From: Paracoccus jeotgali | GTDB taxonomy: Bacteria > Pseudomonadota > Alphaproteobacteria > Rhodobacterales > Rhodobacteraceae | Direction: 5' to 3' | Assembly: GCF_002865605.1 (NCBI RefSeq) | Contig: NZ_CP025583.1 | Coordinates: 2,460,501-2,524,500, forward strand | Length of the DNA stretch: 64,000 nt | Shown: positions 1-64,000 of the stretch, in pieces | Numbering within the stretch: the first letter of the stretch is position 1 | Layout: each line of letters begins with the position of its first letter | The notes under the pieces: generated by a model | Databases searched by the model: none | What the model was told of the DNA's origin: nothing | Seen by the model: only the letters and a program-made list of their open reading frames with translations | Program-made: the position numbers and the translations under genes

Positions 1-370
1 AAATTGGCGGACAAGCGTCTCGGGCCCGCGCAGAGGCGACGCCTATGTGTGACAGCGCGCCCCGTCCGAACCAGTCATGGGCCGCTCCCATGGCCCGGCA
101 AGGTGACGCGAGGCGTAGACGCTCAGAGACAGAAACCGCTCGACCGAAACCTCCCCCCTCTCGGGGGACTGCGGTTGGAGCGCTGCCGGGCCCGGTGGCG
201 GGAGCCTCTTCGGGAGTAGCGGAGTGGTCACGATCTGAAGAGTCCGCGAGACGCGCCAGCAAGCGGAAACTGCTCACGGCCGTCGCCCGAAGGCGTGGGG
301 CCGTCCCAAGGCGGCCTCCATAAGCCGCCTCGAAACCCGCAAACCGGGTCGCGGACCAAGGGCGAGCGCT
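1..370. other. Unassigned hairpin-rich stretch without a convincing gene
   Basis: No open frame here resembles a known protein and codon use is erratic. Several strong inverted repeats are visible: 76-81 with 87-92, 152-157 with 163-168, and a nested stem 276-281/299-304 around 284-287/292-295 closed by a CGAA tetraloop. This density suggests a structured RNA or the remnant of one, for example an intron or non-coding RNA whose start lies before the window. I looked for the conserved blocks of RNase P RNA, tmRNA, SRP RNA and a group II domain V and found none, so no identity is offered. Confidence 0.3.
333..349 (-). terminator. Weak terminator-like hairpin after the LLM oxidoreductase gene
   Basis: Read on the minus strand just past the stop at 371, a 5-bp stem (345-349 with 335-339) is followed by TTT. 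The stem is short and the T run minimal, so this is only a candidate. Confidence 0.3.
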
Positions 371-1363
371 TCAGCCCAGCCCCTCCATCACGTCCGCGGC
401 CAGCCGGAACGACTCCTGCCGGGCTTGCGGGTCGTGGATCTGACCGGTCAGGATAACCTCATCGGGCCGGTATTGCGCGACAAGCGCCGAGAGTTGCGCG
501 CGCACGGTGGCGGGGCTGCCGACTGCGCTGATCTTCAGCGCCTGCTCGACGCCCCTCTGCAGCGCGGGCGTGATCTCGGCCAGATCTTCCGTCGGCGCGG
601 GCAACCTGCCGGGGCGGCCAGAGCGGAGCCGCGCAAAAGCCAACTGCTGGCTCGATTGCAGATAGCGCGCCCGCTCGTCCGTCTCGGCGGCGATGACGTT
701 GATCGCCAGCATGAAGCGAGGCCCCTCCTCCGCCTCGGCGCGGCCGGCGGGCTGGAAGCGCTCGCGATAGACCTGCGCGGCGTCATCCAGCGCGGCCGGG
801 GCGAAATGCGAGGCGAAGGCGTAGGGCAGGCCCAGATAGGCGGCCAATTGCGCGCCGAACAGCGACGATCCCAGCATCCAGACCGGCACATGCGTCCCCT
901 GCCCCGGATGCGCCTGCACCGCCTGATCGGGCGCGGCGTCGCCAAGATAGCTCATCAACTCGACCACATCCTGCGGGAAGTTCTCGGCCATTTCGGGCGA
1001 TTTCCGCAGCGCGCGAAAGACCGCGCCATCGCCGCCCGGCGCGCGGCCCAGACCCAGATCGATGCGGTCGCCGTGAATGGTCGCAAGCGTCCCGAACTGC
1101 TCGGCGATCGACAGGGGCGAGTGGTTGGGCAGCATGATGCCGCCGGCGCCGACGCGGATGCGGCGGGTATCCCCGGCGATATGCCCGATCAGGACCGAGG
1201 TCGCGGCCGAGGCGATCCCCGGCATGTTGTGATGTTCCGCCAGCCAATAGCGGTGATACCCCAGCCCGTCGGCCATCTGGGCCAGCGCCACGCTGCTGGC
1301 GATGGCCTCGGCAGTGGTGCTGCCCTCGGGGACAGGGGCAAGATCCAGAATAGAATAACGCAT
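371..1363 (-). CDS. LLM-class flavin-dependent oxidoreductase (MsnO8-like)
   Basis: A 330-residue protein of the bacterial luciferase-like monooxygenase superfamily, which uses reduced FMN supplied in trans to oxidise a substrate in the cytoplasm. Family marks are the N-terminal strand, AEHHNMP at residues 42-48, [13 protein letters not shown] at 71-83 and DLGLGRAPG at 102-110, in the positions seen in MsnO8-type members. The length is complete for a TIM-barrel of this class. The ATG is preceded by a good AAGGA site about 7 bases upstream. It is divergent from amn with only about 93 bp between the starts, so the two probably share a promoter region. The substrate cannot be told from sequence. 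Confidence 0.85.
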
Positions 1364-1456
1364 TGATCTTCCTTTCCCGACCTATCTGGGCACGCGAGGC
1401 CCGACTTGCCAGTGCCGGCGCCGACTGGCAGTCTTGGGCAACAGACGAGGGTCCAG

Positions 1457-2935
1457 ATGAACCACAAGCAGCTAAGGCTGGAAACGCCGCCTCTGGTCGA
1501 GCGGGAATATTTCACCGATCCCCAACACGCCGTCGACCGGCTGCGCGGGCTTTACGATCAGGCCGCGAATTTTCTGACCCAGCATTTCCTGCGTGCTTTG
1601 GGCGGCGAGGCGCCGCAGGCCCGCTATCGCGCCTTCTACCCCGAGGTGCGGCTCACCACGACTAGTCACGTCAAGGCCGATTCGCGCCTCGCCTTCGGCC
1701 ATGTCACCCTGCCCGGCACCTATGCCGCCACGATCACCCGGCCCGATCTGTTCGCCAATTACCTGCGCGAGCAGTTCGCGCTGCTGATGCGCAATCACGG
1801 CGTCTCGATCGGGGTCGGGGTCAGCGACACGCCGATGCCGGTTCATTTCGCCGTCGCCACCCGCACCGATCTGAACGTCCCGCAAGAGGGTGTGCTGGAT
1901 TTCAGCCTGCGCGATGTCTTCGACGTGCCGGATCTGAACACCGTGAACGACGACATCGTCAACGGCGTCGCGGTGCCGGCGCCGGATGGCACCCAGCAGC
2001 TTGCGCCCTTCACCGCGCAGCGGGTGGATTATTCGCTGGCCCGGCTGTCGCATTACACCGCCACCGCGGCCGAGCACTTCCAGAACTTTGTGCTGTTCAC
2101 CAACTATCAGTTCTATGTCGACGAGTTCGAGGCCTTTGCCCGCGCCGCGCTGGCCAATCCGTCGCTCGGCTATACGTCCTTTGTCGCGCCCGGCAACCAG
2201 ATCATCGACAGCCCCGATGGCGAGATCCTGCCGCTGCCCAAGATGCCGCAGATGCCTAGCTATCACCTGAAACGCGAAGGTTCGCAGGGGATCACGCTGG
2301 TCAATATCGGCGTCGGCCCGTCGAACGCCAAGACCGCCACCGATCACATCGCAGTGCTGCGGCCCCATGCCTGGCTGATGGTCGGGCATTGCGCGGGGCT
2401 GCGCAACAGCCAGAGCCTGGGCGATTTCGTCCTCGCCCACGCCTATCTGCGCGAAGACAATGTGCTGAACGACGACCTGCCGGTCTGGGTGCCAGTCCCG
2501 CCCTTGGCCGAGGTGCAGGTCGCGCTCGAAGAGGCGGTGGCCGAGATCACGCAGCTACAAGGCTACGAGCTCAAGCGGATCATGCGGACCGGCACCGTCG
2601 CCACCATCGACAACCGCAACTGGGAGCTGCGCGACCAGAGCGGGCCGATCCACCGCCTGTCGCTGTCGCGCGCCATCGCGCTCGACATGGAAAGCGCCAC
2701 CATCGCCGCCAACGGCTTCCGCTTTCGCGTCCCTTACGGCACGCTGCTCTGCGTCAGCGACAAGCCGCTGCATGGCGAATTGAAGCTGCCGGGCATGGCA
2801 ACCGATTTTTACCGCACCCAGGTCTCGAACCATTTGTTGATCGGCGTGCGCGCGATGGAGAAGCTGCGCGACATGCCGCTGTCCCGCATCCATTCGCGGA
2901 AATTGCGCTCTTTCCACGAAACCGCGTTCATGTGA
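1457..2935 (+). CDS. amn: AMP nucleosidase
   Basis: A 492-residue protein that hydrolyses AMP to adenine and ribose 5-phosphate, a cytoplasmic purine salvage and energy-charge valve. It has the family's N-terminal regulatory half and a C-terminal nucleoside-phosphorylase fold. The latter shows the glycine-rich NIGVGPSNAKTATDH segment near residue 283, VGHCAGLR shortly after, and the substrate-binding DMESAT motif near 410. Length matches E. coli Amn (about 484). A longer frame starts at 1406, but the ATG at 1457 has ACGAGG six bases upstream and begins where homologues begin, so it is preferred. It faces the LLM oxidoreductase. Confidence 0.93.
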   Translation: MNHKQLRLETPPLVEREYFTDPQHAVDRLRGLYDQAANFLTQHFLRALGGEAPQARYRAFYPEVRLTTTSHVKADSRLAFGHVTLPGTYAATITRPDLFANYLREQFALLMRNHGVSIGVGVSDTPMPVHFAVATRTDLNVPQEGVLDFSLRDVFDVPDLNTVNDDIVNGVAVPAPDGTQQLAPFTAQRVDYSLARLSHYTATAAEHFQNFVLFTNYQFYVDEFEAFARAALANPSLGYTSFVAPGNQIIDSPDGEILPLPKMPQMPSYHLKREGSQGITLVNIGVGPSNAKTATDHIAVLRPHAWLMVGHCAGLRNSQSLGDFVLAHAYLREDNVLNDDLPVWVPVPPLAEVQVALEEAVAEITQLQGYELKRIMRTGTVATIDNRNWELRDQSGPIHRLSLSRAIALDMESATIAANGFRFRVPYGTLLCVSDKPLHGELKLPGMATDFYRTQVSNHLLIGVRAMEKLRDMPLSRIHSRKLRSFHETAFM

Positions 2936-2939
2936 GGCA

Positions 2940-2956
2940 GTTGACGCAGCGTCAAC
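2940..2956. promoter_or_regulatory. Perfect 17-bp palindrome between amn and the HU gene
   Basis: GTTGACGC-A-GCGTCAAC is a perfect 8-1-8 inverted repeat starting five bases after the amn stop. There is no T run after it, so it looks more like a protein-binding site than a terminator. The regulator is unknown. Confidence 0.5.
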
Positions 2957-3020
2957 CTGCGCGGAATCGGCAGAAAAGACTCTTTCCGCCCAGAGTTCCG
3001 GACAAAGCGCAGAAAAACGG

Positions 3021-3073
3021 TTGAAATGCGCGGCAAAACCTTGTGTAGCAATGCAATACCGCAAGTTGCGGTA
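3021..3073 (+). promoter_or_regulatory. Probable HU promoter with operator-like palindrome
   Basis: TTGAAA at 3021-3026 and a TGTAGC-like -10 at 3044-3049, 17 bases apart, form a plausible sigma-70 promoter. Immediately downstream, where transcription would begin, lies the perfect 8-1-8 palindrome TACCGCAA-G-TTGCGGTA at 3057-3073. That position is typical of a repressor site. The promoter and the operator role are inferences; the palindrome is directly visible. Confidence 0.45.
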
Positions 3074-3112
3074 GCAGATTTTCCCCACGCGGGATAACGA
3101 GGAGACAGACAT

Positions 3113-3409
3113 ATGGCCCAAGCCGTCAAGCCGATGACCAAGACCCAGCTCGTCGCCGCACTGGCCGAGGAAATGGACAGCGACAAGAAATCTGCGGCAG
3201 CCGCGCTTGACGCGATTGCGGCGGTCGTGACTCGCGAAGTGGCGAATGGCGGTGCCGTGACCCTGCCGGGCATCGGCAAGGTTGCCTGCCGCGCCCGCCC
3301 CGAGCGTCAGGTCCGCAACCCGCAGACCCAAGAGATGATGACCAAGCCCGCCGACAAGCAGGTCAAGGTCACCGTCGCCAAGGCGCTGAAGGACAGCGTC
3401 AACGCCTGA
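3113..3409 (+). CDS. hup: HU family DNA-binding protein
   Basis: A 98-residue histone-like nucleoid protein that bends DNA as a dimer. It shows the family order: N-terminal helices starting with the MTKTQLVAALAE segment, LPGIGK at residues 51-56, and the beta-arm with the intercalating proline in VRNP (residues 67-70). It is about 8 residues longer at the N-terminus than E. coli HU. An AGGAGAC site lies about eight bases before the ATG. A 177-bp upstream gap with two palindromes and a strong downstream terminator point to a monocistronic gene. Confidence 0.95.
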   Translation: MAQAVKPMTKTQLVAALAEEMDSDKKSAAAALDAIAAVVTREVANGGAVTLPGIGKVACRARPERQVRNPQTQEMMTKPADKQVKVTVAKALKDSVNA

Positions 3410-3448
3410 TCTCTGTCCCGGGCGCGCGCCCGGCGATGGACTGGGACC

Positions 3449-3474
3449 GGGCCGTCCGTCAGGGCGGCCCTTTT
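3449..3474 (+). terminator. Rho-independent terminator of the HU gene
   Basis: A GGGCCG stem (3449-3454) pairs with CGGCCC (3465-3470) and is followed directly by TTTT, about 40 bases after the HU stop. Confidence 0.8.
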
Positions 3475-3534
3475 CAAATCGCGGCTCGCGCCGGCTGACC
3501 CCATCGCGACCCGCCGACCGGGGGCAAAAGCGGC

Positions 3535-4422
3535 ATGGACGTCAAGGCCATTCTCATGGGTCTCGCCTTTGCGGTGATGTGGGCGTCGGCCTTTACCACC
3601 ACGCGGATGATCGTGGTGGCCGCACCGCCGCTGACCGCGCTGGTCATCCGCTTTGCCATTTCCGCCGTTCTGGGGATCATGCTGGCCCGCGCCATGGGCC
3701 AAAGCTGGCGGCTCAGCCGAGCCGAGTGGCGGGTTCTGATCCTGTTCGGGATCATGCAGAATGCGCTGTATCTGGGCCTCAACTGGATCGCCATGCAATG
3801 GGTCGAGGCGGCGGCGGCGTCGATCATCGCCTCGATGATGCCGCTGCTGGTGGCGTTCTTCGGCTGGCTGTGGCTGGGCGAAAGGCTGCGGATGCCGGCG
3901 GTGATCGGGCTGGCGATGGGCGTCGCCGGCGTCGTGCTGATCATGGGCGTCCGGCTGCAGCATGGGCTGAGCCTGTTCGGCGCGCTGCTGTGCCTGATCG
4001 CGGTCGTCGCGCTGACCGTGGCGACGCTGGTGGTGCGCGGCTCGGGCGGCAGCCGCAACATGATGATGATCGTGGCGCTGCAAATGGCTGTCGGGGCCGT
4101 GGTTCTGGCGCTGCCCGCGGCGCTGCTGGAATGGGGCCGCCCCATCGACTGGAGCTGCCAGCTTATCGTCGCGTTCCTCTACACCATCCTCGCCCCCGGT
4201 CTGGCGGCGACCTTCATCTGGTTCCAGCTCGTCAACCGCATCGGCGCGGTGCGGGCCGCGACCTTCCACTTTCTGTCGCCGATCTTCGGCGTGGCCATCG
4301 CCGCCCTGCTGCTGGGCGAGCGTTTCGGCGCCAGCGACGTGATCGGCGCGATCATCATTGCGGTGGGCATCCTGCTGGTCCAGACCGCGAAACTGCCGCC
4401 CGCCACCGCGACGTCGCGCTGA
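3535..4422 (+). CDS. DMT-superfamily permease, EamA family
   Basis: A 295-residue inner-membrane protein with about ten hydrophobic segments arranged as two EamA repeats. Repeat one starts at the N-terminus and contains the GLNWIAMQWVEAA region; repeat two ends near FLSPIFGVAIAALLLGERF. Members export amino acids, nucleosides or other small metabolites; the substrate cannot be predicted. The stop lies 78 bases before the IS110 transposase, so the element probably inserted just downstream of this gene, which itself looks complete. Confidence 0.88.
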   Translation: MDVKAILMGLAFAVMWASAFTTTRMIVVAAPPLTALVIRFAISAVLGIMLARAMGQSWRLSRAEWRVLILFGIMQNALYLGLNWIAMQWVEAAAASIIASMMPLLVAFFGWLWLGERLRMPAVIGLAMGVAGVVLIMGVRLQHGLSLFGALLCLIAVVALTVATLVVRGSGGSRNMMMIVALQMAVGAVVLALPAALLEWGRPIDWSCQLIVAFLYTILAPGLAATFIWFQLVNRIGAVRAATFHFLSPIFGVAIAALLLGERFGASDVIGAIIIAVGILLVQTAKLPPATATSR

Positions 4423-4500
4423 AACAAAAAATACCGTGCTGGACGGCGTTGCGCGTAGCTGCTGCGATGCCGGGGTTCTTCAAACAAAGGAGATTCCAGC

Positions 4501-5595
4501 ATGGTCAAGAAAGCAACGCGCCTCGTCCGCTTCGTGGAAGCCGTCGAAGACCAACCTGTCGTCGTCGGTCTCGACGTTCACAAAAAGACCTATTCCGTCG
4601 CACTGTTCTCGTCGCAGGACGGTCAAGTCGAGAGCTATACCTGTCCGGCCGGAGAGGCGGCGCTCGCCGCGCAGCTTTCGGGCTTGGGCTGCAAGATCGA
4701 GCATGTCGTTTATGAGACAGGGCCAACCGGCTTCGCCTTGGCGCGAACACTGGTGGCCGCCGGATTCAAGGTGTCCGTAGTCGCCGCGTCGCGCATCCCG
4801 CGCGGATACGCTGCGGCGGCGAAGAACGACAGGCTGGATGCGGTAAAGTTGGCAACTTACTTCGCGCGAGGATTGCTGCGCTCCGTCGCCATTCCAACCG
4901 TCGAACAGGAAGGCTACCGGGCGCTCGTGCGGCGACGGAAGCGTGTTGCGGAGAGCCGGGGCAAGATCAAGCAGAAGATCAAGGGCTTCCTGCTCGCGTC
5001 CGGCATCGGTGAACCGCAGAGCATCCAGAAGTGGTCTCTGGCCGCTTCGGCAGACCTGTCGGCATTGGATATGCCGCCGGAACATCGAATGTCGCTGGCT
5101 TCTATGGTGCGCGAGTATCTGTTCCTACTCTCCGAAGACAAGATGCTGCGCGCCGAGATCAGGACGGCAACGAAGCGGATGCACGCAGAGCGGTTCGCGC
5201 ATCTGACATCTGTCGTCGGGGTGGGCGAGACCGCGGCATCGAACTTCTTGGCCGAGCTGTTCTCTCCCGAACGGTTCAACCGCCCCGAGGAAGTGACCTC
5301 CTATCTCGGTCTCGCACCTGTGGTCAGCCAGAGTGGTGGCAGTCAGGCCCGCGCCAGGATCAGACCCGTGGGTCAGAAACGGCTACGCGGCATTCTCATC
5401 GAAGCCGCATGGCAATGGACGTGGCGAGACCCCGAAGCCAAGGAACTCTACAATCGACATTTTGCGAAGCATGGGATCGGGCAGAAGGCCATCGTGGCCG
5501 TAGCCCGCAAGCTCGCGATCAAGCTTTGGCGCATGGCGGTAGAAATACCGCCCGCGTCAATGGAGGGTGCCGCGCGCGGGGCCTGGTCGGGATAA
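4501..5595 (+). CDS. IS110-family transposase (DEDD recombinase)
   Basis: A 364-residue transposase with both family domains. The N-terminal RuvC-like DEDD domain shows GLDVHKK (D25), YETGPTG (E72) and KNDRLDA (D110 and D113). The C-terminal Tnp_20 domain contains the VVGVGETAASNF segment and a SQSGGSQ serine region before the basic RGILIEAAW helix. All catalytic acids are intact and there is no frameshift, so the enzyme could be active. The ATG is preceded by AAAGGAG at normal spacing. Members use a structured RNA from the element's non-coding end to choose donor and target DNA. IS1111-group assignment is inferred from the long right end. Confidence 0.92.
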   Translation: MVKKATRLVRFVEAVEDQPVVVGLDVHKKTYSVALFSSQDGQVESYTCPAGEAALAAQLSGLGCKIEHVVYETGPTGFALARTLVAAGFKVSVVAASRIPRGYAAAAKNDRLDAVKLATYFARGLLRSVAIPTVEQEGYRALVRRRKRVAESRGKIKQKIKGFLLASGIGEPQSIQKWSLAASADLSALDMPPEHRMSLASMVREYLFLLSEDKMLRAEIRTATKRMHAERFAHLTSVVGVGETAASNFLAELFSPERFNRPEEVTSYLGLAPVVSQSGGSQARARIRPVGQKRLRGILIEAAWQWTWRDPEAKELYNRHFAKHGIGQKAIVAVARKLAIKLWRMAVEIPPASMEGAARGAWSG

Positions 5596-5725
5596 CCGAC
5601 AGTAAAAAAGGGCGGCACCCTCATCGACCGGCGCGTACCGAAAGCGGTACTTGGTGATCCTGCATTTTGACAGGCACGAATAAGAAAAGGCTTACGCAAG
5701 CCGGTAACAGCTCTGGCATGGCCTC
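5596..5725 (+). ncRNA. Candidate guide (seek/bridge-type) RNA in the IS110 right end
   Basis: Just after the transposase stop are two clean hairpins: GTACCG-AAAG-CGGTAC (5635-5650) and GGCTT-ACGC-AAGCC (5689-5702). They are separated by an unpaired stretch that could hold a guide loop. No protein is encoded here. Known IS1111-type elements express a structured RNA from this position, so the assignment is by location and structure only. Confidence 0.45.
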
Positions 5726-5812
5726 AATTCTGTGGCGCGACACGCACGCAGGATCGGTTTTTGCGGCTATAGGCAAGGTCGGCAGTGCGGGACGGAGCAG
5801 ACATTGGCGATG

Positions 5813-6305
5813 TCACCGATGAACCATGATCAGCTCGTCCACTTCGTTGCCATCGTCGATCAGTGCCGCGGGAATTTTCCCTACCCTCTCGAAGCCGTGC
5901 CGCTCATAAAAAGCGAATGGCCCTGGCATTGGTGTGGTTGACGTTCAGTTCGAGTTGGCGCACGCCGCCTTCCTTCGCAAAGCCCATTACGGCTTGGAGG
6001 AGGTCATTCGCCAAGCCGGATCCACGCTCGCTTTCGCGCAAGTAGACCATCATGATTGTTGCGCGGTGAGACCGTTTTTCCCCGCGCTGGCGCATCAGGC
6101 CCATGATTCCAACAGGTTCCTCACCCTTCAGCATCGCAAAGACAGGGATCTTCATTCGATCAAGCCACTCTTCGTCTGGCAGGGACGACCAGTCTGCGAA
6201 GGTGTTGGCAAATGCTGTCGGCGCCATCTTCAAGGACTCCAATCGGATCGCTTTGAAGACTGCTAGATCTTTAGCTTCCAGTTTCACTACCCGCACATTC
6301 TCCAT
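5813..6305 (-). pseudogene. GNAT-family N-acetyltransferase, frameshifted
   Basis: The first 133 residues, from the ATG at 6305 with AGGGGGA upstream, form a normal GNAT fold with the acetyl-CoA loop region around YLRESERGSG. They continue to NARAIRFL, where the frame hits TGA at 5904. The expected ending follows in the next frame: FYERHGFERVGKIPAALIDD and on to VHR, with a stop at 5813. A single extra base in the five-A run near 5909 explains the break. Corrected, the protein is about 163 residues, the usual family length. It ends close to the IS110 right end. Either a real pseudogene or a homopolymer sequencing error; the substrate is unknown. Confidence 0.8.
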
Positions 6306-6452
6306 GGCTTCCCCCTGTCTCGCGAAAGACAACTTCAAGGATGGCAACTAAGGTCGCAAGGCCTTCAACTTCCGGAAAGCGCTCGAAGCTGCCATTCGAA
6401 GGTGGATTTAGCACCCGCAGCATCGCTGGTCAGGCTTGACAGTACTCCACAT
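6306..6452. other. Gene-free segment of lower GC beside the GNAT remnant
   Basis: No coding frame or promoter is convincing here. Base composition is less GC-rich than the flanking core genes, matching the GNAT and IS region, so this may be the edge of the acquired insert. Confidence 0.35.
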
Positions 6453-6482
6453 AAGAAAGGCCGCGCCCCGAAAGGCACGGCC
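6453..6482 (-). terminator. Terminator of the outer-membrane protein gene
   Basis: Read on minus, a nine-pair stem with one G-U pair (complements of 6474-6482 and 6459-6467) and a six-base loop is followed by TTTCTTAT, about 25 bases after the stop codon. Confidence 0.8.
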
Positions 6483-6506
6483 GGTCTGTCAGCAGGATCG
6501 ACCGGA

Positions 6507-7229
6507 TCAGAAGCGGTAGTTCAGACCCAGCTTGATGTTGTGGTAGTCGGGCGTCATCTCGGTCGAATAGACCCCGTCGCCCAGATTGGTCTTGCCGAAA
6601 TTGGCGTATTCCCACTCGCCCGTCAGCGAGAGCTTGTCGGTCATCTTGCGCTCAACCCCGAAGCCGACGATGTAGCCGGTCGATTTCTCGCCATCACCGA
6701 CCAGATCGATGACGCCATCGGTGCTGCTGGCGCGATAGTCGTAATCCGCGCGGGCGACGCCCAGGATGCCGTAGAACAGCGTGTCCTGCGGGGCGTTCAG
6801 CACGCCGGTCTTGACGCGCAGCGCGAGCACCGAATTGATCTCGTTTCCGGCCTCGTATTCCGCGGTCGAGAAGCTGTCCTCGATCGAGCCGCCCTCATAC
6901 CCCAGTTCCGCGCCCATCACCCATTCGCGTGTCTGACCGGTGAACTGCTTGCGATAACCAACCCGCAGCCCGGCATTGGCGCCCGAAAGCTCCAGCTTGC
7001 CCGGCGTGGCGAAAACGTCGTTGTTTTCGGCATAGCCGACGCGGTCATCGCCGGCGAAGGCATAGCCGATGCTGGCCCCGACATAGGCGCCGGTCCAGTC
7101 CTGCGCGATCACCGGCACGATGGGATCGACGACCTCGACAGTGGGTGCGACAAAACCGCCGGCAAAGGCGGCGGGCGCGGCCAGAAACGCGGCAGCGCCG
7201 GCCAACCGGGAAATGAAACCAGAACTCAT
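6507..7229 (-). CDS. Outer-membrane beta-barrel protein
   Basis: A secreted protein of about 240 residues. It has a signal peptide ending near AAPAAFA, then a linker and an eight-stranded OmpA/Opa-like barrel with alternating hydrophobic residues and the C-terminal phenylalanine of outer-membrane proteins (LGLNYRF). Glycine-tyrosine pairs such as ASIGYAF and LRVGYR are typical strand turns. Possible starts are GTG at 7241 and ATGs at 7232 and 7229; GAGG lies six bases before the ATG at 7229, which is chosen. It is monocistronic with its own terminator. Close relatives are called outer membrane beta-barrel or porin family proteins; a specific function is not known. Confidence 0.85.
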   Translation of the reverse strand: MSSGFISRLAGAAAFLAAPAAFAGGFVAPTVEVVDPIVPVIAQDWTGAYVGASIGYAFAGDDRVGYAENNDVFATPGKLELSGANAGLRVGYRKQFTGQTREWVMGAELGYEGGSIEDSFSTAEYEAGNEINSVLALRVKTGVLNAPQDTLFYGILGVARADYDYRASSTDGVIDLVGDGEKSTGYIVGFGVERKMTDKLSLTGEWEYANFGKTNLGDGVYSTEMTPDYHNIKLGLNYRF

Positions 7230-7408
7230 CATGAACCTCACTAGCAGAGTGTCGCGATTCGCGAAAATCTCGATGGAATGTAACGCTGAACGCTAAAGAA
7301 GCCGTTACGCGCTGGCAATCTGTCCTGTCGGACAGGTCGATGTGCGGCCCAATCGACGCCGGACTGCGGCAGTTTTATCACGATCCGCCGCAGCCTGACG
7401 CTGCTTTG

Positions 7409-11054
<3,646 letters not shown>

Positions 11055-11058
<4 letters not shown>

Positions 11059-12173
11059 ACGCGCATCGGCATGACGACATAGACCGCGGACAGATCGCTG
11101 CCCTCGCGGATCAGGGCGGCGTCGCCCGAGCCGTTGAACAGGAACACCGCGTTCTCGCGGTCGATCTGGGCGGCGATTTCCTGCAGGTATTTCGCGTTGA
11201 AGCCGATTTCCATCGCCTCGTCGCCATAGGCCACGGCCAGCTCTTCCTCGGCCGTGCCGGCGTCGGGGGCGTTGACCGACAGCACCACCCGGTCCAGTTC
11301 GAGCGCCAGCTTGACGGCGCGGGTCTTTTCGCTGCTGACGGTCGCCACGCGGTCGACGGCGCGGGCGAAATCGCTGGCATCGACCTCCATCTTGCGGCTG
11401 TTGCCCGAGGGGATCACGCGGGTGTAGTCGGGGAAGGTGCCGTCGATGACCTTCGAGGTCAGCGTCAGCGTGGGCGTCGCAAAGCGGACCTTGGTGTCGC
11501 TGACCGAGACCGCGATCTGCGCCTCGTCATCATCCAGCAGCTTGCGCAGCTCGGCCACGGTCTTTTTCGGCACGATGATGCCGGGCATGTCGCCCGCGCC
11601 CTCGGGCAGGGGCGCGTCGATCCGGGCCAGCCGGTGGCCGTCGGTCGCCACGCAGCGCAGCACCTGACCGTCCTCGGCCTGGGCCACATGCAGATAGACG
11701 CCGTTCAGGTAATAGCGGGTTTCCTCGTTCGAGATGGCGAATTTCGACTTGTCGAACAGCCGGCGCAGAACCGGCGCGGGGGCCGAGAAATTGGCCGAAT
11801 ATTCGGCATTGGCCATGACCGGAAAATCCTCGGTCGGCAGGGTCGCCAGCGCGAAATTCGACCGCCCCGCCTGCACCGCCAGCCGGTCGCTGCCGCCATC
11901 GACCGACAGCGTCACCAGCGAACCGTCGGGCAGCTTGCGCGCGATCTCGTTCAGCATCTGCGCCGAGACGGTGGTCGCGCCCGGACGTTCGACATGGGCC
12001 GCGGTGCGGTCGACGACCTCGGTGTCCAGATCGGTGCCGCGAAAGCTGACGCCGGACTCGGTCGCCTCGATCTGGACGTTGGCCAGGATCGGGATGGTGT
12101 GGCGACGCTCGACGACGGACCCTGCCTGCGCCACGGCCTTGACCAGATCCGCCCGTTCGATCGAGAATTTCAT
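11055..12173 (-). CDS. dnaN: DNA polymerase III beta sliding clamp
   Basis: A 372-residue ring-forming processivity clamp. The MKFSIERADLVKA start at 12173 is the family N-terminus; the open frame reaches 12284 but those extra residues are non-homologous. Three tandem clamp folds are recognisable, with ERRHTIPILANV early in domain I and the C-terminal strand ending AVYVVMPMRV, which forms part of the client-binding pocket. Its stop overlaps the recF GTG. A gap of 107 bases separates it from dnaA, enough for an extra promoter. Confidence 0.97.
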
Positions 12174-12280
12174 CTTCAGTCCCCTGTCATGCGCTTCGCT
12201 GTCTGGCGCATATTCCGGCGCAGTCAGGCCGGCTTGGCCAGCCGGGTGAATGTCTTGAAAAACGGTGCCGGAATCAACCC

Positions 12281-13642
12281 TCAAGCCTCAAGGGCGCGGC
12301 GCAGCAATTGCACGTCCTCGGCAAGGCTGTGATCCTCGGCGCAAAGCTCTTCGATCTTGCGGACACCGTGCATGATGGTGGTGTGGTCGCGCCCGCCGAA
12401 GCGGCGGCCGATCTCGGGCAGGCTGCGGGTGGTCATCTGCTTGGCCAGATACATCGCCACCTGACGCGGCCGGGCAATGGTGCGCACCCGCTTTTGCCCG
12501 ACCAGATCGGACAGGCGGATGTTGTAATGCTCGGCCACGCGGCGCTGGATATCCTCGATCGAGACCTTGCGATCGGATGACCGCAGCGTGTCGACCAGAC
12601 AATCCTGCGTCAGATCCATGTCGATCTTGCGTCCGACCAGGCTGGCAAAGGCGAACAGCCGCTGCAGCGCACCTTCCAGCACGCGGACATTCGAGGTGAT
12701 GCGGTGGGCGAGAAATTCGAGCACGCCCGGTTCGACGCAGAGCCCGGCATATTGGCCGCGCAGCGAATCGGTCTTGGATTGCAGGATGCCCAGACGCAGC
12801 TCGTAATCGGTCGGGTGCAGGTCCACGACCAGCCCGCATTGCAGGCGCGACTTGATGCGGTCTTCCAGATCCTTGATCTCGCCCGGCGCGCGGTCGGCGG
12901 AAATGACGATCTGCTTGCCCTGATCGACGAGCGCGTTGAACGTATGGAAGAATTCCTCTTGCGTCGATTCCTTGCCGGCGATGAACTGGACGTCATCGAC
13001 CATCAGCACCTCGACGGTGCGGAACATCTCCTTGAAGTCCATGACGGTCCGCTCGCGTAGCGCCTGCACGAAGCGGTACATGAACTGCTCGGCCGACAGA
13101 TACAGCACCCGGCTTTCGGGGCGGCGGGCGCGAACCTCGCTGGCGATGGCGTGCATCAGGTGGGTCTTGCCCAGCCCGACCCCGCCATAGAGAAACAGCG
13201 GGTTGAAGGTCACCGCACCGCCTTCGGCCACGCGGCGGGCGGCGGCATGGGCCAGCTCATTGGGCTTGCCGACGACGAAATTGTCGAAGGTAAAGCGGGC
13301 GTCCAGCGGCGCCGACATCTCGGGCTCGACTGGGGTCGGGCGGGCCGCATCGCTGCGCTTGCGGGGCGCGGTCGCACGGGGCGCGGTCGCGACACGGAAG
13401 CTGAGACGGGTGACCGGCGCGCCGGCATGGACGAGCGCATCGCGGATCGCATCGGCATAGTGGCGCTGCACCCAATCCGAGATGAAGCGCGTGGGCGCCG
13501 CAATCGCCGCCTCGTCCGCCTCGATCCCGCCCAGATCCAGCGGCGCGATCCACGCCGTGTGATTGTTGCTGCCAACCCTGTCCCGAAGCCAATCGCTGGC
13601 CTGCACCCAAACGTCCTGCATTGTTCTTGTCTCGTCCGTCAT
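12281..13642 (-). CDS. dnaA: Chromosomal replication initiator DnaA
   Basis: A 453-residue initiator that melts oriC. Domain I is at the N-terminus (DVWVQASDWLRDRVG), followed by a short linker rich in Pro, Arg and Ala. The AAA+ domain has Walker A GGVGLGKTH near 153-161 and Walker B VLMVDDVQF near 214. The DNA-binding domain IV carries the GGRDHTTIMHG signature near 414. The frame is open to 14065, but the ATG at 13642 has GGGGAC upstream and matches homologues. The 420-bp leader before it holds no protein gene. Confidence 0.97.
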   Translation of the reverse strand: MTDETRTMQDVWVQASDWLRDRVGSNNHTAWIAPLDLGGIEADEAAIAAPTRFISDWVQRHYADAIRDALVHAGAPVTRLSFRVATAPRATAPRKRSDAARPTPVEPEMSAPLDARFTFDNFVVGKPNELAHAAARRVAEGGAVTFNPLFLYGGVGLGKTHLMHAIASEVRARRPESRVLYLSAEQFMYRFVQALRERTVMDFKEMFRTVEVLMVDDVQFIAGKESTQEEFFHTFNALVDQGKQIVISADRAPGEIKDLEDRIKSRLQCGLVVDLHPTDYELRLGILQSKTDSLRGQYAGLCVEPGVLEFLAHRITSNVRVLEGALQRLFAFASLVGRKIDMDLTQDCLVDTLRSSDRKVSIEDIQRRVAEHYNIRLSDLVGQKRVRTIARPRQVAMYLAKQMTTRSLPEIGRRFGGRDHTTIMHGVRKIEELCAEDHSLAEDVQLLRRALEA

Positions 13643-14063
13643 GCTGTCCCCGTGGCCGGCCGCCTGTGTTTCAGTGCGGCGCGGGCGTTCGTTCACCTTG
13701 GGGTCAGGCATCAGGACAGACGCCACGGCCAAGGGCCATGTTGCCTGTCCAGCCCGGACAGAATCACGCGACGGTTGCAGAAAGCTGGCAGGCCTGCTGC
13801 GGAAGTTGCGTGGACCGGATCTAACGGTCTGTATCTTCGTGGTTTTCTTCCGGCCCGTTTGCCGGGACGTCCACGAGGTCCCCCAAGGCGAGGTGAATCG
13901 CAGGGATGAAGCTAGCCCTTCCGCCCCGCGCCCTGCAACCGATCTTCGCGCTTGACATGATCTTGCCCCAGGCGAATCCCCGGGCCCCGTGGCAAAGCCG
14001 TCGCAAATCCATGGGCTTGCCGCAACTTCCTGAATAGGTTGCATTTTGCGGATGCTGACACGC
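13643..14063. other. Leader between rpsT and dnaA; no oriC signature seen
   Basis: About 420 bp upstream of dnaA without a plausible gene. A small inverted repeat, CTGTCC-agccc-GGACAG, lies at 13745-13760. There is no cluster of TTATCCACA-like DnaA boxes and no AT-rich unwinding tract, so this is read as the dnaA promoter and leader rather than a replication origin. A clear sigma-70 promoter could not be assigned. Confidence 0.5.
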
Positions 14064-14089
14064 AAAAGGGCGCATCCTGCGATGCGCCC
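14064..14089 (-). terminator. Rho-independent terminator of rpsT
   Basis: On minus, GGGCGCATC pairs perfectly with GATGCGCCC (9 bp, GCAG loop) and is followed by TTTT. It separates rpsT from dnaA transcription. Confidence 0.9.
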
Positions 14090-14162
14090 TGTTCACTGGC
14101 TGAAACCAGCCCATGCTGGCCCCGATCGGGCAGAATCAGACGCTCTGCCGCAGGGGGATCTG

Positions 14163-14432
14163 TTACTGCGCGGCCACAGCCTTGACGCGTGCCGACAGGC
14201 GCGACATTTTCCGCGCGGCGGTGTTCTTGTGGTAGACGCCGCGGGTCACACCGCGCATCAGTTCGGGCTGGGCGGCCTGCAGCGCGGCCTTGGCGGCCTC
14301 GGCATCGCCGGCGGCGATGGCTTCCTCGACCTTGCGCAGATAGGTGCGGATGCGCGAGCGGCGGGCCTTGTTGACAAGGGTGCGGCGCTCGGCCTGGCGG
14401 GCGCGTTTCTGGGATTGGGGCGTATTGGCCAT
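14163..14432 (-). CDS. rpsT: 30S ribosomal protein S20
   Basis: An 89-residue, strongly basic 16S rRNA-binding protein. It opens with [17 protein letters not shown], the standard S20 N-terminus, and shows [16 protein letters not shown] and [15 protein letters not shown] later. It has its own promoter (14547-14575) and terminator, so it is expressed as a single gene between enoyl-CoA hydratase and dnaA, an order common in Rhodobacterales. Confidence 0.98.
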
Positions 14433-14546
14433 GGGTGCGGTCCTGTCTGGTTCTGTTCAAATCCGGTAACGCAAAAGCCCCATGGCGCCGTCCGGACGGA
14501 CGGTCATGATTCTTGCCAAAGCGGGCCCACGCGCATGTAGCCCGGC

Positions 14547-14575
14547 GCTATACAGCGACCGGGCGGAAAAGCCAA
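14547..14575 (-). promoter_or_regulatory. Sigma-70-like promoter for rpsT
   Basis: On minus, TTGGCT (14570-14575) and TATAGC (14547-14552) are separated by exactly 17 bases, about 115 bases before the rpsT start. It overlaps the end of the hydratase gene. Confidence 0.65.
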
Positions 14576-14581
14576 GCGCTA

Positions 14582-15358
14582 TCAGCGGTCGCGGAATTGC
14601 GGCTCGCGCTTTTCAAGAAAGGCGGCCATGCCTTCCTTCTGGTCCTCGGTCGCGAACAGGGCGTGGAATAGCCGACGTTCGAACTGCAGACCCTCGCGCA
14701 GCGTGGTTTCATAGCTGCGGTTGACGGCCTCTTTGCCGGCCAGAACCGCCATCTGCGATTTCTCGGCGATCTTGCGGGCCACCGCCATCACCTCGGACAG
14801 CAGCTTGGCCGTCGGCACGACGCGGCTGACAAGGCCCGAACGCTCGGCCTCTTCGGCGTCCATGAAACGCCCGGTCAGGGTCATTTCCATCGCCTTGGAC
14901 TTGCCGACGAATCGGGTCAGGCGCTGGGTGCCGCCGATGCCGGGGATGACGCCCAGATTGATCTCGGGCTGGCCGAATTTCGCGTTCTCGGCGCAGATGA
15001 TGAAATCGCAGGCCATGGCCAGTTCCGCCCCGCCGCCCAGCGCATAGCCGGATACCGCCGCGATGATCGGCTTGCGGATGCGCAGGATGGTGTCGGTCGA
15101 GTCTGCGAACATGTCCTCGCCATAGACATCGACAAAGGATTTCTCGGACATTTCCTTGATGTCGGCCCCGGCGGCAAAGGCCTTTTCGCTGCCGGTGATG
15201 ACGATGCAGCGGACCTTGTCGTTGGCGTCGGCCTCGGTCAGGGCGGTGGCCAGTTCCGCCAGCAGGGCCGAGTTCAGCGCGTTCAGCGCGTCGGGCCGGT
15301 TCAGCCGGATCAGCGCCACGTAATCGGCGATCTCGACGGTGATGTTGTGGTAAGCCAT
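14582..15358 (-). CDS. Enoyl-CoA hydratase (crotonase family)
   Basis: A 258-residue cytoplasmic hydratase that adds water to trans-2-enoyl-CoA in fatty-acid beta-oxidation. The crotonase fold shows the AAGADIKEM oxyanion segment, [11 protein letters not shown] with the first catalytic glutamate, and [19 protein letters not shown] with the second glutamate. Both acids are present, so it should be active. Length is exactly that of the short-chain hydratases. It stands upstream of rpsT, separated by the rpsT promoter. Confidence 0.92.
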
Positions 15359-15434
15359 GAAAGCGCCTCGCGGTTGCGGTTGGGCCTCGTCCTATCAAAA
15401 CCGCAAGGCTGTGGCCAGACCCGGCGCAGGGCCG

Positions 15435-16277
15435 CTAATGCTGGCAGCGCGGGCAGAAAAAGCTGGACCGGCCGGACTGCACGATGCGCCGGATCTGGCC
15501 CGGACAGCCGGGGCGCGGACAGGGCGCGCCCTCGCGGTCATAGACGCGGAAACTGTGCTGGAAATAGCCCAGCTCACCACTAGCTTGGCGGTGATCGCGC
15601 AGCGACGACCCGCCCGCCGCGATCGCCTCGGCCAGCACGTCCTGGATATGGCCCGCCAGTGCGTCCAGCCGCGCCCGCCCGATCCGCCCGGCGGCGCGGC
15701 GCGGGTCGATCCCGGCCCGGAACAGCGATTCCGAGACATAGATATTGCCCAGCCCCGCCACCACGCGCTGATCCAGTAGCAGCGCCTTGACCGGCGCGCG
15801 CCGCCCGGCAAAGGTTGCGGCCAGCACCGCGCCGGTGAAGTCCTCGTCCATCGGCTCTGGCCCCAGCCCGGCCAGCAGCGGGCCGCCATCGCCGCGCACC
15901 AGATCGACCATGCCGAAGCGGCGGGCATCGTTCAGCGTGATGCGGGTGCCGGCGTCGGTTTCGATGACGACGTGATCGTGTTGGGGCAGGATCGACGGGT
16001 CGCGGTGGAACTCGCCCACGCCCGCGCCGTCGATGACGATGCGCCCGGACATGCCCAGATGCAGCAGGATCGAGGCATCGCGGTCCAGATCCAGCAGCAC
16101 ATATTTCGACCGCCGCCGCAGCCCCGTCACCCGTGCCCCGGTCGCCACCTGCACCAGATCGGGCGGGAACGGCCAGCGCAGCCCGGCCCGGTTCAGCACC
16201 AGCCGTTCGATCCGCGCATCCTGCAGATGGGGCAGCAGGCCGCGGCGGACCGTCTCGACTTCGGGCAGTTCTGGCAT
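15435..16277 (-). CDS. mutM: Formamidopyrimidine-DNA glycosylase (MutM/Fpg)
   Basis: A 280-residue base-excision repair enzyme removing 8-oxoguanine. The catalytic N-terminus [13 protein letters not shown] follows the initiator Met, giving the Schiff-base proline at residue 2 and the glutamate at 3. The helix-two-turn-helix lies in the middle, and a C-terminal zinc finger has cysteines in CPRPGCPGQ and FFCPRCQ. Upstream codons of the open frame are discarded because the family starts at MPELPE. It is divergent from ubiE with 76 bp between starts. Confidence 0.95.
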
Positions 16278-16353
16278 CTTCGGTGCTTTCGTCGCATTGT
16301 TTCCGCGGGAGTTCGGCTTTAACTGTGCCCCCAACCCTCGGACGGCAAGAGCA

Positions 16354-17109
16354 ATGAGCGATAACAAACCCCACGGACAGACCCATTTCGGCTTTCAGAC
16401 CGTGGACGAGGACCAGAAGGCGGGTCTGGTCCATGGCGTGTTCTCGCGGGTCGCCTCGCGCTATGACGTGATGAACGACCTGATGAGCGTCGGCGTTCAC
16501 CGGGTCTGGAAGAACGCGATGATGGACTGGCTGGCCCCGCGCGATGGCCAGCATCTGCTGGACATGGCGGGCGGCACCGGCGACATCGCCTTCCGCTTTC
16601 TGGACCGCGCGCCCGGCGCCCGCGTCACCGTCTGCGACATGACCGAGAACATGCTGATCGAAGGCCGCAAGCGCGCCCAGGCGCAGGCGCTGGCCGACAG
16701 GCTGGGCTGGGTCACCGGCGACGCGATGGCCCTGCCCTTCGCCGATGGCAGCTTCGACCGCTATACGATCAGCTTCGGCATCCGCAACGTCACCCGCATC
16801 CAGGACGCGCTGACCGAGGCGTTTCGCGTGCTGCGCCCCGGCGGCCGGCTGATGGTGCTGGAATTCAGCCAGCTTCCGGTGCCGGCGCTGCAATGGGCCT
16901 ATGACCGCTATTCCTTCAACGTCATTCCGGTGATGGGCCAGATGGTCGCCAATGACCGCGACAGCTATCAATATCTGGTCGAATCGATCCGCCGCTTTCC
17001 CGATCAGGACAGTTTCGCCGGGATGATTCGCGACGCGGGGTTCGAGCGGGTGCAGTATCGCAACCTGTCGCTCGGCATCGCCGCGCTGCATTCCGGGTGG
17101 AAATTGTGA
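16354..17109 (+). CDS. ubiE: Ubiquinone biosynthesis C-methyltransferase UbiE
   Basis: A 251-residue SAM-dependent methyltransferase adding the C-2 methyl group in ubiquinone synthesis. It has the SAM loop [12 protein letters not shown] near residue 69, the conserved [17 protein letters not shown] block near 32-48 and the family motifs SFGIRNV and VLEFS. A longer frame runs in from 16033, but the ATG at 16354 begins the family N-terminus. Its stop overlaps the ubiB GTG start, so the pair is coupled in one pathway operon. Confidence 0.95.
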
Positions 17110-18641
17110 GGGGGCCGCACAATATCTGGCGGCTGATCCGCACCGGCGCGACGTTCGAGCGGACCGGCGCGATGGGCGTGGCGCTGGATGCCATGCAGGC
17201 GCCGCGCAATGTCCGCGTGGCGGCGCGGGTGCTGGGCTGGCCCTTCCGCTGGCTGGGCTATGCCGGCGATCCGGCCCTGCCGCCGGTCACGCGGGCGATC
17301 ACCGCCCTCGGCCCGGCCTATATCAAGTTCGGCCAGATCATGTCGACGCGGCCCGATGTGGTCGGCGCCGATCTGGCGCAGCAGCTTTCCTATCTGCAGG
17401 ACAAGCTTCCGCCTTTCCCGACCGACATCGCGCGGCAGATGATCGAGGCCGATTTCGGCGCGCCGCTGGACACGCTGTTCAGCGAATTTTCCGCCCCCGT
17501 CGCCGCCGCCTCGATCGCGCAGGTCCACCGCGCGCGCCGCGCCGATACCGGGGCCGAGGTCGCGGTCAAGGTGCTGCGCCCGAACATCGTGACCGCCTTT
17601 TCCCGCGACATCGACGCCTTCCATTTCGGCGCCGATCTGATCGAGGCGCTGTCGCCCTCGACCCGCCGGCTGCGCCCCAAGGATGTCGTCAGCCATTTCG
17701 AAGGCGTCGTCAATGGCGAGCTGGACCTGCGGCTGGAAGCCGCCTCGGCCTCGCTTTTCGCCGAAAACACCCGCGACGACGCGCATTTCTCGGTCCCGAA
17801 ACCGCATTGGGAGCTGACCTCGCGCCGGGTGCTGACCAGCGACTGGGCCGAAGGGATCTCGCTGGGCGAGGTGGGGGCGATCCGGGCGGCGGGGCATGAC
17901 ACCTCGGCGCTGGCCGAACGTATCCTGCAGCTGTTCCTGTCACATGCGCTGCGCGACGGGTTCTTTCACGGCGACATGCATCAGGGCAATCTGAAGGTGG
18001 GCGCCAATGGCGACCTTATCGCCTATGATTTCGGCATCATGGGCGAGATCGACGAATACACCCGCCGCATCTATGCCGAGATCCTGATGGGCTTCATCCG
18101 CCGCGATTACGAGGGGCTGGCCCATGTCCATTTCGAGGCCGGCTATGTCCCCCGCGACCGCGATCCGGCCGCCTTTGCCCGCGCCCTGCGGTCGGTGGGC
18201 GAGCCGATCTTCGGGGCCGAGGCCAGCCGCATCTCGATGGCGAACCTGCTGGGCTATCTGTTCGAGGTGACGGAACGCTTCGGAATGCAGACCCGGACCG
18301 AGCTGATCCTGCTGCAGCGCACCATGGTCGTGGTCGAGGGCGTCGCCCGCTCGCTCGATCCGAACCTGAACATCTGGAAGACGGCGCGCCCGGTGGTCGA
18401 GGATTACATCAAGGCCAATCTCGGACCGCGCGCGCTGGTCACCGACAGCCGCAAGATCCTGCGCACGCTGCACCGCGCCATGCCGCTGATGCCGGTGCTG
18501 ATCGAGGACGCGATCTGGCGCGCCCGCCAGCGGGCCGAGGCACCGCTGACCCCGCCGCCGCGCCGCTTCAACTGGCGCTCGGCCAGTATCGGGGGGGTGG
18601 TCACGGCGGCCGTCCTGCTGGTGGCAGCGGCGCTAAGCTGA
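17106..18641 (+). CDS. ubiB: Ubiquinone biosynthesis kinase-like protein UbiB
   Basis: A 511-residue member of the ABC1/ADCK/UbiB atypical kinase family, needed for ubiquinone synthesis at the membrane. It has the KxGQ-type motif [14 protein letters not shown] near residue 70-83, the A-rich nucleotide loop around [10 protein letters not shown], kinase-like GDMHQGN and YDFGIMG motifs, and a hydrophobic C-terminal anchor of about 20 residues. The GTG at 17106 overlaps the ubiE stop (GTGA) with GGGTGG five bases before it; a GTG at 17097 is the alternative. Confidence 0.94.
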
Positions 18642-18645
18642 CGCC

Positions 18646-19278
18646 CTAGCGCGCGCCGATGCGGCAGCAGCCGGAATACATCTGCAGCGGCGCCGCCCCG
18701 TCCTGCACCAGCACCGTCGCCTCTAGTCCAAAAGCCATGTCCGACATCCCGTCCGAGCATTGCTTGGGCGTGATCGTCGCCGCCAGCACGCTTTGCCCGT
18801 CCCGCGCGAACAGCCCGCGATGCGGGTCGCGCGCCCAGCCGGTGCCACGGATCTGAACGCCGGGCCAGTCGCGCTGCGCGTCCGGCGCGCGCCAGGCCAG
18901 CCGGTCCCCCTCGATGGTAAAGGACCAGAACGGCTCGGTCCCGCTGCAGATCAGCGTCGCGGGGACGCGGTCCTCGGCCCAGACATCGGTGCGATACTGC
19001 AGAAACCGCATCGCGACCCAGCCCGCACGCTCGCCCGTATTGACCTGCCCCCAACGGCCCGAGGGATCGAGAGCGGTGATCTCGACCTCGGTCGCATCGG
19101 GCGGCAGGCTGCCGACGATCTCGGCGCTGGCATTGGGCTGGCTGCGGATGTTCAGCACATCGTCTGCGGCCACGTCCGCCACGTCGAACAGCGTCGGCAG
19201 CACATATTCCGGCGTCGCCAGCGCCGGACCGGCGGTCAGCGCGAGCATCAGCACCAAGGCTCTCATCATGTCGTTCAT
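18646..19278 (-). CDS. Secreted SH3-domain-containing protein (COG3650-like)
   Basis: A 210-residue exported protein. A signal peptide ends near GPALA, a bacterial SH3 domain follows (DVLNIRSQPNASAEIVGSL, then GRWGQV and GWVAMRFL), and the second half resembles the COG3650 domain seen in predicted envelope proteins. Four cysteines in the mature part could form disulfides, including a CC pair in the C-terminal SGCCRIG. The ATG at 19278 overlaps the upstream VIT-gene stop (ATGA). Role unknown; the SH3 fold suggests peptidoglycan contact. Confidence 0.75.
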   Translation of the reverse strand: MNDMMRALVLMLALTAGPALATPEYVLPTLFDVADVAADDVLNIRSQPNASAEIVGSLPPDATEVEITALDPSGRWGQVNTGERAGWVAMRFLQYRTDVWAEDRVPATLICSGTEPFWSFTIEGDRLAWRAPDAQRDWPGVQIRGTGWARDPHRGLFARDGQSVLAATITPKQCSDGMSDMAFGLEATVLVQDGAAPLQMYSGCCRIGAR

Positions 19279-19991
19279 CCTATCGCGACGCCGAAAATCC
19301 GGCCGATGACGGCGGTGATGCCCATGGCCGCCGCCCCCCAGAACACCACCCGCAAGACCGCGCGGCCCATCGGCGCGCCCCCGGCCCGCGCCCCGGTCGC
19401 GCCCAGCAACACCAGCGCCAGCAGCGTGGCCCCCAGCACCACCGGCAGGATGGCGTGGAACGGCGCGACCCAAGCCCCGATCAGCGGGATCGCCGCCGCC
19501 AGCGTGAAGGTCGCGGCCGAGGCCAGCGCCGCCTGCAGGGGGTTGGCCGACAGCACGTCCGACAGGCCCAGCTCATCCCGGACATGGGCGGCCAGCGCGT
19601 CATGTTCGGTCATCTCGCGCGCCACCAGCATCGCGGTTTCCGGCGACAGCCCGCGTTCCTCGTAGATCTCGGCCAGTTCGATCAGCTCGGTTTCCGGGTC
19701 GTCGCGCAGGGCGGCCAGTTCGCGCCGGATATCCGCGCGCTCGATGTCGGACTGGCTGGACACCGAGACATATTCCCCCGCCGCCATCGACAGCGCCCCC
19801 GCCGACAGCCCGGCGACGCCGGCCAGCAGCACCGCCTCTCGCGACGAACCGGACGCCGCCATCCCGGCCAGCAGCGAGGCGACCGAGACGATGCCGTCAT
19901 TCGCCCCCAGCACCGCCGCCCGCAGCCAGCCCGAGCGCGAGACGTAATGCGGATCGTCGGGATGCGCGTCGGCGTGGGTGTAACGTGACAT
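19275..19991 (-). CDS. VIT1/CCC1 family metal transporter
   Basis: A 238-residue membrane protein of the vacuolar iron transporter family, expected to move Fe2+ or Mn2+. TM1 contains the LGANDGIVS signature, TM2 AGALSMAAGEYVS carries the conserved methionine and glutamate, a cytoplasmic acidic region (ETELIELAEIYEERGL) supplies metal-binding glutamates, and three C-terminal TM segments follow. It starts nine bases after the dxs stop and overlaps the SH3 gene, so it belongs to this operon although it is unrelated to isoprenoids. Confidence 0.9.
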   Translation of the reverse strand: MSRYTHADAHPDDPHYVSRSGWLRAAVLGANDGIVSVASLLAGMAASGSSREAVLLAGVAGLSAGALSMAAGEYVSVSSQSDIERADIRRELAALRDDPETELIELAEIYEERGLSPETAMLVAREMTEHDALAAHVRDELGLSDVLSANPLQAALASAATFTLAAAIPLIGAWVAPFHAILPVVLGATLLALVLLGATGARAGGAPMGRAVLRVVFWGAAAMGITAVIGRIFGVAIG

Positions 19992-20000
19992 GGCGGGCGC

Positions 20001-21917
20001 TCAGGCGCGGGCTGGCAGGCGGGCGGCGCCCAGCACGTCCAGCACCCGCGCCTCGATATCGGACGCACTCATCGCGGCCGAGGCATACATCGCGGCCGGG
20101 CTGTCATGGTCGATGAAGGTATCGGGCAGCACCATCGAGCGGAACTTGAGGCCGTTGTCGAACACCCCCTCATCCGCCAGAAGCTGCGCGACATGGCTGC
20201 CGAAACCGCCGACGGCGCCTTCTTCAATGGTGATCAATGCCTCGTGCTCGCGGGCGAGCGACAGGATCAGATCGCGGTCCAGCGGCTTGGCAAAGCGCGC
20301 ATCGGCGACGGTGGGAGCGATGCCGCGCGCCTGCAGCGCCTCGCGGGCGGCCATGACCTCGGCCAGACGGGTGCCAAAGGACAGGATCGCGACCCGCGAC
20401 CCTTCCGCCACCATGCGGCCCTTGCCGATTTCCAGCGGCGTGCCGCGTTCGGGCATCTCGACCCCGGTTCCCTCGCCGCGCGGAAAGCGGAAGGCGATGG
20501 GGCCGTCATCATGCGCGGCGGCGGTGGCGACCATGTGGACCAGTTCGGCCTCGTCGGCGGCGGCCATGACGACCATGCCCGGCAGGCTGGCCATGAAGCC
20601 GATATCGAAGGCTCCGGCATGGGTCGCCCCGTCCGCGCCGACCAGCCCGGCGCGGTCGATGGCAAAGCGCACCGGCAGACGCTGGATCGCCACGTCATGC
20701 ACGATCTGGTCATAGCCGCGCTGCAGAAAGGTCGAATACAGCGCGCAAAAGGGTCGCATCCCGCCAGCCGCCAGCCCCGCCGCGAAGGTCACCGCGTGCT
20801 GTTCGGCAATGCCCACATCGAAGCAGCGGCGGGGGAACTGCTCGGCAAACAGGTTCAGCCCGGTGCCGTCGGGCATGGCGGCGGTGATCGCCACGATCTT
20901 GTCGTCCCGCGACGCCTGATCGATCAACGCCTTGGCGAAGACCGAGGTATAGCTGGGCGCGTTCGATTTCGACTTGGCCTGCTCGCCCGTGATCACATCG
21001 AAACGGGCACGGGCATGGCCGCGATCCGCCGCGCCTTCGGCAGGGGCATAGCCCTTGCCCTTGCGGGTGATGGCGTGGATCAGCACCGGCCCGGTGGCGC
21101 GCTGCTTGACCGTCCGCAGCAGCGGCAGAAGCTGGTCCAGATCATGCCCATCGACCGGCCCGACATAGGAAAAACCCAGCTTTTCGAACAGGGTCCCGCC
21201 CAAGGCCATGCCCTTCAGCACATCCTTGGCCCGGCGCGCGCCCTCTTGCAGGGGCGAGGGCAGCAAACCGACCGCGCCCTTGGCGATGGATTTCAGGTCC
21301 TGAAACGGCGCCTCGGAATAGAGCCGCGTCAGATAGGATGACAGCGCGCCAGTGGGCGGAGCGATCGACATTTCGTTGTCGTTCAGGATGACGAACAGCC
21401 GCTTGCCCAGATGGCCCGCATTGTTCATCGCCTCGAAGGCCATGCCGGCGGACATCGCACCGTCGCCGATCACCGCGACCGCGTCGCCGGGATCGCCGCC
21501 AAGCTCGCGCGCCATGGCAAAACCCAGCGCTGCGCTGATCGAGGTGCTGGAATGGCCCGCGCCAAAGGGGTCATAGGGGCTTTCGCTGCGCTTGGTAAAG
21601 CCGGACAGCCCGCCGCCCATCCGCAGCGTGCGGATGCGGTCGCGCCGCCCGGTCAGGATCTTGTGCGGATAGCACTGGTGGCCGACATCCCAGATGATCT
21701 TGTCGCGCGGCGAATCGAACACCGCATGCAGCGCCACGGTCAGTTCCACCACGCCCAGCCCCGCGCCCAGATGGCCGCCGGTCACGCTGACCGCGCTGAT
21801 CGTCTCGGCGCGCAATTCATCGGCGAGCTGCTGCAGTTCGCGGTCCGACAGGGCCTTGAGGTCCGAAGGCAGCCTGACCCGGTCCAGAACCGGGGTTTGG
21901 GGTCGATCTTGGCTCAT
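20001..21917 (-). CDS. dxs: 1-deoxy-D-xylulose-5-phosphate synthase
   Basis: A 638-residue thiamin-diphosphate enzyme joining pyruvate and glyceraldehyde 3-phosphate, the first step of the MEP isoprenoid pathway. It has [10 protein letters not shown] near 125, the ThDP/Mg motif [18 protein letters not shown] near 154, and the C-terminal transketolase part with [17 protein letters not shown] near 372 that holds the catalytic glutamate. The ATG at 21917 matches homologues; an upstream GTG at 21950 would overlap ispA. It is 22 bases downstream of ispA, so precursor and prenyl-chain synthesis are coexpressed. Confidence 0.96.
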
Positions 21918-21939
21918 CGCGCGGCCCTTTCCGGGGCGT

Positions 21940-22806
21940 TCAGCTTTCACGGTCGATAACGAAACGCGCCAGTTCTTTCAAGTTTCCGGCCTCGTCGCCA
22001 TAGGGCTGCAGGGCCGCGATGGCCTTCTCGACCAGTTCCTTTTCGCGGGCGCGGGCAGCGTCGAGGCCCAGCACCGACACGAAGGTCGCCTTGCCGGCGC
22101 GGGCGTCCTTGCCGACGCGCTTGCCGGTGGTGTCCTCGTCGCCGGTCACGTCCAGGATGTCGTCATGGATCTGGAAGGCGAGCCCCAGCTTGGCGGCATA
22201 GACGCGCAGCGCCTCGGACGGCGCGCCGGCGATCATCGCGCCCGACACGGCGGCAAAGGCGATCAGCGCGCCGGTCTTGGCGACCTGCATCCGGGTGATC
22301 CCGGCCACGTCCAGCGGGATTTCGGCCCCCTCGGCGGCGATGTCCATCATCTGCCCGTAAACCATCCCCGCCGGCCCGACGGCATGGGCGAAGGCCGCGA
22401 TCAGCTTGACCCGGGTCTCGGCGCTGCCGATGGCGGGGTCGGTCAGCATCTCGAAGGCGAGGGTCTGCAGCGCGTCGCCGGCCAGAATGGCGGTCGCCTC
22501 GGACCATTGCACATGGCAGGTCGGCAGGCCCCGGCGCAGATCGTCATTGTCCATCGCCGGCAGATCGTCATGGGCAAGGCTATAGGCGTGCAGCGCCTCG
22601 ACCGCGCAGGCGACCGGCAGCGCGGCCTGATCGCTGACCCCGTGCAGCCGCGCCGATTCCATCACCAGAAACGCCCGCAGCTTTTTCCCGCCAAGGCAGA
22701 CATAGCGCATCGCGTCGGTCAGCTCGCCACGCGGCAGGGCCGACATGGCGGTGTCCAGTGCGGCCTCGACCTGGGCGCGCACCTCGTCCATCCGCTGCTG
22801 CAGCAT
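21940..22806 (-). CDS. ispA: Farnesyl diphosphate synthase (polyprenyl synthetase)
   Basis: A 288-residue all-helical prenyltransferase condensing IPP with allylic diphosphates. The first Asp-rich motif [10 protein letters not shown] is near residue 80-89, the second [12 protein letters not shown] near 212, and the N-terminal GGKKLR segment binds IPP. Residues before the first motif, with the bulky Tyr in [10 protein letters not shown], suggest a C15 product, but geranyl-geranyl activity cannot be excluded. The ATG shares a base with the xseB stop (TGATG). It is the middle gene of xseB-ispA-dxs. Confidence 0.93.
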
Positions 22807-23039
22807 CACAGCCCCTCGGCCGGGGTGGTGCCGGTGGGCTGGCCCTGCGCCAGCGTGATCCGCTCGACCCGCTCTTCGGCCTCGCGCAGGCAGGCTTCGC
22901 AGCGGGCGCGCAGTTCGGCCCCGCGCTCATACAGCCGGATCGATTCGTCCAGCGAGGCGCTGCCGCTTTCCAGCCGCGACACCACGGCCTCCAGTTCCTT
23001 CATCGCGTCCTCGAAGGACATGGTCGCGATTTCCGTCAT
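22806..23039 (-). CDS. xseB: Exodeoxyribonuclease VII small subunit
   Basis: A 77-residue helical protein that pairs with XseA to degrade single-stranded DNA. The family motif FEDAMKELEAVVSRLESG, then LDESIRLYERGAELRARCE, is unmistakable. The xseB-ispA-dxs order is widespread in proteobacteria. The gene stops on the first base of the ispA ATG. Confidence 0.95.
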   Translation of the reverse strand: MTEIATMSFEDAMKELEAVVSRLESGSASLDESIRLYERGAELRARCEACLREAEERVERITLAQGQPTGTTPAEGL

Positions 23040-23066
23040 TCCGCAGCCCTTTTCAGCAGTCCGTCC

Positions 23067-23086
23067 GGCAGCCCGGCGGGGCTGCC
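23067..23086 (-). terminator. Strong hairpin between DUF3775 gene and xseB
   Basis: A perfect 8-bp stem (GGCAGCCC with GGGCTGCC, four-base loop) lies in the 117-base gap. There is no good T run on either strand close to it, so it may be a weak terminator or a processing signal. Confidence 0.4.
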
Positions 23087-23156
23087 TGCAATGGCGGTCT
23101 TTTAGACCCCTTCGCGCCGCGAGGCCACCGAAAGCTGCGCCGGGGCGGGATGGCGC

Positions 23157-23528
23157 CTAGACCGGGCGGTGCAGGTCGTCGACCTCGTCCCCGGGCGAGA
23201 TGCCAAGCGCCTCCATCCCGGCTTCCAGATAATCGGCCAGACGCGGCTCGCCCATCAGGTAATCCTCGGTCGGAGAGGTCTTTTCCGATTTCGCGGTGGC
23301 GATCGCCTCGTCCAGATCGCTGGCGTCGAAGCTGTCGCGCCCGACCCACATCACCGCCGTCAGCGAGGCCTGTTCGTCGTCGTTCAGCCCGGCGATGAAT
23401 TCCTGCAGCTCGGCCCGGACCCCCTGCCCGGTGCGGTGCCCGCTATGCGCCCAGGCATTGACGCCGCTGTCATATTCGCGGGCGCGGACGATGACATGCG
23501 CGATCTTGTCGGCGGTGATTTCCAGCAT
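23157..23528 (-). CDS. DUF3775 domain-containing protein
   Basis: A 123-residue acidic cytoplasmic protein starting MLEITADKIAHVIVRAREYD, typical of DUF3775 proteins in alphaproteobacteria. It continues through LNDDEQASLTAVMWVGRD to YLEAGMEALGIS. The ATG at 23528 has AAGGGGG about six bases upstream, better than the longer frame from 23570. It is followed by xseB on the same strand and preceded by mutL. No function is established for the family. Confidence 0.8.
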   Translation of the reverse strand: MLEITADKIAHVIVRAREYDSGVNAWAHSGHRTGQGVRAELQEFIAGLNDDEQASLTAVMWVGRDSFDASDLDEAIATAKSEKTSPTEDYLMGEPRLADYLEAGMEALGISPGDEVDDLHRPV

Positions 23529-23594
23529 CTCTGCCCCCTTGTTGCGGCGGCCAAGGGCGCGCCGGACCAACTGTTGCCGCCCCGGCCCGCGCCG

Positions 23595-25427
23595 TCAATC
23601 CTTGCGCCCGAACAGACGCTCGATATCCGGCAGCGACAGTTTGACCCAGGTCGGGCGGCCGTGATTGCACTGGCCGGACCGTGGCGTGCGCTCCATCTCG
23701 CGCAGCAGGGCGTTCATCTCGTCCGCCGTCATGCGCCGCCCCGACCGGACCGAGCCGTGGCACGCCATCGAGGACAGCACCGCATCAACCCGCGCCCGCA
23801 GCCGGTCCGAGGCGCCCTGATCGGCCAGATCGTCAGCGATGTCGCGGATCAGCGCGGCGGCATCCAGCCGGCCCAGCAGGGCGGGGATCTCTCGCACTGC
23901 GACGGCATTGCCGCCGAAGCTTTCGACATGCAGGCCAAGCCGGGCCAGATCCTCGGCGACGGCAAGGATACGGGCGGCGCAGGCTTCGGGCAGTTCCACG
24001 ATTTCGGGGATCAGCAGCGCCTGGCTGGCGATGCCGGTCTGCTCGGCCTGCACCTTCAGGCGTTCATAGACCAGCCGTTCATGGGCGGCGTGCTGATCGA
24101 CGATGATCATGCCGTCGGCGGTCTGGGCGATGATGTAATTCTGGTGCAGCTGCGCCCGCGCGGCCCCCAGCGGCGCGTCGGTGCCGCCCTCTGGCGCCTC
24201 CTCGACCCGGCCCGAGGGTGCCTCGGCAAAGCCGTCAAAGCCGGGATCGCCGCCGAACCCCTGCGGCGCCTGCCCGGCCATCGCCGTGCGAATCGCACCG
24301 GTCGAGGGGCGATACTCCATCTGATAGCCCCGGACCATCGGCCGGGCGGAGTCGCTGCGAAACGCCGCCAGCGTCGCCGCGCCTACCGTGTCCGAGGCCC
24401 GCCGCGATTCCCCCGCCAGCCGGTGCCGCAGGGTGCTGACCACCAGCCCGCGCACCAGATCGGGCTGGCGAAAGCGGACCTCTGCCTTGGCGGGGTGGAC
24501 GTTCACATCGACGAAATGCGGATCGCAACCGACAAACAGCACCGCCGCCGGGTGACGCCCGCCGGGCAGCACGTCGAAGTAACCAGCCCGCAGCGCCCCG
24601 GTCAGCAGCTTGTCACGCACCGGGCGGTTGTTGACGAACAGGTGCTGCGCCACCGCCGCTCCGCGCGAATAGGTGGGCAGCGCCGCGAAGCCTTGCAGGC
24701 GCACGCCCTCGCGCTCGGTGTCGATGCGGATGGCGTTCTCGATGAAGTCCCGGCCCATGACCCGCGCCAGCCGCGCATGAAGCGCGTCGAACAGATCGCC
24801 CGGCTCGGGGTCGGCGCGAAACAGCAGGCGGTCGTCGTCATGCAGGGTGAAACCCACGCCCGGCTCGGCCATGGCAAGGCGGCGCATGACCTCGACCACG
24901 GCCTGCGTCTCGGCGCGGGTGCTGCGCAGGAATTTCAGCCGCGCGGGCGTGGCAAAGAACAGGTCGCGCAGCTCGACCGCCGTGCCGCGATTTCCCGCCG
25001 CCGGGCGAAGCGGCTGCATCCGGCCCGCCGTGACGCCGATCTCCGCCCCCTCGGCCCCTTCGGCGCGCGAGGTGATGGTCAGCCGCCCGACCGCCCCCAA
25101 CGAGGGCAGCGCCTCGCCCCGGAACCCGAAACTGTCGATGGCCAGCAGGTCGCTGCCGTCGATCTTGGACGTCGCATGACGCGCCAGCGCCAGCGGCAGG
25201 TCCTGCGGCGTCATCCCGCAGCCGTCATCGACAACCCGGATCAGCGCCTTGCCCCCGTCCGAGATGGTGACGTCGATCCGCCCCGCCCCGGCGTCAAGCG
25301 CGTTCTCGACCAGTTCCTTGACCGCCGAGGCCGGGCGTTCAACCACCTCGCCCGCCGCGATGCGGTTCGCGGTGCTTTCGTCAAGCTGGCGGATCACCCG
25401 GGATATATGGCGGCTGTGCGTGTTCAT
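23595..25427 (-). CDS. mutL: DNA mismatch repair protein MutL
   Basis: A 610-residue mismatch repair coordinator. The N-terminal GHKL ATPase shows [34 protein letters not shown] and GFRGEALPS. The C-terminal dimerisation domain carries the endonuclease motif [12 protein letters not shown] near residue 440-450, which fits the DQHAx2Ex4E pattern of nicking MutL proteins, as expected in a bacterium without MutH. The start at [15 protein letters not shown] (25427) is chosen over the longer frame. It is divergent from a small lipoprotein gene. Confidence 0.95.
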
Positions 25428-25557
25428 GCCACAAGATCTAGCAGGCAGCGCCGGGCGGGCCAACAGATTCGGTGCCAATTTCGTGTGGCCGGGAACCGCT
25501 TTGCCCCCGGCGCGCGTTTTACCCCGACAACACGCCATTGATCAGCAGGAGACGACC

Positions 25558-25734
25558 ATGTCCAGACTAGCCGCTTTGGCCCTTTGCGGGTTCGCGCTGA
25601 CGCTGTCGGCCTGCGGGCCCAACACCGCCACCCGCGCCACCACCGGCGCCGCCACCGGGGCCGTCGTCGGCGGGCCGGTCGGTGCCGTCGCCGGCGCCGC
25701 GCTTGGCGGCAGCGGGGCCGTGCAGGTCAAATAG
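25558..25734 (+). CDS. Small glycine-zipper lipoprotein
   Basis: A 58-residue peptide with a lipoprotein signal (LTLSAC, lipidated cysteine at 19) followed by an Ala/Gly/Thr-rich stretch with a glycine-zipper pattern (GAATGAVVGGPVGAVAGAALGG). CAGGAGA sits at normal spacing before the ATG. Similar tiny lipoproteins are common in Rhodobacterales and their role is unknown. A strong terminator follows, so it is monocistronic. Confidence 0.7.
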   Translation: MSRLAALALCGFALTLSACGPNTATRATTGAATGAVVGGPVGAVAGAALGGSGAVQVK

Positions 25735-25758
25735 ACCGCGCGTCACGTCAGACGAAAA

Positions 25759-25787
25759 CGCCGGGCCCTCGGGTCCGGCGCTTTTCT
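25759..25787. terminator. Bidirectional terminator between the lipoprotein and M16 genes
   Basis: CGCCGGGCC pairs with GGTCCGGCG (one G-T), preceded by AAAA and followed by CTTTTCT, so it can stop transcription from both converging genes. Confidence 0.8.
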
Positions 25788-25790
25788 GTG

Positions 25791-27104
25791 TCAGGGGCTA
25801 ACGCCCTCGGGCTGACCGACCAACACGATCTGCAACCGGTCCGGGTCCAGAACCTCGGCCGCGATGCGGGCCACGTCCTCGGCGGTGACCGATTCGATCT
25901 GCGCGTTGCGGGTGTCGGGATAGTCGATGGGCAGGCCGATCAGCTGCATCCCGGCCAGAATCCCCGCGATCTTGCCATTCCCGTCCCAGCGCAGCGGATA
26001 TTCGCCGGTCAGATAGGTCTTGGCGTCCGCAAGCTCCTGATCGGTGACGCCGCCCTCGGCCATCTTGGCCCATTCCGCGCGCAGCAGGGCCAGCGCCTCG
26101 CCCGCGCTCGCGTTCGAGGCCGCCATCCCGCCCCGCCAGCTTGACCCGCTGACCCCGTTCGACAGCGCGGTCGAGACGCCATAGGTCAGGCCGCGCTTTT
26201 CGCGGATCTCCTCCATCAGCCGCGAGGAAAAGCCGCCGCCGCCCAGGATGTGATCGGCCAGGTAGGCGGAGAAGTAATCGGGGTCGTCCAGGCTTACGCC
26301 CGGCTGGGCAAAGGCAAACACCGTCTGCGGGCTGTTCCAGTCGATGACCATGACCCCGCCCTGCGGCGCAAAAGTGGCCTGCGCCGGCAGCGGCGCGGTC
26401 GCGGTCTGGGGCAGGCCGTCCAGCATGCGGTCGATCAGCAGGCCCAGTTCCTCGGCGTCGATATCGCCAGCCGCACCCACGATCACACGATCCCGGGCCA
26501 ACACCCGGTCCTTGGCGGCGCGCAGATCATCGGGCGACAGCGGCATGACCGAGTCCGCCGTGCCGTTGATCGAGCTGCCATAGGGGTGGTCGCCCCAGAT
26601 CGCCGCCGCCAGCGCCTTGGCGGCGATGGCGTTGGGGTCGTTTTCCTCGGCCCGGATCACGGCCATCACCTGCCCCTTGACGCGGGCCACGGCGGCATCG
26701 TCGAAACGCGGTTCAGTCAGCGCGGCGTTGACCAGATCGGCGCCCTCGTCGCGGGTCTCGCTCAGCAGCCGGATCGAGACGGTCAGCGCGTCATCGCCCA
26801 CGTCGAACCCGATCCGCGCGCCCAATGCCTCGACGGCCGAGGCGTATTCGGTCGCGTCCATCTCGCCCGCGCCTTCTTCCAGCACATGCGTCATCAGGTT
26901 GATCGCACCGCGCTGGCCTTCGGGGTCGACACTCGCACCGCCGCGAAAGGCGAGGTTGATGGCGGCGAAGGGGATCGAGTGATCCTCGACCAGCCACGCC
27001 TCGACCCCGGAGGGAGAGGTGACGCGGGTGATGTCCGTCGCCTGCGCCTGCAGCGCGAAGACAAGGCCGCCGACAAGCCCGAGGGCGAAACGCTGAAAGA
27101 TCAT
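25791..27104 (-). CDS. M16 peptidase homologue, probably inactive subunit
   Basis: A 437-residue secreted M16 (insulinase-like) protein with an N-terminal signal peptide ending near ALQAQA and the two duplicated M16 folds. At the zinc site the family HxxEH reads HVLEE at residues 73-77, so the second zinc histidine is missing. The C-terminal half keeps the RxxGLTYGV-type substrate arm (REKRGLTYGVSTA). It overlaps the preceding M16 gene by four bases (ATGA). Such pairs usually form a heterodimer of an active and an inactive chain in the periplasm. Confidence 0.87.
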   Translation of the reverse strand: MIFQRFALGLVGGLVFALQAQATDITRVTSPSGVEAWLVEDHSIPFAAINLAFRGGASVDPEGQRGAINLMTHVLEEGAGEMDATEYASAVEALGARIGFDVGDDALTVSIRLLSETRDEGADLVNAALTEPRFDDAAVARVKGQVMAVIRAEENDPNAIAAKALAAAIWGDHPYGSSINGTADSVMPLSPDDLRAAKDRVLARDRVIVGAAGDIDAEELGLLIDRMLDGLPQTATAPLPAQATFAPQGGVMVIDWNSPQTVFAFAQPGVSLDDPDYFSAYLADHILGGGGFSSRLMEEIREKRGLTYGVSTALSNGVSGSSWRGGMAASNASAGEALALLRAEWAKMAEGGVTDQELADAKTYLTGEYPLRWDGNGKIAGILAGMQLIGLPIDYPDTRNAQIESVTAEDVARIAAEVLDPDRLQIVLVGQPEGVSP

Positions 27105-28753
27105 TGCGGCACCCCTTCGGTTGCGGCTTCGGGCGAGGGTTCGGGATCGGGTGGGGCGTCCGAAGCTGCGTCGGGGTAAGATTGGGCGTCCGGGGCTGGA
27201 TCGGGGTCAGACCGTGCGTTCGAAGCTGGATCGGCGTCAGAACCAGTCGCCCCGTCCGTCACTGGCTCAACCGGCGACTCGGCGGCGCTGTCCGATGTGG
27301 CGTCGGACGCGGCATCGGTGGCGGGATCGGCTGGCTGGTCCGTCACCACCTCCGCCGCAGGCGCGGCACCAACTTCCCCCGGAACCCCAGCCGGGGCCGC
27401 GTCGGACGCCATCTCCAGCGCGGCATCGTCGCTCTGCGGCAGCAGCCAGCCGGTCACCGTGGCGGTGCTGTCCAGCACCAGCCGGGCGGCGTCCATCACA
27501 TCGGCCTCGGTCACCTGATCCAGCAGGTCGGGCCAGTCGTTCACGTCCTCGATCGTCAGCCCGGTCGCCAGCCCCTGACCGTATTGATAGGCGCGGCCAT
27601 GGGCCGAGTCCTGCTGATAGATCTGCGCCGCGCGAAGCTGGGTCTTGACCCGCTGAAGCTGCTCGGGGTCCGGCCCACGTTCCAGGAACCGCGCCAGCGC
27701 CGCGTCGAACGCCGCCTCGGCGTCCTCGGGCGACTGACCGTCCACCGGCGCCAGCGAGAACCGGAAGCTGGTCGGATCGACGGCGAACCCGTCATAGCCC
27801 GCGCCCGCATAGAGCGCCTGCCCGGTCAGCACCAGTTCGCGCCCCAGGACCGAGGTCTGGGGCGAGCCGCCCAGCAACTCGGCCAGCACCGTCAGCGCGG
27901 CGGCGGTCTGCTGATCGCCGGGATCGCGTTCGGGCACCAGCACTGTCCGCACCATCGAAGGCTGCGGCACGCGCGGGTCGTGCATGGTCAGACGCCGCGG
28001 GGCGCGCTGCTCTGGCTCTTGCGGGCGGGCCTGCCGCTCGACGCCGGGCTTGGCGGGGATGTCGCCATAATGGGTCTGCGCCAGCTCGCGCGCCTGCTCG
28101 GGCGTGACGTCGCCGGCGAGGATCAGGATCGCGTTGTTCGGGGCGTAATGGCTGTCATACCAATCCAGCGCATCGGCGCGGGTCAGCCCCACCATCTCGG
28201 CGCGCCAGCCGATCACGGGGCGCCCGTAGGGATGGTTAAGATATTGCGAGGCGCCGCGTTCCTCGGCGAACAGCGCGGCCGGGTCGCTGTCGGTGCGCTG
28301 CGCGCGTTCCTCGAGCACGACCTGACGCTCGGCCTGCCAATCCTCTTCGCCGACGCGCAGGTTCTGCATCCGGTCGGCCTCCATCTCCATGATCAGAGGC
28401 AGGCGGTCGCTGGCGATGCGCTGGAAATAGGCGGTGAAATCATAGCTGGTGAAGGCGTTGTCCATGCCGCCATTGGCGGTCACGGTCTTGGACAGCTCAC
28501 CGGGGGCCAGCTTTTCGGTGCCCTTGAACATCAGGTGTTCCAGGTAATGCGCGAGGCCGGTCTTGCCCGCCACCTCGTCCGCCGACCCGACCTTGTACCA
28601 GACCATCTGCACCACGACCGGGGCGCGGTGATCCTCGATCACCACGGCTTCCAGCCCGTTATCCAGCGTGAAATGGCTGATGCCCGCAGGCATCTCGGCC
28701 CAGACGGGCAGCGCGGTCAGGGAAAGCAGAGCCGTCAGGCCAGGCACACGCAT
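27101..28753 (-). CDS. M16 zinc peptidase with acidic low-complexity tail
   Basis: A 550-residue secreted M16 peptidase. After the signal peptide (ending ALPVWA) comes the intact zinc motif HYLEH at residues 69-73, with the third ligand in the ERQVVLEER helix (E149), so it should be catalytic. Residues from about 450 to the end form an unusual Asp/Pro/Ala/Ser-rich tail with repeated DPxPDA-like units. The DNA there is correspondingly repetitive. AAGGA lies seven bases before the ATG. It is followed by, and overlaps, the inactive partner. Confidence 0.9.
   Translation of the reverse strand: MRVPGLTALLSLTALPVWAEMPAGISHFTLDNGLEAVVIEDHRAPVVVQMVWYKVGSADEVAGKTGLAHYLEHLMFKGTEKLAPGELSKTVTANGGMDNAFTSYDFTAYFQRIASDRLPLIMEMEADRMQNLRVGEEDWQAERQVVLEERAQRTDSDPAALFAEERGASQYLNHPYGRPVIGWRAEMVGLTRADALDWYDSHYAPNNAILILAGDVTPEQARELAQTHYGDIPAKPGVERQARPQEPEQRAPRRLTMHDPRVPQPSMVRTVLVPERDPGDQQTAAALTVLAELLGGSPQTSVLGRELVLTGQALYAGAGYDGFAVDPTSFRFSLAPVDGQSPEDAEAAFDAALARFLERGPDPEQLQRVKTQLRAAQIYQQDSAHGRAYQYGQGLATGLTIEDVNDWPDLLDQVTEADVMDAARLVLDSTATVTGWLLPQSDDAALEMASDAAPAGVPGEVGAAPAAEVVTDQPADPATDAASDATSDSAAESPVEPVTDGATGSDADPASNARSDPDPAPDAQSYPDAASDAPPDPEPSPEAATEGVPQ
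27110..27330. repeat. Degenerate repeat coding for the M16 Asp/Pro/Ser tail
   Basis: Imperfect tandem units related to GGATCGGGGTCAG and TCGAAGCTGGATCGG recur here within the M16 peptidase gene. They look like slippage-driven expansion of a disordered tail. Confidence 0.55.
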
Positions 28754-28844
28754 GGGCAGTCCTTTCGCTTGTGACAAAGGCAGGGCGAGCATGCCCAGTC
28801 CCGGCCCCGCGACGCAAGTCACGACCCGGTGACGGCGCGCGGCC

Positions 28845-29351
28845 TTACGGCGCGGGCGGGGCCGAGGGCGTCTGCGCGCCGGCGCGGCGCCAGCGCTCAT
28901 GCTCGGCCCAGCTATCCAGCGTCATCGACTGATAGGCGCGGTAATAGACATCGGTCCGCGCCCAGGTTTCCAGCAGCCGGCGCGAGTTCCCGGCCCGCAG
29001 CGCCACGTCTTCCTGCGCCAGTTGCGCCCGGATCGCCGGGTTGACCCCCAGCCGCGAGCTGTAATTGACCAGCGCCACATCGGCCGCGCCGATGCCCTGA
29101 TTGACCAGGCTTTGCGGGTTGCCGCCAAGGGCCGCCACCGCATCGCCGCGCGGGTTGGGGTCGGTGATGTTGCCGCCGCCGGGCGTGGGCGGGGGAAGCT
29201 GGTTCAGATCGTCGGGCATCATCAGCGCGCGCGTGGGCAGGATCGCGAATTCGTCCGGCGTCGTGCGTCCGGCGCGGATGTTGTGAAGCTGCGGATCGTT
29301 GGAACAGGCCGCCAGCGCCGCCGTCCCGATCAATGCCCAGATTGCCCGCAT
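28845..29351 (-). CDS. DUF3035 lipoprotein (BamF-like)
   Basis: A 168-residue lipoprotein with lipobox LAAC, followed by RTTPDEFAILPTRALMMP, the mark of the DUF3035 family. From memory, this family corresponds to BamF, an alphaproteobacterial accessory of the outer-membrane barrel assembly machine; that link is established knowledge rather than shown here. The start is the second Met (29351), which has GGGGGACC upstream. It lies between lspA, whose product trims its signal peptide, and the M16 pair. Confidence 0.75.
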   Translation of the reverse strand: MRAIWALIGTAALAACSNDPQLHNIRAGRTTPDEFAILPTRALMMPDDLNQLPPPTPGGGNITDPNPRGDAVAALGGNPQSLVNQGIGAADVALVNYSSRLGVNPAIRAQLAQEDVALRAGNSRRLLETWARTDVYYRAYQSMTLDSWAEHERWRRAGAQTPSAPPAP

Positions 29352-29403
29352 TCCGGTCCCCCGTTTCATGTCGCTGCCGTTCTAACCGGAATTTGCGGTG
29401 CCG

Positions 29404-30123
29404 TCACGGGTTCTTGTCGGCAGCCCCGGCCTTGCCGCCGGGGGGCCACAGGATCAGGCCGAAGGCCCCGGCAAAGATCGCAATGTCAGCCACGTTGAAG
29501 CTGTAGGGGTTGCGCCAGGCCGGCAGCGACATGTTCAGGAAATCCGCGACCGCGCCATAGGTCAGCCGGTCGATGACATTGCCGATGGCCCCGCCGACCA
29601 GCAATCCGGCGGCGGCCTGGGCAAAGGCGCGGGGCCGGCTGCGCCAGACCCAGGCCACCACCCACAGGCAGACCCCCAGCGCCACCGCGATCAGCACCCA
29701 GCGCATGATCTCTTGCGAGGACGAGAACAGGCCGAAATTCACCCCCTGATTCCACGCCATGCGCAGGTTGAGAAAGGGCGGGAACAGGTCGATCTCGCGC
29801 ACGCGGTCGAGGCGCAGCAGGTGGACGACGACATATTTGCTGATCTGGTCCAGCAGCAGGACGACCCCCGCCACCCACAGCATCACCCGCAGCGAGACCG
29901 GTGCCTCTGGCGCTTTCGCACCCGTCCCGGTCTTGCCGCGCGGGGTCTTGGCGGCGCACTTGGCCGCGGTCTTGCGTCCCGCGCCGCCTGCCGTCTTGGC
30001 GGCGGCTTTCGTCGCAGGCTTGGCCTTGGCCGTGGCCGGTTTGCGCGGCTTGGCGGGGGCCTCCGCCGCCTTGCGGCCCGTTCCGGTCGCCCCGCCCGCT
30101 GGCTTGTCGCTGTCCTCGGCCAT
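29404..30123 (-). CDS. lspA: Signal peptidase II with Lys/Ala-rich N-terminal extension
   Basis: The C-terminal 160 residues are a standard lipoprotein signal peptidase with four TM segments, the NVIDR and FNVADIAIF motifs with the two catalytic aspartates near 189 and 214, and the conserved DQISKY in TM1. The first 75 residues are odd: a disordered, histone H1-like run of Lys, Ala, Pro and Thr. The ATG shares its last base with the purH stop (TGATG), which supports this long start. An internal Met at residue 81 would give a minimal enzyme but lacks a clear ribosome site. Confidence 0.92.
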
Positions 30124-31712
30124 CAGTGGCGGAAATGCCGCTGGCCGGTGAAGACCATCGCCAGCCCCAGGGCGTCGGCGGCGGCAATCACCTCGGCATC
30201 GCGCATCGAGCCGCCAGGCTGGATCACCGCCCGCGCCCCGGCCTCGGCCAGCGCCTCGACGCCGTCGGCAAAGGGGAAGAACGCGTCCGACGCCACGGCA
30301 GAGCCGCTGGTCAGCGGCTGGGGCAGCGACAGCGCCTGCGCCACGTCTTGCGCCTTGCGCTGCCCGATCCGGGTCGAATCGATCCGGCTCATCTGGCCGG
30401 CGCCGATGCCGACCGTCGCCAGATCGCGGGCATAGACGATGGCGTTGGATTTCACATGCTTGGCGACCTGCCAGGCGAACAGCAGATCGTCCAGCTCTTC
30501 CGGGCTGGGCTGGCGCCGGGTCACGACGCGCAGATCGTCGCGGCCGACGCGGCCATTGTCGCGCGACTGGACCAGAAAGCCGCCTGCCACCTGCCGGAAC
30601 GCGGTGCCGCTGGCAGCGGGGTCGGGCAGGCCGCCGGTGGTCAGCAGGCGCAGGTTCTTGCGCTCGGCAAAGACGGCGCGGGCATCCTCGGTCGCGTCGG
30701 GCGCGATGACGACCTCGGTGAAGATCTCGGTGATGGCGCGGGCGGTGTCGCCATCCAGCGTCTGGTTCAGCGCGATGATGCCGCCAAAGGCGCTGGTCCG
30801 GTCGCAGTCGAAGGCGCGGCGATAGGCCTCGGCGGCGGTGTCGGCGCGGGCGACGCCGCAGGGGTTGGCGTGCTTGATGATCGCGCAGGCCGGGCCTTGG
30901 GCGGGGTCGAATTCTGCCACCATTTCAAACGCGGAGTCGGTGTCGTTGATGTTGTTATAGGACAGCTCCTTGCCCTGCCATTGCCGGGCGGTGGCGACGC
31001 CGGGGCGGCTCTGGCCGCTGACATAGAAGGCCGCGCGCTGGTGCGGGTTCTCGCCATAGCGCAGACCTTGCGCCAGCGTGCCGGAAAAGCTGCGGCGGCG
31101 CGGGGCCTCGTCGCCGATGGCGTCGGCCATCCAGTTCGACACCGCCGCGTCATAGGCGGCGGTCCGTGCATAGGCGGTCTGCGCCAGCCGCTGCCGCAGC
31201 GCCAGATCGGTGCCGCCCTTGGCGCGAAGCTGCGCCAGCACGGTGTCGTAATCCTGCACATCGACCACGACGCTGACAAAGGCGTGGTTCTTGGCCGCCG
31301 CGCGGATCATCGCCGGGCCACCGATGTCGATATTCTCGACGCAATCGGCATGGCTGGCGCCCTTGGCGACAGTTTCCTCGAAGGGATAAAGGTTCACCAC
31401 CAGCAGGTCGATCATCTCGATCCCGTGCTCGGTTGCCGCCTGCTGATGGGCCGCGTCATCGCGCAGCGCCAGCAGACCGCCATGGACCACCGGATGCAGC
31501 GTCTTGACGCGGCCGTCCATCATCTCGGGGAAGCCGGTGGCGTCCGAGACATCGCGCACCGTCAGCCCGGCATCGCGCAGCGCCGCCGCCGTGCCGCCGG
31601 TCGACAGGATCTGGACCCCGGCATCGGCCAGCGCGCGGGCGAAATCGATCAGCCCGGTCTTGTCCGAGACCGAGATGAGGGCGCGTTTCAGCGGAACGAT
31701 GTCGTGCGGCAT
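30123..31712 (-). CDS. purH: Bifunctional AICAR transformylase/IMP cyclohydrolase
   Basis: A 529-residue enzyme for the last two steps of purine synthesis. The N-terminal MGS-like cyclohydrolase ([38 protein letters not shown]) spans about 1-200. The formyltransferase half follows, with the KHANPCGVA motif and the QMSRIDS segment near the end. Length and domain order are exactly those of the family. It lies downstream of the heparinase-like gene and is coupled to lspA. Confidence 0.96.
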
Positions 31713-31745
31713 GTCTGTCGGCCTTTGGCTGGTGCGGATCGCCGA

Positions 31746-33425
31746 CTAGCTAGCGCCTGCCCGCATGAAGGTCCAGCCGATCTGCACCGCCTCGGCGCGC
31801 AGATGATGGGCCAGCACGATCTGGATCGAGGGGCGCGGATCGGGCAGCCCGGTTTCCAGCCAGGCCGAGGGTTCCAGCCGCAGCGCGGCGACCAGATCAT
31901 GGCTGAAATACCACTCTTCCCCGCCGGGCAGGACCAGCCGCACCGCGTCGCCCTCCTGCCACGCCTCTATATCGGGGTGCAGGTGAAAGCGGATCTCGAA
32001 GCCGATGCCGTCGGGGCGGTTGGCCAGCAATTGCTCCAGCCGGCCCTGTCCCGCGATGTCCAGCGCGGCCAGCGTATCCTCGCCGCTGAAGTGATCGCCG
32101 CTGGCGGACAGGTAAAGCTCGCGCAGATGGGTCAGGCCGTGCGTGCCGACCCAGCCGTCATGCCCGGCCAGGATCGAGGCCGCCTCGCGCGGGGGCGGGG
32201 CGGGCGCGTCGGGGGGCAGCAGGTTGCCGTCGGCGTCGCAGGGACCGGCCCAGACCTGTTGCGGCAGCAGGGTCAGCCGCTCATGCCCCTGCGCGTCGGG
32301 GGGCAGCAGCTTGGCGGAACTGAGGCCCGACAGGCTGAGCGTCGAATGACACGCGGTGGCGCGGCTGGCACGGGCCCAGGCCTCGCCGAACAACCGGCCC
32401 GAGCCGCAGCTGACCACGATCGGATGCCGGGCCGAGGTGAACTCGATCCCCAGCGTCGAGGCATGGGCATGGGCGGCCGCCGGTCCGGCCGGGGGCGCGG
32501 CGGCGTCCAGGATCACCGTCGCCCGCGCCCGCGCCAGCCGGGCGAAGCCCATCGCATGCCCGCTGGCGGTCACGGCGGGCCCCGACGCCGCCCGCAGGCT
32601 GTGGTCCAGCCGTCCCGACACGCCGCGCCCGCCGCCGTGAAAGCGCGGCAGGGCACCGTCGGCGTGGCGTAGCGCGCGCAGGATCGGCGCGATCTCGTCA
32701 ATGGCGGCGGTGATCGGGGGTGGCAACGGCAGTCCGGCCTCGGCCGCCGTCTGCTTGACCCAGGCCAGCAGCGACAGGCAACCCAGCAGCAATTCGGGCG
32801 AGCGGCTGCGCAGCACGCCCTGATGGATGCTGGCATCCAGCGCCTGCGCCAGATCGTCCAGCGCGGGGGCGGCCTGCGCCTCGGCGCCCTTCAGCAGCAT
32901 GGCGGCGATGGCGCGGCCCGACAGCGCCTCGATCTGCGGCAAGCCAACGGGCGCCTGATGCCGCGACAGCCAGTCAAGCTGGCGGTGCAGGCTGTCAAAG
33001 ATCGGCTGCGCCTGTTCGCGCGACAGCCCCGGCAGGATCTGGCCCGAGTGAAACAGCCAGCGCAGCACCCGGCGCCCGGTCACATCGGCCCGCCATGCCG
33101 GGTCGGTTGGCCCGGTCACGCCAGCGTCATCTGCCGTTTCGGGCGGGTCGCCGAACGCCGCCAGCCAGTCCAGCACGCGGCGCTGCGCCATGTCGCGAGC
33201 CTTGGCGTTGCCCACCGCCGCCAGATCGTCCAGCCAGCCAAAGCCGTGCAGCTCCGCCGCCGTGTCGGGCGGCAGCGCCGGGCTGCCCGCGGCAAAGGGA
33301 TCGCCGGTGATGCTGCCGCCGGTCAGCCGCAGCGCGCCGTCCAGAATCTCTTGCCCGCGCCGGGTCGAGCCGAGGCTGCGCGGCTCGGGCCTGCGGGTGA
33401 AACCATAGGGGCGGGACTGGGTCAT
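31746..33425 (-). CDS. Heparinase II/III family protein
   Basis: A 559-residue protein with the alpha/alpha-toroid first half and beta-sandwich second half of heparinase II/III-like proteins. The FHGGGRGVSGRLDHSLRAA segment and ARHPIVVSCGSG mark the junction. There is no signal peptide. In Rhodobacterales this gene is regularly found between rsmB and purH, where its substrate is unknown; polysaccharide lyase activity is inferred from the family only. The ATG at 33425, eight bases after the rsmB stop, is chosen although the frame is open much further upstream. Confidence 0.85.
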   Translation of the reverse strand: MTQSRPYGFTRRPEPRSLGSTRRGQEILDGALRLTGGSITGDPFAAGSPALPPDTAAELHGFGWLDDLAAVGNAKARDMAQRRVLDWLAAFGDPPETADDAGVTGPTDPAWRADVTGRRVLRWLFHSGQILPGLSREQAQPIFDSLHRQLDWLSRHQAPVGLPQIEALSGRAIAAMLLKGAEAQAAPALDDLAQALDASIHQGVLRSRSPELLLGCLSLLAWVKQTAAEAGLPLPPPITAAIDEIAPILRALRHADGALPRFHGGGRGVSGRLDHSLRAASGPAVTASGHAMGFARLARARATVILDAAAPPAGPAAAHAHASTLGIEFTSARHPIVVSCGSGRLFGEAWARASRATACHSTLSLSGLSSAKLLPPDAQGHERLTLLPQQVWAGPCDADGNLLPPDAPAPPPREAASILAGHDGWVGTHGLTHLRELYLSASGDHFSGEDTLAALDIAGQGRLEQLLANRPDGIGFEIRFHLHPDIEAWQEGDAVRLVLPGGEEWYFSHDLVAALRLEPSAWLETGLPDPRPSIQIVLAHHLRAEAVQIGWTFMRAGAS

Positions 33426-33433
33426 GGCGGTAT

Positions 33434-34753
33434 CTAGCGGGGCGCCAGCGGCTTTCGCAAGCCGGCGATGAAGAACCCGTCCATGCCGCCCAGATCGGGC
33501 CAGTGATCGGGCCGCAAGCGCAGCCCGCCCTGCGCGGTCAGCCAGTCGGGCGCGATGCCGGGCAGGTCCACCGGCAACACGCTCAGCCCCGGATGCCGCT
33601 GCAACGCGGCGGCAAGCTGGTCCTCGCCTTCGACCGGCAGCAGCGAGCAGGTGGCAAAGACCAGCCGCCCGCCCGGCGCCAGCAGGCTTAGCGCGTGGTC
33701 GATCAACTGCGCCTGCAACGCCGTCAGCCCGGCCAGCGCCGAGCCGTCGCGGATCAGCGGCAGGTCGGGATGGCGGCGGATGGTGCCGGTGGCCGAACAG
33801 GGCGCGTCGAGCAGGATGGCGTCGGGCGCGCGGTCGGGCGTGAATTGCAGGGCATCGCCCACGACCACCTCGGCCGAAAGCCGGCAGCGGGTCAGGTTCT
33901 CGTGCAGGCGCGCCAGCCGCGCGGCCGACAGATCGACCGCCGTCACCTGCGCCCCGGCCGCCGCGATCTGCAGCGTCTTGCCGCCCGGCGCGGCGCAAAT
34001 GTCCAGCACATATTCGCCCGGCTGCGGGTCCAGCAGCCGCACCGCCATCGCTGCCGCCGCGTCCTGCACCCACCAGTCACCCTCGGCAAAGCCCGGCAGG
34101 GCACTGATCTGCCCCGCCTCGCGCAGGCGGTAGCTGCCGCTTGGCAGCTTTTCGCCCGGCGCAGTGCGGCCGGGCTGGGCGGTCATGTCGAGGGGCGCGC
34201 CCTGCTGATGCGCGGTCTCGATCGCCAGCGCCACGTCTTCGCCCCAGGCGGCGATGACGGGGTCGCGCAGCCAGTCGGGCATCATCTCGGGCGGCAGCGC
34301 GGCCCATGCCTCGCTTTGCCCGGCCACCTTGCGCAGCACGGCATTCACCATCCCGGCGGCGGCGCAGCCCTTGGGCCCCATGCCGCGCACCAGATCGACC
34401 ACGGCGTTGACGACGCCATGCGGCGCCTCGCCCAGTTCCAGCAGCTCGACCACGCCAAGGCGCAGCGCGTCCAGAACCTCGGGGCGGGGCTTGCGGGACA
34501 GAAGCGGGACCAGCAGCGCGTCGGCGCGGTCGATGTTGCGCAGCACCGCCAGCGCCAGCCGCTGCCCGCGCGCCCGCTCGGCCGGGTCCAGCCGCGCCAG
34601 CGCGGTCGGCTGATCCGACAGCGACAGCCCCTGCCCGACGCCCGCCAGCAGGCGCAGCGCGCCCTTGCGCGCGGCATCGACGCGCGGCGGCGGGGTCGCA
34701 GCCTGCCCCGGCGGGCGCTGCGAGCGTGGTTTGCGTGCTGGCGGCTTGTTCAA
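33434..34753 (-). CDS. rsmB: RsmB/NOP family 16S rRNA m5C methyltransferase
   Basis: A protein of about 439 residues. An N-terminal NusB-like RNA-binding domain (RRID-like AVLRNIDRADALL, LGVVELLELGEAPHGVVNAVVD) is followed by the SAM methyltransferase with VLDICAAPGGKTLQIA near 247 and the two catalytic cysteines in DAPCSATGTIRRHPD (near 314) and FATCSLLP (near 364). The best start is TTG at 34753, with GGGAAAGGG upstream and a typical NKPPARK opening. No in-frame ATG or GTG fits as well. It is divergent from the DUF1674 gene. Confidence 0.88.
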   Translation of the reverse strand: MNKPPARKPRSQRPPGQAATPPPRVDAARKGALRLLAGVGQGLSLSDQPTALARLDPAERARGQRLALAVLRNIDRADALLVPLLSRKPRPEVLDALRLGVVELLELGEAPHGVVNAVVDLVRGMGPKGCAAAGMVNAVLRKVAGQSEAWAALPPEMMPDWLRDPVIAAWGEDVALAIETAHQQGAPLDMTAQPGRTAPGEKLPSGSYRLREAGQISALPGFAEGDWWVQDAAAAMAVRLLDPQPGEYVLDICAAPGGKTLQIAAAGAQVTAVDLSAARLARLHENLTRCRLSAEVVVGDALQFTPDRAPDAILLDAPCSATGTIRRHPDLPLIRDGSALAGLTALQAQLIDHALSLLAPGGRLVFATCSLLPVEGEDQLAAALQRHPGLSVLPVDLPGIAPDWLTAQGGLRLRPDHWPDLGGMDGFFIAGLRKPLAPR

Positions 34754-34807
34754 GTCGTGCCCTTTCCCTAGATCAATCGGTGATACCGCAACGAAAGGCT
34801 GCCCGCC

Positions 34808-34981
34808 ATGACCGACAAAAGCGATCTGCCCCCCGAAGCGCAACGCGCCCTGGCCGAGGCCGAACAGCGCCGCCAGCAGGCCGCGCCGCTGAATCTGCCG
34901 AAAGAGCTGGGCGGCCGCAACGGACCCGAACCGGTCCGCTTCGGCGATTACGAGAAAAAAGGCATCTGCGTCGACTTCTAG
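34808..34981 (+). CDS. DUF1674 protein (SdhAF4-type succinate dehydrogenase assembly factor)
   Basis: A 57-residue protein ending in the signature GGRNGPEPVRFGDYEKKGICVDF, shared with eukaryotic SDHAF4/Sdh8 and bacterial DUF1674 proteins. Family knowledge says it binds flavinylated SdhA and helps assemble complex II. The ATG sits in a 54-bp space divergent from rsmB. It stands alone on plus, with folD converging downstream. Confidence 0.9.
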   Translation: MTDKSDLPPEAQRALAEAEQRRQQAAPLNLPKELGGRNGPEPVRFGDYEKKGICVDF

Positions 34982-35018
34982 GACGCGGCTTGCCTGAACC
35001 GCTTTGCGTGCAGCCGGC

Positions 35019-35897
35019 TTACGGCGTTAGCCCCTCGGGGTCCGGCAGCCCGTTGGCGCGGCAGCAGGCGGTCAACGTGTTGGCCAGCAGGCAGGCGATT
35101 GTCATCGGCCCGACGCCGCCCGGAACCGGGGTCACGGCACCGGCGACCTCGGCCACGCTGTCGTAATCCACATCGCCCACCAGCCCGCTTTCGGTCCGGT
35201 TGATGCCAACGTCGATGACGGTGGCGCCGGGCTTGACCCAGTCGCCCCGCACCATGCCGGGCCGCCCAACCGCCGCCACCACGATATCGGCGGCGCGGGT
35301 GATCGCGGGCAGGTCGCGGCTGCGCGAATGGGCCACGGTGACGGTCGCGTTGTCGGCCAGCAGCAGCGCCGCCATCGGCTTGCCGACGATGTTCGAGCGG
35401 CCGATCACCACCGCGTTCAGCCCCGACAGATCGCCCAGCCGGTCGCGCAGCAGCATCAGGCAGCCCAGCGGCGTGCAGGGCACCATCGCCCGCTGCCCGG
35501 TGGCCAGCCGCCCGGTATTGGCGACGGTAAAGCCGTCCACGTCCTTTTTCACCGCGATGGCGTTGATGATCTCGGTCTCGTCGATGTGGTCGGGCAGCGG
35601 CAGTTGCACCAGAATCCCATGCACCGCCGAATCCGCGTTCAGACGCCCGATCAGGGCCAGCAGATCGGCCTGCGTCGCCTCGGCCGGCAGGCGATGTTCA
35701 TAGGAATTCATCCCCGCCGCCACGGTCTGCTTGCCCTTCGAGCCGACATAGACCTGGCTGGCTGGATCGTCGCCCACCAGCACCACCGCCAGCCCGGGCA
35801 CGAGATCGTGTTCGGCCTTCAGCGCCGCCACCTGCTGGGCGATCCGTTCGCGCAGTTCCGCCGCGAATGCCTTGCCGTCGATGCGTTCCGCCACCAT
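35019..35897 (-). CDS. folD: Methylenetetrahydrofolate dehydrogenase/cyclohydrolase FolD
   Basis: A 292-residue bifunctional enzyme interconverting methylene-, methenyl- and formyl-tetrahydrofolate. It has the catalytic [11 protein letters not shown] segment with Tyr and Lys, [10 protein letters not shown], the PCTPLG loop, the NADP-binding [12 protein letters not shown] and the terminal [16 protein letters not shown] lies five bases before the ATG at 35897; the frame extends upstream to 36131 without homology. It is monocistronic. Confidence 0.96.
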
Positions 35898-36145
35898 GTC
35901 AGCCCCCGAAAACCAGTTGATGCGTTGACCAAAGCGCCGATTTCGGCGTGGCGGTGTCATGCCCGCTGCACCGCCGCCGCGCAACCCGTATCGACGGCCA
36001 GGGCGTGGCAAAAATGCCGCGGCGCCGAATCCCGAAACTGAATCGGAACCCTGCGAGAGCGCGCACGTTGGACCGTACAAGGTCAGGAATGAGGGTCGAA
36101 GGCGCCAGTGACGCCGGGACTTCAGGACCAATGAAAGGGCAGGCC

Positions 36146-36226
36146 ATGGACAGGCTTGGAATGATCATAAATATCGGGTTTGCGCTGATGCTTGTGGTCG
36201 GCGTGACGGTGCTGATGGTCTTGTAA
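36146..36226 (+). CDS. Putative 26-residue single-pass membrane peptide
   Basis: The frame encodes [20 protein letters not shown] and six further hydrophobic residues, so the peptide is almost entirely one transmembrane helix. AGGG lies six bases before the ATG and a strong terminator begins about 40 bases after the stop, which favours a real small gene. No family is recognised. An ATG at 36131 would add five residues. Confidence 0.45.
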
Positions 36227-36266
36227 GGACCACGTCACTTGAGGGCCCACAATCGAGCGTGATGGA

Positions 36267-36295
36267 AAAACCCCGGTCGCAAGAACCGGGGTTTT
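36267..36295. terminator. Bidirectional terminator between the small membrane peptide and ftsH
   Basis: A perfect 11-bp stem, AAAACCCCGGT with ACCGGGGTTTT and a seven-base loop, has A/T ends on both sides. It ends ftsH on minus and the small gene on plus. Confidence 0.9.
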
Positions 36296-36308
36296 CCCAT
36301 GGCGGCGC

Positions 36309-38210
<1,902 letters not shown>

Positions 38211-38267
38211 AGGGCGATCCTCCGGCGGGGATGGTTTGTGCTGAAAATAGGGATTCGGGGGCGGGGT

Positions 38268-39527
38268 TCAATGCCCAAGCAGGATTCGGCGGAAATCGGT
38301 CAGCTCGCGCAGGGGCGCGGCGGTCAGGCCGGGCGCGGGTGCCAGCGACGGGGCGAACAGGTCGTCGCCGCGCCGGATCGCGGGCAGGGCTTGCGCTTCC
38401 AGATGGGTCAGCCCCGCCGCGCGCCAGTCAAAGCGGTGGGCGTCGGGCCCCAGCGGGCCGACCACATCGCCCGGTAACAATCCCGACAGCCGCCAGCGCC
38501 GGTCCCAGTCCAGCGTCGGGTGCTGCGCCGTGACCCGCGCCGCCGCGGCCGGTTCGCGGTGAATCAGCAGCATGTGGGCCGGGTCCAGCACCGCGCCCCC
38601 CAGCGTCGCCCGGCGGTTCTGCGCCAGCTTGGCCAGCGCATGTTCCACCGCCGCCCGGCGCGGGGGATAGTCGGCGCCGGTGACAAAGCGCAGCCCCGCC
38701 AGCAGCAACCGGCGGCGCTGTTCGGGCGGCAGCGCGTCCAGCGCGTCACGGTCCAGCAGCAGGCTGCCGGCGCGGGTCAGGGCGCTGTCGGCAATCCCTG
38801 TCAGCCCCGCATCCAACGCATCCCGCGCCGCGGCAAGATGCCGCGCCGACAGCGCCAGCATCGCGGGGTCGAGGCCAAGCTGCCCCATCGCCAGCCGCAG
38901 CCGGGCGCGGTGAAAGCGCGGGTCGCTGTTGCTGGGGTCCTCGATCCACGTGACGCCGATGCCGCGCAGCCAGTCGCGCAGCTCGTCGCGCCCCAGATCC
39001 AGCAGCGGCCGCAGCCAGATCACGCCGCGATCCTGCCGCCGCTCGGCCATCCGCGCCAGCCCGTCGATGCCCGCCCCGCGCGACAGCCGCATCAGCAGCG
39101 TCTCGGCCACATCGTCGCGGGTGTGGCCGGTGGCAACCGCCGCCAAGCCCTGCGAGGCCGCCCAATCGGCCAGCAGCGCCAGCCGCGCCTTGCGGGCATT
39201 GCCCATCAGATTCCCCGTGGCCTCGCCGCCGGACCAGTTCAGCACCCGATGCGGGATGCCCAGCCGCTGCGCCTGTGCGCCCGCCATCGCGGCCTCGGCC
39301 GCCGAGCCGGGGCGCAATCCGTGATCGACACTCGCCGCCGCCAAGGGGACGCCGCGCGCCGCGGCCCAGCGATGCGCCAGATGCAGCAGCGCGACGGAAT
39401 CGCCGCCGCCTGACAGCGCGATGCCGAAGCCCCCCGGCAGATCGCCCGCCAGCCGGTCCAGCGCGGCAAAAGCCCGCCGCGTCAGCGCGTCGTGTCGTGG
39501 GTCGGTCGCCTCTGGCCTAGCCGTCAC
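38268..39527 (-). CDS. tilS: tRNA(Ile)-lysidine synthase TilS
   Basis: A 419-residue ATP-dependent enzyme placing lysidine on C34 of the CAU-anticodon isoleucine tRNA. The PP-loop SGGGDS at residues 39-44 and the downstream ATGHTRDDVAETLLMRLSRG and IEDPSNSDPRFHRARLR motifs are diagnostic. The GTG start at 39527 overlaps the end of cpoB by 11 bases. ftsH follows after 57 bases, giving the widespread tol-pal-cpoB-tilS-ftsH order. Confidence 0.94.
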   Translation of the reverse strand: MTARPEATDPRHDALTRRAFAALDRLAGDLPGGFGIALSGGGDSVALLHLAHRWAAARGVPLAAASVDHGLRPGSAAEAAMAGAQAQRLGIPHRVLNWSGGEATGNLMGNARKARLALLADWAASQGLAAVATGHTRDDVAETLLMRLSRGAGIDGLARMAERRQDRGVIWLRPLLDLGRDELRDWLRGIGVTWIEDPSNSDPRFHRARLRLAMGQLGLDPAMLALSARHLAAARDALDAGLTGIADSALTRAGSLLLDRDALDALPPEQRRRLLLAGLRFVTGADYPPRRAAVEHALAKLAQNRRATLGGAVLDPAHMLLIHREPAAAARVTAQHPTLDWDRRWRLSGLLPGDVVGPLGPDAHRFDWRAAGLTHLEAQALPAIRRGDDLFAPSLAPAPGLTAAPLRELTDFRRILLGH

Positions 39528-40536
39528 TGTCCGCGACCGTGCCGCAGGATGCGGCCTTGGACAAGGCGGGCGCCTCGGCGGCCTCGGTCGTGCCGGGGAA
39601 GCGGCGCGTCAATTCGTCAAGATACAGGCAGGCATCCTGCGCCGCGCCCAGCGCGGGCATCAGCCGCGCCAGCGCCAGCAGGCTGGCCGGCGCCGACGGC
39701 CCGTCAGGCGCGGCCGAAAACGCCATCAGATAGGACGAGGCCGCCGCCCGATCCTGCCCCTGCCCCTGCTGCGCAAGGCCCAGCAGATGCAGCGCATCCG
39801 CCGTCAGCGGACCGCCGGCATGGGCCTCGGTCAGGTGGGTCAGGCGGGTGATCGCCAGCGGCCATTCCTGCGCCGCGATGGCCTGCCGCGCCTCGGCATA
39901 TTCGCGGGCCTCTTCCTCGGTCGGCGGGGTGGCGCCGCTGGGGGGCGCGCTGATCGGCGGCAGGGTGCTGGCGCTGACGCCGCCCTCGGCCGCGGGTGCC
40001 GGGCTGCTGCCGGTCAGATTGGGCAGACCGGGCAGCGCTGCATTGCCGCTGCCGCCCAGTTCGGCGGTCATCAGGCTGCCCAGATCGCAGTTCGGGTCCA
40101 TCTCGCACAGGCGAAATTCCAGATCGCCGACGCGGTTGCTGCCGTCGGCCACCACCTGCCGGATGCGGTTGGCGAGTTGCTCGGTGCGGTCGGTCAGCGC
40201 GGCGATCTGCGCCTCCATCGCGTTCATGCGGTCGATGGCGCTGTCGCCGCCCGCCGCCGCAAAGCCCTGCGCGCCCGAGGCCAGCAGTTCAGCCCGCAGC
40301 GCCTGCAGATCGGCGGCTACGGCGCGCAGGCTGGCCTGCATATCGGCCAGCGTCGCGGCATCGGGCTGGGCCGCCGCCTCGGCGCGCGGCTCGGCCCCGT
40401 CGAGGTTGCCCAGACCCTGCGCCAGTTCGGCATCGTCCAGCACGATCGCGCCCTGCTGCGCGTGCAGCGGCGCGGCCAGCATCAGCGCGGCCGCGACCGC
40501 GGCCGATAGCCCCCGCCGTGCCCTGCCCCGGCCCAT
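39517..40536 (-). CDS. cpoB: Tol-Pal system protein CpoB (YbgF)
   Basis: A 339-residue periplasmic protein. A signal peptide ends near APLHAQ, a coiled-coil trimerisation region with regular leucines spans about 55-125, a Pro/Ser linker follows, and C-terminal TPR repeats run from about 195. CpoB links peptidoglycan synthesis with Tol-Pal constriction at division. It starts two bases after the pal stop (TGAGGATG). It overlaps tilS. Confidence 0.9.
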   Translation of the reverse strand: MGRGRARRGLSAAVAAALMLAAPLHAQQGAIVLDDAELAQGLGNLDGAEPRAEAAAQPDAATLADMQASLRAVAADLQALRAELLASGAQGFAAAGGDSAIDRMNAMEAQIAALTDRTEQLANRIRQVVADGSNRVGDLEFRLCEMDPNCDLGSLMTAELGGSGNAALPGLPNLTGSSPAPAAEGGVSASTLPPISAPPSGATPPTEEEAREYAEARQAIAAQEWPLAITRLTHLTEAHAGGPLTADALHLLGLAQQGQGQDRAAASSYLMAFSAAPDGPSAPASLLALARLMPALGAAQDACLYLDELTRRFPGTTEAAEAPALSKAASCGTVADSDG

Positions 40537-40538
40537 CC

Positions 40539-41099
40539 TCAGACCCCGGCCGCGGGCGGCACGACGACCGTCACCGCGCGGCGGTTGCGGGCGAGGCAGG
40601 ACGCCTCGGAGGCGCAGATCGCGGCGGGGCGTTCCTTGCCATAAGAGACGGTGCGGATGCGGGCGGACTCGACCCCTTTCGACACCAGATACTCCTGCAC
40701 CGAGGTCGCCCGCCTTGCGCCAAGCGCGAGGTTGAACTCTCGGGTGCCGGGCTCGTCGGCATGGCCCTCGACCACGGCGCCAAAGCCTGCGTTCTGCGCC
40801 AGCCATTGCGCCTGACGGGTCAGCGTCGCCCGCGCCTCGTCGCCCAGAACCGCCTGCCCCTCGTTGAAATAGACGGTGGTCCCGGCCGCCGCGAAATCGG
40901 TGCCGGGGGCGATGGTCTGCGCGCCGGGCAGCAGGTTGCCCGGCCGGTTCACGTCGCCGCGATAGATCGCGCCGCCATCGGCGGCCGTGCTGTAGGGATC
41001 GCGCACCCCGGCCTGCATCACCACGCCGTCATCGGGCGGGGTGCAGGCGGCCAGCGACAGGGTCGCGGCAAGAACGGGCAGGATCAGGGTCAGACGCAT
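40539..41099 (-). CDS. pal: Peptidoglycan-associated lipoprotein Pal
   Basis: A 186-residue outer-membrane lipoprotein with lipobox LAAC (Cys19) and a C-terminal OmpA-like peptidoglycan-binding domain. That domain contains VYFNEG, VVEGHADEPGTREFNLALGARRA and VSYGKERP, matching the Pal consensus. It works with TolB and TolA to draw the outer membrane inward at the septum. It is in the standard position between tolB and cpoB. Confidence 0.96.
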   Translation of the reverse strand: MRLTLILPVLAATLSLAACTPPDDGVVMQAGVRDPYSTAADGGAIYRGDVNRPGNLLPGAQTIAPGTDFAAAGTTVYFNEGQAVLGDEARATLTRQAQWLAQNAGFGAVVEGHADEPGTREFNLALGARRATSVQEYLVSKGVESARIRTVSYGKERPAAICASEASCLARNRRAVTVVVPPAAGV

Positions 41100-41120
41100 C
41101 GATCGGCTCCTCGGCCGCTA

Positions 41121-42575
41121 TCAGGGCAAAAGCGGCCCCCAGGCAGGGTCAGAGGCCGCGATGTTCAGCGCCACAGGTCGCATGTTTCGTCCGGTGATGT
41201 CCACCGAATGCAGCCGCCCGCTATCCTCTCCATCGGTGAAGCGTGTGAAGATCAACACACGTCCGTTGGGCGACCAGCTTGGCCCGGCATCGCGCCATGC
41301 GGTATCCTCGGCAGCGGCGTCCTCGGGCGCGGGGATCTCCTGCTGCACCGCCTCGGGCGGCAGGTCGGTCGCCTCTTCAAGCGCCTCGCTCAGCGGGTCG
41401 GGGGCTTGGAGCCCCGGCGCGACCGGCCCGGACAGGATCTGTTCGTCGGACCCGTCCGGGCGCATGATGCCGATGATCGAGCCGGTCCCGGTCTGGCGGG
41501 TAAAGGCGATGCGGTCGCCGCGCGGCGACCAGGCCGGCTCGCCATAGGCGCCCTCGCCCCCGAACGAGATCCGCGTCGGGTTCGATCCATCCGCCCGCAT
41601 GACGTAAAGCTGCGAACTGCCCGAGCGGTCGCTTTCGAACACCAGATGCTGCCCGTCCGGCGACCATGACGGCGCAGTGTCGATGGACGGCCCCTGCGTC
41701 AGCGGCTTGGCGAAGCTGGGATTGTCCACCTGCATGATCCAGATGTCGGTATTGCCCGCCGTCTCGCGCGAGAATGCGATCCATTTGCCGTCGGGCGAAT
41801 AGCGCGGCGCAAAGCTCATCGCGCGGGGGTCGCGGGTCAGTGGCATGGAGTCAACGCGACCGAGGTCCAGCGACATGATCTGCGCCGTGCCGGTGGCGAA
41901 ATCGGTGTAGAGGATGGTCCGCCCGTCAGGCGAGAAACGCGGGCTCAGCACCAATTCGCCCGGTTCGGTCAGCCATTGCACCCCGGCCCCGTCCTGATCC
42001 ATCACCCCGATGCGGGTGACGCGTTCGGTGGCCGGGCCGCTTTCGCCGACAAAGGCGATGCGGCTGTCGAAATAGGGGCTTTCGCCGGTGATCCGGGCAT
42101 AGATCTGGTCCGCGATCTTGTGCGCGGCCCGGCGCCAGCCCTCGGCCGGGGCGTCGAACTGGATGCCGTCGCCCAAAGGCTGCCCGGCGAAGACGTCGAA
42201 CAGCCGGAACGCGACCGAGACGCTGCCCTCGGCCTCGACCACGCGGCCGGTCACCACCGCCTCGACCTGCGTGGCCTTCCAGGCGATATAGTCGATGCTG
42301 CGCTCGAAATGGGTCTCGGGTGTGTCGCCGTCCTGCGCGATCTCGAAAAGGCCGGTCATGGCCAGATCGGCGGCGATGACCTCGGTGATCTGGTCGCGCA
42401 GATCCTGCGCGCCAGCCTCGGCCTCGAAGCGCAGGGCGATAGGCATGGGGCGCTGAACGCCCTGCGTGATCTCGATCCGCAGCGGGCCGTCCTGCGCCTG
42501 CGCCGGGGCCGGCGGCAGGGCCGCCGCCAGCAGCAGGGCCGCGATGGTGGCGAGCGAGGCGAGGCGCCGGGTCAT
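41121..42575 (-). CDS. tolB: Tol-Pal system beta-propeller protein TolB
   Basis: A 484-residue periplasmic protein. A signal peptide ends near PAPAQA, then comes the N-terminal alpha/beta domain and a six-bladed propeller with repeated SPDG/WSPDG motifs (FSPDGRTILYTD, YSPDGKWIAFS, WSPDGQHLVF, WSPRGDRIAF, WSPNGRVLIF). An acidic Pro/Ala/Glu insert of about 45 residues lies between the last two blades (about 378-421) and accounts for its extra length. The ATG at 42575 overlaps the tolA stop (ATGA). Confidence 0.95.
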   Translation of the reverse strand: MTRRLASLATIAALLLAAALPPAPAQAQDGPLRIEITQGVQRPMPIALRFEAEAGAQDLRDQITEVIAADLAMTGLFEIAQDGDTPETHFERSIDYIAWKATQVEAVVTGRVVEAEGSVSVAFRLFDVFAGQPLGDGIQFDAPAEGWRRAAHKIADQIYARITGESPYFDSRIAFVGESGPATERVTRIGVMDQDGAGVQWLTEPGELVLSPRFSPDGRTILYTDFATGTAQIMSLDLGRVDSMPLTRDPRAMSFAPRYSPDGKWIAFSRETAGNTDIWIMQVDNPSFAKPLTQGPSIDTAPSWSPDGQHLVFESDRSGSSQLYVMRADGSNPTRISFGGEGAYGEPAWSPRGDRIAFTRQTGTGSIIGIMRPDGSDEQILSGPVAPGLQAPDPLSEALEEATDLPPEAVQQEIPAPEDAAAEDTAWRDAGPSWSPNGRVLIFTRFTDGEDSGRLHSVDITGRNMRPVALNIAASDPAWGPLLP

Positions 42576-44407
42576 TCGATGGCCTCGACACCGGCGGGGG
42601 TGAAGGTCATTTCGACATCGTCCCATTCATTATACTTGTCGGCGGGCAGGTCATAGCCCGACCCTTGGCAGCGCAGGATGGCGCGGCGGGCGGCCTCGAA
42701 CGCCTGCTGGCGGGTGCCGACGGGGTCGATGGGTTCGCCGACAAGGCTGAAGCTGTCGGCGTCGACGGTCCCGTCGCGGTTCATGCGAAAGCCCACGACG
42801 ACGCGCGCCTCGGCGGCCTCGGTCGCGATGGTGGCGAGGTTCCAGCAGGATTGCACGGCGTCGCGGAAGCCGTCCTTTTCAGACTGCGTCATCGGGACCG
42901 AGGCGATCTCGACCCCCTCGGCGCGGGGCAGTTCGGACGGCCGCACCTGGCCCATCGCATCGGCCAGCGCGTCGTCGAGGATCTCGGCCTCGATCGGGGC
43001 GGCCCCGGCCTCGTTCAGCGCATCGGTCAGCACGTCGGACCCGCCGCCCTCGCCCTCGCCTTCGGGCGCGTTGCCGTCGAAGGGTGAGGGCATGGCCTCT
43101 TGCGCGTCTACGGCGGCCTGTTGCAGCCGCTGCTGTTCGGCCAACTGCTCGGCCAGCGCGTCGATCCGGGCGATCTCGGCCTCGGCGGCGGCCTGACGGG
43201 CGGCCTCGGCCCGTTCCTGCGCCTCGCGGGCGAGGCGCTCGCGCTCCTGCCGCGCGGCCTCGGCCTCGGCTTCACGCTGGCGCTGCGCCTCGGCCTGACG
43301 TTCGGCTTCGGCTTGGCGTTCGGCTTCGGCTTCGGCGGCGCGTTCGGCTTCCGCCTGACGCGCGGCTTCGGCGCGACGCTCGGCTTCGGCGCGGCGCTCG
43401 GCCTCCGCCTGACGCTCAGCCTCCGCCTGCCGCTCTGCTTCGGCTCGGCGCGCGGCTTCTGCCTCCGCCTCGCGTTGCTGCCGTTCAGCCTCGGCTTGGC
43501 GCTGTTCGGCCTCGCGCTCTGCCTCTGCCTGTTCGGCGGCCTCGGCGCGGCGCGCCTCTTCAGCCTGCCGCTCGCGTTCCTGTCGGCGCTGTTCTTCGGC
43601 GGCGGCCTGCTGTTCCGCCTCGGCGGCGCGGGCGCGGGCAAGGCGGTCCTGTTCCTGCGCCGCTTCGGCCTCGGCCTCGGCGGCGGCGATGCGGGCCGCC
43701 TGATCCTCGGCCGCCTGCCGGGCGAGGGCTGCGGCCAGCCGTTCCTGTTCGGCGGCCTGCGCTGCGGCCGCCGCCTGCGCCTGACGCGCGGCCAGCGCGG
43801 CCTCGCGCAGGCCGGGCGGGCTGTCAGGGGGCCGGGCGGACCGGGCCAAGGCCAGCGGGGATTGCGGCGGCGCGGGCTCGGCCGGGCGGTCGGGGGCAGC
43901 GGTGTCGGGCTGCCCGTCCGGCGTCACGGCGCGGTCGGCCGGGGCGGCATCGGCGGCGGGCGCGGGGATCGCGGGCGCCAGCGTCGCCACATCGACGGGC
44001 GCCGGCGGCTGCTGCACATCGCTCAGATCCGGGGCGGGTTCGGTGATCGCCTGCGGCTGCTGCAGGACTGATGCCGCGCTGTCCGGCGTCGGCGCATCCA
44101 GCGCCAGATCCGGGCCTTGGGGCGCGGTCGTATCGCCCGGCGCCTGCGGCTGTTCGGGGGCGTTGCCATCGGCGCGCCCGGCCTCGCCCGCGCCGCGCGA
44201 CCGGGCGGCCAGTTCCTGAAATTCGGCATTCGAGATGGTCGAGACCGCCGTCATCTGCGGCGCCGGGTTTTCCCGCGCCGCAAAGATCGCGCCGCCCAGC
44301 ACGGCCCAGATCACCAGCAGCGTGTGGCCCACGCCCGACACCCACAGGCCCGCCCGCTCGGCGCGGTCACGGCCCGGCGGGCGCTGCTGTTCAAGCGGGT
44401 CCAGCAT
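42572..44407 (-). CDS. tolA: Tol-Pal system protein TolA
   Basis: A 611-residue inner-membrane protein that couples TolQR motor energy to Pal-TolB. One N-terminal TM helix spans about 21-45, followed by a Pro/Ala/Gln-rich linker to about 200. A long Ala/Glu/Arg coiled-coil with EAERQA heptad-like repeats reaches about 430, and a C-terminal globular domain with one cysteine in QSCWN and one in ILRCQG ends it. At 611 residues it is long for TolA, mostly through the repetitive helix. The start ATG at 44407 follows the tolR stop by four bases. Confidence 0.93.
   Translation of the reverse strand: MLDPLEQQRPPGRDRAERAGLWVSGVGHTLLVIWAVLGGAIFAARENPAPQMTAVSTISNAEFQELAARSRGAGEAGRADGNAPEQPQAPGDTTAPQGPDLALDAPTPDSAASVLQQPQAITEPAPDLSDVQQPPAPVDVATLAPAIPAPAADAAPADRAVTPDGQPDTAAPDRPAEPAPPQSPLALARSARPPDSPPGLREAALAARQAQAAAAAQAAEQERLAAALARQAAEDQAARIAAAEAEAEAAQEQDRLARARAAEAEQQAAAEEQRRQERERQAEEARRAEAAEQAEAEREAEQRQAEAERQQREAEAEAARRAEAERQAEAERQAEAERRAEAERRAEAARQAEAERAAEAEAERQAEAERQAEAQRQREAEAEAARQERERLAREAQERAEAARQAAAEAEIARIDALAEQLAEQQRLQQAAVDAQEAMPSPFDGNAPEGEGEGGGSDVLTDALNEAGAAPIEAEILDDALADAMGQVRPSELPRAEGVEIASVPMTQSEKDGFRDAVQSCWNLATIATEAAEARVVVGFRMNRDGTVDADSFSLVGEPIDPVGTRQQAFEAARRAILRCQGSGYDLPADKYNEWDDVEMTFTPAGVEAIE
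43180..43700. repeat. Repetitive coding segment of the TolA coiled coil
   Basis: Imperfect tandem copies of a TTCGGCTTGGCG/CTCGGCCTC-type unit (plus-strand sense) encode EAERQAEAERRAEA-like repeats. Copy number is likely to vary between strains. Confidence 0.65.
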
Positions 44408-44411
44408 CGGC

Positions 44412-44861
44412 CTAGCCGTCCATCCGTGGCCCGCCGGTATCGGTGACCAGCACGATGTCGTTGAACCCGCCGGCATTCAGCGCGCCCATCAACTGCACGA
44501 CGCGCGCATAGGGGATCGCGCCGTCGGCGCGCAGATAGATCCGCGTCGAATTGCGCCCCGCCGCCAGTTCCCGCAACCGCGAGACCAGGGCGGCCTCGTC
44601 CACCTCATCCTCCATCAGGCGCAGCGCGCCCTGGGCGGGCAGCGAGATGGTCAGCGGCTCTTCGGGTTCGGCGGCGACGGCGTTGGCGGCGGTTTCGGGC
44701 AGGTTCACCGGCACGCCCACGGTCAGCAGGGGCGCTGCCACCATGAAGATGATCAGCAGCACCAGCATCACGTCGACAAACGGCGTCACGTTGATTTCGG
44801 CCATCGGTTGCCGGCGGCTGCGGCCGCGGCGTCCGGGGCGGGCGCGGGACTGGACCTGCAT
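44412..44861 (-). CDS. tolR: Tol-Pal system protein TolR (ExbD family)
   Basis: A 149-residue proton-channel subunit with one N-terminal TM segment. The essential channel aspartate is D30 in NVTPFVDVMLVLLIIFM, and the periplasmic domain ends with the family motif LMGALNAGGFNDIVLVT. A basic N-terminus rich in Arg fixes its topology. It lies four bases from tolQ and four from tolA. Confidence 0.95.
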   Translation of the reverse strand: MQVQSRARPGRRGRSRRQPMAEINVTPFVDVMLVLLIIFMVAAPLLTVGVPVNLPETAANAVAAEPEEPLTISLPAQGALRLMEDEVDEAALVSRLRELAAGRNSTRIYLRADGAIPYARVVQLMGALNAGGFNDIVLVTDTGGPRMDG

Positions 44862-44865
44862 GGCC

Positions 44866-45588
44866 TTACCCCTCGTTCAGCTGGCGCGACAGGATGGTCG
44901 AGAATTCGTCGGCAAAGTTTTCATAGGTCGCGCCCAGACGGTCGGCATCGGCGATGAACTTGTTGTAGAAGATCACCGCAGGAATCGCCGCCAGCAGGCC
45001 CAACGCGGTGGCCAGCAGCGCCTCGGCAATGCCGGGGGCGACGACGGCCAGCGAGGTGTCCTGCGCGATCGCGATCTGCTCGAACGCGGTCTTGATGCCC
45101 CAGACGGTGCCGAACAGCCCGATGAACGGCGCGGTCGACCCGATCGAGGCCAGCCAGGACAGCCCGCGCGACAGCCGCGCCTCTTCCCGGCCGATGGCCA
45201 CGTTCATCGAGCGGTCGATGCGGCTTTGGGTGCCGGGGATCATCGCCCCGACCTCGTCCTGCGACTTGCGCCATTCGCCCATCCCGGCGGCAAAGATCCG
45301 CTCGGCCGGGCCGCGCGGGGTGGCGCCGATCCGGTCATACAGATCGTCCAGCGGCTCACCCGACCAGAAGGCGCGGTCGAAACGCGCGGCATCGGCGCGT
45401 GCGGCGGTGAATTTCAGCAGTTTCTGAACGATCAGCGCCCAGGACCAGAAAGAGGCGAGGATCAGCAGCACCATCACGATCTTGACGATCAGCGAGGCCC
45501 GCATGAACAGCGCGACCAGCGAGAAATCGATCGGCTGCGCGGCGGCTGAAGCGAGTTGTTCCATGTTCTGCCCGTAATTGCTGGCCAT
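44866..45588 (-). CDS. tolQ: Tol-Pal system protein TolQ
   Basis: A 240-residue three-TM proton-motor protein of the MotA/TolQ/ExbB family. TM1 covers about 23-50, a cytoplasmic loop contains RSMNVAIGREEARLSRGLSW, and the paired TM2 and TM3 include APFIGLFGTVWGI and ALGLLAAIPAVIFYNKF. AGGG is seven bases before the ATG. It heads tolQRAB-pal-cpoB. Confidence 0.95.
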   Translation of the reverse strand: MASNYGQNMEQLASAAAQPIDFSLVALFMRASLIVKIVMVLLILASFWSWALIVQKLLKFTAARADAARFDRAFWSGEPLDDLYDRIGATPRGPAERIFAAGMGEWRKSQDEVGAMIPGTQSRIDRSMNVAIGREEARLSRGLSWLASIGSTAPFIGLFGTVWGIKTAFEQIAIAQDTSLAVVAPGIAEALLATALGLLAAIPAVIFYNKFIADADRLGATYENFADEFSTILSRQLNEG

Positions 45589-45647
45589 TTCCGGCCCTTG
45601 CGCGGGCTTCTAGCAGCAAATCGGCCGCACGACCAACGAAATGCAGT

Positions 45648-46049
45648 TCAATTTCGCATGAGTTCCGACAGCGCCGCCGCCAGTCCCGCAGGCAGCCGGC
45701 GCGGGCGCATGTCGGGGCCCAGACAGGCCAGCGTGACGCGGGCCGCGAACAGCACGCGGTCAGAGCGGAGCACCTGCTGATCCAGTTCGATCCGGGCCGG
45801 GGTCAGGCGCAGCGGCGCGGTGGTCACGGTCAGCGCATCGTCGAAACGCGCCGGGGACAGGTAGTCCGCCTCGACCCGGCGGACGGCAAAGACCGCGCCC
45901 TCGACTTCTTTCAGGCGGGTCTGGTCGATGCCCACCTCGCGGATCCACTCGGTCCGGGCGCGTTCGATAAATCGCAGATAGTTGGCGTAATAGACGATCC
46001 CGGCCAGATCGGTGTCCTCGTAATAGACCCGGACCGGCCAGCGATGCAT
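45648..46049 (-). CDS. ybgC: Tol-Pal associated acyl-CoA thioesterase YbgC
   Basis: A 133-residue hotdog-fold thioesterase. The catalytic motif YYEDTDLAGIVYYANYLRFIERARTEW appears in two parts from residue 9, with the aspartate in EDTDLAG. It acts on acyl-CoA or acyl-ACP, and the gene habitually precedes tolQ. Its ATG overlaps the suhB stop (TGATG). Confidence 0.93.
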   Translation of the reverse strand: MHRWPVRVYYEDTDLAGIVYYANYLRFIERARTEWIREVGIDQTRLKEVEGAVFAVRRVEADYLSPARFDDALTVTTAPLRLTPARIELDQQVLRSDRVLFAARVTLACLGPDMRPRRLPAGLAAALSELMRN

Positions 46050-46837
46050 CAGTCGCGCGCCCGGATGATGCCGGCGAATTCCGAAAACAGCGCCGTGTTG
46101 CCGCAGACGATGTTGCGCGCGTCCTGCACCGGCCCGTCGCCGCGGATGCTTTCGACAAAGCCGCCCGCCTCGCGGACCAGGATGATCCCCGCCGCCACAT
46201 CCCAGGTGCTGATCCCGCGTTCCCAATAGCCATCATAGCGGCCCGCCGCGACATAGGCGAGGTCGAGCGCCGCCGCCCCGAATCGGCGCACCCCGGCGCA
46301 GAAGGGCATCAGCGCGCCCAGATCGCGCAGCGTCGCGGGCAGCGTGCTGCGCCCGCCAAAGGGGATGCCGGTGGCAAAGATCGCCTCGATCATCTGGCGC
46401 CGACCGGACACCCGCAACCGCTGCCCGTTCATCCAGGCGCCATTGCCCTTTTCGGCGGTGTAAAGCTCGTCCTTGGCAGCGTCGAAGATGACCCCCGCCA
46501 CGATCTCGCCCTTGTGCTCCAGCGCGATCGAGACCGCCCAATGCGGCAGCCCGTGCAGGAAGTTCGTCGTGCCGTCCAGCGGATCGACGATCCAGCGCCG
46601 GGTCGGGTCTTCGCCATCCTCGGCCCCTGTTTCTTCGCCCAGCCAGCCGTAATTGGGCCGCGCGTTGCGAAGCTCGTCCTTGATGATGCGTTCCGCCTCG
46701 CGGTCGGCGCGGCTGACGAAATCGCCCGCGCCCTTGACCGAGACCTGCAGGTTCTCGACCTCGCGAAAATCCTTGATCAGGCTGCGCCCGGCCTTGCGGG
46801 CGGCCTTGATCATCACGTTCATATTGGCGCTTTGCAT
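46049..46837 (-). CDS. suhB: Inositol monophosphatase family protein (SuhB-like)
   Basis: A 262-residue Mg2+-dependent phosphatase. Metal-binding motifs are GEETG, the WIVDPLDGTTNFLHGLPHW block (aspartates binding two metals) and the C-terminal STWDVAAGIILVREAGG. Substrates are inositol phosphates and related sugar phosphates; SuhB also associates with rRNA antitermination. The ATG at 46837 has AGGAG upstream, better than the Met at 46852. It is coupled to ybgC. Confidence 0.92.
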   Translation of the reverse strand: MQSANMNVMIKAARKAGRSLIKDFREVENLQVSVKGAGDFVSRADREAERIIKDELRNARPNYGWLGEETGAEDGEDPTRRWIVDPLDGTTNFLHGLPHWAVSIALEHKGEIVAGVIFDAAKDELYTAEKGNGAWMNGQRLRVSGRRQMIEAIFATGIPFGGRSTLPATLRDLGALMPFCAGVRRFGAAALDLAYVAAGRYDGYWERGISTWDVAAGIILVREAGGFVESIRGDGPVQDARNIVCGNTALFSEFAGIIRARD

Positions 46838-46937
46838 CCGGCGCTCCTGCAATCGGCATGTCGGGTTTGGTCCGCGTTTACGCGCGACGCGGGCGAAAGT
46901 GAAGCCACCGCCTGCATCGCCCCCGCATCATGGCCGT

Positions 46938-46953
46938 CGGCGGGGTGCCGCCG
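46938..46953 (-). terminator. Hairpin immediately after the metR-like gene
   Basis: CGGCGG-ggtg-CCGCCG directly abuts the stop of the LysR gene; no T run follows, so termination is uncertain. Confidence 0.35.
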
Positions 46954-47880
46954 TCACCGCACCGGATCGCGCCCGGCGCGGCGTGCGCCCCGGATCGCCT
47001 CGTCCCGCGCCAGTTCCAGCACATGCTGCATATAGGGCAGCGCCAGATCGCCCTCACGCAGGGCGGCATAGGCGCGGCGGCGCAGGCCCTGTGGGCCAAG
47101 GCGCAGAAAGGCCAGTTCGGGATTGTCGGCGTGGCGGTCCAGCACCCAGTCTGGCATCACCGCGACACCGCGCCCGGCGGCGACCAGCATCAGCGTCACA
47201 TCGGTCAGCTCGACCTGCCGGACGGCGCGCGGCTCGACCCCCGCCGGGGTCAGGAATTGCGAGAAGACGTCCAGCCGGGCGCGGTCCATCGGATAGACGA
47301 TCAGGTTTTCGCGACCCAGATCCTCGGGCTGGACGAACCCCTTGGCCGCCAGCGGATGATCGGCCGCCGTCACCAGCGTTGGCGCGTAATCGAACAGCGG
47401 CTGAAAGGTTATGCCGGGCAGTTCCTCGGGGTCCATCGAGACGACCAGATCGACCTCTTCGCGCAGCAGCGCCGGAAGGGCGTCGAAGGCGAGGCGCGCG
47501 CGGATGTCCAGATCGACCTCGGGGAAGCGGTGGCGAAAGCGGTCCAGCACCGGCAGCAGCCAGTCGAAACAGGCGTGACATTCCAGCGCGATGTGCAACT
47601 GGCCGACCCGGCCCTCATTCACGCCGCGCAGCTCTGATTCGGCGGCCTGGACTAGCGGCAGCACCTGCTCGGCCAGCCGCAGCAGCCGCTTGCCGGCGGC
47701 GGTCAGGCGCATGGGCCGGGCGCGGCGGACGAACAGCTCGACCCCGACCTGTTCCTCCAGCGCCTTGACCTGATGCGACAGCGCCGATTGCGTCAGGTTC
47801 AGCACCTCGGCGGCGCGGGCCAGCCCGCCCTGATCGTGAATGGCGCGGACGCTGCGCAGATGGCGGAGTTCAATATGCAT
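46954..47880 (-). CDS. metR: LysR-family regulator, MetR-like
   Basis: A regulator of about 308 residues. The winged-helix domain starts MHIELRHLRSVRAIHDQGG and continues AEVLNLTQSALSHQVKALEEQVGVELFVRR, which is very close to MetR. The effector domain follows, with HACFDWLLPVLDRFR, similar to the homocysteine-responsive MetR. It faces metF, a classic MetR target. The Met at 47880 is chosen because homologues begin there; Mets at 47889 and 47898 are alternatives. Confidence 0.85.
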   Translation of the reverse strand: MHIELRHLRSVRAIHDQGGLARAAEVLNLTQSALSHQVKALEEQVGVELFVRRARPMRLTAAGKRLLRLAEQVLPLVQAAESELRGVNEGRVGQLHIALECHACFDWLLPVLDRFRHRFPEVDLDIRARLAFDALPALLREEVDLVVSMDPEELPGITFQPLFDYAPTLVTAADHPLAAKGFVQPEDLGRENLIVYPMDRARLDVFSQFLTPAGVEPRAVRQVELTDVTLMLVAAGRGVAVMPDWVLDRHADNPELAFLRLGPQGLRRRAYAALREGDLALPYMQHVLELARDEAIRGARRAGRDPVR

Positions 47881-47884
47881 CGGT

Positions 47885-47910
47885 TTCATGATAATCATGT
47901 GGAATATGAA
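47885..47910. promoter_or_regulatory. Probable MetR operator between metR and metF
   Basis: The 83-bp divergent region holds ATGAT-A-ATCAT (47888-47898) and a wider TTCAT...ATGAA pair (47885-47889 and 47906-47910). These resemble dyads bound by LysR regulators that autoregulate and control a divergent gene. Confidence 0.5.
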
Positions 47911-47963
47911 TTTGTCTCACGCAACGCCGCGTGGCACAAGAGAGAGGAATGAAAGGACGTGCC

Positions 47964-48821
47964 ATGACCTCGCCCGCGATCAGTTTCGAGTTCTTCCCCC
48001 CGCGCAATCTGGACGCGTCGTTCCGGCTGTGGGACACCGCCCGCGCGCTGGCGCCGCTGCAGCCGGGCTTCGTCTCGGTCACCTATGGCGCCGGCGGCAC
48101 GACCCGCAAGCTGACGCATGAGGCGGTGACGGCGCTGTCCAACCATTACGGGCTGAACGTGGCGGCGCATCTGACCTGCGTCGATGCCAGCCGCGAAGAG
48201 ACCATGCAGATCGTCGACGACTACGCCGCCGCCGGCGTGCGCGAGATCGTGGCGCTGCGCGGCGACGCGCCCAAGGGACAGGCGGCATGGGCCGCGCATC
48301 CGCAGGGCTTCGCCTCGTCGGTCGAGCTGATCGAGGCGATTGCCGAACGCGGCGACATGACCATCCGCGTCGGCGCCTATCCCGAGCCGCACCCCGATTC
48401 GGGCGGGTCGAGCGCGGCGGATGTCGAGTTCCTCAAGCGCAAGATCGACGCGGGCGCGACCTCGGCCATCACCCAGTTCTTCTTCGACGCCGACACCTTC
48501 TTCCGCTTTCGCGATGCCTGCGCAGCGGCGGGTATCGACGCACCGATCCTGCCCGGCATCCTGCCCATTCAAGGCTGGGCCGGGGCGCGGAAATTCGCCG
48601 CAAGCTGCGGCACCTCGGTCCCCGACTGGGCCATCGCCGCCTTCGACGCGGCCGGAAAAGAGGGCGAGGCCGCGCTGGCCCGCGATCTGTGCACCACGCT
48701 TTGCGGCAAGCTGCTGCAAGGCGGCGTGGACGGGCTGCATTTCTATACGCTGAACAAGCCCGACCTGACGCTGGCGGTCTGCGCCGATCTGGGACTGGCC
48801 AAGCCGGTGATGGCGGCCTGA
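47964..48821 (+). CDS. metF: Methylenetetrahydrofolate reductase
   Basis: A 285-residue FAD enzyme making 5-methyl-THF for methionine synthesis. It has FEFFPPRN at the N-terminus with the catalytic glutamate, SVTYGAGGTTR, HLTCVDASREE, ALRGDAPKG and the FAD-linked TSAITQFFFDADTF block. AAAGGA sits at good spacing before the ATG. Its divergent partner is the MetR-like regulator. Confidence 0.96.
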   Translation: MTSPAISFEFFPPRNLDASFRLWDTARALAPLQPGFVSVTYGAGGTTRKLTHEAVTALSNHYGLNVAAHLTCVDASREETMQIVDDYAAAGVREIVALRGDAPKGQAAWAAHPQGFASSVELIEAIAERGDMTIRVGAYPEPHPDSGGSSAADVEFLKRKIDAGATSAITQFFFDADTFFRFRDACAAAGIDAPILPGILPIQGWAGARKFAASCGTSVPDWAIAAFDAAGKEGEAALARDLCTTLCGKLLQGGVDGLHFYTLNKPDLTLAVCADLGLAKPVMAA

Positions 48822-48881
48822 ACGGGCGCTAAGGCTGACGGCCCGCGACGAACGATCTGATTGCCGCGGCGGCTCCCGCCC

Positions 48882-49949
48882 CTACCGCAGCAACCGCCCC
48901 GCCCGGCGGATCTGGCGGTCGCGGCGGCGGGCTTGCAGGCGGGTGCCGTGTTTGGTGACCGGTGGTTTCAGCGCGCCGGTCAGGATCGCGGTGCCGTCAT
49001 AGGGGCGCGGGACGCTGTCATGCAGCCGCTCGCTGGGGTCGATCCCGGCCACCCGGGGCGAGCGGGCCAGAAACGCCTTGCCCCAGCCCCGCCAGTTCCC
49101 GACCGAGGGCGCGTTCACGTCGCAATCCAGCCCCACGCGCCAGCTCTCGGGCAGCGGCAGACCGGCGTTTTCCGCCTGTTCCAGCATCCACACCAGCGGG
49201 ATGTTCGCGAGCGGCCGCGCGGCGGCAAAGCCGCTCAACTGCCCGCCGATATCGGCGTGACAGCCCCGGAACCATGTCTGCGTGATCGAGCCGGGCGGCC
49301 GTTCGGTGCTGTCCCACAGGATCGGCTGGAACGCGGCCCGCGTCTCGTCCAGCGCCAGCGCCTGCGCGCCCAGCACGACATTCTGACCCAGATGCTGATC
49401 GTGAAAGCGAAAGCGCGGCTCGGTCATCATCCACAGCACCGGCAGCCGCACGCCAAGCGCCATGACGGTATCGAAGACGCCGACCATGTCGATTTCGACC
49501 TCGCGGTGGCACAGCCGCGCGCACAGCGCCTCGCGCTGCTCGGGCGGGCCCTGATCGCGATACAGCCGCCAGACCGAGCGGATGTTACGCTCGGTCGCGT
49601 CCTCGGCGCGCAGCAGGCCGATCTGGCCGATCATCGCCGCCAGCGAGCGCGCGACAAAGGCCCCGCGCGAATAGCCCAGCAGAAAGATCGGATCGCCCGG
49701 CCGCCAGTTCGAGGCCAGCCAGCCATAGGCATCGCGCATCCGCGCCCCGATGCCGTGGCCCATGGCGATGCCGGGCAGGCTGCCCCATGCCTCGAACTGC
49801 TGCCCGGCCGAGTATCTGACCCGCAGGCTTGCCCCGCGCAGGGGCCGCAGCAGCCGATAGATGCGCCCGACATTGGAATTCCGCCCCTCCATCAGCGAGG
49901 CGAAGGTGCCGTCGAGCAGCACGACATGGGTCACGGGCGGGCGGTTCAT
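48882..49949 (-). CDS. DUF2235 alpha/beta-hydrolase
   Basis: A 355-residue protein of the DUF2235 family. It has the N-terminal VVLLDGTFAS strand-loop, the nucleophile elbow GYSRGAFVARSLAAMIG with Ser94, and CHADIGGQL supplying a probable catalytic aspartate and histidine. Family members include type VI secretion phospholipases (Tle1-like), but no secretion genes, PAAR or immunity candidates are beside it. Its substrate is unknown. It converges with metF. Confidence 0.8.
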   Translation of the reverse strand: MNRPPVTHVVLLDGTFASLMEGRNSNVGRIYRLLRPLRGASLRVRYSAGQQFEAWGSLPGIAMGHGIGARMRDAYGWLASNWRPGDPIFLLGYSRGAFVARSLAAMIGQIGLLRAEDATERNIRSVWRLYRDQGPPEQREALCARLCHREVEIDMVGVFDTVMALGVRLPVLWMMTEPRFRFHDQHLGQNVVLGAQALALDETRAAFQPILWDSTERPPGSITQTWFRGCHADIGGQLSGFAAARPLANIPLVWMLEQAENAGLPLPESWRVGLDCDVNAPSVGNWRGWGKAFLARSPRVAGIDPSERLHDSVPRPYDGTAILTGALKPPVTKHGTRLQARRRDRQIRRAGRLLR

Positions 49950-50035
49950 CCGGGCAGGTTAGCAACGATTCCTTGACGCCTCATGAAAGCCGCCGGGCCG
50001 CGGCCCGGCAAGGCCAATCGGCGCGGGGATGGGGG

Positions 50036-51178
50036 TCAGGCCGCGATTTCCAGGCTCATCGCCGTGGCCCTTGCCATCTCGCCAAAGCCGTTGAAGCGGG
50101 TGTTGGTGACCACCGAATAGGCACCGGCGCCGTGAAAAACGACGTAATCCCCCTCGGCAATGGCGTCGGGCAGGACCATATCGCCGGGCAGGCGGTCGAC
50201 ACTGTCGCAGGTCGGGCCGAAGATGACGCGGCCCATCTCGTCGCCGCCGCGCGGGGTGCCGTCGGGCCGCAGCACGTCGACGCGGTCGATATTGCCGATG
50301 ACCGGCAGTTCGGCCAGCCCGCCATAGACGCCGTCATTCAGGAACACCGCCGTCCCGTCCCGCACCGCCTTGACGCGGGTGATCAGCGAAAACGCGTCCG
50401 CGCACAGCCCGCGCCCCGGCTCGCAGACCAGCGCCGGGGCGTCGTCGCCGAACACCTCGGCATTGGTGCGCCCGATCAGATCGAAGATAGCCTCGAGGTC
50501 CGGCAGCACGCCGTGGACACGATGCGAGGGGAAGCCGCCGCCCACATTCAGACGATGCGCGCGGGTGCCCGCCATGTCGCAGATGTCGCGGGCGGTGCGG
50601 ATGTAATGCTCCCACGCGCCGGGGTCGGTGCATTGCGTGCCGGGATGGAAGGTCAGCGAGGGCGTAAAGCCGGCCTCGGCCACCCGCGACAGAAGTTCCG
50701 CCGCCAGATCCGGCGTAGCGCCGAATTTCGAGCCGAAGTCATAGATCGCACCGGTGACCGGCAGCTTGAAACGGGGCGAGATCTCGCACCCCTCGGGGGG
50801 CACCATCTCGATCAGCTTGGCCAGTTCGCTTTCGCTGTCGACCGACCACGCCTTGACGCCGGCCTTGACGGCGTGCGCGATCTCGGACCGGGCGCGGACG
50901 GGATTGTGGTAATGGCGCGCGGCACCGGGCGCGAGGCGGCCGATCAGGTCGATCTCGGCCGGCGAGGCGACGTCGAAGCCGCCGATGCCGGCGCCCAGCA
51001 GCGTCTGGATCACCGCCTCGTCGGGGTTGGCCTTGACGGCATAGGTCACCAGCCCCGGAAACCCGTCCAGAAAGCGTTTCGCGGTCTGTTCCAGCACCGA
51101 GGGCGCAAAGACCATGACCGGGTCGTCAGGCTGGGATTTGCGGATGATTTCGGCAGGGTCCTGCCAGACGGTCTGCAT
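50036..51178 (-). CDS. Ornithine/lysine decarboxylase, fold III
   Basis: A 380-residue PLP enzyme of the alanine-racemase-fold decarboxylases producing putrescine or cadaverine. The PLP lysine is K49 in VTYAVKANPDE, the phosphate loop appears as LNVGGGFPSHR, and the dimer-contributed catalytic cysteine is in FGPTCDSVDRL near 321. AGGAAAG is well placed for the ATG at 51178. Similarity cannot separate ornithine from lysine specificity; carboxynorspermidine decarboxylase looks less likely. Confidence 0.88.
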   Translation of the reverse strand: MQTVWQDPAEIIRKSQPDDPVMVFAPSVLEQTAKRFLDGFPGLVTYAVKANPDEAVIQTLLGAGIGGFDVASPAEIDLIGRLAPGAARHYHNPVRARSEIAHAVKAGVKAWSVDSESELAKLIEMVPPEGCEISPRFKLPVTGAIYDFGSKFGATPDLAAELLSRVAEAGFTPSLTFHPGTQCTDPGAWEHYIRTARDICDMAGTRAHRLNVGGGFPSHRVHGVLPDLEAIFDLIGRTNAEVFGDDAPALVCEPGRGLCADAFSLITRVKAVRDGTAVFLNDGVYGGLAELPVIGNIDRVDVLRPDGTPRGGDEMGRVIFGPTCDSVDRLPGDMVLPDAIAEGDYVVFHGAGAYSVVTNTRFNGFGEMARATAMSLEIAA

Positions 51179-51250
51179 GATCTTTCCTGCCCTTTCCTGC
51201 ATCGCGGCCCGGTCCGGAATACGACAGAAACCGCCTCAGTTCAAACACGA

Positions 51251-51274
51251 ACGCCCCGGCCGTGGCCGGGGCGT
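51251..51274 (-). terminator. Palindromic terminator of the PRC-barrel gene
   Basis: A perfect 11-bp stem, ACGCCCCGGCC with GGCCGGGGCGT and a two-base centre, starts 22 bases after the stop. It is followed on minus by TTCGTGTTT. Confidence 0.65.
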
Positions 51275-51296
51275 GCCAGTTTCACATAGCGGACAA

Positions 51297-51875
51297 TCAG
51301 TCGTTGCCGTAGATGTCTTCAGCCGCTTCTTCGCGGTTTTCCAGCGCTTCCTGGCTGAGCGCCGAGACCACGGCGACGCGGTCCTCAGTGACGATGATGG
51401 TCACTTCTTCGGGGTTCAGAACGACTTCCTTTTCGCCGATCCCAAGAAAGCCGCCGACTTCGGCAATGGTGCCGACGACATTGCCACGGTTGTCGATGAC
51501 GAGGTCTTCGATCTCGCCGATCTTGTCCCAGTTGTCGTCGATGCGGTCATAGACCATGTTGTCGTCCCAGACGGCAGCGCCGGTCGTGTCGACGCTGTAG
51601 ACATCGACGCCCTCCAGGGCCGAGGCACGCAGCAGGCCGGTGCGCATGGCCTCTTCCGGTTCGGTCGCAGCCGCATCGGCCGAGGGGATGTCGGTCGTGC
51701 CGCCAGCGCCCATCGGGGTTGCCGCAGCATCGGCGGGCGCGGTGGTGGTCGCGGGCGCCGTCACCACAGGCGCGGTGGCATCTGCCGGGGCGGCAGGATC
51801 GGCGGTGGTGGTCTGCGCGACGGCAGCGCCGCCGAGGGTCATGATCATGGCGGTGGTCAGGCAAAGATTTTTCAT
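51297..51875 (-). CDS. Secreted PRC-barrel domain protein
   Basis: A 192-residue exported protein. A signal peptide ends AAVAQ, followed by a disordered Thr/Ala/Pro region to about 75, then a PRC-barrel from about 80 (VDVYSVDTTGAAVWDDN, GEIEDLVIDNRGNVVGTIAEVGGFLGIGEKEVVL). The tail is acidic. Such proteins are abundant in the envelope of rhodobacters with unknown ligands. It has its own terminator and promoter space, so it is probably monocistronic. Confidence 0.82.
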   Translation of the reverse strand: MKNLCLTTAMIMTLGGAAVAQTTTADPAAPADATAPVVTAPATTTAPADAAATPMGAGGTTDIPSADAAATEPEEAMRTGLLRASALEGVDVYSVDTTGAAVWDDNMVYDRIDDNWDKIGEIEDLVIDNRGNVVGTIAEVGGFLGIGEKEVVLNPEEVTIIVTEDRVAVVSALSQEALENREEAAEDIYGND

Positions 51876-51983
51876 GTGTGGTCCTTTCCAGCTATCTGCC
51901 CTGTCAACACATGGCGGCGCGATATGGTTTCATGGTTTTGCAGAGAGCGGCCGGGAAAGGGCATGGGCGCGAGCCGCCGAAAC

Positions 51984-52012
51984 CGCAGCGGCCCGCCTTG
52001 GGGGCCGCTGCG
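51984..52012 (-). terminator. Terminator of the sit operon
   Basis: CGCAGCGGCC pairs with GGCCGCTGCG (10 bp, nine-base loop), starting eight bases after the sitD stop; TTT follows on minus. Confidence 0.7.
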
Positions 52013-52020
52013 CAAGGCGG

Positions 52021-52878
52021 TCACTTGGGGCTGACGCCGGCCGGATCCAGCGTGGTTTCGCGGCGGCGGTTCAGGGTGATCCGGCGCAGGAAGGCCAGGA
52101 TGAACACCGCCGTCAGCAGCAGGATGATGGTCGCCGCCGGGCTGCTGTCCAGATAAAAGCTGGCATAGGCCCCGCCCAGCATCCCGAACAGGTTCACCGC
52201 CACGGCGACGGCCAGCATCTGCCCGAAGCGGTGGACCAGCAGGAACGCGATCGCCCCCGGCGCGATCAGCAGACCCACGGCCAGGATCAGCCCGGTCGCC
52301 GACAGCGTGGCCACGATGGTCAGCGACAGGATGGTCAGCAGCCCGTAATGCAGCAGGCCCACCCGCAGCCCGATGGCGCGGGCCTGTTGCGGATCGAAGG
52401 CGTGCAGCATCAGGTCCTTCCACTTGAGCAGCAGCGCCGCCGTCACCCCGGCCGAGATCAGCCCCGCCGTCCGCAGGTCCGCAGGCTCGACCCCCAGCAT
52501 GTTGCCGAACAGGATGTGGTCCAGATGCACATTCGTATCCAGCGCCACATAGGCCACGATCCCCAGCCCGAACATGCCCGAAAAGACGATCCCCATCACC
52601 GTGTCCTGCTTGATGCGGCTGTTATCGGCCAGAAAGCCGGTCGCCGTCGCGGTCAGCATCCCGGCGGCGAAGGCGCCCAGGATCAGCGGCAGGCCCAGCA
52701 CATAGGCCAGCACGATCCCCGGCAGCACCGCATGGCTGATCGCATCGCCCATCAGCGCCCAGCCCTTCAGCACCAGAAAGCAGGACAGCAGCGCGGTCGG
52801 CGGCGCGACCAGCAGGCAGATCAGAAAGGCGTTCTGCATGAAGGGAAAGCCGAAGGGCTGCAGCAGCGTCTCGATCAT
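52021..52878 (-). CDS. sitD: Manganese/iron ABC transporter permease SitD
   Basis: A 285-residue permease of the ABC-3 metal family with eight or more TM segments. It starts [19 protein letters not shown], and contains LVLKGWALMGDAISHAVLPGI, the coupling region facing the ATPase, and DPQQARAIGLRVG. Its ATG overlaps the sitC stop (ATGA). It is the last gene of sitABCD, ending at a strong hairpin. Confidence 0.92.
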   Translation of the reverse strand: MIETLLQPFGFPFMQNAFLICLLVAPPTALLSCFLVLKGWALMGDAISHAVLPGIVLAYVLGLPLILGAFAAGMLTATATGFLADNSRIKQDTVMGIVFSGMFGLGIVAYVALDTNVHLDHILFGNMLGVEPADLRTAGLISAGVTAALLLKWKDLMLHAFDPQQARAIGLRVGLLHYGLLTILSLTIVATLSATGLILAVGLLIAPGAIAFLLVHRFGQMLAVAVAVNLFGMLGGAYASFYLDSSPAATIILLLTAVFILAFLRRITLNRRRETTLDPAGVSPK

Positions 52879-53732
52879 GGCGTCACCCTCAGCGCCTCGC
52901 GGGCGCGGCGGCGGGCGGCCAGCAGCCCGTGTTTCGGCGCCACGATAAACACGACCAGAAACAGCGCGGTCTGCAGCAGCACGATCACCCCGCCGGTCGC
53001 GCCGTTCAGGAAATAGCTGGCATAGGCGCCCAGAAAGCTGGTGGCGGCGCCGATGGCCACGGCCAGCGCGATCATGCGGCCAAAGCGGTCGCACAGCAGA
53101 TAGGCCGTCGCCCCCGGCGTCACCACCAGCGCGATGACCAGAAACGCACCCACCGTCTGCATCGCGGCCACGACACAGGCCGACAGCAGGGCAAAGAACA
53201 GCCCCTTCAGAAACCCGACCCGCAGGCCGATGGACCGGGCATGGCTTTCGTCGAAGAATACCACCACCAGATCGCGCCATTTCATCAGCAGGATCGCAAT
53301 CGAGGTCAGCCCGATCACCGCAAGCTGGATCGTGTCACTGGCCGAGATGGTCAGGATATTGCCCATGGTGATGGTCTGCAGGCTGACCGAGATCGGGTTG
53401 ATCGAGACCATGAACAGCCCCAGCCCGAAGAACGCGGTAAAGATCAGCCCGATCACCACATCGACCTTGAGGCCGGATCGCTCGGACAGAAACAGCATCG
53501 TCGCCGCCGCCAGCCCCCCCGACAGGAACGCCCCCGCCGCCAGCGGCAGGCCCAGCAGATAGGCCCCGGCCACGCCCGGCACGACGGAATGGGACAGCGC
53601 GTCGCCGATCAGCGACCAGCCTTTCAGCATCAGAAAGCAGGACAGAAAGGCGCAGACCGCGCCCACCAGCGCCGAGACCAGCATCGCGCTGGTCATGTAG
53701 CCATAGGAAAACGGTTCCAGCAGCGTGGTCAT
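52875..53732 (-). CDS. sitC: Manganese/iron ABC transporter permease SitC
   Basis: A 285-residue paralogue of SitD and its channel partner. It has the same motif set ([34 protein letters not shown]) and ends in a basic tail. Start and stop overlap both neighbours (ATGA). The two permeases form the membrane heterodimer for the SitB ATPase. Confidence 0.92.
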
Positions 53733-54604
53733 GACACGTCCTCGCGCCGCTGGACGCGCTCGCCGTAATGGACCAGCGGGCGCTCGTCGTCGGAAAAGAT
53801 GGTGACGGTGCGGTGGTCCTCATCGTCATGCAGCGCGTCGCCGCCCAGCGTGAAGTGACGCAGCACGCCGCCGAACGCCTTTTCCAGATTCTCGCGGGTG
53901 AAGGTGGTCTCGGTCGGGCCGTAGGCCAGCACCGTGCCCTTGACCAGCACCACGCGGTCGCAGAATTCGGGCACCGACCCGAGGTTGTGGGTCGAGACCA
54001 GCATCACCCGCCCCTCGGCCCGCAGCTCGCCCAGCAGGCGGATGATCTGTTCCTCGGTCTTGACGTCGACGCCGGTAAAGGGCTCGTCCAGCAGGATCAC
54101 CTGCCCGTCCTGCGCCAGCGCGCGGGCCAGAAAGACCCGCTTTTTCTGGCCGCCCGACAACTCGCCGATCTGGCGGTGACGATAGTCCTGCATGTTGACG
54201 CGGACCAGCGCGGCCTCGACCGCCTCGCGATCCGGCCGCGAGGGGATGCGCAGGAAGCCCATCTTGCCATAGCGGCCCATCATCACGACGTCCTCGACCA
54301 GCACCGGAAAGGACCAGTCAACATCCTCTGATTGCGGGACATAGGCGACAAGGTTCTGGCGCAGCGCGTCGGCGACCGGCATCCCCAGCAGGCGGATCTC
54401 GCCGCCCGCAGCGGGCAGAAAGCCCATGATCGCCTTGAACAGCGTCGATTTGCCGGCGCCGTTCACCCCCACCAGCGCCGTCACCGTGCCGCGCGGAATG
54501 GCAAAGCTGGCATGGCGCAGCGCGGTCAGCCCGTTGCGATAGGTCACGGTCAGGTCGCGGGCCATGATCCCGCCCGCATCCGTCAACTGTTCGGCATCAC
54601 GCAT
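53729..54604 (-). CDS. sitB: Manganese/iron ABC transporter ATPase SitB
   Basis: A 291-residue ABC ATPase. It has Walker [10 protein letters not shown], a Q-loop in VPQSEDVDW, signature LSGGQKKR, Walker [12 protein letters not shown] and an H-loop in STHNLG. The [19 protein letters not shown] run is typical of metal-uptake ABC-3 ATPases. A C-terminal His/Asp-containing tail of about 40 residues ([11 protein letters not shown]) might sense metal. The ATG overlaps the sitA stop (TGATG). Confidence 0.94.
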
Positions 54605-55527
54605 CACTTGGTTTCCTGACTGGCACCCGAAAGCCCCTCGGCAATGGTCTGCGACGTGACCCGCAGCAGATCCAGATAGGTCGGCACCGGACCGTCCGCG
54701 GCGGACAGGCTGTCCACATACAGAACGCCGCCATAGGAGGCGCCGGTTTCCCGCGCGATCTGCTGGGCCGGGGCCTGATTGACCGTGCTTTCGCAGAACA
54801 CCGCGGGAATGTCGTTTTCGCGGACGGTGTCGATGACATGGCGGATCTGCTGCGGCGTGCCCATCTGGTCGGCGTTGATCGGCCACAGATACAGTTCCTT
54901 CATGCCGAAGTCGCGGGCCAGATAGGAAAACGCCCCCTCGCAACTGACCAGCCAGCGGCGATCCTCGGCGATGGCCTCGATCCGGGCGCGCAGCGGGTCG
55001 ATCTGGTCGCGGATGCGCTGTTTATAGTCCTGCGCATTGGCCCGATAGGTCTCGGCATGGGCGGGGTCGTGTTCCGACAGGGCGGCTGCGATGTTGTCGA
55101 CATAGATCATGGCGCTTTCCAGCCCCATCCAGGCATGCGGGTTCGGCTGCCCCTCATATCCGCCGGCGGCGACGGGGATCGGCTCGATCCCGTCCGACAG
55201 CGTGACCGAGGGCACATCGCGCAGATTGCGCAGGAATTGCTCGAACCACAATTCCAGATTCATCCCGTTCCACAGGATCAAATCAGCGTCCTGCGCGCCC
55301 AGAATATCGCGCGGCGTGGGTTCATAGCCGTGGATCTCGGCGCCCGGCTTGGTCACCGACACCACATCGGCGGCATCGCCCGCCACCTCGCGCGCCATGT
55401 CGGCCAGAACGGTGAAGGTGGTGACGACCTTCAGCCGCCCATTCTCGGCCGCCTGCGCGGCGCCGGTCAGCAGCAGACCCAGTGCCACCGCCATCGCCCC
55501 GCGCGCCGCCATGTTCCGTTTCGACAT
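54604..55527 (-). CDS. sitA: Manganese/iron-binding periplasmic protein SitA
   Basis: A 307-residue cluster A-I solute-binding protein. A signal peptide ends near GAAQAA. Metal ligands are expected at the His of AEIHGYE, the His of NPHAWMG, the Glu of [10 protein letters not shown] and the Asp of YVDSLSA, all present in order. GGAGGG precedes the ATG at 55527. It heads the sit operon and faces the Mur-like regulator. Confidence 0.94.
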
Positions 55528-55562
55528 TATGCCCTCCGCTTTTGCCTGTCGGCTTCTGTAAA

Positions 55563-55600
55563 TGCAATTCATTCGCAACAGTCAAGCGCAAATGAGAAGC
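55563..55600. promoter_or_regulatory. Candidate Mur/Fur operator upstream of sitA
   Basis: The imperfect dyad TGCAATTCATTCGCA (55563-55577) lies 36 bases before the sitA start, with a second GCAAATGAGAAGC half-site at 55588-55600. The TGC...GCA framework resembles manganese-responsive Mur boxes of alphaproteobacteria. Low local GC suggests the sitA promoter overlaps it. Confidence 0.55.
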
Positions 55601-55667
55601 AGTCGCAGTTCCTTGCCAAGCCGGGGCCAAGGGGCTAGATCTGAGGCTAGCAAGGGAACCGCCGCCG

Positions 55668-56099
55668 ATGACCGTAGAGACGACCGATTTCGCCAAGGCC
55701 CTGCGCGAGGCCGGGCTGCGCGTGACGCAGCAGCGCATGGTCGTGCTGTCGGTGCTGACCGGCACCTCGGACCATCCCAACGCCGATGAATTGCTCACCC
55801 GTGCGCGGGCGGTGGATGAAACCGTGTCGCTGGCGACGGTCTATCGCACGCTGTCGGCGCTTGAGGATGCCGGGCTGATCCGCAAGCTGTCGCTGGAAAA
55901 CGAGCCCTCGCGCTATGAGATCGCGCCGGCGCTGGATCACGACCACCTGGTCGATATCGACACCGGCGAGGTGATCGAGCTGCCCAGCGAGGATGTCCAC
56001 CGCCTGCGGGTCGAGCTTGCCGCCCGGCTGGGATACGAGGTCATCAGCCAGCACACGCTGATCCGCGCCCGCAAGATCACGACCCCGCCGCAGGGATAG
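55668..56099 (+). CDS. mur: Fur-family regulator, probably Mur (manganese uptake regulator)
   Basis: A 143-residue Fur-family repressor. The winged helix contains LREAGLRVTQQRMVVL and DETVSLATVYRTLSALEDAGLI. The metal-sensing C-terminal part has DHDHLVDIDTGEVIEL in place of the usual HHHDH motif and no CxxC structural zinc pairs. Alphaproteobacterial Fur homologues next to sitABCD act as Mn-dependent Mur, so that role is inferred. It is divergent from sitA with 140 bp between starts. Confidence 0.87.
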   Translation: MTVETTDFAKALREAGLRVTQQRMVVLSVLTGTSDHPNADELLTRARAVDETVSLATVYRTLSALEDAGLIRKLSLENEPSRYEIAPALDHDHLVDIDTGEVIELPSEDVHRLRVELAARLGYEVISQHTLIRARKITTPPQG

Positions 56100-56198
56100 G
56101 CCACGCCGCCGCCCCGCCCGTTTCCGCCCGCTTTCGCGCTTCGGCCTTTCGCGGCGGCCGCACCGCGCCTATATCCGGCGCAATTATAGGAGTTTCCG

Positions 56199-57221
56199 AT
56201 GGGCTATAGAATCGCCGTTGCCGGCGCCACGACCGATATCGGCCGCGAGATCCTGAACATCCTGGCCGAGCGCGGTTTTCCTGCCGACGAGGTGACCGCG
56301 CTTGCGCCGCGCAAATCGCTGGGGACCGAGGTCAGCCTTGGCGACGAGACGCTGAAGACCCGCGATATCGAGGGGTTCGATTTCACCGGGCAGGATATCG
56401 CCCTGTTCGCGATGGATGCCGACAACGCGCATAAATACGCCCCCATCGCGACCCGGCAGGGCTGCGTGGTGATCGACGCGTCCTCGGCCTATCGCATGGA
56501 CCACGCCGTGCCGCTGATCGTCCCCGAGGCCAATTCCGATGCCATCGCCGGCTATCGCGAGCGGATGATCCTGGCCAGCCCGGCGCCGATGACGGCCCAG
56601 CTTGCCGTGGCGCTGAAGCCGCTGCATGACCGCGCCCGCATCCGCCGGGTGGTCGTGGCGACCTATCAATCGACCATGACCGCCGGCAAGGCGGGGATGG
56701 ATGAATTGTGGAACCAGACCAAGGGCATGTATGTGCCGGGACAAGAGGTCGAGCCGTCGGTCTTTCCCCGCCAGCTGGCCTTCAACGTCATCCCGCAGAT
56801 CGGCGCCTTCATGGAAGACGGCGCCACCGATGCCGAGTGGGAGCTGAAATCCGAGATCAAGAAGCTGCTCGGCAGTTCGGTCCGCGTGGCCGTCACGGCG
56901 GTCCGGGTGCCGGTCTTTGTCGGCGACGCCGCCGCCGTCACCATCGAGTTCGAGGATTTCGTCGATGAGGACGAGGCCCGCGACCTGCTGCGCGAATCGC
57001 CCGGCCTGATGCTGATCGACAAGCGCGAGGATGGCGGCTACGTCACCCCGGTCGAGGCGGTGGGCGATTTCGCCACCTTCGTCAGCCGCGTCCGTCAGGA
57101 CAGCACGGTGGAAAACGGGCTGTCGCTGTGGGTCGCCTCGGACAGCCTGCGCAAGGGCTCGGCGCTGAACATGGTCCAGATCGCGGAACTGCTGGGCCGC
57201 GACCATCTGCGCAAGGGATAG
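56199..57221 (+). CDS. Aspartate-semialdehyde dehydrogenase paralogue lacking catalytic residues
   Basis: A 340-residue protein aligning throughout with alphaproteobacterial Asd: N-terminal GATTDIGREILNILAERGFP, KSLGTEVSLGDETLKT, the middle ATYQS...GKAGMDELWNQTK, and the C-terminal VENGLSLWVASDSLRKGSALN. But the NPNCST active-site motif reads SPAPMT (127-132), with proline at 130 where the nucleophilic cysteine belongs. VPVFVGH reads VPVFVGD, with Asp243 in place of the catalytic histidine. The frame is intact. Therefore it is unlikely to be the biosynthetic Asd; a regulatory or repurposed NADP-binding role is possible. AGGAG precedes the ATG. Confidence 0.85.
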   Translation: MGYRIAVAGATTDIGREILNILAERGFPADEVTALAPRKSLGTEVSLGDETLKTRDIEGFDFTGQDIALFAMDADNAHKYAPIATRQGCVVIDASSAYRMDHAVPLIVPEANSDAIAGYRERMILASPAPMTAQLAVALKPLHDRARIRRVVVATYQSTMTAGKAGMDELWNQTKGMYVPGQEVEPSVFPRQLAFNVIPQIGAFMEDGATDAEWELKSEIKKLLGSSVRVAVTAVRVPVFVGDAAAVTIEFEDFVDEDEARDLLRESPGLMLIDKREDGGYVTPVEAVGDFATFVSRVRQDSTVENGLSLWVASDSLRKGSALNMVQIAELLGRDHLRKG

Positions 57222-57248
57222 GGCTAGGGCTAGGGCGCCGCGCCCGCG

Positions 57249-58307
57249 TCAGGCGGACAGGCGCTTTTTCAGAAACTTCAGCACCTGCACCTCATCGGGG
57301 TGCAGGTCGGTGCGGCGCAGGTCTTCGGCGATGTCGCCTTGCAATTCCAGCTTCAGATCATCGGCCAGATAAGCGTCGATGATCTGCGGATGGACGTAAC
57401 ATTTGCGGCAGATCGCCGGCGTGTTCCCCAGCCGCGACGCCACCCGCGCAATGGCGTCGCGGACATTGCGCTTGGCCACGGCCTCGCTGTCGGCGGAATC
57501 GTATTCCGACAGCGCCAGCGCGGCCAGTAGCGTGCCGGTCCAGGTGCGGAAATCCTTGGCGGTGACGTCCTTGCCGGAAATCTCGCGCAGATAGTCGTTC
57601 ACATCGGTGGAACTGACCTGCCGCCGCTCGCCATCCTCGTCGAGATACTGGAACAGATGCTGCCCCGGAATGTCCTGCATCCGGCGCATGATCCGCGCCA
57701 CGCGGCGATCGGCGATGCCCACATCCCACTCTTTCCCCGACTTGCCGCGAAAGCGGAAGCGCACCTGCGAACCCTCCAGCTTCAGATGCCGGCTGCGCAG
57801 CGTGGTCAGCCCGTGAGAGCGGTTCTCGCGCGCGTAATCGGCGTTGCCGACGCGGATCATCGTGTGTTCCAGCAGCCAGACGGCCGTGGCCAGCACCTTT
57901 TCCTGCGTCATCTTGCGGCGCGACATGTCCTCATCCACGCGGCTGCGGATCGTCGGCAGGGCAGCGGCAAAGTCCAGCATGTGTTCGTATTTCGCGCTTT
58001 CGCGCAGCTCGCGGAAGTCGGGGTGATAGCGGTACTGCTTGCGCCCGCGCGCGTCGCGGCCGGTGGCCTGGATATGGCCGCGCGGGTCGGGGCAGATCCA
58101 GACATCGGTATAGGCGGGCGGGATCGCCAGCGCCTCGATCCGGCGGCGCAGTTTCGGGTCGCGGATGGTCTTGCCCGCGGGGTCGCGATAGCTGAAGCCG
58201 GTCCCGGCGCGGTGCCGGGTGATGCCGGGCATGTCGTCGCTGACATGGATCAGACCTGCGGTCTCGGCGGCATCCTTGGGATCGATGATCGGGCTATCCT
58301 TGGGCAT
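57249..58307 (-). CDS. DNA topoisomerase IB
   Basis: A 352-residue bacterial (poxvirus-like) type IB topoisomerase that relaxes supercoils by nicking one strand through a 3'-phosphotyrosine. The N-terminal beta domain (RHRAGTGFSYRDPAGKTIRD) is followed by the catalytic domain with RVGNADYARENRSHGLTTLR, the lysine hairpin in RFRFRGKSGKEW, TAKDFRTWTGTLLA and the nucleophile Tyr in CRKCYVHP near 302. All catalytic positions are present. It converges with the Asd-like gene. Confidence 0.92.
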   Translation of the reverse strand: MPKDSPIIDPKDAAETAGLIHVSDDMPGITRHRAGTGFSYRDPAGKTIRDPKLRRRIEALAIPPAYTDVWICPDPRGHIQATGRDARGRKQYRYHPDFRELRESAKYEHMLDFAAALPTIRSRVDEDMSRRKMTQEKVLATAVWLLEHTMIRVGNADYARENRSHGLTTLRSRHLKLEGSQVRFRFRGKSGKEWDVGIADRRVARIMRRMQDIPGQHLFQYLDEDGERRQVSSTDVNDYLREISGKDVTAKDFRTWTGTLLAALALSEYDSADSEAVAKRNVRDAIARVASRLGNTPAICRKCYVHPQIIDAYLADDLKLELQGDIAEDLRRTDLHPDEVQVLKFLKKRLSA

Positions 58308-58369
58308 GTCGCTGATCCGGCAAAAGGGGTCCTATGCGCTCAACGCGGCCGGGTCGCTCGGGTTGCCGG

Positions 58370-58924
58370 TCAGACCTTGGTGACGACTGCCCCGCGTCTG
58401 GCATGGGAAAAGCGCGGGATGGCCGGGGGCACCAGCAGGCGGGTGCCGGGGGCGGCATGGGCGGCGAGATGCAGCAGATCGGCGCGGGCCACGGCGATGC
58501 AGCCCGCCGTGGCAAATCCGGGCCGCCGCCATTGATGCAGAAAGATGGCCGAGCCCCGCCCCGCAAGCGGTTTTGGCCAGTTCCAGTCGATCACCAGCAG
58601 CACGTCATACAGCGGATCGGGCCGGCGCAGCGCCTCGTGGCTGGCCCGCAGCGGCGCGCGGCGGTGCAGGTTATAGCCCGGATCGGCGGGATCGTCGCAC
58701 CACAGATCGCCCGGCCCGATGGGCCGCGCCCAGGGCGCGGGCGCGGGCAGACGGTCGGGGCGATACCAGCACTGCGCGATCCGGTGCAGCCCGGCGGGTG
58801 TCGCGCCGTCGCCCTCGCGTTTCTGCGCCGTCACGCCGCCCCGGCCGACGGTGCAGGGCATCGTCCGGCCCCGGAACCGCAATCCCTGCGGGGTCAGCAC
58901 CAGATCGCCGGCCGCCGGCGTCAC
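58370..58924 (-). CDS. L,D-transpeptidase family protein without signal peptide
   Basis: A 184-residue YkuD-like protein. The catalytic block reads AIFLHQWRRPGFATAGCIAV, giving the His and the TAGC cysteine of the HX..S/TxGC pattern, and the upstream VGRGGVTAQKREGDGATPAG matches the family N-terminal part. No export signal is visible at the GTG start, which overlaps the ribA stop (GTGA). Its ribA-coupled position is odd for a wall enzyme. Confidence 0.8.
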   Translation of the reverse strand: MTPAAGDLVLTPQGLRFRGRTMPCTVGRGGVTAQKREGDGATPAGLHRIAQCWYRPDRLPAPAPWARPIGPGDLWCDDPADPGYNLHRRAPLRASHEALRRPDPLYDVLLVIDWNWPKPLAGRGSAIFLHQWRRPGFATAGCIAVARADLLHLAAHAAPGTRLLVPPAIPRFSHARRGAVVTKV

Positions 58925-59979
58925 AGCAGATGCCCGGATTTCGCCGCCTTGGTCGCCAGATAGGCGCTGTTGAAGCGGCCCGGCGGCAGGATCAGGGGCA
59001 CGCGCTCGACCACCTCGATGCCGTGGCTGCGCAGCATGTCCATCTTGCGCGGGTTGTTGGTCATCAGCCGGACCCGGTCGAAGCCCATCTGGCGCAGGAT
59101 GCCGGCGCCGATGCGGAAATCGCGCTCGTCATCCTCGAACCCCAGCCGGTGGTTGGCATCGACCGTGTCGAAGCCCTGATTCTGCAACGCATAGGCGCGC
59201 ATCTTGTTGGCCAGCCCGATGCCGCGCCCTTCCTGGTTCAGATACAGCAGCACGCCCGACTTTGCCGCCCCCATCGCCGCCAGCGCGGCATGAAGCTGCG
59301 GGCCGCAATCGCATTTCAGGCTGCCCAGCACGTCGCCGGTGAAGCAGGCCGAGTGCAGACGCACCAGCGGCGCGAGGTTGCGGTCGGGCGCGCCGATCTC
59401 GACGGCGTAATGCTCGGTCCCGCCATCCTCGGGGCGAAAGACGTGCAGCCGCGATTCCTCGGCCGCGAGCAGCGGCAGGCGGGCGGCGGCGGCGGGATGC
59501 AGCAGCGATTCCTGCGCCAGCGCGGCCAGACAGGCGGCGGGCGAAAGCTGCGCCAGACCGGCGGGGGCCTTGGCACGGACCATCACGACCGCCGGCAGAA
59601 GCTGCGCCGATTTGGCCAGCGCAATGGCGGCCAGATGGGCCTCGGTCTCGCCGCCGCGGTCGGTCCGGAAGGGGCCTTTCAGCGGCGTCATCAGATCGGC
59701 CGAAGGGTCGGCCACCGCCCGCAGCCAGCCCAGTTCGGCGTCGCGCGGCACGATAATCCGCGACAGCGTGCCGTCATAGACCGGGATCTTCAGCGTCTCG
59801 GCCCGGCGCGCGGTGATCGCCATGACGGCGTCGCCCAGTTCCAGCAGCGCGGCCAGCCGGTCGGGCCGCAGCGTCTCGACCGCGGCGGCCGTGTAATCGC
59901 CCATGCCCACCGCCAGACCCATCCGCAGGTCGGCGCGTGCCCGCGAAATCTGTTCGGTCAGGGTCGGTAGCAGGGTCAT
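58921..59979 (-). CDS. ribA: GTP cyclohydrolase II
   Basis: A 352-residue protein. The C-terminal half is RibA, opening the GTP ring in riboflavin synthesis: zinc cysteines in HSACFTGDVLGSLKCDCG (near 208, 219 and 221), GRGIGL, NHRLGFEDDERDF and TNNPRK motifs. The first 160 residues do not carry DHBP synthase (RibB) active-site motifs and appear to be a degenerate or family-specific extension. The MTLLPTLTEQ start at 59979 is preferred over the longer frame. It is divergent from the response regulator. Confidence 0.9.
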   Translation of the reverse strand: MTLLPTLTEQISRARADLRMGLAVGMGDYTAAAVETLRPDRLAALLELGDAVMAITARRAETLKIPVYDGTLSRIIVPRDAELGWLRAVADPSADLMTPLKGPFRTDRGGETEAHLAAIALAKSAQLLPAVVMVRAKAPAGLAQLSPAACLAALAQESLLHPAAAARLPLLAAEESRLHVFRPEDGGTEHYAVEIGAPDRNLAPLVRLHSACFTGDVLGSLKCDCGPQLHAALAAMGAAKSGVLLYLNQEGRGIGLANKMRAYALQNQGFDTVDANHRLGFEDDERDFRIGAGILRQMGFDRVRLMTNNPRKMDMLRSHGIEVVERVPLILPPGRFNSAYLATKAAKSGHLL

Positions 59980-60106
59980 CTTGAAACAAACTGAAACATC
60001 TTGCGCCCCTGCGACAATCCCGCGTGAGCCGGGGGCAACATCGCTGGACGCGGCCCGCAGCGCAAGCCAGCTTATCACCAAATCTCACGAATAACGGAGG
60101 GTTGGC

Positions 60107-60793
60107 ATGGCCGGTCTGAAAAAGATACTGCTGGTGGACGACGAGGACGACCTGCGCGAGGCCCTGGCCGAGCAGATGATCGCGACCGAGGATTTCGACG
60201 TCCACGAGGCCGCCACCGGCGCCGAAGCGGTCGAGAAATGCAAGGGCGCGCTGTTCGATCTGGTGGTGCTGGATGTGGGCCTGCCCGACACCGACGGGCG
60301 CGAGCTGTGCAAGCGGCTGCGCAAGCAGGGCGTCAAATGCCCCATCGTCATGCTGACCGGCCACGACACCGATGCCGACACGATCCTGGGCCTCGATTCC
60401 GGCGCCAACGACTATATCACCAAGCCGTTCAAGTTCCCGGTCCTGCTGGCCCGGCTGCGCGCGCAGCTGCGGACCCATGAACAGTCCGAGGACGCGGTCT
60501 TCCGCCTTGGCCCCTATACCTTCAAGCCGTCGATGAAGATGCTGATCGACGACAAGGACCGCAAGATCCGCCTGACCGAGAAGGAAACCAACATCCTGAA
60601 ATACCTGTATCGGGCGCAGGATGCGGTGGTGGCGCGCGATGTGCTGCTGCACGAGGTCTGGGGCTATAACGCCGGCGTCACGACGCACACGCTGGAAACC
60701 CACATCTATCGCCTGCGCCAGAAGATCGAGCCCGACCCCTCGAACGCGCGCCTGCTGGTCACCGAAAGCGGCGGTTATCGGCTGGTCACCTGA
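60107..60793 (+). CDS. OmpR-family response regulator (orphan)
   Basis: A 228-residue two-component regulator. The receiver domain has the DDEDD acidic pocket at 11-15, the phospho-acceptor D56 in VVLDVGLPDTDG, T84 in MLTGHD and K106 in YITKPF. The winged-helix DNA-binding domain starts about 130 with LTEKETNILKYLYR and ends HIYRLRQKIEPDPSNARLLVTESGGYRL. GGAGGG is five bases before the ATG. No histidine kinase lies within the window, so its partner is elsewhere. Confidence 0.92.
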   Translation: MAGLKKILLVDDEDDLREALAEQMIATEDFDVHEAATGAEAVEKCKGALFDLVVLDVGLPDTDGRELCKRLRKQGVKCPIVMLTGHDTDADTILGLDSGANDYITKPFKFPVLLARLRAQLRTHEQSEDAVFRLGPYTFKPSMKMLIDDKDRKIRLTEKETNILKYLYRAQDAVVARDVLLHEVWGYNAGVTTHTLETHIYRLRQKIEPDPSNARLLVTESGGYRLVT

Positions 60794-60805
60794 CGATGTG
60801 ACATT

Positions 60806-60842
60806 GCGGGGAACCTTGCCCGGCGACCGGTGTTGTCCCCGC
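60806..60842 (+). repeat. Hairpin just after the response regulator stop
   Basis: GCGGGGA (60806-60812) pairs with TCCCCGC (60836-60842) around a 23-base loop; its 3' arm overlaps the start of the first tandem element. Confidence 0.4.
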
Positions 60843-60912
60843 GAAGCCCAGGTGCCGGGGATGCGGCGCCACCTCTCTCTCTCGAAGGGCCCCGGCATCG
60901 CCGGGGTCTTTT
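60837..60912 (+). ncRNA. Tandem two-hairpin element, copy 1 (putative small RNA)
   Basis: The order is a conserved GAAGCCCAG lead, hairpin 1 (60851-60856 with 60865-60870, loop GGGGATGC), a pyrimidine-rich linker CCTCTCTCTCTCGA, then hairpin 2 CCCCGGC-ATC-GCCGGGG followed by TCTTTT. Hairpin 2 also serves as the response regulator terminator. Copy 2 lies at 61011-61091 with the same fold. Confidence 0.6.
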
Positions 60913-61010
60913 GCGTTTCCGGGGTCGGCCACCCCCCAGATCGGCAGTTTCCCGCGCATCGCAATTTCGCCGAAATGGCCCCGGAACCGGGGGGCGGGAT
61001 CGGGGTTATG
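60913..61010. other. Spacer between the two tandem elements
   Basis: No gene. A short CCCC-ggaacc-GGGG hairpin (60979-60992) is the only structure noticed. Confidence 0.4.
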
Positions 61011-61091
61011 CCCTCGAAGCCCAGTGACCGGGGACGCGGTCACACCCTCCCTGTCTCGACTGGCCCCGGCGCAAGCCGGGGCTTTCTTTTT
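61011..61091 (+). ncRNA. Tandem two-hairpin element, copy 2 (putative small RNA)
   Basis: The same layout as copy 1: lead CGAAGCCCAG, hairpin 1 GTGACC with GGTCAC (61024-61029 and 61038-61043, loop GGGGACGC), a linker with CACCCTCCCTGTCTCGA, and hairpin 2 GCCCCGGC-GCAA-GCCGGGGC followed by TTTCTTTTT, a strong terminator. Three hairpin-1 base pairs differ from copy 1 on both sides and still pair. Confidence 0.6.
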
Positions 61092-61106
61092 CTGCGGGCC
61101 CCGCGG

Positions 61107-62432
61107 TCAGCCCAGGGCCTTGTCGCGGGTCTCGGTCCGGACCAGCAGCAGCGCCAGCGCCGCGATGGCCAGCAGCGCCGCGAAGACGCCGATGGCGAAA
61201 CCAAAGCTGCGGGCAAAGGCAAATGTCAGCAGGGACGGCGCCAGCACCCCGCCCAGCCGCGCCACCGCCGAGGCCGTGCCCATGCCGGTGCCGCGCAGGT
61301 TGGTCGGGTAAAGCTCGGGCGTGAAGGCATACAGCGCGCCCCATGTCCCCAGCAGCGCAAAGCTCATCACGATCAGCGAGGCGGCGACCAGCGTCGGGTT
61401 CAGCGACAGCGTGAACAGGAAACACGCCAGCGCGGACAGCAGCAGAAAGCCCATCAGCGTGGGCCGGCGGCCCCACCGCTCGACCCCGTAAGCGGCCAGC
61501 GCATAGCCCGGCACCTGCGCCAGCGCGAGGATCACGAGGAAGCCATAGCCGCGCACCCAGCCCATGCCCTCGCTGGCCAGCCAACCGGGCACCCAGACAA
61601 AGACGCCGTAATAGGACAGCGAGACCAGGAACCACACCACCAGCACGCCGATGGTGGGCATCCGCAGGCTGCCGGCGAATATCGAGCGCGGCGCACCGGG
61701 CGGCGGCGGGGCCAGCCGCAGCGTCACCTCGGGCCCCAGCGGCGCGGCGCCGTTGCGGGCCAGCACCCGGTTCACCACCTGTCGCGCCTGATCTGGGCGC
61801 CCGGCCTTCAGCAGATACATGGGCGATTCCGGCACCCACAGGCGCAGGAAGATCCCGATCAGCGCCGGCAGCGCCGCGACCACAAAGATCCAGCGCCACG
61901 GCGCGGTGGCGCCCTGCGTGGCCGCGATCCATGCGGTCAGCGCCACGATGATGGTGCCCACGGCCCAGAACCCTTCCAGCAGCACCAGCCAGCGGCCCCG
62001 GTTCTTGGGCGGCAGGAACTCGGCCATCATCGCGTAATCCACGGGCAACGTGCCGCCGACCGCGACCCCGGTCAGGAACCGCAGCACCAGAAGCGAGCCG
62101 AAGCCCGGCGCAAAGGCCGAGGCGAGGCCAAAGATCGCATCCGCCGTCACCGTCGCCAGCAGCACGTTGCGCCGCCCCCAGCGATCCGCGACCCGGCCAA
62201 AGACGAAGGCGCCCAGGAACATGCCCAGAAAGAACAGTGTCCCGATCTGCAGCGCCGCCGCCCGTTCCAGCCCGAAACTGGCCGCGACCGAGGGCGCGGC
62301 AAAGCCCACCGCGATGACCTGCATGGCATCCGCCGCCCAGACCAGCCCAAAGATCCCCAGCAGCCGGATCTGGAACGGTCCCGCCCCACCCCGCGCCAGC
62401 GCGTCGTCGATTGTCATTCGCCCATCCCCCAC
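61107..62432 (-). CDS. MFS transporter, sugar-porter/NiaP-like
   Basis: A 441-residue, 12-TM permease. Motif A in loop 2-3 reads GRVADRWGRRN, the loop after TM6 has WVPESPMYLLKAGR as in sugar porters and SV2/NiaP-type carriers, and motif A' in loop 8-9 reads GVERWGRRPT. TM1 has the charged ADAMQ seen in aromatic-acid and nicotinate carriers. AAGG precedes the Met at 62432; the Met at 62417 is also plausible. It converges with the response regulator; the substrate is unknown. Confidence 0.85.
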   Translation of the reverse strand: MGDGRMTIDDALARGGAGPFQIRLLGIFGLVWAADAMQVIAVGFAAPSVAASFGLERAAALQIGTLFFLGMFLGAFVFGRVADRWGRRNVLLATVTADAIFGLASAFAPGFGSLLVLRFLTGVAVGGTLPVDYAMMAEFLPPKNRGRWLVLLEGFWAVGTIIVALTAWIAATQGATAPWRWIFVVAALPALIGIFLRLWVPESPMYLLKAGRPDQARQVVNRVLARNGAAPLGPEVTLRLAPPPPGAPRSIFAGSLRMPTIGVLVVWFLVSLSYYGVFVWVPGWLASEGMGWVRGYGFLVILALAQVPGYALAAYGVERWGRRPTLMGFLLLSALACFLFTLSLNPTLVAASLIVMSFALLGTWGALYAFTPELYPTNLRGTGMGTASAVARLGGVLAPSLLTFAFARSFGFAIGVFAALLAIAALALLLVRTETRDKALG

Positions 62433-62546
62433 CTTGTCTGGCCCGTGGTTTTAACGCCCGAAGCGCCCCCGGCAAGGGGTTTTGCCGCGATCTCGACAGT
62501 TGGGGAATGTATCGCTAGTCTGCGCGCCCTGACAGAAAGGCCGCCC

Positions 62547-63332
62547 ATGTTCAGCATTGCCACCTGGAATATCAACTCGGTCCGGTTGCGCGCCGGGCTG
62601 GTCGAGCGTCTGCTGCGCGACGAGGCGCCGGATGTGCTGTGCCTGCAGGAGATCAAGTCTCCGGTCGACAAGGTGCCGCTGGAGGGCTTTGCCGCGGCGG
62701 GCTATCGCTACATGGTCGCGCGCGGGCAAAAGGGCTATAACGGCGTGGCGATCCTGTCGCGGCTGCCGCTGCAGGATGCGGGCGACCGCGACTATGCCGG
62801 GCTGGGCCACGCCCGCCAGGTCGCGGCGCGGCTGGAGAACGGCGTCACCATCCACAACTTCTACGTCCCCGCCGGCGGCGATATCGCCGACCGCGAGCAG
62901 AACGTGAAATTCGGGCAAAAGCTGGATTTCCTGACCGAGATGCGCGACGTCTTCCACGCCGAGCGGCCGCAGAAATCCATCCTCGTCGGCGATCTGAACA
63001 TCGCCCCGCGCGAGGATGACGTGTGGTCGCACAAGCAACTGCTCAAGGTCGTCAGCCACACCCCGGTCGAGGTCGAGCATCTGGGCGCCGCGCAGGACGC
63101 CGGCGGCTGGGTGGACATCACCCGGCAGGACATTCCGCAGGGGCAGCTTTACTCCTGGTGGTCCTATCGCGCCCGCGACTGGGACGCGGCGGATCGCGGG
63201 CGGCGGCTGGATCACATCTGGGCCACGCCCGATATCAGCAATGCCGGCCATGGCAGCCGCATCCTGCGCCCGGTGCGCGGGTGGGACCAGCCCTCGGACC
63301 ATGTCCCGGTCTTTGCCAGCTTCGATCTGTAA
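62547..63332 (+). CDS. xth: Exodeoxyribonuclease III
   Basis: A 261-residue AP endonuclease/3'-5' exonuclease. It shows WNINSVR, LQEIKSP with metal-binding E35, YNGVAILSR, GDLNIAPREDDVW, and the catalytic aspartate-histidine near the end (SDHVPVFA). Length is normal for bacterial Xth. It is followed 63 bases later by the thioredoxin-like gene on the same strand and is divergent from the MFS gene. Confidence 0.95.
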   Translation: MFSIATWNINSVRLRAGLVERLLRDEAPDVLCLQEIKSPVDKVPLEGFAAAGYRYMVARGQKGYNGVAILSRLPLQDAGDRDYAGLGHARQVAARLENGVTIHNFYVPAGGDIADREQNVKFGQKLDFLTEMRDVFHAERPQKSILVGDLNIAPREDDVWSHKQLLKVVSHTPVEVEHLGAAQDAGGWVDITRQDIPQGQLYSWWSYRARDWDAADRGRRLDHIWATPDISNAGHGSRILRPVRGWDQPSDHVPVFASFDL

Positions 63333-63395
63333 CCGCCCCTTTCGCCTGTCGCCCGGACGCCCCATATTGGCGCAAACACAGATGCAGAGGTTCTC

Positions 63396-64000
63396 ATGCT
63401 GATTGGACAAGCCAGCGACGCCCCGCAGACCGGCGCCTATATCAAGGACGTGACCGAGGCCGATTTCATGGCCGAAGTGATCGAGAAGTCGATGGAGGTG
63501 CCGGTCATCGTCGATTTCTGGGCGCCGTGGTGCGGCCCCTGCAAGACGCTCGGCCCCCTGCTGGAAGCCGAGGTGACGCGGGCCAAGGGCCGGGTCGTCA
63601 TGGCCAAGGTCAATGTCGATGAAAACCAGATGATCGCCGGGCAGCTGCGCGTGCAGTCGATCCCGACCGTCTTCGCCTTTTACAAGGGCCAGCCGGTCGA
63701 TGCGTTCCAGGGCGCGCTGCCGCAGGGCCAGATCAAGCAGTTCGTGGACAAGCTGACGGCGCTGTCCGGCGATGATGGCGGACTGGCCGAGGCGCTGGAA
63801 GCGGCGGAGGCGATGCTGGCCGAGGGCGCGCATGACGACGCGGCCGAGACCTTTCAGGCCATCGTCGGCGAGGAGCCCGAGAATGCCGAGGCCTGGGGCG
63901 GGCTGATCCGCGCACGGCTGGCGGGTGGCGACGCCGATGCCGCCGATCAGGCGCTGTCGCAGGTGCCCGCAGCCATCGCCAAATCCGCCCCGGTCGAGGC
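63396..64000 (+). CDS. Thioredoxin-fold co-chaperone (CnoX/YbbN-like), 3' truncated by window end
   Basis: The 201 codons present encode an N-terminal thioredoxin domain with an intact WCGPC active site (residues 45-49), then a linker and the beginning of a TPR-like region (LAEALEAAEAMLAEGAHDDAAETFQAIVGEEPENAEAWGG in pieces). This arrangement defines CnoX/YbbN co-chaperones, which hold oxidised clients for DnaK or GroEL. AGAGG precedes the ATG. The C-terminus is beyond 64000. Confidence 0.9.
   Translation, partial: MLIGQASDAPQTGAYIKDVTEADFMAEVIEKSMEVPVIVDFWAPWCGPCKTLGPLLEAEVTRAKGRVVMAKVNVDENQMIAGQLRVQSIPTVFAFYKGQPVDAFQGALPQGQIKQFVDKLTALSGDDGGLAEALEAAEAMLAEGAHDDAAETFQAIVGEEPENAEAWGGLIRARLAGGDADAADQALSQVPAAIAKSAPVE

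Follow-up and report, generated by a model that had tools for sequence, protein, structure and literature searches.

Two tandem candidate small RNA genes with EcfG-type promoter motifs behind an OmpR-type regulator gene of Paracoccus jeotgali

Introduction

In Rhodobacter sphaeroides the OmpR-type regulator gene RSP_0847 carries the small RNA SorX in its 3′ UTR; RNase E trims a 116-nt precursor to 75 nt, and the target of SorX is potA (PMC8625941, PMC6238624, PMC9438474). The cuckoo RNAs stem from the 3′ UTR of ccaF1 (PMC8625941). General-stress small RNAs have been described in Caulobacteraceae and predicted in Rhizobiales; in GsrN of Caulobacter a C-rich loop is conserved on the 5′ side, and GsrN homologues are usually encoded close to phyR, C. 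crescentus itself being an exception (PMC5869019). For the general-stress sigma factor EcfG, GGAAC-N16-CGTT has been published as a motif (PMC3892343), and for sigma-T a motif of GGAAC and CGTT with 15–17 bases between them has been used (PMC5869019). R. sphaeroides also has a PhyR locus, which one study found not to be of major importance in either general or oxidative stress (PMC5830050). For Paracoccus, no general-stress small RNA was found in the mostly open-access literature searched; a list of 167 putative small RNAs exists for P. denitrificans (PMC5107571).

Here we describe two RNA-like units found in a 64,000-nt stretch of the Paracoccus jeotgali genome (hereafter the window). From sequence comparison we consider it probable that they are tandem, separately transcribed sigma-EcfG general-stress small RNA genes of ~71–76 nt and positional orthologues of SorX.

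The locus and its copy number

Both units lie directly 3′ of an OmpR-type response regulator gene (60107..60793, + strand), which encodes Pfam Response_reg and Trans_reg_C domains, the latter a DNA-binding output domain, and a convergent major-facilitator transporter gene (61107-62432) lies downstream of them. The original prediction had proposed two tandem elements here, and two there are, with boundaries moved by a few bases. Unit 1 (60843..60913, +), the divergent copy, begins 49 nt past the regulator stop codon and scores 65.2 bits (E 7e-17) with R1, a covariance model built from 29 Paracoccus units with the window's copies left out. Unit 2 (61016..61091, +) is the canonical copy, matched by R1 over 61016-61088 with 79.1 bits (E 8e-21). 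The lead GAAGCCC, which opens unit 1, is the probable transcript start.

Each lead is followed by a first hairpin, in unit 1 at 60851..60870 (+; GGTGCCG/CGGCGCC, loop GGGATG), drawn from fold and covariation, and in unit 2 at 61024..61043 (+; GTGACCG/CGGTCAC, loop GGGACG), drawn from conservation and covariation. The pyrimidine-rich linker of unit 1 (60871..60887, +) reads directly as ACCTCTCTCTCTCGAAG, and that of unit 2 (61044..61061, +) holds an anti-Shine–Dalgarno-like core, CCTCCCTG, according to sequence reading and the Rfam alignment. This core is the canonical one and is retained by copy 2; copy 1 has a CTCTCTCTC linker. The terminator hairpin of unit 1 (60888..60912, +), placed by fold and model match, ends in a short T run, TTTT, and the intrinsic terminator of unit 2 (61062..61083, +) is followed by TTCTTTTT. 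A terminator scan with a T-rule recognised only the latter; the stem of copy 1 has just four T after it. A terminator between the regulator gene and unit 1 and a sigma-70 promoter for the units were both sought; none was found.

The original prediction had named a dispersed intergenic repeat as the alternative, and for the P. jeotgali genome this can be rejected. BLAST of the 255-base stretch against the genome gave one occurrence, the remaining matches being short and weak, and the next R1 match of the whole genome after both copies reached only 28.6 bits (150 of 5179 first-look candidates scored) and sits inside sequence read as coding. Within the window, the third-best R1 match has 18.3 bits. 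A genome search with the Rfam SorX model (150 of 951 candidates scored) is unusable for copy counting, since the window's own copy is missing from its result though a direct scan finds it.

Conserved RNA structure

The two copies differ in 3 of the 7 pairs of hairpin 1, each time on both arms and with pairing retained (G-C/T-A, T-G/G-C and G-C/A-T), as originally observed and read as a sign of selected RNA structure. This reading gained support across the genus. In an alignment of 102 unit matches, of which 100 rows are distinct, the share of paired cells is 99.0%, against 91.2% in shuffled alignments, two-sided changes occur in 13 of 14 pairs against a shuffled mean of 4.9, and none of 500 shuffles reaches the observed value on any of five measures; these figures are to be read in the light of an alignment that was fitted to the structure and of rows that are related to each other. 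Pairing schemes slid by 1–3 columns let 28–57% of the cells pair. Copy 1 is the sole row carrying its particular pairs at two hairpin positions, which marks it as a divergent copy. The folding energies give z values of −1.9 and −1.8, and for each unit 9 of 200 shuffles are as stable or more so. The units thus fold just moderately better than shuffled sequences, and our case is built on conservation, not on folding energy.

The best single-sequence fold predicted for copy 2 is not the hairpin drawn here: its G-rich loop pairs with the CCUCCC linker, a loop–linker pairing that may point to a switch. In this context, the wider SorX family has leads CCCC, CCCG and ACCG that match the first loop bases GGGG, CGGG and CGGT, which makes a pseudoknot possible. 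Among non-Paracoccus units the four loop bases are complemented in the lead in 43 of the 51 parsed units (5 of 56, having no stem, were excluded), while shuffling the leads among the sequences gave a mean of 25.9 and a maximum of 36 in 5000. With redundancy removed the count is 18 of 25 (mean 9.0, maximum 16), and with a looser parse 34 of 56 (mean 22.8, maximum 31 in 2000). For a count on a tree, 4 mis-parsed units were dropped, 5 leads with neither pattern were omitted and 3 CCCCG leads were coded as CCCG, a choice favouring agreement. After this the lead fits the loop in all 42 of 42 units, yet with just 2 changes on a weakly supported tree, too small a number for a sign test. In Paracoccus units with GGNGG loops the lead–loop pairing is, by reading, not maintained, and in the window copies three such pairs can form. 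The literature searched yielded no report of a pseudoknot in SorX. A 5′ pseudoknot between the lead CCC and the loop GGG may keep the linker off the G-rich loop, and the RNA would then be switchable.

Promoter motif and general-stress genes

A feature absent from the original prediction is the conserved motif GGAAC-N16-NGTT that each unit has as its own putative promoter. Upstream of unit 1, motif matching places the −35 element GGAAC at 60810..60814 (+) and the −10 element TGTT at 60831..60834 (+); upstream of unit 2 the corresponding elements are GGAAC at 60983..60987 (+) and GGTT at 61004..61007 (+). In both cases the −35 element is exact, the spacer measures 16 nt and the −10 element has three of the four bases of CGTT; the exact CGTT box is absent from both window promoters. 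The window has four GGAAC-N17-GTT matches on the + strand, two of them being the unit promoters, and zero on the other. The genome-wide count of exact GGAAC-N16-CGTT is uninformative: there is no enrichment, with 20 sites against 24 for a reversed control.

To follow the motif through the genus we examined the 3′ flank of each of 125 regulator genes, which come from 124 of the 125 Paracoccus genomes; the regulator gene is matched at E≤1e-80 in 124 of the 125. By the regulator, four of the six closest named records are from Paracoccus, and in G037, a genome of this group, the 3′ flank equals that of a Paracoccus isoporae record over the stretch compared. A similarity rule passed 84 units in 124 flanks, and 43 of the 125 flanks have no unit by this rule; because the rule requires the lead, its conservation is in part a product of the selection. 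GGAAC-N15-18-GTT stands within 50 nt upstream of 79 of the 84 units behind the regulator gene. Its spacing is nearly constant: GTT comes after exactly 17 nt in 73 units and stands 12 nt ahead of AAG in 74. The −10 box is CGTT in only 38 of the 79. Five units are exceptions to the strict motif; GAAAC takes the place of GGAAC in two, and the other three, lying 13–17 nt past the stop codon, have no such motif. Across the other parts of the 125 flanks, which total 87.5 kb, the motif occurs 14 times on the + strand and once on the other, and 8 of the 14 precede divergent units that the rule had missed, R1 giving at least 24 bits there.

The P. jeotgali genome also has the genes through which such a promoter would be served. 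NepR was found with 56.1 bits, and by-eye reading shows PhyR-like, EcfG-like sigma factor and histidine kinase frames as neighbours of nepR. The sole GGAAC-N14-19-GTT in the 8 kb nepR region stands upstream of nepR, with GGTT as its −10 box. In all 30 nepR loci examined, out of 123 in Paracoccus, the motif lies 101–110 nt ahead of the NepR match and on its strand; GTT follows GGAAC after 17 nt in 9 loci and after 18 nt in 21, compared with mostly 17 for the small RNA units. Of the 74 flanks from other genera, 4 have the motif, in three of these, by reading, in register with the SorX lead and in L077 out of register. A link between an EcfG-type SorX promoter and NepR outside Paracoccus was considered and dropped: L074, L077, L095 and L099 all have NepR over the cut-off, but so do 24 of the 49 genomes searched.

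Distribution in Paracoccus

R1 matches at E≤1e-4 in 115 of 125 Paracoccus genomes and gives no match at this threshold in the other 10, its strict filters losing weak matches. Two or three matches of at least 40 bits are carried by ten genomes: three with same-strand pairs within ~1 kb (173 nt apart in the window genome, 824 in G119 and 1019 in G083) and seven with additional copies on other contigs. Out of 20 matches sampled from those beyond the regulator flanks, two are weak (29.6 and 28.5 bits) and look false, and 18 are real at 46–81 bits. The promoter motif precedes 17 of these 18 (16 with spacer 17, one with 18), the eighteenth having GAAAC, and also both second local copies, in L116 and L125. 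The motif thus travels with the RNA to other loci, which argues that the unit is a gene and not merely the tail of the regulator mRNA.

Relation to SorX

A covariance-model search, proposed with the original prediction and carried out with R1, recovered both copies and gave weak, reciprocal matches with SorX in Rhodobacterales. With the Rfam SorX model RF02784, copy 2 (61018-61088, +) scores 34.7 bits, below the gathering score of 46.6, and copy 1 has no match at E≤10, so that the window copies are not members of the family as Rfam defines it. Fifteen Paracoccus loci scanned in the same way gave 11 matches at E≤0.01 with 31.8–40.6 bits, all below the cut-off, and 4 gave none.

Position provides the stronger link. 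We took the best 80 named loci of the window regulator from a longer list, 6 from Paracoccus and 74 from elsewhere. A SorX-like unit that can be aligned lies within 420 nt past the regulator stop codon in 56 of these 74 non-Paracoccus Rhodobacterales loci, the same position, 3′ of an OmpR-type regulator gene, that the window units hold. The 18 loci left out comprise 15 without CTCCCYG, some of whose flanks end at a contig edge, and 3 in which CTCCCYG is too near the stop. Among five non-Paracoccus loci scanned with RF02784, four (L028, L054, L074 and L095) are over the cut-off, and L099, one of the 15 just named, still matches with 44.9 bits. In the reverse direction, R1 run over the 74 loci plus two own-genome loci gave 53 matches at E≤1; 46 of them, from 42 loci, are + strand matches no more than 420 nt past the regulator gene, with a best E of 2.6e-6. 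Position and motif thus give good support for homology of the Paracoccus units to SorX, and the models add support that is weak but reciprocal. By this sequence comparison the Paracoccus unit is a positional orthologue of SorX and, by the cut-off, no member of RF02784.

Common to both are the 3′ flank of an OmpR-type regulator gene, a 5′ hairpin with a G-rich loop, a C/U-rich linker holding CTCCCTG (copy 2), a GC-rich terminator and a length of ~75 nt. Unlike SorX, the Paracoccus units have an EcfG-type promoter motif of their own, the lead GAAGCCC, another stem and, here, two copies, besides the sub-cut-off score. A comparison with the tandem CcsR/cuckoo RNAs, drawn in the original prediction, was not supported. 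CcsR1-4 and the cuckoo RNAs likewise form several small RNAs in one 3′ flank in Rhodobacterales with a C/U-rich motif; however, their host is ccaF1 with 3′ UTR processing whereas here it is a response regulator gene, the loops here are G-rich and the best Rfam match is SorX. The cuckoo RNAs carry CUCCUCCC in their hairpin loops. With G-rich loops and another host gene, the units were not assigned to CcsR/cuckoo. With GsrN the units share the predicted sigma-EcfG control of a small RNA, but they have the G-rich loop GGGAYG in place of a C-rich one and lie ~180 kb from nepR, a distance that alone is not decisive. BjrC68 of Bradyrhizobiaceae (RF02353) matches copy 2 weakly (28.5 bits, cut-off 39), in an alignment that by reading covers mainly the terminator.

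Several further elements were seen during these scans. At C1:1149709-1149794 (L017:2210-2295, −) an RNA without the window-type hairpin and lead, situated by eye between a holin-like gene and purL, scores 54.2 bits with the SorX model, over the Rfam cut-off; the P. jeotgali genome thus holds another SorX-like RNA besides the tandem pair. Near C1:1257566-1257620 (L018:2067-2153, −) lies an RNA-like element with CTTCCTCCCTGTTGGACT and a terminator (SorX 40.4 bits, below the cut-off; R1 27.2 bits). In seven loci (L044, L056, L060, L067, L072, L087 and L092) a second CTCCCTG unit follows ~100–220 nt downstream of the first SorX, which by reading repeats the SorX hairpin only in L060; in L067, L072 and L092 it is preceded by TTGAT-N5-TCAA, which we take to resemble an FNR box. 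The SorY model (RF02651) weakly matches the SorX-type units L028, L095, L194 and L200 (33–39 bits, cut-off 111), and SorX and SorY may share their 3′ half.

Linker and possible targets

By a CU motif rule applied to the 25 nt behind the hairpin, 87 units comprise 19 with CTCCCTG, 24 with another CTCCC, 13 with CTCTCT, 3 with a shorter motif and 28 with none. A mechanism relying on the linker need not apply genus-wide, given these 28 units; linker pairing being impossible there, their seed may be the lead or the loop. Copy 1, with its altered linker, may act on other targets or on the same ones less strongly, or contribute dosage only. A crude duplex scan of 60 start regions, with guessed start codons, did not single out potA: the two candidates over the potA cut-off ranked 24 and 7 with copy 1 and 13 and 16 with copy 2, on a background of 52 crude window gene calls and 8 potA-like loci, in which a spurious long frame spanning the units (60621-63332) counts as one region. 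For potA as a target no support emerged beyond the general affinity of an anti-Shine–Dalgarno stretch. In L154 (G082), the linker of the unit behind the regulator gene consists of three copies of CACGTTCCCTCTGGCC in a row.

Discussion

Comparison of sequences across the genus shows the same build in each unit: a promoter motif stands at a fixed distance from GAAGCCC, and a 5′ hairpin that covaries is followed by the linker and then by the terminator hairpin. With two separately transcribed stress genes, events would proceed as follows. Under stress PhyR would take up NepR and thereby release sigma-EcfG, which would start transcription at or beside the lead GAAGCCC. The small RNA would act together with Hfq, its pyrimidine-rich linker pairing with purine-rich ribosome-binding sites and so blocking translation, as SorX does on potA. 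By this analogy the units probably repress translation via the linker, and the earlier proposal of paired small RNAs whose linkers pair with ribosome-binding sites can, by inference, be kept.

How the 5′ ends arise could be explained otherwise. Both units might be SorX-type 3′ UTR RNAs that RNase E cuts from the regulator mRNA, with no promoter of their own. In R. sphaeroides SorX is known to arise by RNase E processing (PMC6238624, PMC9438474), and the distance of 49 nt from stop codon to unit 1, with no terminator found before it, also speaks for this route. We regard this as improbable, however, since the conserved promoter motif, at fixed spacing before 79 of 84 regulator-flank units and 17 of 18 copies beyond that flank, argues for another origin of the 5′ end than release by RNase E; mRNA processing and an own promoter could also operate together. 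The units might alternatively be function-less terminators or relics, unit 1 ending the regulator mRNA and unit 2 ending both converging transcripts. The convergent transporter gene and the hairpin at 61062-61083 fit such an arrangement, but a terminator requires neither a covarying 5′ hairpin nor a promoter motif that accompanies the units to other loci, and we find this very hard to credit. Even less can be said for a short coding gene that would start from a GGAGG...ATG in the loop. Many units do have GGAGGATG or GGGGATG there; however, ACG replaces ATG in copy 2, other units have ATA, and there is no spacer between GGAGG and ATG. We therefore rejected the small reading frame, whose probability we take to be practically nil.

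A variant compatible with the separately transcribed stress RNAs favoured above concerns the seed, which could be the conserved GAAGCCC at the 5′ end, or else the G-rich loop, in place of the linker. Among the 29 aligned units conservation is highest in the lead and the loop (in the lead partly through selection), and the CU-rich linker motif is missing in 28 of the 87 units. On the other hand, the best conserved stretch of the aligned non-Paracoccus units is CTCCCTGTTGGAC (units that were chosen by CTCCCYG), and SorX represses potA. On balance we find this variant rather unlikely.

A wider interpretation can be offered tentatively, as one that we hold possible without favouring it: the units may represent a genus-wide core general-stress small RNA of Paracoccus that shares a common ancestor with the 3′ UTR-derived SorX and has moved and multiplied. 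Related lineages would then produce the same RNA by different routes, one cutting it from the tail of an mRNA and the other transcribing it from a stand-alone EcfG gene. If the separately transcribed stress genes favoured above are right, SorX and its Paracoccus counterpart form a test case for how a small RNA changes between a processed 3′ UTR and an independent gene, and the stress response of Paracoccus, a genus known from denitrification studies, has a post-transcriptional arm.

Elsewhere in the window, a perfect GGAAC-N16-CGTT (36045-36069, +) stands before a 26-codon frame (36147-36226, +), which is a candidate for a general-stress small membrane protein.
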